32,168 nt of DNA from a bacterium (GTDB lineage Bacteria > Armatimonadota > Chthonomonadetes > Chthonomonadales > Chthonomonadaceae): assembly GCA_900299305.1 (NCBI GenBank), contig OMJJ01000308.1, forward strand, positions 1 through 32,168. The letters are read 5' to 3'. The position numbers and the translations under genes were made by a program. Every line of letters begins with the position of its first letter. Positions within the stretch are counted from its first letter, which is position 1. Of the stretch, positions 1-32,168 are shown piece after piece. The notes under the pieces were generated by a model, which saw only the letters and a list, made by a program, of their open reading frames with translations, ran no database searches and was not told the DNA's origin.

Positions 1-12
1 CTAGTGCATTTG

Positions 13-43
13 CCCTTTCTCCTGCGTGTAGCGGGGGAAAGGG
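13..43. repeat. Hairpin from an intergenic dispersed-repeat-like sequence
   Basis: CCCTTTCTCC (13-22) / GGGGAAAGGG (34-43), followed by ttgggataggggg. Similar in style to arms of the 16937-17215 element. Confidence 0.45.
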
Positions 44-90
44 TTGGGATAGGGGGCTGTAAGCAGTACAAGAGCCGCTAAGAGCAGACC

Positions 91-1275
91 CTACTCCTGT
101 AGAAAGACAAAAACGCCCTTTTTGTTGGATACCACCACGTCCATCTTCCCATCTCTGTTCACGTCCGCAGTAGTGACCTGTGTTCCTACCCCTGAATCGT
201 TGTCGATGAGATGTCTTACCCACTCCACTTTGCCGTTTACGCGCTTATACTCGTACCAGTAGAGGACGGCGGCGGAGTTTGGGTTGACATCTCCGTTTGG
301 TCCGTGCGCCCAAAAACGCTTGCCCGTTACAAAGTCCATCTGTCCATCCCCATTAATGTCTGCCATTGCCATCCCATGCGACTGTGAGAACGAATCGTCT
401 ATAGTGTGCTGAACAAATTCGGTTCCGGTGGCGGTACGCCTCTGTTCAAACCACCACACCCCTACATTGTGCGCGGAGCTACACACCACATCGGGCAAGC
501 CGTCTCCGTTTACATCCACCACATACATCTGGGCGCAAGCGGCACTAAAATTTGCCGGAACAAACTGCCAAGGGGACTGGTGCGGGTCTTTGGGGGCAAG
601 CCAGTAGCCTCCGTTGCAGAGTATGTCGTTGCGCCCATCGCCGTTGATGTCTCCTACCCCTAACCCGTGCGAAAACCTCTGTGTGCCGGGGGCTTTGGGT
701 AGGCTAACAACATGACGCTCCCACTCGTCTAGGGTTCCCTTTTTTGGCTCTATCCACGCCATCGTGTTGTCGTCTGCCATTACAAAAACGGAGTGCTTTT
801 TGTCCAACAGGGGGGTAAAGGTAGGGCTTTCGTTGCAGGGGTTATCAGCAATCGGATGCTCTTTCCAAAAGCCTTCCTTATTCTTGGGGTTTTCGCGCCA
901 AAAGGATTTTGTGCCGGGCAAGCCTATCACAATCTCATCTACCCAACCGTCATGGTTCACATCAGCGGTAAAGACAAAAAAAGCGTTGCTATAGCCGTGT
1001 GCGCCGTCGTACTTTCCCGGCTCTGCAATGAGGTGAGGCTTCCAGTTGGGGGCTTCGTACCATATCTCCCCTACCAGAATATCGGGCTTTCCGTCGTGGT
1101 TTACATCCGCTACGGCGCACCCCTCCGAACGAAATTCACGGTCTAGCACGATTTTACGGAAAGTAGGTTCGGGGTCTTGATGCTTTGCGGCGGCGGGACG
1201 CGGGTGCAGTGCCACACCCCCAATACCAAGCAGAGCAAGGGGGGCAGTAAGCCAAGCGAATAGGCGTAGTTTCAC
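91..1275 (-). CDS. FG-GAP/VCBS-repeat secreted protein
   Basis: Repeated DVNxDGxxD / DINGDGxxD motifs (DVNHDGKPD, DINGDGRND, DVNGDGLPD, DINGDGQMD, DVNRDGKMD). Hydrophobic N-terminus (LRLFAWLTAPLALLGIGGVAL). The ORF track starts at 1311, but a GTG at 1275 preceded by gagagg avoids overlap with the upstream gene. Confidence 0.85.
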   Translation of the reverse strand: MKLRLFAWLTAPLALLGIGGVALHPRPAAAKHQDPEPTFRKIVLDREFRSEGCAVADVNHDGKPDILVGEIWYEAPNWKPHLIAEPGKYDGAHGYSNAFFVFTADVNHDGWVDEIVIGLPGTKSFWRENPKNKEGFWKEHPIADNPCNESPTFTPLLDKKHSVFVMADDNTMAWIEPKKGTLDEWERHVVSLPKAPGTQRFSHGLGVGDINGDGRNDILCNGGYWLAPKDPHQSPWQFVPANFSAACAQMYVVDVNGDGLPDVVCSSAHNVGVWWFEQRRTATGTEFVQHTIDDSFSQSHGMAMADINGDGQMDFVTGKRFWAHGPNGDVNPNSAAVLYWYEYKRVNGKVEWVRHLIDNDSGVGTQVTTADVNRDGKMDVVVSNKKGVFVFLQE

Positions 1276-1276
1276 G

Positions 1277-2071
1277 TTAGTCCTCTCCTTTGAGCGGGGG
1301 TTCCAAGCCAACCGCCTCGAAGTCGGAAGGGCGGTCTAAATCGGTAGCAATCTCTGGATGTAGGCAGATAACCGCCCGTGCCTCCGTTCCCAATAGCCGT
1401 GATACCCGCGCCTCCAGTAGTGGCAAGGTGAGCAGCTTGGGGGAGATTAGTTGCGATAAGAGCAAGCGAAACACGGTTCCCATTCCTAACATAGACGCAA
1501 GGCGCAACGGGCTTTTTCGGGCGGCGTAGGCAGAGGCTATCCGTTCTCGTTGCGCTTTTAGGGAGGTGGGTTTTACGAGCATAAGGTTGCCGCCCGTAAA
1601 CTCGCCCTCCTTCAGTTTCAGGCTGGTGCGTTTTACGTTGGGATAACGGGCGTAGCAGTTCGCAACGGGCACGATAGGATAGAGTATCTCTGCCCCGCTT
1701 GCTTGCGCGGTTTTGAGCGCGGCTTCCACGAACTCTGTAATCGTTTCGGGAGAGAGGAAGGGCAAGTCTGCCGTTGCAATGAGCAAGTAGGGCGCGTTTA
1801 AGGCAGGTTCGAGGCACGCGAAGACGTTCTCTACAAATCCACCCGAATCGGCTATCTGCTGATAATCACTGCTTGGCGGGACATTACCCACCACCGCAAT
1901 CTGCCCGATACTCTCTGTCCCTTGTAACGCCTCTACCACCCTATCCAGTAGACGCTTGCCCTGCACCACCACCAGCGCACGGTTCTCTTGTCCCGTGAGT
2001 GCCTGCATTTCGGGCTTTGCTTTGCCCCCTGCAAGGATAGAGCAGGGGATTTTCTGCACGGTTCCGCTCAA
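1277..2071 (-). CDS. NTP transferase domain protein (MobA-like nucleotidyltransferase)
   Basis: N-terminal SILAGGKAKPEM resembles the LAGG(x) nucleotide-binding motif; LLIATADLPFLSPETI resembles the D(x)P motif of MobA-like transferases. Confidence 0.75.
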   Translation of the reverse strand: MSGTVQKIPCSILAGGKAKPEMQALTGQENRALVVVQGKRLLDRVVEALQGTESIGQIAVVGNVPPSSDYQQIADSGGFVENVFACLEPALNAPYLLIATADLPFLSPETITEFVEAALKTAQASGAEILYPIVPVANCYARYPNVKRTSLKLKEGEFTGGNLMLVKPTSLKAQRERIASAYAARKSPLRLASMLGMGTVFRLLLSQLISPKLLTLPLLEARVSRLLGTEARAVICLHPEIATDLDRPSDFEAVGLEPPLKGED

Positions 2072-2074
2072 GGT

Positions 2075-2821
2075 TTAGCCTGACTTTCGAGCGCACCACA
2101 AAGCGGCGTTACAGAGAATACGGCGCACATTGGGGTCGAAGTAGGTAGGGTAGGTTTCGTGTCCGGGACGGAAGTAGAAGACGCGCCCCGCCCCCTCTCC
2201 CTCTCCGATACCCTTACCGGGTCCGGAGGTAAAGCCCTCTGTTTTGCCGCGCCCTACCGTCCAACACGCTCCACTAGGGAAGTACTCACCGCCAAGCGGG
2301 AAGTAGGACTGTAGCACAAGGCACTGCGGAGGGGGAACATCGAAAGGTGCACCGTACATCTCTTCACGGTCTAGGGTAAAGTCGGAGACCCCTGCCGCGA
2401 TGGGGTGACGGGGGGCGCAGACGGTTATCTCTTCGGTATCGGCGGGGGTGGTCTCTCGCCAACCGCCTTTAAGGTGTCCGGGGCACGCCAGCACCCACTG
2501 CAAGGTTTTGGAGTAGTGGGCAGAGTGGAGTGCGATATAGCCCATTCCCCGCTCGTGAACGTGGGTAAAGACGCGCCGCGCCGTCTCCTCCCAAACCTCG
2601 TGATGACGTGCATGACCCCACCAGAAAATCACATCCGTTTCGCTCAAAATCTCTTCCGAACAGCCCTGCTCCGGCATATCAATATTGGCAACCCGCGCCT
2701 GAATACGGGGGTCGAGAGCCTCTAGCCCCTCTGCTATCGCGCCGTTGATACCGGTGGGGTATATCTCTTTAGGGGCATGAGAGGGGTTCTCGTCCCAAAC
2801 AAGCACACGTATCTTATCCAT
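2075..2821 (-). CDS. ThuA-like domain protein (trehalose utilization family)
   Basis: VWDENPSH..YPTGINGAIAEGL, DVIFWWGHARHHEV, GMGYIALHSAHYSK, GRVFYFRPGHETYPTY are typical of ThuA-like proteins. Confidence 0.85.
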   Translation of the reverse strand: MDKIRVLVWDENPSHAPKEIYPTGINGAIAEGLEALDPRIQARVANIDMPEQGCSEEILSETDVIFWWGHARHHEVWEETARRVFTHVHERGMGYIALHSAHYSKTLQWVLACPGHLKGGWRETTPADTEEITVCAPRHPIAAGVSDFTLDREEMYGAPFDVPPPQCLVLQSYFPLGGEYFPSGACWTVGRGKTEGFTSGPGKGIGEGEGAGRVFYFRPGHETYPTYFDPNVRRILCNAALWCARKSG

Positions 2822-2909
2822 AGTAAAACCGTTCCTTTATTTGTGGTACTAAGGTAACTATTCACCAAACAGAGCCGAATCTCCTTGTAAAAAACGTAGG
2901 AACATGAGT

Positions 2910-2915
2910 TATAAT
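2910..2915 (+). promoter_or_regulatory. Candidate sigma70-type -10 box (TATAAT) for the DUF1501 gene
   Basis: TATAAT at 2910-2915; weak -35 TTGTAA at 2885-2890 with a 19-nt spacer; 40 nt upstream of the ATG at 2955. Confidence 0.45.
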
Positions 2916-2954
2916 AGAGTTGTTGTAACAAAGATTTTGGAGGAGTATTTCGCT

Positions 2955-4349
2955 ATGCCGCCCAAAGACCCCGCTACGCCCATTTCGCGCCGCCGCCTTC
3001 TGAACGAAGCCAGTATCGGCTTCGGTTCGCTTGCCCTCAACTACCTCTTAGCGCAAGAGGCACACGCGCAAAACGCCCAAAACTTCCGTAAGCGTAAAGA
3101 GTTACCCAGCGCACTCTCTCCAAAGCCAACCATGTTCCCCGCGAAAGCGAACGCGGTCATCTTCCTCTTTATGCACGGCGGTCCCAGCCATGTAGACACC
3201 TTCGACTACAAGCCCATGCTCGCCACCTACAACGGCAAAACCACCGGCAACGGTAGAGCGGTACTCGCAAGCCCCTACCAGTTTTTGAGGCGCGGCGGCT
3301 CTGGTCTACCCATTGCCGAGATATTCCCCGAACTGGCTACCTGCTCCGACGATATGTGCCTTATCCACTCCATCTATAGCACTACCGGCAACCACACCCC
3401 TGCCTGCCTAGAGATGAATACCGGAAAGATACTGCCGGGCTTCGCCTCTATGGGCAGTTGGGTGACTTATGGCTTGGGAACCCAAAACCAGAACCTCCCC
3501 GCCTATGTGGTGCTACACGACGGAATGCCCTCCGGCGGCTCCTTAAACTGGAATAACGGCTACCTTCCTGCGGTCTATCAGGGGAATGAGTTTCACTCGC
3601 AAGGCTCTCCCATTCGTAACCTGCAACCTGCTTGGAAGCCCAAAGTTACTCAGCAGAGGGCAATTCTGGATATGTTGGCGGATGTGAATATGGATCATCT
3701 GGATTCGCATACCGGAGACAGCGACCTCGAAGCCCGTATCGCGGCGTATGAACTCGCGTTTCGGATGCAGATGCAAGCCCCCAAAGTGGTGAATGTAGAT
3801 TTGGAGTCGAAAGAGATAAAGAACTTCTACGGACTAGACCGCCCCGAAACCCAAAACTTTGGACGCAAGTGCCTTTTGGCGCGGCGTTTGGTGCAGAATG
3901 GGGTGCGCTTTGTCGAGATTTTTCATGGCGGTTGGGACGCACATAACAACTTGGGGCAAGAACACCGCCGCCGCGGGGTAGAGATAGACAAGCCCATCGC
4001 GGCACTCCTAAAAGACCTCAAACAGTCGGGGTTGCTAGATACCACGCTTGTGGTGTGGGCAGGAGAGTTTGGGCGTACCCCCGCCGCTCAGGGCAATGGG
4101 CGCGACCACCATGCGGCGGCACATACCGTCTGGATGGCAGGGGGAGGCGTGAAGGGCGGTATCAAAGTGGGACAGACGGACGAACTCGGAGAGCAGATAG
4201 CCTCTGCCAAACACCCCATCCGCGACATTCACGCTACTATCCTACAGGCGTTGGGTATCGACAATCACCTGCTTACCTTCCTACATAATGGTCGCTTGCA
4301 ACGTCTAACAGATACAGGCGGCTCGGTTATTCCGGGTGTACTCGCCTAG
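2955..4349 (+). CDS. DUF1501 domain-containing protein, Tat-exported
   Basis: MHGGPSHVDTFDYKP, GKILPGFASMGSWVTYGLG, EFGRTPAAQGNGRDHH motifs. Twin-arginine-like N-terminus SRRRLLNEASIGFGSLAL. Start moved from 2904 to the ATG at 2955, preceded by ggagga. Confidence 0.9.
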   Translation: MPPKDPATPISRRRLLNEASIGFGSLALNYLLAQEAHAQNAQNFRKRKELPSALSPKPTMFPAKANAVIFLFMHGGPSHVDTFDYKPMLATYNGKTTGNGRAVLASPYQFLRRGGSGLPIAEIFPELATCSDDMCLIHSIYSTTGNHTPACLEMNTGKILPGFASMGSWVTYGLGTQNQNLPAYVVLHDGMPSGGSLNWNNGYLPAVYQGNEFHSQGSPIRNLQPAWKPKVTQQRAILDMLADVNMDHLDSHTGDSDLEARIAAYELAFRMQMQAPKVVNVDLESKEIKNFYGLDRPETQNFGRKCLLARRLVQNGVRFVEIFHGGWDAHNNLGQEHRRRGVEIDKPIAALLKDLKQSGLLDTTLVVWAGEFGRTPAAQGNGRDHHAAAHTVWMAGGGVKGGIKVGQTDELGEQIASAKHPIRDIHATILQALGIDNHLLTFLHNGRLQRLTDTGGSVIPGVLA

Positions 4350-4375
4350 TTCTGAAAGTAGGAGATAGTACCACC

Positions 4376-5446
4376 ATGCGGCTCAGGAATCCACTTCTGA
4401 TAACAGTTCTCTTTTTAGGGGGGATAACCGCGCCTCTACACGCCCAGATAACCCTCACACAGCGGGTTATCAAAATAGAGCCTAAAGCGCGGCAAGTTTT
4501 GGATAGAGTAACCGATGCCTACCGCAAAGTCTCTAATCTCCTACTCAAAACCGAGTTCTATTCTGAAATGATACCCCTCGACAGCAACGGCAATGTGGTC
4601 AAGATAGAGCTGCCCATCGAGAAATCAGAGACTGCCCCTCCCGACAAAACCGCTCCCGATAAGAACTCCGCTCGCCAAAAAGTGCCGCGCTCCCTCCAAC
4701 TCGCCTTCTCGCGCCCCAACCGCATACGCCTAGAGATGACCGACGCGACGAATGAGATGCAGCCCTACCTGTATCAGTGGGTATCGGACGGAAAGTATTT
4801 CTATAGCACCATTCCCGAAAAGAACTACTTCACCAAAGAGAAAGCCCCGCGTAGTTTCACCGACTTCTTCTATCTGCGCCACATGAACTTTACTTCGTGG
4901 GACATTCTGCTTTTGGTGGGAGTAGATGTGTTCGCCGAGTTCCTAAATATGATGGATAGCGTTACGATAGAAGGCACGGAGTCTATTAGGGGAGTACAGA
5001 CCGACATTGTAAAGATGGAGTGGGCATCTCCCTATCAAGAGATTGTCTACCGCTTCTATGTGGGCAGAGAGGATAGCCTGTTACGGCGCGTTACGCAAGA
5101 GACCCGCGACACCACTGCCGGCAACGAACCCGGTAAGGTGGGCGGCGGCGACCCCTTCGACCAACTTAGCGACGTGGTACAGCCCAGTAATCCGGTATCT
5201 ATTCCCTTAGACGAGCGGGAGGTTCCCCTCCTACCGCCCCCCACAGAGGTCAAGGTTCCCAAGTCGTTCAAAACCCGCATGACCTACGAGTATTCCGTCG
5301 ATGTACGCTCTGAAATCGCCGCTGGTACGTTCGAGTTTACGCCCCCAGTGGGCGCACTGCTTAGTGCCGAAATACCTCACAAACGCCTAAAAGTTAAAGA
5401 CTACCGCGCTATGGCGAAAGCGATTCTCGCACGGCGTAAAAACTAA
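4376..5446 (+). CDS. Secreted/periplasmic protein, LolA/DUF2092-like
   Basis: Signal peptide (LLITVLFLGGITAPLHAQ); AYRKVSNLLLKTEFYSEM and KPNRIRLEM/YYSTIPEKNYF-type pattern resembles LolA-fold lipoprotein carriers. Subfamily not certain. Confidence 0.5.
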   Translation: MRLRNPLLITVLFLGGITAPLHAQITLTQRVIKIEPKARQVLDRVTDAYRKVSNLLLKTEFYSEMIPLDSNGNVVKIELPIEKSETAPPDKTAPDKNSARQKVPRSLQLAFSRPNRIRLEMTDATNEMQPYLYQWVSDGKYFYSTIPEKNYFTKEKAPRSFTDFFYLRHMNFTSWDILLLVGVDVFAEFLNMMDSVTIEGTESIRGVQTDIVKMEWASPYQEIVYRFYVGREDSLLRRVTQETRDTTAGNEPGKVGGGDPFDQLSDVVQPSNPVSIPLDEREVPLLPPPTEVKVPKSFKTRMTYEYSVDVRSEIAAGTFEFTPPVGALLSAEIPHKRLKVKDYRAMAKAILARRKN

Positions 5447-5472
5447 ATCCCAACGCTATCGGAGAGATACGA

Positions 5473-6480
5473 ATGTCCTCTTTTCCTCACCCCAAAGGGT
5501 ACGTCTGTTATCGTGCCGCTACCCCCCTTACGATAGACGGCAACCTGAACAAACCTGAATGGCAAAACGCCCCCTGGACTTCCTACTTTGTAGACATTGA
5601 AGGAAGCGCAAAGCCGCGCCCCCGCTTCCGTACCCGCGCCAAAATGCTTTGGGACGATAACTACCTCTATATTGGGGCGTACCTAGAGGAGCCGCACGTG
5701 TGGGCAACCCTCACCGAACACGACTCGGTTATCTTTCAGGACAACGATTTCGAGATATTTATCGACCCCGACGGCGATTTGCACCAGTACTACGAAATCG
5801 AAATCAACGCCCTAAACACGGAGTGGGATTTGCGCCTTGTGAAGCCCTACCGTGATGGAGGTCCCGCCCTTAATGAGTGGGAGATACCGGGCTATAAGAG
5901 TGCCATTCGTATCGACGGAACCCTCAACAACAGTACCGATACCGATAAGGGCTGGAGCGTGGAGATGGCTCTGCCTTGGGAACCACTGCGTGAGTTCGCA
6001 AACCGCCCCGCACCCCCGCAAGAGGGAGACCAGTGGCGTATCAACTTTAGCCGTGTGGAGTGGGAGATTCGTATTGAGGACGGCAAGTATGTCAAAGTTC
6101 CCAATCGTCCCGAAGATAACTGGGTCTGGTCTCCGCAAGGCGTAATAGATATGCACCGCCCGGAACATTGGGGGTATGTACAGTTCACGCACCAACCTAG
6201 CGGAACTGTGCGCTTTCACCCCGACCTCGCGCACTCGCTTCGCGCTTGGCTGATAGGGGTCTACTATGCCCAACGCACCTACTTCGAGACCCATAAAAAG
6301 TATGCCGCTAGTTGGGAGGCGTTGGGAGTTTCTACGCATGGGGTAAAGGGGCTAAGTGCGCCCCCCTTGCTCACCCTTACCGCAGAGGGCTACCTTGTTA
6401 CCGCCGTTCGTTGGGCAAGGGGGCGCAAAACGGAGGTGTGGCACATCCAACAAGATTCGCGGCTCTGGCAAGAGCGATAA
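5473..6480 (+). CDS. Carbohydrate-binding family 9-like domain protein
   Basis: YRAATPLTIDGNLNKPEWQNAPW, RTRAKMLWDDNYLYIGAYLEEPHVWA, DNDFEIFIDPDGD, ALPWEPL, WRINFSRVEW match the CBM9-like pattern. Confidence 0.85.
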   Translation: MSSFPHPKGYVCYRAATPLTIDGNLNKPEWQNAPWTSYFVDIEGSAKPRPRFRTRAKMLWDDNYLYIGAYLEEPHVWATLTEHDSVIFQDNDFEIFIDPDGDLHQYYEIEINALNTEWDLRLVKPYRDGGPALNEWEIPGYKSAIRIDGTLNNSTDTDKGWSVEMALPWEPLREFANRPAPPQEGDQWRINFSRVEWEIRIEDGKYVKVPNRPEDNWVWSPQGVIDMHRPEHWGYVQFTHQPSGTVRFHPDLAHSLRAWLIGVYYAQRTYFETHKKYAASWEALGVSTHGVKGLSAPPLLTLTAEGYLVTAVRWARGRKTEVWHIQQDSRLWQER

Positions 6481-6534
6481 CCCTCTAAAATGGTGCTGAA
6501 ACTCACCGTTTGCGATTCTTTTTTCAAGAACACA

Positions 6535-6563
6535 TTGCGCGGGAACTCGTTTTCGTATATAAT
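6535..6563 (+). promoter_or_regulatory. Candidate rpmE promoter
   Basis: TTGCGC (6535-6540), 17-nt spacer, TATAAT (6558-6563); 57 nt upstream of the rpmE ATG. Confidence 0.55.
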
Positions 6564-6620
6564 AGTGGAGTTGTTTTTGAGATAGCCCTCTTTGGGCTGA
6601 CACAAAGAAAGGTGAGACAG

Positions 6621-6833
6621 ATGAAAGAGGGAATTCATCCCAAATACCATAACGTAACGGTGGTTTGTCAATGCGGCAATACCTTCGAGACACGCTCTAC
6701 CCGCGAAACGGTTCGCGTGGAAATCTGCTCGAACTGCCACCCGTTCTATACCGGAAAGCAAAAAATTGTAGACACTGAGGGGCGCGTCGAGAAGTTCCTC
6801 CAAAAATACAAGATGGCACAACCCAAGAACTAA
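6621..6833 (+). CDS. rpmE: 50S ribosomal protein L31
   Basis: [27 protein letters not shown]...[31 protein letters not shown]. Four Cys ligands are present (zinc-binding form). Start is internal to the 6510 ORF. Confidence 0.97.
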
Positions 6834-6868
6834 GCACCTACCGCTTAATACATTCTAAGCACCCTAAT

Positions 6869-6924
6869 CCACCCCGTATCGGTTTTCTTACCTTGTGAAG
6901 AGAGTCGTTGGGGTGGTTTTGTTT
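6869..6924 (+). terminator. Putative terminator downstream of rpmE
   Basis: CCACCCC (6869-6875) pairs with GGGGTGG (6910-6916), followed by TTTTGTTTT. The long loop lowers confidence. Confidence 0.45.
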
Positions 6925-7243
6925 TAAGACCGATTATACTTCGGGGCATTTCTCTATCAAATCCCACAAAACAGAAACCTCAAAAAACACCTCTCTAAAA
7001 TTTTCAAGAATCTTTTTCCCTCTTCACAAAATCGCGAAGGAGAATCCAAAACACTGTCGTATCTCTTGGGTAGAAAGGCTATCTATCGTATACCAGAACC
7101 TACCACCAAAGAAGCAAAAACGTTCGGCACTACCGATAGTTGCCCCCTCCAACAACGAAAACGGCTCGTTGTTCGCACTGGCACACGCAAAGATATCCCA
7201 ACCTAATCTCGTGCCTCTGCTCTCTTTGGAAAGGAACTTGACC

Positions 7244-9247
7244 ATGTTTCTTAGACATCCTTGTAAGCCAACGAAGGCACTGCTTGGAGCAACCTTCCTT
7301 CTCCTCCTTTTAGGTGTTAGCACCTCTGTCTTCGCGCAAGGCACTCCCAATGCGTGGGGATACAACTTCTTTGGGGCACTTGGTGACGGTAGCAAAACCA
7401 ATCGCAAAGCCCCCGTATCCGTTGCCAACCTCGACCACATCACCCAACTCTCGGCAGGATACGACTTTACACTCGCACTCCGCTCGGATGGAACCGTATG
7501 GACATGGGGTGGTGGTAGCCCGAATGCAACCCAAGTTCCCGGAATAGACAAGATCGTACAGGTCGCCGCAGGACACGGGCACTCCCTCGCCCTCAAAGTA
7601 GATGGAACCGTATGGGCATGGGGTGCCAACGGAGTAGGACAACTCGGTGACGGAACCACCACTACCCGCAACAGCCCTGTACAGGTCGTTGGACTCACCG
7701 ATGTCGCCAACGTTGCTGGTGGAGGGGCGCACTCCCTCGCCGTAAAACTGGACGGAACCGTATGGGCGTGGGGCTGGAACAACGCAACCCAACTCGGAAC
7801 CGGAACCAACATCAACTACAGCGCGGTTCCCCTTCAAGTCTCTGGGCTAACGGGTGCGATTCAGGTCGCGGCAGGTTTTTACCAGTCTCTCGCCATAAAA
7901 GCAGATGGAACCGGCTGGGGGTGGGGCATGAACTCCAACGGACAGGTAGGAGACGGAACCACCAACGGGCGCAATGTTCCCGTGCAGATTGTGGGTCTTA
8001 GCGGTGCGCTCTCCATTGCCGGGGGCGGCTCTCACTCTATCGCCGTTAAAAACGACGGAACCGTGTGGGCATGGGGCTACAACGGAAGTGGGCGGCTCGG
8101 AGATGGAACCACCAGTCAGCGTAACTCCCCTGTGCGCCTTACTGGCGTTACCGGAGCGATTGGTGCGGCGGCAGGAGACGAACACTCGGTAGTTCTCAAA
8201 GCCGATGGAACCGTTTGGGGTGTAGGTAATAACCAGTACGGGCAGGTCGGAGATGGAACCAACACGACGTGCCTCACTGCCGTTCAGGTCAGTGGGCTTA
8301 CAGGACAGACCGCCCTCTCTGGGCGACACAACCAGAGTTTCGCCGTTGCCTCCGTTCCCCTTACACTACAACGGCAAACCTCCCTCACTATCTCGCCCAT
8401 CACTGCCCTCTATGCGGCTCCTATTACGGTAAAAACGGCACTCACGCTACAAGGAACCAGTTTCCCGCTTGGCGGCAGAGCCATTGTCCTTACAGTAGAT
8501 GGAACTACGGTTGGCAGAGCCACTACTGCTACTACGGGAGATGTCTCTATCACCGTGCCAGCTCTCTTCTCTATTGGCAAGCACACGATAGCCATCTCCT
8601 TTGCCGGAGATGATGTCAATGCGGCAACCTCTGCTAGTGCCCTCCTCACGGTCAATAAATCGACCACCTCTATCAATGCTGGCAATGTCACCGCTGTCGT
8701 AGGTAGCACCGTTACCCTAAGTGCAGTACTCTCTCGCAAATCGGACGGAGCGAAAATGGAAGGGGCAGAACTCGTCTATATGATAGAGTCAACGGTTATC
8801 GGCAGTGCCACTACCGATTCCAGTGGAACCGCCAAACTTATCTACACCATCCCAGACACCTTTGGGGCAGGCGCGAAGAGCCTAACTGTAAGTTATGCAG
8901 GAGATGCCTACTACAAAGCAGGGAAAGCGGTAAAAACCCTCACGATAACCAAAGCCAAAACCACGCTCACACAGTCTAGTGTAACCGGAAAAGTCGGCAC
9001 CAACGTCAACCTTTCCGCTACCCTCAAGCGTAGAGATGGAACCGCGCTTGCCAACAAAACCATTCACTTCCAAGTAAACGGAGTAGCAGTAGGAGACGCT
9101 ACCACCGACAGCAACGGAGTAGCCACCTTCGTCTACTTTATTCCCACCGACACCGTAAAAGCCAAATATCCCCTTGCGGTATCGTTTGACGAAGACGATG
9201 TAAACTTGGGAGCCACCAAAACCGGTGCAAACCTCACGGTGAAGTAG
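7244..9247 (+). CDS. RCC1-repeat (regulator of chromosome condensation-like) protein with C-terminal bacterial Ig-like repeats
   Basis: Repeats such as HSLALKVDGTVWAWGANGVGQLGDGTTTTRNSPVQVVGL at ~150-bp period, then three LT(x)nG...ATTDSSGxAxxxYxIP Ig-like repeats. Signal peptide LLGATFLLLLLGVSTSVFAQ after the ATG at 7244; the ORF-track extension to 6908 looks non-coding. Confidence 0.85.
   Translation: MFLRHPCKPTKALLGATFLLLLLGVSTSVFAQGTPNAWGYNFFGALGDGSKTNRKAPVSVANLDHITQLSAGYDFTLALRSDGTVWTWGGGSPNATQVPGIDKIVQVAAGHGHSLALKVDGTVWAWGANGVGQLGDGTTTTRNSPVQVVGLTDVANVAGGGAHSLAVKLDGTVWAWGWNNATQLGTGTNINYSAVPLQVSGLTGAIQVAAGFYQSLAIKADGTGWGWGMNSNGQVGDGTTNGRNVPVQIVGLSGALSIAGGGSHSIAVKNDGTVWAWGYNGSGRLGDGTTSQRNSPVRLTGVTGAIGAAAGDEHSVVLKADGTVWGVGNNQYGQVGDGTNTTCLTAVQVSGLTGQTALSGRHNQSFAVASVPLTLQRQTSLTISPITALYAAPITVKTALTLQGTSFPLGGRAIVLTVDGTTVGRATTATTGDVSITVPALFSIGKHTIAISFAGDDVNAATSASALLTVNKSTTSINAGNVTAVVGSTVTLSAVLSRKSDGAKMEGAELVYMIESTVIGSATTDSSGTAKLIYTIPDTFGAGAKSLTVSYAGDAYYKAGKAVKTLTITKAKTTLTQSSVTGKVGTNVNLSATLKRRDGTALANKTIHFQVNGVAVGDATTDSNGVATFVYFIPTDTVKAKYPLAVSFDEDDVNLGATKTGANLTVK
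7487..8225 (+). repeat. Tandem ~150-bp coding repeats (RCC1 blades)
   Basis: GATGGAACCGTATGG-like core recurs near 7487, 7601, 7751, 7902, 8053 and 8203. Confidence 0.8.
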
Positions 9248-9273
9248 ACCGCTCTACCAAGCCGTATCGTTCC

Positions 9274-9309
9274 CAGCCCTGTGCTTATAGAGAGTACAGG
9301 GCTGTTTTT
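9274..9309 (+). terminator. Intrinsic terminator downstream of the RCC1-repeat gene
   Basis: CAGCCCTGT (9274-9282) / ACAGGGCTG (9296-9304), followed by TTTTT. Confidence 0.85.
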
Positions 9310-9460
9310 CTCTCTGATTTCCCTACAAAAACCTATTTTCTGTATTTTAAGGAACCCGATTGCCGTATCTGCGTCTAAACAGGAAGGAGAATCGAAAGCA
9401 GTGCGCGAAAATAGTACTGAAAATTTTTATCCGCCACTGTCACGAAATCCAAAATCGTCC

Positions 9461-9488
9461 GTCTAGTACAGTATAAGATTTACTAGAC
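9461..9488. promoter_or_regulatory. Palindromic operator candidate overlapping a -10-like element
   Basis: GTCTAGTA (9461-9468), N12, TACTAGAC (9481-9488); TATAAG at 9472-9477 lies in the spacer; 29 nt upstream of the ATG at 9518. Confidence 0.55.
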
Positions 9489-9517
9489 TCCGAAAACACG
9501 GGCGCAGGAGGCTATCC

Positions 9518-11077
9518 ATGATAGCACAAAACCTAACCACAAACGCCCGACTCCTGTCCTCTCAGGGGCTTCCGCCTACAGAGCTAGACATAGAGCCGGT
9601 ACAGGCAGCGGATATAATACGCAGACGCTTTGCGGCGCGTGCCATCTCTTTCTTGAGCAACACACGCACGCTAGAAGACGGACGCACCCTTCCCGCACGA
9701 CTCAGTGCCAACGACTGCTACGTCGCTATGGCAGAGGCGTGTAAGAAGATGGCGCGGGTAGCAGTACGCAAATATCAGGCAGAACCCCACCTTCATGCAC
9801 TGGGCTACGCCGACGCGCTGGAAGTTCTCTTCCCCGACCCCACTGCCTACCTTGCCCGTTGCATCCGCTCTGTTATCAGCGACACCGAACGCCTAAACCG
9901 CCGAGAAATCCCCACCGTCTCGCTAGACCAGCCTCTGCGCGGTCTAAGCACAAACGGAGAGACCGCGCTTCTACTCCAAGATACCCTTGCTGTAGAAGAG
10001 ATTTCCGCGCAACCCGAACCGGCGTTGCTAGATATGGATGACCGCGAAGCCTTCCGTAATGCGTTGACTCACGCCCTACAGAGCATTCCGCCCAACTACC
10101 TTGCCGCTCTGCAAAAAGATATGGCGCGTGACCAAGAACGCCAATCGGGTATCAAGGTGGCTCCTGAAACGGATAGAGAACGCCAGACCGTCTGTCGGGC
10201 ACGTGCCGCCCTCTCGCAGATTATTCTAAAAGAGTGCGGTATGGATAATCCGTTCGTGCGCCTCCTCGCCCAACAGAGGAGTAGCCGCGTGCGCCAAAAG
10301 TCGTCCCCGTCTCAAAAATGGACTGCGGAGCGTCAGAGCGAACTGTTCCGCAAACTGATGAACACCCCGTGGGCAGAGCGTTCCGAAGAACCCTCCCCCG
10401 AAGGCAATGTAGAAGAGGCTATCATCAACGAAGTCAGCGTATCGCGCCCCGTCGCCTCTCCCTCACCAGAGATGCGCCAAGCGATGCGTGTGATGGATAC
10501 CTACACGTTAGGCGATAACCCTACCACCGAACACACCCAAGCGCAAGCCCTCTACGAGCAAGCCCGACACGCTCGTAAAGTAAAAAATGACCTCGAAGAG
10601 GCACTAAAACTCTATCGTGCCGCTTTCGACCTAGATAATCGCTTCTTTGCAGCCTATAATGAAGTAGGAGTACTGCTCTCACAGATGGGCAACCTCCGCG
10701 AAGCACTCAAGGTCTACCTGAAAATTATCGAAGACCCCAACGCAGGAGACCACCGCTTCATCGCCGCGACCAATGCCGCCGACATCTACCTCACTTGGTA
10801 CGATGCAGGGCGCAACCGAGAAAGAAATATCGAACGCGCTCTTCACTACGCGCAAATCGCGATGCAGAAACCCACGCCCATGCGAGCCTGTAATCTGCTA
10901 CTCGCTTTTGTAAAAGATAAGTTTTATCTGGAAGCACAGAAGGTAATGGAGACCGTTTTGAAGAATAACCTCCGTGAATGCCCCGCGGAGAAGTTTTTGC
11001 AGACCCTGTTTCAGATACGAGACACCGATTTAGTCACCTGGTGGAGTTGGCTAGACGGCGAACTCGGAAGGGAGTAA
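9518..11077 (+). CDS. Putative regulator: diverged sigma-70-like N-terminal region plus C-terminal TPR domain
   Basis: N-terminal AYLARCIRSVISDTERLNRREIPTVSLDQPL resembles the end of sigma region 2 plus linker; ALQSIPPNYLAALQKD...TVCRARAALSQ resembles region 4. C-terminal AQALYEQARHARKVKNDLEEALKLYRAAFDLDNRFFAAYNEVGVLLSQMGNLREALKVYLKI is TPR. RBS AGGAGG at 9506-9511. Confidence 0.6.
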   Translation: MIAQNLTTNARLLSSQGLPPTELDIEPVQAADIIRRRFAARAISFLSNTRTLEDGRTLPARLSANDCYVAMAEACKKMARVAVRKYQAEPHLHALGYADALEVLFPDPTAYLARCIRSVISDTERLNRREIPTVSLDQPLRGLSTNGETALLLQDTLAVEEISAQPEPALLDMDDREAFRNALTHALQSIPPNYLAALQKDMARDQERQSGIKVAPETDRERQTVCRARAALSQIILKECGMDNPFVRLLAQQRSSRVRQKSSPSQKWTAERQSELFRKLMNTPWAERSEEPSPEGNVEEAIINEVSVSRPVASPSPEMRQAMRVMDTYTLGDNPTTEHTQAQALYEQARHARKVKNDLEEALKLYRAAFDLDNRFFAAYNEVGVLLSQMGNLREALKVYLKIIEDPNAGDHRFIAATNAADIYLTWYDAGRNRERNIERALHYAQIAMQKPTPMRACNLLLAFVKDKFYLEAQKVMETVLKNNLRECPAEKFLQTLFQIRDTDLVTWWSWLDGELGRE

Positions 11078-11081
11078 TTCA

Positions 11082-11240
11082 ATGAAAATACGAAACGCAT
11101 TCGCGCTCTTTACACTCACTCTTACACTTGCCGCACTTGCTGGCGGTTGGACTTACGGCGGTGGTATCAAAGATACCCCCACCAAAGTCGCCGATGGACA
11201 AGAGACACACGGTATTGCCCCTACCGTAAAGAACGCCTAA
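11082..11240 (+). CDS. 52-aa secreted small peptide (absent from the ORF track)
   Basis: Manual translation: MKIRNAFALFTLTLTLAALAGGWTYGGGIKDTPTKVADGQETHGIAPTVKNA*. SD AAGGGAG at 11068-11074; ATG 4 nt after the upstream stop. Positive N-terminus plus hydrophobic core is signal-peptide-like. Confidence 0.65.
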   Translation: MKIRNAFALFTLTLTLAALAGGWTYGGGIKDTPTKVADGQETHGIAPTVKNA

Positions 11241-11279
11241 ATTTTAACTCCGGATTCTATAGGAGTCCTACTTCGCTTT

Positions 11280-11312
11280 GCCCCCTCCTAAGCGGTAACG
11301 CTTTTAGGGGGC
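11280..11312 (+). terminator. GC-rich hairpin (terminator or RNA element) after the small peptide ORF
   Basis: GCCCCCTCCTAAGCG-GTAA-CGCTTTTAGGGGGC: long stem with small internal mismatch and a GTAA (GNRA-type) loop. No clean U-tract. Confidence 0.5.
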
Positions 11313-11348
11313 TAATGCTTTTGCTATCACCTATTACCGAGGTTGTTA

Positions 11349-13208
11349 ATGTTACGCAAAGCCTACGTTTGCGCCCTCGCCGTGCTTGCACTTCTCCTGC
11401 CCCTCTCCCATGCAAAAGCACAGTCCTCCGCGCCCACAGACCGCGCCGCCCTTACCAGCACCATCCGCAACCTCGAAATCGAGGAGCCCGCTCGCTATCA
11501 AGTACTAAAAGACCTGCTTGATATAGACCCGCAGATAGGCTTCGAGGTACTGCGCGACACTTGGAAAGATCTCCGCTCTGTCGATGCCAAAATCGCTCTG
11601 CTAAACACCTACCTCGCCGCCGCAAACCCTCACATCGTCGAAATTGCCTATATCGGCGCAACTGACCCTAGCCTACTGGTTCAGAATTTTGCCCTCAATC
11701 TCGCCGATAGCATCAGTTTCCGCTCCTTTAGCGACGACTACGAGGCGTTTTTGGAGTGGCACAAAACTGCCGTCAAGAAAACTCTCAAAGAGATACTCAC
11801 CGAAGGCGTAGCCTATTTTACCAAACGCTACCAGCAAGCAGATGACAGCACCCGTGAACTCCTTATCAATCAACTCGTAAATAAAAACTTCACCTCGCCC
11901 ACCCGTATCGCCAAAGCCCGCCGCGAAGCCGTGCTAGAATCGGGGCTAATGGAGGTTATTGGGAAATCTATCGTACCCGATGCCATTCCCAACACCCTCC
12001 AGATGGTGTTCCAGTTTTGTAAGCAGGTGCGCCCCGACGAACCCTTCCTAAAACGTTATATTCTCCCCCTCTGTAAGCACGAACAGCCCGTAAGCCTCCG
12101 CCTCCAAGCCGTATCCGTACTAGCAAGACCCGACTGCAAATGGGCAGTACCCACCGTTCTCCAACTCTATCTAGATGAGTACCCCGAAAGCCTCGTATAC
12201 AACGTAGGGCAGACCCTTGGGCAGATAGGCGATGTCTCGGTTATCCCTACCCTTATTGGGGTGCTAGATGCTGATAACAGCCGTGAAGGTGCGCTTTTAA
12301 TTGGTAATGTGCTATCACAACTAACAGGAGTGTTTATTAACGAGATCCATGATGCGGTGTGGTGGCGTGACTGGTGGCGCAAAAACAAGGTTCGCCTACC
12401 GGAATCTCTGCGTAACGCCACTATCCCCAAAGTGGTCATAAAAAAACGGCAAGCACAGTCCGACTTCAACGCCTCCTTTGTACGCTCCGAATCTCGCCAA
12501 GCCGACGGTACTCCCCAGTCTACCTACTGGCTACTTATCCCTAGTAACGGTGGGGGTGGGCGACGGGCATTCAGAGGTGAAATCGTAGAAGGGGCAGTGC
12601 GCCGTCCTCGCACTCTAGGCTTACTTATCGTGCTACAACCGGGCGATGGTAACGGGGCTACCGAAACAAACACGTGGCAGGAGATAGCCCAAGCCAACCT
12701 GAAAGGAAGGTATCTGGTGGCTCTGCCCGTCGCACCCCGCTGGAATCCCAATCAGAAAACGACGTGGCTTACTAATGCCAACAAAGCAGAGGTTAAAGAG
12801 GCGAAGTTTACAACAGAAGCATTTATCAACAACATCGTGGCGGACGTAGCGACCAACTACCCCCTAGACAACACACGGGTCTTTGTTATGGGCGCAACCG
12901 ATAGCGGATTGGGGGCATACGCGGGTATCTTAGACGAAAAATCGCGCGTAACAGGCGGCTTTTTCTACTCTGCCGCCTTCAAATCTGCCCAACTCCCACC
13001 CCTCAAAAACGCAAAAGGCAAGCGTTTTTACCTCCTGCACCCCAAAGAGAACAAAACCTACCCCTACCTAATAGCCGAAACCGCCAAAACCCTTCTCACT
13101 CAAAACGGGGCCACCGTAAAGCTAGAGGAGTTAAAAGCCGCCGTCGCTTCGGAGATTCCGCAAAACACGGCTACCGCCCTAGAGTGGCTAGAGACGGGAA
13201 AGCAGTAA
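11349..13208 (+). CDS. Secreted protein with HEAT-like repeats and a C-terminal alpha/beta-hydrolase-like domain
   Basis: Signal peptide (LRKAYVCALAVLALLLPLSHAKA); repeats such as LRLQAVSVLARPDCKWAVPTVLQLYLDE and VGQTLGQIGDVSVIPTLIGVL; C-terminal DNTRVFVMGATDSGLGAYAGILDEKSRVTGGFFYSAAF resembles esterase folds. ATG at 11349 preferred over the TTG at 11343. Confidence 0.65.
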   Translation: MLRKAYVCALAVLALLLPLSHAKAQSSAPTDRAALTSTIRNLEIEEPARYQVLKDLLDIDPQIGFEVLRDTWKDLRSVDAKIALLNTYLAAANPHIVEIAYIGATDPSLLVQNFALNLADSISFRSFSDDYEAFLEWHKTAVKKTLKEILTEGVAYFTKRYQQADDSTRELLINQLVNKNFTSPTRIAKARREAVLESGLMEVIGKSIVPDAIPNTLQMVFQFCKQVRPDEPFLKRYILPLCKHEQPVSLRLQAVSVLARPDCKWAVPTVLQLYLDEYPESLVYNVGQTLGQIGDVSVIPTLIGVLDADNSREGALLIGNVLSQLTGVFINEIHDAVWWRDWWRKNKVRLPESLRNATIPKVVIKKRQAQSDFNASFVRSESRQADGTPQSTYWLLIPSNGGGGRRAFRGEIVEGAVRRPRTLGLLIVLQPGDGNGATETNTWQEIAQANLKGRYLVALPVAPRWNPNQKTTWLTNANKAEVKEAKFTTEAFINNIVADVATNYPLDNTRVFVMGATDSGLGAYAGILDEKSRVTGGFFYSAAFKSAQLPPLKNAKGKRFYLLHPKENKTYPYLIAETAKTLLTQNGATVKLEELKAAVASEIPQNTATALEWLETGKQ

Positions 13209-13213
13209 CGCAA

Positions 13214-13247
13214 AAAGCCCTCTGCCAATACGAAGGCAGAGGGCTTT
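13214..13247. terminator. Bidirectional intrinsic terminator between convergent genes
   Basis: Perfect 13-bp stem AAAGCCCTCTGCC (13214-13226) / GGCAGAGGGCTTT (13235-13247), 8-nt loop, lying between a plus-strand and a minus-strand gene end. Confidence 0.85.
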
Positions 13248-13264
13248 GTAAGAGGGATACGGTT

Positions 13265-14350
13265 CTATAGACCGCTAGGATCTACTGCAAAGGGAGAGAT
13301 AATCCCTAGTACTTTGAGTTCGGCTACCAGTTTGGACGCATCTGCAAGCAGTATCTGCGCCCAGCGTTGGGTATCGGGGTCGTTTTTGCGAAGAAGGGTG
13401 CTTCCTGCCGAACAGATGGAGCTGATATGCCCCATAATAATCTCTTCGGTAAGGATTTCGGCGGGCATAGCAAGGGCGGCTTCTTCCAGAGAGCGCGTAC
13501 CTGCCCCCTCCCGCTTCCCAATAACCACTCCCTCCGAAAGCAGACGTGCCTCTATCGCAATCAGCTCTTTTTTAATAGCGATATAGAGGGGGGTGGTGTC
13601 CATATCCTTATCGGAAGAGACCCCGTAGTCGGCTTTATTGATGCCGTAGAACATGGGGTCGGTAGTCGCGTAGTTGACAAACATCACCGCGATAAACTTT
13701 TGGAACACGTTGCGGTCAAAACTATATTTGCTTAGGTAGTTGCTATCGTCTAGTACGCTATAGAGAACGTCTTCAAAGAGAGTCACAATAAAAGGATGAG
13801 ACCCCATCTGAACCAGCTCGTCGTGGGTAGTGGCTATGGCGAATTCGTAGTTGTACGAGAGGTCGTTGGCGTTGGTATGCCCTTCCGCCTCTGCCACCGA
13901 ACTAAACACATTTAGTTTCATCATGGCATCGAGGTTTCGGCGGGGGTAACCTCGGCTCATCATATCCATTACATACTGCTTAAACTCTGCGTAGTCGGTT
14001 CCTAGAAAGTGAGCAAGGTTCGCCTTGATTTTGTCGCGGAGTTCTTGGAGGCGTAGTACCAGATTTTGACGCGCAGAGTGGATAATATCCATCATCTCTT
14101 CGCGCAGAGGGTCTTCTGCATCGAAGTAGTCTAGCGTCTCAAAGGTGGTGCGGATAACGGCAAAGTCGTTCAGTCCGTCTTCCAAACAGGGATAGGCAAT
14201 CCCTAGTATTAGGTCGTCTGGAATGGTCTCTAGCATATCGGCATTTTTGATGCCGCTCTCTTCCGCTACCAAAGCATAGAAGCGATTTTTGGTGGTCAGG
14301 CTTTTGATAAGCGCGACACGTCGGGGGTCATGAATATGCTGGTTGCTCAT
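13265..14350 (-). CDS. Hypothetical protein (361 aa)
   Basis: Long ORF with coding-like composition; no family recognised. Followed by a shared terminator. Confidence 0.75.
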   Translation of the reverse strand: MSNQHIHDPRRVALIKSLTTKNRFYALVAEESGIKNADMLETIPDDLILGIAYPCLEDGLNDFAVIRTTFETLDYFDAEDPLREEMMDIIHSARQNLVLRLQELRDKIKANLAHFLGTDYAEFKQYVMDMMSRGYPRRNLDAMMKLNVFSSVAEAEGHTNANDLSYNYEFAIATTHDELVQMGSHPFIVTLFEDVLYSVLDDSNYLSKYSFDRNVFQKFIAVMFVNYATTDPMFYGINKADYGVSSDKDMDTTPLYIAIKKELIAIEARLLSEGVVIGKREGAGTRSLEEAALAMPAEILTEEIIMGHISSICSAGSTLLRKNDPDTQRWAQILLADASKLVAELKVLGIISPFAVDPSGL

Positions 14351-14406
14351 CTTCCCGTGTAGTTACCTCGTCTGTTCATAAGAGTGTGGTGTGCCTCCTC
14401 TACCCT

Positions 14407-15042
14407 CTAGTTTGCAACTCGAAAAGTTAGTCCGTAGTAGACTTGCCCATTTAGGCTATGTGCGCTTGCTTCCAAGTGCTTTATAACTGGAACCCCAACG
14501 CTGAAGTTGGGACGATAGCGATAGAGTTCTGCATCCAGTGAGATGCCGTTGCGGAGGCGAGTTGAGATACCTAAGAATACGCCTTCAAAGCGTCCTGTTC
14601 CTGCCCCTGCGGATAATTTTATCTCTTTCCAGAGTTTTAGTTGCCTATCGGAGAGAAAAATCGACTTTCCTGCAACCAAATAGAGCGACTGTCTCTCGAT
14701 TCCAGTACCGAGTATGTCGCGTACCCCCAAAGAGATGGCGGGGATACTGCCCAAGTCGGTGAACAGTGGGTACTGGATATTAAGCGAGTCGCGGAGTCGC
14801 GAATCGCCTAGCAAATCCCACCGATTATACTCCAATTCGATGGATTGCGGGGTAGAAATCTGTACCCAACTAAAATTTTCGTTGCGCCGATAGGGGCTAA
14901 CCATCGTCTCTAGGCGGTAGCCGTAAGAGGGCAGTGTGGAGGCGTAGGGCGCAAGTACGATACGTTCTGCCCTTATGGGTAAGTTCCCCAAGAGCAACAT
15001 TGCCCCTACAAACAGAGCGCAAAGCGCGTTTTTGGTTCTCAT
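14407..15042 (-). CDS. Putative outer-membrane/exported beta-rich protein
   Basis: Signal peptide (MRTKNALCALFVGAMLLLGNLPIRA) and alternating polar/aromatic strands (YGYRLETMVSPY..FSWVQIS, GQVYYGLTFRV). ATGA overlap with the upstream gene. Confidence 0.55.
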   Translation of the reverse strand: MRTKNALCALFVGAMLLLGNLPIRAERIVLAPYASTLPSYGYRLETMVSPYRRNENFSWVQISTPQSIELEYNRWDLLGDSRLRDSLNIQYPLFTDLGSIPAISLGVRDILGTGIERQSLYLVAGKSIFLSDRQLKLWKEIKLSAGAGTGRFEGVFLGISTRLRNGISLDAELYRYRPNFSVGVPVIKHLEASAHSLNGQVYYGLTFRVAN

Positions 15043-16271
15043 GGTTGTTTTCCTATGGTACTTAGGTTCTCTTCTGGGAGCGCGTTCATGCGTTTTGCGA
15101 TAAAGTTGCCCATACGTTCCAGTGCTTCACGCAGAAGGGGGAGGGCGGTGGCATAACAACAGCGGATATGCCCCTCTCCCGAAGGTCCGAAAGCGTTACC
15201 GGGTACTACTGCGACGTGTTCTTCCATTAGGAGTTGCTCGGCGAACTCCTCCGAAGTAAGCCCCGTGCGCCGAATGGAGGGGAACGCATAGAACGCCCCT
15301 TTGGGTTCGTAGCACTCTAGTCCTATCTGATTTAAGCCCTGTACAAAGATGCGTCTGCGGCGGTCATAGTCGAATACCATCTCTTGTACATCTTTTTCGG
15401 CGTTTTCGAGTGCTTCTATCGCGGCGACTTGTGAGATATGGGGGGCGCAGAGCATGGTGTACTGGTGTACCCGCGTCATAAGGGTAGTAATGGCTTTGGG
15501 GGCGCACACATAGCCCACGCGCCAGCCCGTCATGGCATACGCCTTCGAGAAGCCGTTTAGCACGATGGTGCGCTCTCGTGCGCCGTCCAGTGCTCCCATA
15601 CAGGTATGCTCACCTAAGTAGGTAAGCCTGTCGTATATCTCATCCGAGAGGAGGTAGAAGTCGTGCTTGTTGGCGAGATTTACGAGGTGTTGTAGGTCTT
15701 CACGGCTTTGGGTTGCGCCGGTGGGGTTGGCGGGAGAGCCTATGAGCAAGGCTTTGGTACGCGGAGTTATAGCGGCTTCTACACGGTCTGCATGAAGGCG
15801 GAAACCGTCTTCACTGTCGGTTTTTACCAGTACTGGTACTCCTCCCGCAAACTCAATGCAGGGGATATAGGAGACGTAGCAAGGTTCGGGAACGATTACC
15901 TCATCACCGGGGTTAAGAATCACGCGCAGAGCAACGTCTAGCCCCTCCGAGACCCCCACAGTGATAAGGCACTCCTCTACGGGGTCGTATTTTACACCGT
16001 ATCGCCCTTCCAGATGCTCACAGATACGCTCTCGCAACTTTAGCAAGCCGCTGTTCGAGGTGTAGGAGGTGTAGCCTTTTCGCTCTAGCGACCAGATAGC
16101 GGTTTCGCGTATGCGCCAAGGGGTAACAAAGTCGGGTTCTCCTACGCCTAGCGTGATAACGTCTTTCATCGTTTGGGCGATGTCGAAGAAGCGGCGGATA
16201 CCCGATGGGGGGCAGTTGGAGATAGCGGTATTGAGCGGCTTTTGGGGCGGGGTAGAGTAGTTTTGGCTCAT
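15039..16271 (-). CDS. PLP-dependent aminotransferase, class I/II (aspartate aminotransferase family)
   Basis: ITLGVGEPDFVTPWRIRE, SPANPTGAT, LLSDEIYDRLTY, NGFSKAYAMTGWRVGY (PLP-Lys motif), GEGHIRCCYATA. Confidence 0.95.
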   Translation of the reverse strand: MSQNYSTPPQKPLNTAISNCPPSGIRRFFDIAQTMKDVITLGVGEPDFVTPWRIRETAIWSLERKGYTSYTSNSGLLKLRERICEHLEGRYGVKYDPVEECLITVGVSEGLDVALRVILNPGDEVIVPEPCYVSYIPCIEFAGGVPVLVKTDSEDGFRLHADRVEAAITPRTKALLIGSPANPTGATQSREDLQHLVNLANKHDFYLLSDEIYDRLTYLGEHTCMGALDGARERTIVLNGFSKAYAMTGWRVGYVCAPKAITTLMTRVHQYTMLCAPHISQVAAIEALENAEKDVQEMVFDYDRRRRIFVQGLNQIGLECYEPKGAFYAFPSIRRTGLTSEEFAEQLLMEEHVAVVPGNAFGPSGEGHIRCCYATALPLLREALERMGNFIAKRMNALPEENLSTIGKQP

Positions 16272-16756
16272 GGAGTTACCCTCAAGCGGCTATCGGTCTC
16301 TATGTCCACAAAAATATCGCCGTCTTCTTTGTAGCGTTTTAGGAGGAAGTGGGTGTTTGTTCCGGTTACGCGGTCTATTTGCGAGAGTTTTTGTGCCACA
16401 AAGTCGCCAATTTCGCGTATAGAACGCCCCTCGACCACACAGCGCAAATCCTGAGAACCCGATACCAGATAGACGGAGTGTACCTCTGGGTAGCGGCAGA
16501 TTCGCTCGGCGATGTCGTCGAAGCCTTTGTCACGGGCGGGGGTAAGCGAGACATCTATAAAGGCGAAAACACGCCCCTCTTCTAGTCTATCCCAGTCGAT
16601 AACGGTTTTGTAGCGGCGAATTACGCCTTCGGTTTCGAGTTCCTTAATGGTCTGCTCTACCTGCTCCACCGTTAAGCCCGTCTGTAGGGCGATTTCGGCG
16701 GGGGTAGTACGCGCGTCTAAGGATAGGATTTTTAGTATCGCTCTCTTTTTGGTCAC
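16268..16756 (-). CDS. Lrp/AsnC family transcriptional regulator
   Basis: KKRAILKILSLDARTTPAEIALQTGLTVEQVEQTIKELETEGVIRRYKTVIDWDRL (HTH) plus an AsnC ligand-binding-like C-terminus (YPEVHSVYLVSGSQDLRCVVEG). Confidence 0.92.
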   Translation of the reverse strand: MTKKRAILKILSLDARTTPAEIALQTGLTVEQVEQTIKELETEGVIRRYKTVIDWDRLEEGRVFAFIDVSLTPARDKGFDDIAERICRYPEVHSVYLVSGSQDLRCVVEGRSIREIGDFVAQKLSQIDRVTGTNTHFLLKRYKEDGDIFVDIETDSRLRVTP

Positions 16757-16936
16757 AATATCTCCTCGTCTTTCCCAATCTTACCTTCATGCCTATCCAG
16801 AAACTAACTCAAAGTATCGAGTACTTGTAGAGTAGTGCGGATTGTGTTAATAGAGATGAGAAGGCTATCTTTACTGTAGGGATGGTCGCCAAAACCATAC
16901 CTTTGATATAAAACTCTTCCTTCTGGGGTAAGGTCT

Positions 16937-17215
16937 AGGGCAATCGCATTATTTTGTGAGCAGGTATCTGTCCATATTACGGTATGTCAGCGGGTTAGCC
17001 CTCATCCTGTCCTTCGGACATCCTTGCCCCCAAGTTTGGGGGAAGGAGGATACTGTTATCAGGCTTTCTTGTTATTTAGAAAGGTATACCTGTACAAAAG
17101 GTAGCCACTTTACTATAGAGTGCATTCACTTCTTCGCCCAAACTTGGGCGAAGAAGTTGGTGATGAGGGTTATAACCTAACAGTACGCAACACCCAAGAG
17201 TAATGCGATTGCCCT
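16937..17215. repeat. Nested inverted-repeat element (MITE-like or large structured intergenic element)
   Basis: Terminal perfect 15-bp inverted repeat AGGGCAATCGCATTA (16937-16951) / TAATGCGATTGCCCT (17201-17215). Inner arms GGTTA..CCCTCATC (16993-17005) and GATGAGGG..TAACC (17162-17177). Hairpins at 17022-17046 and 17129-17156 (perfect 13-bp stem CTTCTTCGCCCAA/TTGGGCGAAGAAG). Confidence 0.7.
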
Positions 17216-17223
17216 GGCACATT

Positions 17224-17457
17224 CTAACTCTCTCTTGTCCCTATAATAAGACGTTTATAAGTTTCAAGTGTCCTCATCATGGCTTCATTAGGTTGCTTCG
17301 CAGGTTCTGCAAACCTACGTTTTATCTCCTCAATCTCCTCGTGTGTATATACTTTGCGTGGAGCATATAGGTTGTAATCACTCTGCTCTATGGCAGTATC
17401 CCGCCCAGCCTCTTGCTCTAAAGAGGGGACAGGAGTCAAATTTTTCTTAGTAGCCAT
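17224..17457 (-). CDS. Small hypothetical protein (77 aa)
   Basis: ORF with charged C-terminal helix (EEIEEIKRRFAEPAKQPNEAMMRTLETYKRL). N-terminus LTPVPSLEQEAGRD resembles a translated intergenic repeat. Confidence 0.45.
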   Translation of the reverse strand: MATKKNLTPVPSLEQEAGRDTAIEQSDYNLYAPRKVYTHEEIEEIKRRFAEPAKQPNEAMMRTLETYKRLIIGTRES

Positions 17458-17471
17458 GATACATTACCTTA

Positions 17472-17855
17472 TTAGGGAAGTACGGCTATCGCCTCTATCT
17501 CTACATCTACATCGAGGGGGAGGCGAGCCACCTGAATACAACTTCGTGCGGGTTTTACATCGCCGAAGTAGTTATTATAGACAGCGTTTAGGCGAGAGAA
17601 GTTGTCCATATCCGCAAGAAAAACCACTACTTTTACGGCGTGGGTAAGGTTTGTGCCAGCCGCGACGAGGATTCGCTCCACGTTTTCTAGGCACTGGCGT
17701 ACTGCCGCCTCGAAATCGTCGCGGATAACTTCTTTGGTATCGGGCTTCATGGGAACTTGCCCAGAGACAAACACAAGGTTGCCGGTGATGATACCGGGAG
17801 TATAAGGGGAACCGGGAACCGGTGCGCCTGCATTGACGGGGGTTTTATCGCTCAT
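17472..17855 (-). CDS. ridA: RidA family protein (reactive intermediate/imine deaminase)
   Basis: GSPYTPGIITGNLVFVSGQVPMKPDTKEV...AVRQCLENVERILVAAGTNLTHAVKVVVFLADMDNFSRLNAVYNNYFGDVKPARSCIQVARLPLDVDVEIEAIAV. Start moved to the ATG at 17855. Confidence 0.95.
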   Translation of the reverse strand: MSDKTPVNAGAPVPGSPYTPGIITGNLVFVSGQVPMKPDTKEVIRDDFEAAVRQCLENVERILVAAGTNLTHAVKVVVFLADMDNFSRLNAVYNNYFGDVKPARSCIQVARLPLDVDVEIEAIAVLP

Positions 17856-17910
17856 AACAAAAAATCTCCTCTTAAAACTAAAGTCGGTTGTTACTACCGT
17901 GCATTGTACC

Positions 17911-19203
17911 CTAAACTGCTTCCTCGTGTGTCTCTGGGATTTTGCCATCCAGAATACAACTCACAGTCACGTCACCCATAACGTTTAGGGTGGTGCGGCA
18001 TCTATCTAGGAACCAGTCTACGGTGAGCAGGATGGGGATAAAAGTGGGTGGTAGCCCTACAGAAGTAAATACCAACGTCATCGTAACAAGCCCCGCTTCG
18101 GGTATGCCTGCCGCGCCCACCGACGCGATAATCGAGGTGACTACTACCATAAACTGCTGTGCAAGGCTAAGGGAATGCCCTAGCATCTGTGCCATGAAGA
18201 GAGCCGCCATCGCTTCATAAAGAGCCGTTCCGTCGTTGTTGAAGTTGGTTCCTACCAAAGCCCCCATACTCGCCGACTCTTCACGTACCTTCACCTTATC
18301 TTTGAGGCACTCGTAGGTAAGGGGCATAGAGGCGGTAGAGGAGGCGGTAGAGAACGCCATCATCAGGGCATCGCTCATGCCTTTTAGGAGTGGGATGGGG
18401 CGTACCCAAGACTGTAGGCGTATTCGTGTAAGGTAGTAGATGCCTTGGAGGGTAAGCGCGAGGAGTACGGTAAGCACAAAGATACCCAACGCCTTGAACG
18501 GCTCTACGCCTTTGGTTCCCAGTACGTGCGCTACTACCCCCATTACTCCAATAGGAACCACGTCTACTATCCAGTGTAGAATGGTGATAAGCGATTCGAG
18601 GAGCACGTCCATCAAATCGCTGAGAGTGTGGAGGGGTTTATTGCGGAAGGGGCGGAACGCCATGCCAAACGCTACTGCAATAAAGATAACGCCAAGTACC
18701 TTGTCGCTAGAGTTGAGGGGTTCGAGCAGAGAGCGCGGCACGTTGTCTAAAAACTGACCTAGCGGGTCTTTGGGGGTTTTGGGTTCGGGGACATAGTTCT
18801 CCGATTTTAGAACTTCGAGTACCTTCTTTTTTACGAGGTCGGTCTCTTGTGCTTTGGTGGGAGCCTCCATACGGGGGGCAAAGTGACCGGGCTGAACCAC
18901 ATTCGCCACAAACAGCCCTATTAGGATAGCGGCGAGGGTGTTCGTTACCAGTAGTTGCGCCATCTTGCCTACCTGCTTGCCTTTTAGGTCGGCACTCATA
19001 AGGGCGCGAATCACTGCAACGAGAATAAGTGGGGGCGCAAGGGTACGTAGCATTCGCAAAATCAGATCACTGGGTACGCGCAGGTGTTCTAGTGTCTCGG
19101 TCTGACCCTGTAGAGCAAGCCCAATACCTACCCCCACCACCAAACCGAGTATAATGCGAATATAGAGCGGGGTCTTATGCCACCAGTTCCAAAATGCCTT
19201 CAT
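17911..19203 (-). CDS. Dicarboxylate/amino acid:cation symporter (DAACS family)
   Basis: MSDALMMAFSTASSTASMPLTYECLK, GTNFNNDGTALYEAMAALFMAQMLG, GAAGIPEAGLVTM, DWFLDRCRTTLNVMGD are family signatures. Start at MKAFWNWW (19203). Confidence 0.95.
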   Translation of the reverse strand: MKAFWNWWHKTPLYIRIILGLVVGVGIGLALQGQTETLEHLRVPSDLILRMLRTLAPPLILVAVIRALMSADLKGKQVGKMAQLLVTNTLAAILIGLFVANVVQPGHFAPRMEAPTKAQETDLVKKKVLEVLKSENYVPEPKTPKDPLGQFLDNVPRSLLEPLNSSDKVLGVIFIAVAFGMAFRPFRNKPLHTLSDLMDVLLESLITILHWIVDVVPIGVMGVVAHVLGTKGVEPFKALGIFVLTVLLALTLQGIYYLTRIRLQSWVRPIPLLKGMSDALMMAFSTASSTASMPLTYECLKDKVKVREESASMGALVGTNFNNDGTALYEAMAALFMAQMLGHSLSLAQQFMVVVTSIIASVGAAGIPEAGLVTMTLVFTSVGLPPTFIPILLTVDWFLDRCRTTLNVMGDVTVSCILDGKIPETHEEAV

Positions 19204-19236
19204 CTCTGCACTCTCCTCACTTTTAAGGTATCCCAA

Positions 19237-19593
19237 CTATGCTTTGGTTAGACCAATGGCGATACGAAGTGCTTCATCTACCTCCTGCATTGCCTCTTCA
19301 CTTAGAACTCCATAACGCCCTATGATGCGGGCTTTATCTACTCCCCGTACATGAAGGAGCATCACTTTGGAGCGTTGTTTTAAGCCTGCATCAGGAGGTA
19401 CAACAAGTGCCTCAAAAGCATAGACTCTGTCTGTTTTGCGTGTGGTAAGAGGGGCGACAAGAATGACGGGAGCGTGTTCGTTAATAAGATTAGAAGAAAG
19501 AACTAATGCGGGGCGTTCTCCTGCTTGCTCCGAACCCTCTATAGGGTCAAAGCGCACACGCAAAATCTCTCCGCGTTTAGGACTAATGTTCAA
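19237..19593 (-). CDS. MazF/PemK-type toxin
   Basis: KRGEILRVRFDPIEGSEQAGERPALVLSSNLINEHAPVILVAPLTTRK...KQRSKVMLLHVRGVDKARI matches the MazF/PemK layout. Confidence 0.88.
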   Translation of the reverse strand: MNISPKRGEILRVRFDPIEGSEQAGERPALVLSSNLINEHAPVILVAPLTTRKTDRVYAFEALVVPPDAGLKQRSKVMLLHVRGVDKARIIGRYGVLSEEAMQEVDEALRIAIGLTKA

Positions 19594-19831
19594 GGAGGCT
19601 ATCCACCTCTCTGTCCAGTGGCTCCCAATCGTGTGCGGTCTTTAAGTAGACCTCCCACATATCCTTACAGCCTTCGATAATATCTTGGCGCAAAGCTTCT
19701 TGTTCTCGCTCATGTATCCACTCTTCAAGAATCTCTGCTACTTTCGCGCTCCGTTTGCCGGGGGCGATAACCTTTTCAAAGCGTTGAAGCACATCCGAAG
19801 GAAGCACATAAGTTCGTTTTGCCACATCCAT
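19583..19831 (-). CDS. Ribbon-helix-helix-like antitoxin partner of the MazF-like toxin
   Basis: Small ORF (82 aa) overlapping the toxin start by 11 nt; TYVLPSDVLQRFEKVIAPGKRSAKVAEILEEWIHER is RHH-like. Confidence 0.8.
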   Translation of the reverse strand: MDVAKRTYVLPSDVLQRFEKVIAPGKRSAKVAEILEEWIHEREQEALRQDIIEGCKDMWEVYLKTAHDWEPLDREVDSLLEH

Positions 19832-19845
19832 ATTAGGCTCTCCTG

Positions 19846-19873
19846 TTCGTATAAATCTACCATACGAATTATA
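19846..19873 (-). promoter_or_regulatory. TA operon promoter/operator
   Basis: Inverted repeat TTCGTAT (19846-19852) N9 ATACGAA (19862-19868), abutting a minus-strand TATAAT (19868-19873) just upstream of the antitoxin ATG (19831). Confidence 0.6.
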
Positions 19874-19890
19874 CCTTAAATCATACCTAC

Positions 19891-20712
19891 TTACCGCTTG
19901 CCAATCGACTTGAGGTACGCAATCAACTGAGCGGGATGGTCGGACTGTAGCCCCTGAAAGCCTAATGCCATTGCCTTACTCCACTGCTCTGGGCTTTCGA
20001 GTGGGTTTTGAATATCGGGCCAAACCTCTACCCCCCAAGTAAGTGCCGCGTCCACCTGCTCACGGGTATATCCGTAGAAGGGACCATCCAGTAGCTCTAC
20101 AGGCTGTTTTTGCCACCATGCGCGTAGGCTTTCGGGGGTCTTTGCCTCTTCGGGGGGGCTAACCATGATAGGGAGACGCGGACACGCCTCTTTCCATTTT
20201 TGCCACTCATCGCCATAAGTGTATACAAGCGCGGATTTCTCCATCTTATACCTCTTTAGTAGCCCCCATACCTGCTTGGGGTCGACGGCTTTGCAGTCCA
20301 GATAGAAGTAGAGTTTTCCCTTTGCGGCTTGTAAGCACTCCTCGAAGGTGGGCGGGGGTTCGGGGGGACGGTTGGGAAATCGCTTATCTACGATGTGTAG
20401 CCGCCGAAACTCCTCTAGGGTCATCTCCGCGACTTTACCTTTTCCGTCCGTCATGCGGTCTACCGTCGAGTCGTGCATAATTACGATATGCCCGTCTTTG
20501 GTGGTACGCAAATCTATCTCCATGTAGTCAGCATCGTCTTTAATGGTGTTTTGGAGGGCTTCGAGGGTGTTTTCGGGGGCTTGTGTATGGTCACCTCTGT
20601 GGGCGATTACCACAAATTTGTGCCTCTTTTTGGGGTATGGGGCGGGTTTCCACGCCTCCGTATTTGGTAATGCGAATAGTAACCCTATCACAATGAGTAA
20701 CATCTCTTTCAT
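19891..20712 (-). CDS. Glycerophosphodiester phosphodiesterase family protein
   Basis: VIAHRGDHTQAPENTLEALQNTIKDDADYMEIDLRTTKDGHIVIMHDSTVDRMTDGKG is the classic GDPD signature; N-terminal signal peptide. Confidence 0.95.
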   Translation of the reverse strand: MKEMLLIVIGLLFALPNTEAWKPAPYPKKRHKFVVIAHRGDHTQAPENTLEALQNTIKDDADYMEIDLRTTKDGHIVIMHDSTVDRMTDGKGKVAEMTLEEFRRLHIVDKRFPNRPPEPPPTFEECLQAAKGKLYFYLDCKAVDPKQVWGLLKRYKMEKSALVYTYGDEWQKWKEACPRLPIMVSPPEEAKTPESLRAWWQKQPVELLDGPFYGYTREQVDAALTWGVEVWPDIQNPLESPEQWSKAMALGFQGLQSDHPAQLIAYLKSIGKR

Positions 20713-20871
20713 AATGCGGCTCCTCTCTGGGGTGGCACCCTGTATATATCTGTTGAAACTAGCATATTATACAGTCATTCTGTGGCTTATATCACGAACC
20801 GACCGCTATTTTATGTCGTATAATAGAAGAGAGAAGCTTTCCATATTAAAATGCTATTCAGAAAGACCCTT

Positions 20872-21858
20872 ATGAATTTACGATTGAGAACTGTTTGTGC
20901 CTGTTTTGCCCTACTATCCCTGTCTGTGTTCGCGCCTTTGCAGGCGAACGCCGCCCAACTAGGTGATGCCACCCTCTATAATCTGTTTGTGTTTGGAAAC
21001 GCGGTAATTAGCAATACGGATGCAGAGGGGCGCATTGCAATAGGAGGCAACGCCACCCTTTCCAACTTTGGCGCGGCAAGTAAGATAGGAAGTAGTACCA
21101 ACGGTAGCGATACCGAAATTATCGGCGGGAACCTAACGTGGGCGAATGGGCAACTCTACTACGGTAACGGCAAGTATGGCGGTAGCGCAAGCCTGAGTGG
21201 AGTAGGAACCCCCAACGGAACCCTCTCCCAAGCCTCTTCTTCCATCAACTTTAGTTCGGCAAAAACCAGTCTACAATCGCAGTCTATCTATCTGGGTGCG
21301 TTGGCTTCTAGCGGAACGGTAGCCAACAACTTCGGGGTGCTCACCCTAACAGGAACCAATGCAACCCAAAACACCTTTACTCTGACCCAAGCCCAGTTCC
21401 AAAACGCGAACACCCTAAATATCAACGTACCTACCACCTCTACCACTATTATCAATGTGCAGGGAACCAGTGTCACCTTCTTTAATGGGCAGACGTTTAT
21501 TAACGGAGCCGCCGATTTCCGAAACTCCTATAACTCAAAACTCCTCTTCAACTTCTATCAGGCAACCACACTAAACGATACCAGTACGGGTATCAATGGA
21601 AGCGTACTTGCCCCCTTCGCGGATGCTACATTTGGCTATAGCCAGTTGAACGGTACTCTGGTGGTGAATAGTTTAGTAAGCACAGGAGAGCTACACTGGC
21701 TACAAGACCCCAATAGCCCTAGTGGGAACTCCTTTCAGTTCAACGGCAACCTGCCCAGCAGTACTCCCAGCAACGTTCCCGAACCCGGTGCCGTTACACT
21801 ATTGGCAAGTATGGGTGTGGTTAGCTTGCAGTTTGTGCGCCGTCGCTCCCGTAGGTAG
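20872..21858 (+). CDS. Choice-of-anchor A family protein with PEP-CTERM sorting signal
   Basis: N-terminal [38 protein letters not shown]-terminal [27 protein letters not shown] (PEP motif, TM, basic tail). Start at MNLRLRTV. Confidence 0.88.
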
Positions 21859-21961
21859 GTTTCAGTATAAGAACCACACTCTTAATCTCCCTATGATGTA
21901 CGAAAGAGGTCTCTGCTCAGGGTATTATAAACCATGCCCAAAACAGAAGGACACTCTGACT

Positions 21962-22897
21962 ATGCCTAAGCCGCCCTCAAAGCGCACTACAAAAGCCCCT
22001 AAACCCAAACAAGAGCGTTTAGCCAATCTTCCACAACACAACCTACCTAGCCCTTATGCCCAACTGATGACGCTGGGAGGTTCGGAAGAGCAGGACGCTC
22101 TCTATGAGGAGATGGCTCTCCAACTCAAAGAGGGAGACAGTGCAGAAGCCGTAAACACACTTATAGAGATAGCCCTAGACAGCACTTGGTACAGTTACGT
22201 CGATTTTGACACCTATCCAGAGGACAAAGACCCGTTTGCAGACGAACCCCGGCTCAGTACTCCCCTCCACGCTTTGGGAGTATTGAGGTATATGGAAGAG
22301 GCATTTGTGCCTCAGATGGCGCGGCTTCTTCCCCTCTTTGAGGCACAAGACGAGACTCTCGCCGAAGAGGTGGGCTACCTGCTTGGAGCGATGGGCGAAC
22401 CCGCCTTCCAACTACTCTCTGCCACCCTAAAAGAGAGTAGTAACTCCACCGCGATTCGTTCGGGGGCGGTAGATGCGTTGCTGGTGGTTGCAGAGGCAAC
22501 CCCAGAGCTAGAAGAGGCTTGCCTCTCCCTCTTTTTGGAGACACTGGAAAAAGACACAGACGCGGAGGTGAACACCTTTATTGTCTGTAGCCTGATGGAG
22601 CTGGGCGCGAAAGAGACCTACCCTGCAATAGAAGAGGCGTACAAACAGGGAAGAGTAGACGAGGATTTACTACCCTTGCACGAGGTGAGCGAACTCTTTG
22701 CACTGGTATCTGCGAGTGCCTCCGATGCACCCAAAGAGACCATTCGCGACCTATTCGCCTCTCGCCAAGCCGACGCTTCCGAAGAAGAGGGGAGAGAGGT
22801 ACGCACTCCCTACGTGGCGGAAAGCAAAGCAGGGCGCAACGACCCCTGCCCCTGCGGAAGCGGCAAAAAGTACAAAAAATGTTGCGGCGCGAACTAG
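21962..22897 (+). CDS. DUF1186-like/HEAT-like protein with C-terminal SEC-C zinc motif
   Basis: C-terminal [19 protein letters not shown] is the SEC-C motif; helical repeats such as [24 protein letters not shown]. Start at MPKPPSKR. Confidence 0.8.
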
Positions 22898-22964
22898 AAG
22901 GAACAGGAACCCGCTAACCTACGTCGAACCTAGAGAAAGAGACTTCTTTGGGGAAGAGGCATCT

Positions 22965-23597
22965 ATGAACTGGCTTGGTTTGCTCTTTTTAGGTTTGGGA
23001 TTTCTCTCGCTTGCGTGTGGAGTGGTAGCCTCCTATCTCTCGAACACGCCGCAAGCACACGCGCCTCAAAAACTGCGAGCCGAGCAGAAACCCCTCCCTT
23101 CCGCCTCCTCTTACGCGCTTTGGAGAGAGAGGCGCACCCTGCGCCATGCCAAACAACTCGAATCGGAGACCGCCCGACGGTTACGCCCCCAACTCTATAG
23201 CGAAGATGGCGCGGAGGTGTTGGCGGCAGTGGTTTCGTTGGGGGCGTTATGCGATAGAACTGCGGTTCCGGCACTGATGGAGGTTCTAGAGTCGTGTGTA
23301 TCGTATCAGCCTTTGGGGTGGCGTGAAATCGCGGTAGCCTCTACCGACGCGCTCGCACAGATAGGCGACCCCCGTTCCCTTCCTCTGCTTCGCCGCCTAG
23401 AGACCGTGAGGGGCATTGGCTTGATACCCAATATCCGCCATGCTATCGCTATCATCGACCCCCAAGCCAACCTTCTCCGTGCGGAGTATGGGCTGAATGC
23501 CGTTCCGGAGTACCTCCTTCGCCCTGCCAAAGAGATAGCAGAGGCACCCGAAACCCTGCTTCGTTCTGCTGGCTCTTGCCTTGAACCCCTAGACTGA
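22965..23597 (+). CDS. Membrane-anchored HEAT-repeat protein
   Basis: N-terminal TM (WLGLLFLGLGFLSLACGVVASYL); HEAT-like AVPALMEVLESC...ASTDALAQIGDPRSLPLLRRLE. Start at 22965. Confidence 0.7.
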   Translation: MNWLGLLFLGLGFLSLACGVVASYLSNTPQAHAPQKLRAEQKPLPSASSYALWRERRTLRHAKQLESETARRLRPQLYSEDGAEVLAAVVSLGALCDRTAVPALMEVLESCVSYQPLGWREIAVASTDALAQIGDPRSLPLLRRLETVRGIGLIPNIRHAIAIIDPQANLLRAEYGLNAVPEYLLRPAKEIAEAPETLLRSAGSCLEPLD

Positions 23598-23607
23598 ATG
23601 AGAAAAG

Positions 23608-24573
23608 ATGACCGTTAAACTCCTCCTATCCCAACTTGCCCAGACCTCTGTGCTTGTCGTCGGCGATATTATGCTGGACGAAACCGTTTGGGGCGATGTG
23701 CGCCGTATCTCCCCCGAAGCACCCGTCCCCATCGTAGAGGCAAAACGCCGTACTTACGCCCCCGGTGGGGCAGGAAACGTCGCCGCGAACGTGGTTAGCG
23801 TGGGCGGAACCGCACACTTGGGGGGGCTTGTGGGAGAGGACAGTTCGGCGGTGCAACTACGCAATGTGCTGGAATCTTGTGGGGTACAGGCTACAGGGCT
23901 AACCCCTGATGCCTCACGCCCTACTACCACCAAAACCCGTATCATGGCACATAGTCAGCAGGTGGTTCGGGTAGACAGTGAGGCACGCTCTCCAATGCTT
24001 CTCCCACAGTCCCAAAGCCTTTTGGAGTGGGTAGAGGCAAACCTTACGGGGGTTGGGGCAGTGGTCTTATCGGACTACAGTAAGGGCGTGGTAACTCCCG
24101 ATTTCGCGCAAGCGGTTATGCAATCTGCCCAGAGAGTAGGGAAACCCGTTATCGTAGACCCCAAAGGGACGGAGTACACCAAGTATCGGGGCGCGACCCT
24201 TATCACTCCCAACCTGCACGAACTGGAAGTCGCGGTAGGAAAAGAGATTACTAACGACACCGACCTGTACCAGGCGGCGCACACCCTTAGTCAAATTTTG
24301 CCCGATACCACTCTGCTGGTAACACGCGGGGCGCAGGGGATGTCGCTTTTTCAGGTAGGAAGAGAGGCGGTGCATATCCCTACTGTTGCGCGAAACGTGT
24401 ACGACGTAACGGGGGCAGGAGATACCGTCGTCAGCACCTTAGCGTTGGCACTGGGTTCGGGGGCAGATCAAGAGGTTGCGGCATGGCTTGCGAATCATGC
24501 GGCGGGTATCGTGGTGGGGAAAGTGGGTACAGCACGAGTAACGTTTGAAGAGTTGGCGGAAGGTTGGGAGTAG
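23608..24573 (+). CDS. rfaE1: PfkB-family kinase, D-glycero-beta-D-manno-heptose-7-phosphate kinase type
   Basis: VLVVGDIMLDETVWGDVRRISPEAPVPIVEAKRRTYAPGGAGNVAANVVSVGG; VLSDYSKGVVTP; DPKGTEYTKYRGATLITPNLHELE; YDVTGAGDTVVSTLALAL. Confidence 0.88.
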   Translation: MTVKLLLSQLAQTSVLVVGDIMLDETVWGDVRRISPEAPVPIVEAKRRTYAPGGAGNVAANVVSVGGTAHLGGLVGEDSSAVQLRNVLESCGVQATGLTPDASRPTTTKTRIMAHSQQVVRVDSEARSPMLLPQSQSLLEWVEANLTGVGAVVLSDYSKGVVTPDFAQAVMQSAQRVGKPVIVDPKGTEYTKYRGATLITPNLHELEVAVGKEITNDTDLYQAAHTLSQILPDTTLLVTRGAQGMSLFQVGREAVHIPTVARNVYDVTGAGDTVVSTLALALGSGADQEVAAWLANHAAGIVVGKVGTARVTFEELAEGWE

Positions 24574-24577
24574 GGGA

Positions 24578-24650
24578 AGGAGCCGACCAGAATCGAACTG
24601 GTGAATCGCGGTTTTGCAGACCGCTCCCTTAGCCACTTGGGTACGGCTCC
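24578..24650 (-). tRNA. tRNA-Cys (anticodon GCA)
   Basis: Reverse complement ggagccg...gcggt-ctGCAaa-accgc...accag-ttcgatt-ctggt-cggctcc-t; acceptor, anticodon and T arms pair. Discriminator U as expected for Cys. Confidence 0.93.
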
Positions 24651-24674
24651 ATGAAATTGTGTGTACGGCAGGAG

Positions 24675-24746
24675 AGCGGGAGACGAGGCTCGAACTCGCA
24701 ACATCCAGCTTGGGAAGCTGGCACTCTGCCATTGAGTTACTCCCGC
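24675..24746 (-). tRNA. tRNA-Gly (anticodon CCC)
   Basis: Reverse complement gcgggag...ccagc-ttCCCaa-gctgg...gcgag-ttcgagc-ctcgt-ctcccgc-t; cloverleaf arms pair. Confidence 0.93.
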
Positions 24747-24823
24747 ACAGTATTTTACATTATATGACATACCCGCCTATTTGTCAAGGTAGCCTTGTGA
24801 GGTTACGCCAAAACTCCTCTCCA

Positions 24824-26281
24824 CTACACTTTTATACTCTTCCATCTCCCCATTCGGAACCAGATAAGTGTAAGTAAGCCCCCCACAATTGTGGTGACTG
24901 CCATAGTAAGCCATGCGCCGTGTGTGTGAAGGGAGAGCGCGAACATCAGCAGATAGCCTACAGAGGTTCGCAAAATAATCATGGTGAAGATGGTGATGTA
25001 GGTTGGGCGCACCGTGTCACCCGCGCCTTGCAGTGCACCCGTTAGCACCATTGCGGTACCTAGCAGCGGCTCACAAAAGGCGTTGATGTGAAGGTAGTCT
25101 ACCCCTAACGCTCTTACAACGGCATCGGAGGTGAAGAGCGCAACAATGGGGCTTGCGAAGGTGTAGAAAATGACCGCAATCACCGACATTACAATAATCG
25201 CCTGTAGGTTTGCCGCCCACGCATAGCGTTCGGCACGGTCTGGAAGTTTTGCCCCCAAACTCTGCCCCACCAATGCTGAAGCCGATACACTATAACCGAA
25301 ACCCGGCATAAACGCCAGTGCCTCTGTTCGTATTCCGATTTGCAGAGCGGCTACTGCCGCCGCCCCCTCTGGCATACGTGCCAACATTCCATTAAACGCC
25401 ATCATCGAGAAGACACGCACAAGGTTCTGTACGGATGCGGGAACCCCTATGCGTAGAATACGAAGTACCCACTCTTTTTGGAGTACCAGATACTCCCGCT
25501 TCAGTACCTCCCCTAGCGGTGCAAGGCGCACCAACGCCCAGAAAAACAGCCCCATGCCCACATACTGCGAGAGCATGAAGGCAAGCCCTGCACCCCTTAC
25601 TTCCAAACGTGGCAAGCCCAGATTTCCGTAGATAAAGAGCCAGTTGCAGAAGATATGAAAGCCTATCATCACACTGGTTATCACGAGGGGGGTACGGGTA
25701 TCGCCAACGCCGCGAAATGCAGACTGTAGCACATTGATAAGAAATATCGGGAGAGTAGCGATAATCGCCATGCTTAAAAACTGGCTACAGAGGACAGGGG
25801 CAAGTGGGTCGGCTTTGCTGTTTAGGAGAACCGCGCAGAGGGCATCTCTCCCTGCATACATTATCAAGCCCATCAGTACACCCATCATCGTTCCCAACGT
25901 GATAGACTGCCCGGTTGCATAGCGCGAACTGTCGGGCTGTTGCGCCCCCGTAAACCGTGCTACCAGTGCCGTTGTTCCCGCCGCGACCCCCATCGCCAAC
26001 GAAATCATTAGGAAGATAACGCTCCCCCCGATACCCGTCGCCGCAAGAGCCTCTTTTCCGGTAGGTAGATGCCCCACAAAGAACATATCCATCATTCCGT
26101 TCACGGTTTGGAGGAGCATGGTAAGCACTGCGGGTAGAGCGATTTGCCCCACCTGCCGGTGCAGTACACGCGGGGTGTCTGGTTGAGAGAGGAAGGGATT
26201 GGTACGAGGTGGAGCGGGTTGCTCGTTACTATTAGGAACTTCTGCGCTCTCGGAAGAGAGTTCGGGGTTTCGGGAGGACAT
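24824..26281 (-). CDS. MATE family efflux transporter
   Basis: QIALPAVLTMLLQTVNGMMDMFFVGHL, ATGIGGSVIFLMISLAMGVAAGTTALVARFTGAQ, NVLQSAFRGVGDTRTPL, LVGQSLGA; 12-TM pattern. Confidence 0.95.
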   Translation of the reverse strand: MSSRNPELSSESAEVPNSNEQPAPPRTNPFLSQPDTPRVLHRQVGQIALPAVLTMLLQTVNGMMDMFFVGHLPTGKEALAATGIGGSVIFLMISLAMGVAAGTTALVARFTGAQQPDSSRYATGQSITLGTMMGVLMGLIMYAGRDALCAVLLNSKADPLAPVLCSQFLSMAIIATLPIFLINVLQSAFRGVGDTRTPLVITSVMIGFHIFCNWLFIYGNLGLPRLEVRGAGLAFMLSQYVGMGLFFWALVRLAPLGEVLKREYLVLQKEWVLRILRIGVPASVQNLVRVFSMMAFNGMLARMPEGAAAVAALQIGIRTEALAFMPGFGYSVSASALVGQSLGAKLPDRAERYAWAANLQAIIVMSVIAVIFYTFASPIVALFTSDAVVRALGVDYLHINAFCEPLLGTAMVLTGALQGAGDTVRPTYITIFTMIILRTSVGYLLMFALSLHTHGAWLTMAVTTIVGGLLTLIWFRMGRWKSIKV

Positions 26282-26527
26282 AACACACCTTTCTGCGTGG
26301 GCTACCTACAAGTTACGTGTAGCAACGGGTGAAAGTTCTTTCACCAAGCAACAGCACCGCAGAAAAGCGGAACCGACTCTTATAGAATGACACCAAAAGA
26401 GGGAAGACGGTTGCGCGTTTGTCACCATTTTCCCACTTTTGTTTTAGATTCTCCCCATAGCACTCTACCGCCAAAAGCGATAGAGGACAAAAATGCCCTT
26501 TGTACGGAAGTTTACGCTACATTTTTC

Positions 26528-26557
26528 TTGACAAAAGGGGGACTCGGAGAGTATATT
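26528..26557 (+). promoter_or_regulatory. Candidate rplU-rpmA promoter
   Basis: Consensus -35 TTGACA (26528-26533), 18-nt spacer, TATATT (26552-26557). Confidence 0.65.
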
Positions 26558-26635
26558 ACCATGTTGGCTAATTTGAATAGCCCCATTTTTTTGTGTCTTT
26601 AGGTAGGCACACGAACCATTAAGCGAATGGTACAT

Positions 26636-26677
26636 TCTCCCCAAACACTCCATAAGAGAGTGCAGGGGGTTGGGAGA
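26636..26677 (+). promoter_or_regulatory. Leader hairpin predicted to occlude the rplU Shine-Dalgarno
   Basis: TCTCC(C)CAA (26636-26644) pairs with TTGGGAGA (26670-26677), enclosing CACTC (26646-26650) / GAGTG (26658-26662). The GGGAGA arm is the likely SD, 10 nt before the ATG at 26688. Confidence 0.5.
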
Positions 26678-26687
26678 CCTTATAACT

Positions 26688-26999
26688 ATGTACGCGATTG
26701 TAAAAACGGGTGGCAAGCAGTACACCATTAAGCCCGGTGATGTGCTGGATGTCGAGAAGTTGGAAGGAGAGGCGGACTCTACTTTGGAGCTAACCGAAGT
26801 CCTTCTGGTTTCCGATGGTGATACCACCACGGTAGGTAAGCCCACCGTGGAAGGTGCGAAGGTGGTAGCGAAGGTAGTAGAGCATAAGCGTGGTGTGAAA
26901 ATCAACGGCTATACTTTTAAGCCCAAGAAGAACATTCACCACCGCTACGGGCATCGCCAAAGCCTTACCACGATAGAGATTCAGAGCATCGTCGCCTAA
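26688..26999 (+). CDS. rplU: 50S ribosomal protein L21
   Basis: [45 protein letters not shown]...[35 protein letters not shown]. Confidence 0.97.
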
Positions 27000-27031
27000 G
27001 TCACCCCCTCTTACGAAAGGAACCTATTTCT

Positions 27032-27301
27032 ATGGCACACAAAAAAGGTGTTGGAAGTTCGCGTAACGGACGCGATAGCAACCCGCAACGCAGAGGAGTG
27101 AAAGAGTATGGCGGCGAAGTCGTTCGCGCCGGAAACATCCTTGTACGGCAGTGCGGCACCAAACTACACCCCGGCAAAAACGTGGGTATGGGCAGAGACT
27201 ACACTCTGTTCGCCCTTATCGACGGTGTTGTCACCTTCGAGGGTAACGGAGACCGCCGCCGCGTAAGCGTCTATGCCGCGCCAGTAGCGGTAGCCCCCTA
27301 G
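27032..27301 (+). CDS. rpmA: 50S ribosomal protein L27
   Basis: [70 protein letters not shown]. Confidence 0.98.
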
Positions 27302-27316
27302 CTCGCCTCTTTTCTT

Positions 27317-27355
27317 AAAATCGCTCTATGCGGCACAGCATAGGGCGATTTTTTT
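27317..27355 (+). terminator. Intrinsic terminator of the rplU-rpmA operon
   Basis: AAAATCGCTCTATGC (27317-27331) / GCATAGGGCGATTTT (27338-27352), one wobble pair, followed by TTT. Confidence 0.88.
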
Positions 27356-27361
27356 ACAACT

Positions 27362-29347
27362 ATGCCGTTACTCTCCACTACCTCTGCGGCTCTCCCTCCC
27401 CCCTCCACATCACGAAAGGGCGTTTCGGTTCGCGCCGTCGTGTTGGGAGCGTTTCTCACCCCCCTGAATGCGTTTTGGGTGATTCGTATGGAAGAGGTGA
27501 TGCTGGGGCCTTTTCCCTCCCTCCTCTCGATATTCGCGAACTGCATCTTTCTACTCTGCATCCTGCTCGCCGTAAACCACCCCCTACACCGTTTTGCACC
27601 CCGATTCGCCTTCTCGCAAGGAGAACTGCTCACCCTCTACACCATGCTGGCTATCTCTACGGGCATGGCGGGACAGTCGGGCTTGAATATCGTCTGCGGG
27701 ATGATAGGGCATGGCGCATGGTTCGCACCCTCGCATGGAGACTGGGGTGGGTTTCTCAACGCTTTCCCCGACTGGCTGGTAATACGCGATAGGGAGATAC
27801 TGCGGGGGCATTTTCTGGGCAACTCCACCCTCTATAGAGGCGACATCCTCCGCGCTTGGATGGTTCCCGTTCTGGCATGGTCTCTTCTGTTCAACCTCAT
27901 TCTGCTGGTTGGGTATAGCATCAATGTACTGGTACGGAGGCAGTGGGCAGACCACGAACATCTTACCTTTCCCGTTATCTGGCTCCCCCTAGAGATGACC
28001 CAAGAGGGCAAAGGAACCGCTTTCTTCCAAAACCGCTGGATGTGGGCGGGTTTTATCATCGCGGGTGGGCTGAACTTGTGGAACGGATTCGCGTTTCTCT
28101 ATCCCTCCATTCCTTCCCTGCCCATTGGGATTATCGACCTCAAGCCTATGTTCACCACGAAGCCATGGAACGCTATCGACTGGACACCCATGACGCTCTA
28201 CCCGCTTGCTATCGGGCTGAGTTACCTGCTTCCCCTCGATTTGCTCTTCTCGTGTTGGTTCTTCTATCTGTTTTGGAAGGGGCAACGCATTTTCGTTAGC
28301 ATGATGGCGTGGGACACTACCCCCGATATGCCCTTCATTCCAGAGCAGGGCTTTGGGTGTGTGGTGGGTCTACTGCTCTACTATCTCTGGTCGGGTCGTC
28401 AGCACTATGCCGCGATAGGGCGTTCGGTGGTACGTGCCTTCCGCAAAACGGAATCTTCCCAAGAAAACGAGAAGGGGGCTAACGAGGGGATAAGTGAGCG
28501 AACCGCGGTCTGGGGGATGCTGGTGGGATTAGCGGGGTTACTGCTGTTTGGGGTAGCGGCAAAAGTGGCTTGGTGGGTGACTGTTGCGTTTCTTGCGATG
28601 TACCTGCCCTTACTTGTAGTCGTAACGCGGGTACGAGCAGAACTCGGTGCGCCCGTCCACGATTTTACCTTTATGGGTCCCGACTTTATGCTACCGCGCA
28701 TTGTGGGTATCGGAAGCCTTCGGCAGAGCGATTTGGCGTTTCTCTCGCTCAGTTATCCCCTCACCTATTCGCGTAGCAACGACACCATGCCTATCGCGCT
28801 AGAGAGCCAGCAGATGGCGCAACGCCGTGACCTAAACCCTCGCCGAATGTTGGCGGTCATTGTGTTTAGCACCCTTATCGGCACACTCAGCGCGTTTTGG
28901 GCGTATGAGCATCAGGCGTACCAACTGGGTACCGCGGCGAAATGGCACGCGGGAACCCACTTCGCCCAAGAGAGTTTCGAGCGCATGGCGGGGTGGGCAG
29001 GGGGTACCAAAGACGTATCCCCCAACAGTAGCGCAACCCTAGCGATGGGCATGGGACTGGTTACTACCCTAGCACTCATGTCGCTACGGCTACGCTACTT
29101 GGGGTTTCCGCTCCACCCCATAGGCTACGCCCTCTCTTCGGCGTGGGCTATCAACCTAACATGGCTTCCGATGCTGATAGCGTGGGTCGTAAAGGGGTTG
29201 GTGCTACGCTACGGCGGGTCACGCCTCTATAGGCTGTTGATTCCCTTCTTTTTGGGGCTGGTACTCGGCGACTGCGTACTGGGGTGCGGTTGGGGACTGG
29301 TTAGCCTGATACTTAACGTGCGAACCTATAACTTCTTTGGGACGTAG
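27362..29347 (+). CDS. Large polytopic membrane protein, DUF6785-like
   Basis: 661 aa with many hydrophobic segments. N-terminal PLNAFWVIRMEEVMLGPFPSLLSIFANCIFLLCILLAVN and LTLYTMLAISTGMAGQSG resemble DUF6785/DUF6784-type proteins recalled from memory. Confidence 0.65.
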   Translation: MPLLSTTSAALPPPSTSRKGVSVRAVVLGAFLTPLNAFWVIRMEEVMLGPFPSLLSIFANCIFLLCILLAVNHPLHRFAPRFAFSQGELLTLYTMLAISTGMAGQSGLNIVCGMIGHGAWFAPSHGDWGGFLNAFPDWLVIRDREILRGHFLGNSTLYRGDILRAWMVPVLAWSLLFNLILLVGYSINVLVRRQWADHEHLTFPVIWLPLEMTQEGKGTAFFQNRWMWAGFIIAGGLNLWNGFAFLYPSIPSLPIGIIDLKPMFTTKPWNAIDWTPMTLYPLAIGLSYLLPLDLLFSCWFFYLFWKGQRIFVSMMAWDTTPDMPFIPEQGFGCVVGLLLYYLWSGRQHYAAIGRSVVRAFRKTESSQENEKGANEGISERTAVWGMLVGLAGLLLFGVAAKVAWWVTVAFLAMYLPLLVVVTRVRAELGAPVHDFTFMGPDFMLPRIVGIGSLRQSDLAFLSLSYPLTYSRSNDTMPIALESQQMAQRRDLNPRRMLAVIVFSTLIGTLSAFWAYEHQAYQLGTAAKWHAGTHFAQESFERMAGWAGGTKDVSPNSSATLAMGMGLVTTLALMSLRLRYLGFPLHPIGYALSSAWAINLTWLPMLIAWVVKGLVLRYGGSRLYRLLIPFFLGLVLGDCVLGCGWGLVSLILNVRTYNFFGT

Positions 29348-29583
29348 TGAGTACGTTCTCACTTGTAGGCACTCACCCCCTCTAAATCTCCTCGTAACTG
29401 CTCAGACTATCCTCCAATAGACCTACCCCATGCCCTTTTCCCTCCAGCCACCCTGCAAACAGAACTACCCGCAAGGCTAGAAAACGAGAACTTGAATTTC
29501 CCAAAATAATCGAAGCGATTCCCTCTTCCGAATCGTCTTATACAAAGAGGATTGTAGCAGGGAGATGTAGAATCAAGGGCATT

Positions 29584-30384
29584 ATGCACACAAACAGGGA
29601 CAACTTTCCCGCAAGGGAGGCGTTTTACGCTGGTCAAGAGCAGTACGCGCTAGGGCATCTTACCCAAGCGACTACTCTGCTACGCCAGTCTGTCTTGCTG
29701 TTTGCCGAAATGGATAGCCCCAAAACCACCTACCTGTTTGTTCCGAATCTGCGTGTGGAACGCGCTACCGCCTGTGAAACGTGCGCCGACTACCTTGCAG
29801 AAGCGGGGCAGTACCCCGAAGCGGCGAACCTCTACCACGAGGCAGTAAACGTCTATCAGTCGCTTAATAACCGTACTGCGGAGGTTGCCCGTTGCGCCCA
29901 TAAAGCGGTATCTGCTATCAATGCCCTTCGCGCTCACCCCGAAGATAGGCTCCAACTGCTGATAGCGCGGCACGAACGCCAACGCCAACAACTTACTCTA
30001 CGTGATAACACGGAGGAGGAACAGGCGCACTTTCTTATGGAGATTGGGCAGATATGTACCCGCCGCGAACGCTATCCGCAAGCGAAAGAGAGTTTTGAGG
30101 AGGCTTTACGGCTTCTGCTTACCGTCTTTCCTGCGCCGCTTTCGGTGCTTTACCTCAAAGGTGTGTGCCATCATCAGTTGGGGAATTTGGCTCTCTACCG
30201 CTTTCGGGATAGTGCGGAAGCGGAGGCACACTACTCTACCGCCCTCTCCGACTTAGAACTCTGTGAGGGGTTGGCGGAGTACGACGAAACGGTGGCAGAT
30301 ATGTGCCGCTATGCCCTAGAAGATATTCGGGCATACCGCGAAGGCTTATCTCCCACCCCCTCTTACCACGAAGAGCGGGAGTAA
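29584..30384 (+). CDS. TPR-repeat protein
   Basis: AREAFYAGQEQYALGHLTQATTLLRQSVLLF, YLAEAGQYPEAANLYHEAVNVYQSLN, ICTRRERYPQAKESFEEALRLL. Confidence 0.8.
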   Translation: MHTNRDNFPAREAFYAGQEQYALGHLTQATTLLRQSVLLFAEMDSPKTTYLFVPNLRVERATACETCADYLAEAGQYPEAANLYHEAVNVYQSLNNRTAEVARCAHKAVSAINALRAHPEDRLQLLIARHERQRQQLTLRDNTEEEQAHFLMEIGQICTRRERYPQAKESFEEALRLLLTVFPAPLSVLYLKGVCHHQLGNLALYRFRDSAEAEAHYSTALSDLELCEGLAEYDETVADMCRYALEDIRAYREGLSPTPSYHEERE

Positions 30385-30388
30385 GGTC

Positions 30389-31177
30389 ATGTCGGTACGA
30401 ATCTTTCGCCTTCCGCTATTTCCGTTGCACCACGTTCTTTTTCCACAGGTTCCCCTCTCCCTGAATATCTTTGAAGAACGCTATAAAGTGATGATTCGAG
30501 AGTGTATTGAGCAGGGACAGCCCTTTGGGGTGGTGCTGATTCGGCGGGGGAGTGAAGTCGGCGGTGTTGCGACTCCCTACTCTATTGGTTGTACCGCCCG
30601 AATTGTAGAGGTAGAGACCCTTCAAGACGGATGTATGGAACTGCTTACACTAGGAGAAGAGCGTTTTCGGTTACTAGAGCAGAGGGAGGTGGAGGTACGG
30701 CTACCCCAAGGCGGAACCGCAGAGTTTAGTATCCCAAGTGCTTACCAGTCGTACCTCGTGGGGTTTGTAGAGCGACTAGAAGAGGAGCCTTGCGATAGGG
30801 AGAGCCTACAGAGTGCCGCCAACGAGGTTCTAGGGCTGTTTATTCACTACTTGCGCTGTTTGGCGACCTATACCGATATGCCCCTGCCCCCGATAGACCT
30901 GCCCAACGACCCCGAACTGCTTACCTATTTTATTGGTGCGCTAATGAAACTACCCCTCGAAATTAAGCAGAACCTGCTGAGTGCCACTCGTACCCAAGAA
31001 CGTCTTGAGATGGAAGAGAAGTTGTTGCGGTATCAGATAGCGCAACTAGAAGGCTATGCCGGCTCGGAAGAGTGGAAGCCAGACCCCGAAACCCCCATTA
31101 TCCCTGATACCCCGCAACTCATAACCCGTATGAGGAAAGAGGACTGGAAACGCTACTTTAGGGACGGAAGAAACTGA
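30389..31177 (+). CDS. LON (Lon N-terminal/substrate-binding) domain protein
   Basis: IFRLPLFPLHHVLFPQVPLSLNIFEERYKVMIRECIEQGQPFGVVLIRRG..GCTARIVEVETLQDGCMELLTLGEERFRLLE. Confidence 0.93.
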   Translation: MSVRIFRLPLFPLHHVLFPQVPLSLNIFEERYKVMIRECIEQGQPFGVVLIRRGSEVGGVATPYSIGCTARIVEVETLQDGCMELLTLGEERFRLLEQREVEVRLPQGGTAEFSIPSAYQSYLVGFVERLEEEPCDRESLQSAANEVLGLFIHYLRCLATYTDMPLPPIDLPNDPELLTYFIGALMKLPLEIKQNLLSATRTQERLEMEEKLLRYQIAQLEGYAGSEEWKPDPETPIIPDTPQLITRMRKEDWKRYFRDGRN

Positions 31178-31205
31178 GCGGTAGTAGGGCAAAAGCAAAG
31201 TATCA

Positions 31206-32081
31206 CTATTGGAGTTTGCGGAAGACAACACGAAATCCAACTGCATCAAGGCTTTGGTCGGGCAAGTTAAGAGTGCTACGAGCGGCGCAACGGAACGCGC
31301 CTGGAAAGACGTACTCCCAAGAACCACCACGTAAGACGTGATACTGTCCTTTAGGAGGTCCTTTAGGGTTGTCCGTATCATTCGGGTTATACTTCTCGGC
31401 ATACCAGTCGTTACACCACTCCCACACATTACCCGCCATATCGTACAAACCATACCCATTTGCAGGGTGAGTTCCTACGGGAGCCGTGCCTCCTGCATCT
31501 CCACGCCTCTCCTTAGATCTGTGTAACTTCGTCTTATCGAACACATCTCCCCAAGGGAACACTTTCTCCTTTAGACCACCTCGTGCCGCACATTCCCACT
31601 CCGCCTCTGTGGGCAAGTCACACGCTACACCTACCTCTTTGCTCACCCAGTCACAGTATGCCTTCGCACCTGCCCAATCTACATTGACGATAGGATGGTC
31701 GCCCTTACTCCAGTTCGGGTTGAAGGAGTTTCCGCCCGCGTGGGGTTCTGGGGGCATCATCTTCCCTGTTGCCTCACAAAAACGCCTGTATTGCGCCACC
31801 GTAACTACATTTAAGCCCATATAAAAGCCGTCGACACTGACTTCACGGATAGTGTTCACAAAATCAGCGAGAAAAAATCCCATCTTAAATGTGCTTTGGG
31901 GAATGTGTACCAGTTCCAAGCCTGTTTTTTGCTTTATTTTGTCCTTCATCTCACGAATAGCGGACTTTATAGGAGCCTCTTTGGGTTCTTGTATTGGTGG
32001 TGTTTGTTTGCCCCAAGCCGAAGAGAGGCAAAGTAGCCCCATAGAGAGTAGGGAGGTTAGTGTGATAATTTTACGGTGCAT
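31206..32081 (-). CDS. Formylglycine-generating enzyme (SUMF1/FGE-sulfatase) family protein
   Basis: CDLPTEAEWECAARGGLKEKVFPWGD; NGYGLYDMAGNVWEWCNDWYAEKYN; YHVLRGGSWEYVFPGAFRCAARSTLN; VGFRVVF. N-terminal signal peptide. Confidence 0.92.
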   Translation of the reverse strand: MHRKIITLTSLLSMGLLCLSSAWGKQTPPIQEPKEAPIKSAIREMKDKIKQKTGLELVHIPQSTFKMGFFLADFVNTIREVSVDGFYMGLNVVTVAQYRRFCEATGKMMPPEPHAGGNSFNPNWSKGDHPIVNVDWAGAKAYCDWVSKEVGVACDLPTEAEWECAARGGLKEKVFPWGDVFDKTKLHRSKERRGDAGGTAPVGTHPANGYGLYDMAGNVWEWCNDWYAEKYNPNDTDNPKGPPKGQYHVLRGGSWEYVFPGAFRCAARSTLNLPDQSLDAVGFRVVFRKLQ

Positions 32082-32168
32082 AGTGCCTCCTATAGTTGTC
32101 TTCCCACAGATAGTAGTGTGTTAGACAGTTCTTTGTGACAATCCTTCTTTGACTACCTGTTTCCTATA

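Follow-up and report, generated by a model that had tools for sequence, protein, structure and literature searches.

Does a bacterium outside the Firmicutes control a sigma factor with a small exported peptide? This question is raised by a two-gene cassette in a 32,168-nt stretch of DNA (the window) from a genome of the order Chthonomonadales (Armatimonadota), which bears out the non-Firmicute lineage proposed in an earlier note made from the sequence alone. The cassette consists of a regulator gene and, directly behind it, a small open reading frame (ORF) for a predicted exported propeptide, and its features are collected in Table 1.

Layout and conservation of the cassette

Table 1. Coordinates of the cassette features within the window.
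Feature	Position	Strand	Remark
Terminator-like hairpin of the upstream RCC1-repeat gene	9274..9304	+	separates the cassette from that gene
ECF-type promoter TGTCAC-N16-CGTCTA	9438..9465	+	TGTCAC at 9438-9443, CGTCTA at 9460-9465; present upstream of all orthologs with readable sequence
Palindrome GTCTAGTA-N12-TACTAGAC	9461..9488	.	overlaps the -10; not conserved in congeners
Ribosome-binding site AGGAGG of the regulator	9506..9511	+	
Regulator, 519 aa	9518..11077	+	ATG start; divergent ECF-type sigma factor with C-terminal TPR domain
Sigma2-like region	9596..9901	+	residues 27-128, boundary approximate
Sigma4-like region	10019..10237	+	residues 168-240, boundary approximate
TPR array	10535..10975	+	residues 340-486
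SD-like AAGGGAG of the small ORF	11068..11074	+	within the 3' end of the regulator gene
Predicted exported propeptide, 52 aa	11082..11240	+	ATG; basic N-terminus, hydrophobic core, variable segment
Conserved heptapeptide DGQETHG	11193..11213	+	residues 38-44 of the propeptide
Strong hairpin 3' of the propeptide	11280..11312	+	probable operon end

The regulator ORF with a C-terminal TPR array is present as the earlier note had claimed. The 52-aa ORF that it had placed downstream with an SD of its own was confirmed, starting after a gap of 4 nt and preceded by the SD-like site, and the strong hairpin that it had seen beyond this ORF is real (-31.7 kcal/mol, z -3.5). Since a hairpin stands on either side, the regulator gene and the small ORF look like one transcription unit. 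The palindrome reported at the putative promoter fared less evenly; it is unexpected by chance and does overlap the -10 element with its left arm, and it was rejected as a conserved operator because it is lost even within the genus, in three congeners.

Upstream of the cassette (window 6908-9247) lies the gene for a protein in which Big_3_5 Ig-like domains come after RCC1 repeats, and downstream of it (window 11349-13208) that for an exported HEAT-repeat protein. Among the genera checked, the HEAT-repeat gene lies 3' of the cassette only in g1 and g6, which argues that the conserved unit consists of regulator and peptide.

The regulator gene is single-copy in its own genome, and full-length relatives, 47-88% identical, were found in 29 of the 30 other genomes of the order; the sole genome without an ortholog is 64% complete. 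No full-length relative outside the order was found among 251 genomes drawn from the phylum. A plasmid, phage or viral origin was rejected, as the cassette has no relatives among plasmids, phages and viral contigs. Wherever the sequence of a relative is readable, the small ORF, 51-78 aa long, adjoins the regulator. It starts between -13 and +10 nt from the regulator stop, most commonly with a 4-nt overlap and usually with a purine-rich SD in front, and is apparently translationally coupled to the regulator. In one genome (G030) the two genes lie at the ends of different contigs. Regulator and small ORF stay paired across the order while the other neighbours differ, and it is near certain that this coupled module is a real, conserved unit.

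The regulator and its promoter

A Pfam scan of the regulator and its orthologs returned TPRs only, and none of the Pfam sigma models matched. A structure search with the whole model likewise gave only matches of helical-repeat type, chiefly TPR proteins, and the N-terminal part was therefore modelled apart. When this model (residues 27-262, pLDDT 77) was compared with a PDB library of 350,542 chains, nearly all of the top matches were sigma factors, the first being the ECF sigma factor AlgU. Taken singly, the matches score weakly (E 0.05, global TM about 0.2), and the argument for a sigma fold thus rests on the consistency of the matches across the library; a low global TM would be expected if both sigma domains were placed differently. 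An N-terminal profile was colinear, from sigma2 into sigma4, with the profile of the ECF sigma factors of the same genome (P 6.5e-5), which number some two dozen, as compared to P 0.18-0.6 for control profiles made from the TPR part or by column shuffling. In a distant genome, a canonical ECF sigma ORF was among the matches to the family profile. Fold, profile and the promoter described below support the assignment of the N-terminus as a very divergent ECF-type sigma factor. These results agree with the sigma-like output domain that the earlier note had suggested, and the check on whether the N-terminus is unrelated to any transcription factor found it sigma-like and left the suggestion standing.

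Searched as a single sequence, the regulator matches several Pfam TPR models over approximately residues 340-410, each below the curated cut-off, and TPRs were detected in all 30 orthologs. AlphaFold predicts paired helices over about 340-515, and the TPR extension as a whole spans about 200 residues (approximately 320-519). Within the protein, conservation peaks at TPR3, with a mean entropy of 0.75 bits versus 1.40 and 1.42 bits for the sigma regions, and invariant Asn, Asp, Arg and Lys residues are found in TPR3 and TPR4.

The promoter of the cassette has the bipartite form that is typical of ECF promoters, and its -35 resembles the TGTCAC-like element of ECF41 promoters. Within 260 bp upstream, the pattern GTCAC-N16/17-CG was found at 29 of 29 regulators (shuffles: mean 1.07, max 4), GTCAC-N16-CGT at 26 (mean 0.14, max 2), and TGTCAC-N16-CGT at 22 (mean 0.04, max 2), where the shuffle counts overstate the significance because related sequences are not independent. 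A conserved ECF-type element upstream of all readable regulators implies autoregulation, and we infer that the regulator drives its own operon from the TGTCAC-N16-CGT promoter.

In a scan of ten genomes, matches to TGTCAC-N16-CGT were barely more frequent than those to a reversed-pattern control, which suggests that the regulon is probably small; a large regulon was rejected on the same count. The sole recurrent candidate target among the matches followed up is a gene for an exported protein of about 650 aa, which the element precedes in the genus and whose relatives occur in 28 of the 31 order genomes, the weakest being partial matches. Outer-membrane beta-barrels show an alternating pattern and a C-terminal F. 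Nearly all complete copies of the protein have this pattern and end in F (LGxHF, LGxRF), as barrels do, and the protein is thus a predicted outer-membrane beta-barrel. The element is present at 13 of the 22 barrel-gene upstream regions examined, 11 times in the exact 16-nt form; all 13 fall among the 15 Chthonomonadaceae loci and none among those of f2 and f3. Its spread over six genera in the exact form, or eight including the 17-nt spacer, is a stronger point than the shuffle counts. The regulator probably controls the barrel gene in Chthonomonadaceae, and another ECF sigma factor of the genome could read the same promoter. Further GTCAC-N16-CGTAT sites are alike in pairs of congeners (G014:C57:9291 and G016:C201:13777; G001:C696:6754 and G003:C529:5804) and are possible additional targets.

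The propeptide and its conserved heptapeptide

The 52-aa propeptide ends in ...VADGQETHGIAPTVKNA and has no match in the family libraries used. It carries the export signal that the earlier note had read in it, with a basic N-terminus and a hydrophobic core, and the same two parts were found in all 29 propeptides, a signal sequence from which export is predicted. The expectation that a small ORF with such a signal would be conserved beside the orthologs held across the order wherever the sequence is readable. The expectation of a variable C-terminal tail failed, since the part of the propeptide most conserved across the order is a heptapeptide near the C-terminus. For this reason, the peptide does not look like one of a pherotype-diversifying quorum-sensing system.

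The middle of the propeptides is poorly alignable across the order, and the heptapeptide is their only part conserved at that depth. DGQETHG or a close variant (DGVETHG, DGIETHG, DGQESHG, NGQETHG and, once, DGQETGG) stands near the end of all propeptides with readable sequence. The motif forms the very C-terminus in family f3 and in G017, the exception being the cut-off G030 copy with a short tail, and the propeptides of family f1 have a short, variable tail after it. One propeptide (L007:1259-1492, minus strand) contains two copies of the motif 18 residues apart (VVDGQETHGKGGKGRIFRVADGQETHGK). In the heptapeptide the residues are constant and the codons differ freely at the third position (GGA/GGG/GGT/GGC, ACA/ACC/ACG/ACT), and this synonymous variation indicates that selection acts on the peptide. 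Judged by comparison of sequences, the small ORF is not a chance ORF, as it lies next to the orthologs with the same heptapeptide throughout the order.

DGQETHG has a single match in its own genome, and the idea that it is a general tag of many secreted proteins was rejected on that basis. The few motif matches outside the order are about as many as in the control and lie in large proteins; the one in G073 falls in a frame of 62 aa, which lies on the strand of a permease gene and overlaps it. Within the order, the only other exact DGQETHG outside the propeptides, which is about the number expected by chance, is internal to a 1204-aa exported protein (L087, G009:C529, minus strand, ORF 2-3613). 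This protein has a short N-terminal domain in common with the co-regulated barrel family.

A change of heptapeptide position 3 from Q to V or I accompanies changes in the TPR domain such as S388 to I, M or H. This covariation was rejected as evidence of contact because all six carriers belong to one clade.

A candidate peptide-gated sigma factor and its relation to known systems

The best explanation that we can offer, to which we give an even chance, is a sigma-TPR one-component system with a co-translated exported peptide as the ligand of its TPR domain. The sigma-TPR regulator and the small gene would form a two-gene switch, in which the sigma factor would drive its own operon and, in Chthonomonadaceae, the outer-membrane beta-barrel gene. 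The small gene would yield a short propeptide that is exported, and the propeptide or a released fragment may bind in the TPR groove, which is conserved, and modulate the sigma factor. Transcription would then respond, in a feedback loop, to how much peptide is present or to its state of export. That the heptapeptide itself is the TPR ligand has about even odds; the linkage, its place as the sole conserved part, the TPR groove, the duplication in L007 and the analogy with RRNPP systems are consistent with this role, and the lack of the diversification typical of many pheromones counts against it. The fuller proposal, in which a constant exported DGQETHG gates the sigma factor through the fused TPR domain in an RRNPP-like manner that arose independently outside the Firmicutes, with the barrel gene co-regulated, falls a little short of even.

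The constancy of the peptide favours a role in self-monitoring or as a timer over species-specific quorum sensing. In addition, a search for the OppA family (PF00496) found no member in G017, G020 or G025, all of them >90% complete and carriers of the cassette, and none of six genomes tested has an OPT importer; in those genomes the heptapeptide has no known import route. Taken together, the missing diversification and the import results argue against simple quorum sensing by re-import, to which an extracellular role of the peptide and sensing of its precursor are serious rivals.

According to the first of these, the peptide is an output rather than a ligand, acting beyond the cytoplasm as an exported envelope factor such as a partner of the barrel while the TPR domain senses something else. 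The signal sequence in all members, the conserved motif on the exported side, the barrel gene with the same promoter element in Chthonomonadaceae and a motif constancy that suggests a fixed partner would all fit such a factor. We nevertheless hold it to be somewhat unlikely, as the barrel element is limited to one family while the peptide is order-wide, and the constant coupling of the peptide to a TPR regulator is left unexplained.

Alternatively, the unexported precursor in the cytoplasm could be the ligand, so that export failure would lead to its accumulation close to the sigma-TPR protein made from the same mRNA, and to a change in sigma activity with no re-import at all. Such a monitor of export would account for the translational coupling, the constant motif, the envelope target gene and the retention of the cassette in genomes in which no OppA-type proteins were detected. 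It does not predict the motif duplication in L007 or the loss of the tail in f3, and as a separate account it seems improbable to us; it is at the same time a variant of the best explanation, with the peptide remaining the TPR ligand.

A secreted antimicrobial or modified (RiPP-like) peptide under an ordinary sigma factor regulator would also be small and exported with a conserved core. Such peptides do not usually have a core that is constant over an entire order, the downstream neighbours differ between genera with no modification or immunity gene retained next to the peptide, and we consider this very unlikely. It is scarcely credible that the small ORF, short and lacking a family-library match as it is, goes untranslated and is conserved as a DNA or RNA feature, given that the third codon positions vary while the residues stay and that SD-like sites and signal sequences are kept.

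The RRNPP systems (Rap-Phr, NprR-NprX, PlcR-PapR, Rgg-SHP and PrgX) are the closest comparison for the ligand reading, and simple TPR-receptor/propeptide circuits have been described as a trait of Firmicutes (PMC10075063). Membership was judged by the published five-criterion signature (PMC10075063). The propeptides are of the small size in question (10-100 aa; here 51-78 aa in all members), 29 of 29 have a basic N-terminus and a hydrophobic stretch, which makes Sec export probable, the receptor has C-terminal TPRs, and the two genes adjoin each other (-60 to 400 bp; here -13 to +10 nt, with one genome contig-split), while the receptor, at 519 aa, narrowly exceeds the range of 250-500 aa. In both kinds of system a TPR receptor gene comes first and a small propeptide gene, with an export signal known there and predicted here, comes directly after it, the conserved or mature part of the propeptide being C-terminal, and duplication within the propeptide, seen here in L007, is also known there (PMC10075063). 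They differ in that the output here is sigma-like instead of an HTH or phosphatase, the host is not a member of the Firmicutes, the peptide is constant over the order, the receptor is 519 aa long, and re-import does not have support in every member. The family libraries used showed no sequence homology to RRNPP receptors.

From the sigma factor side, ECF42 proteins (Sven_0747, ECF-10) also carry a TPR extension, about 200 residues long, on an ECF-type sigma factor (PMC8999054, PMC9023288), and for this extension a partner has been proposed but not identified (PMC8999054). The sigma part here is far more divergent and comes with a co-translated exported peptide, and the usual ECF42 neighbour, a YCII/DGPF-domain gene (PMC8999054, PMC9023288), was not found when ten window proteins, drawn from both sides of the cassette, were scanned. 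ECF41 (SigJ) is a one-component sigma factor that likewise has a fused C-terminal sensor domain (PMC8999054, PMC9023288); that sensor is SnoaL-like where ours is a TPR domain, and ECF41 has no peptide gene. In its proposed working the cassette resembles a cross of RRNPP and ECF42, and is to be filed under neither. The literature searched, largely without subscription papers, contained no comparable sigma-TPR/exported-peptide system and no mention of DGQETHG, nor did any paper in it unite extracytoplasmic function, peptide pheromone and tetratricopeptide.

Our analysis points to a gene switch of a new kind, one that would be controlled by a peptide. As the sigma-TPR protein comes with a built-in candidate ligand of seven residues throughout the order, the question reduces to a binding assay. 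If the proposal is true, the cassette would provide a candidate peptide circuit for Armatimonadota and the first candidate target gene for one of the many sigma factors of this phylum.

Outside the order, G161 encodes a divergent sigma-TPR-like protein of 433 aa (L089:2867-4168, minus strand), whose TPR part matches with an E of 1e-25. A wider family around this protein was rejected, as it has no relatives within G161's own family. A small signal-peptide-like ORF without DGQETHG begins 13 nt past the stop of this G161 gene, and the pair may represent the cassette in another version, with a different peptide.
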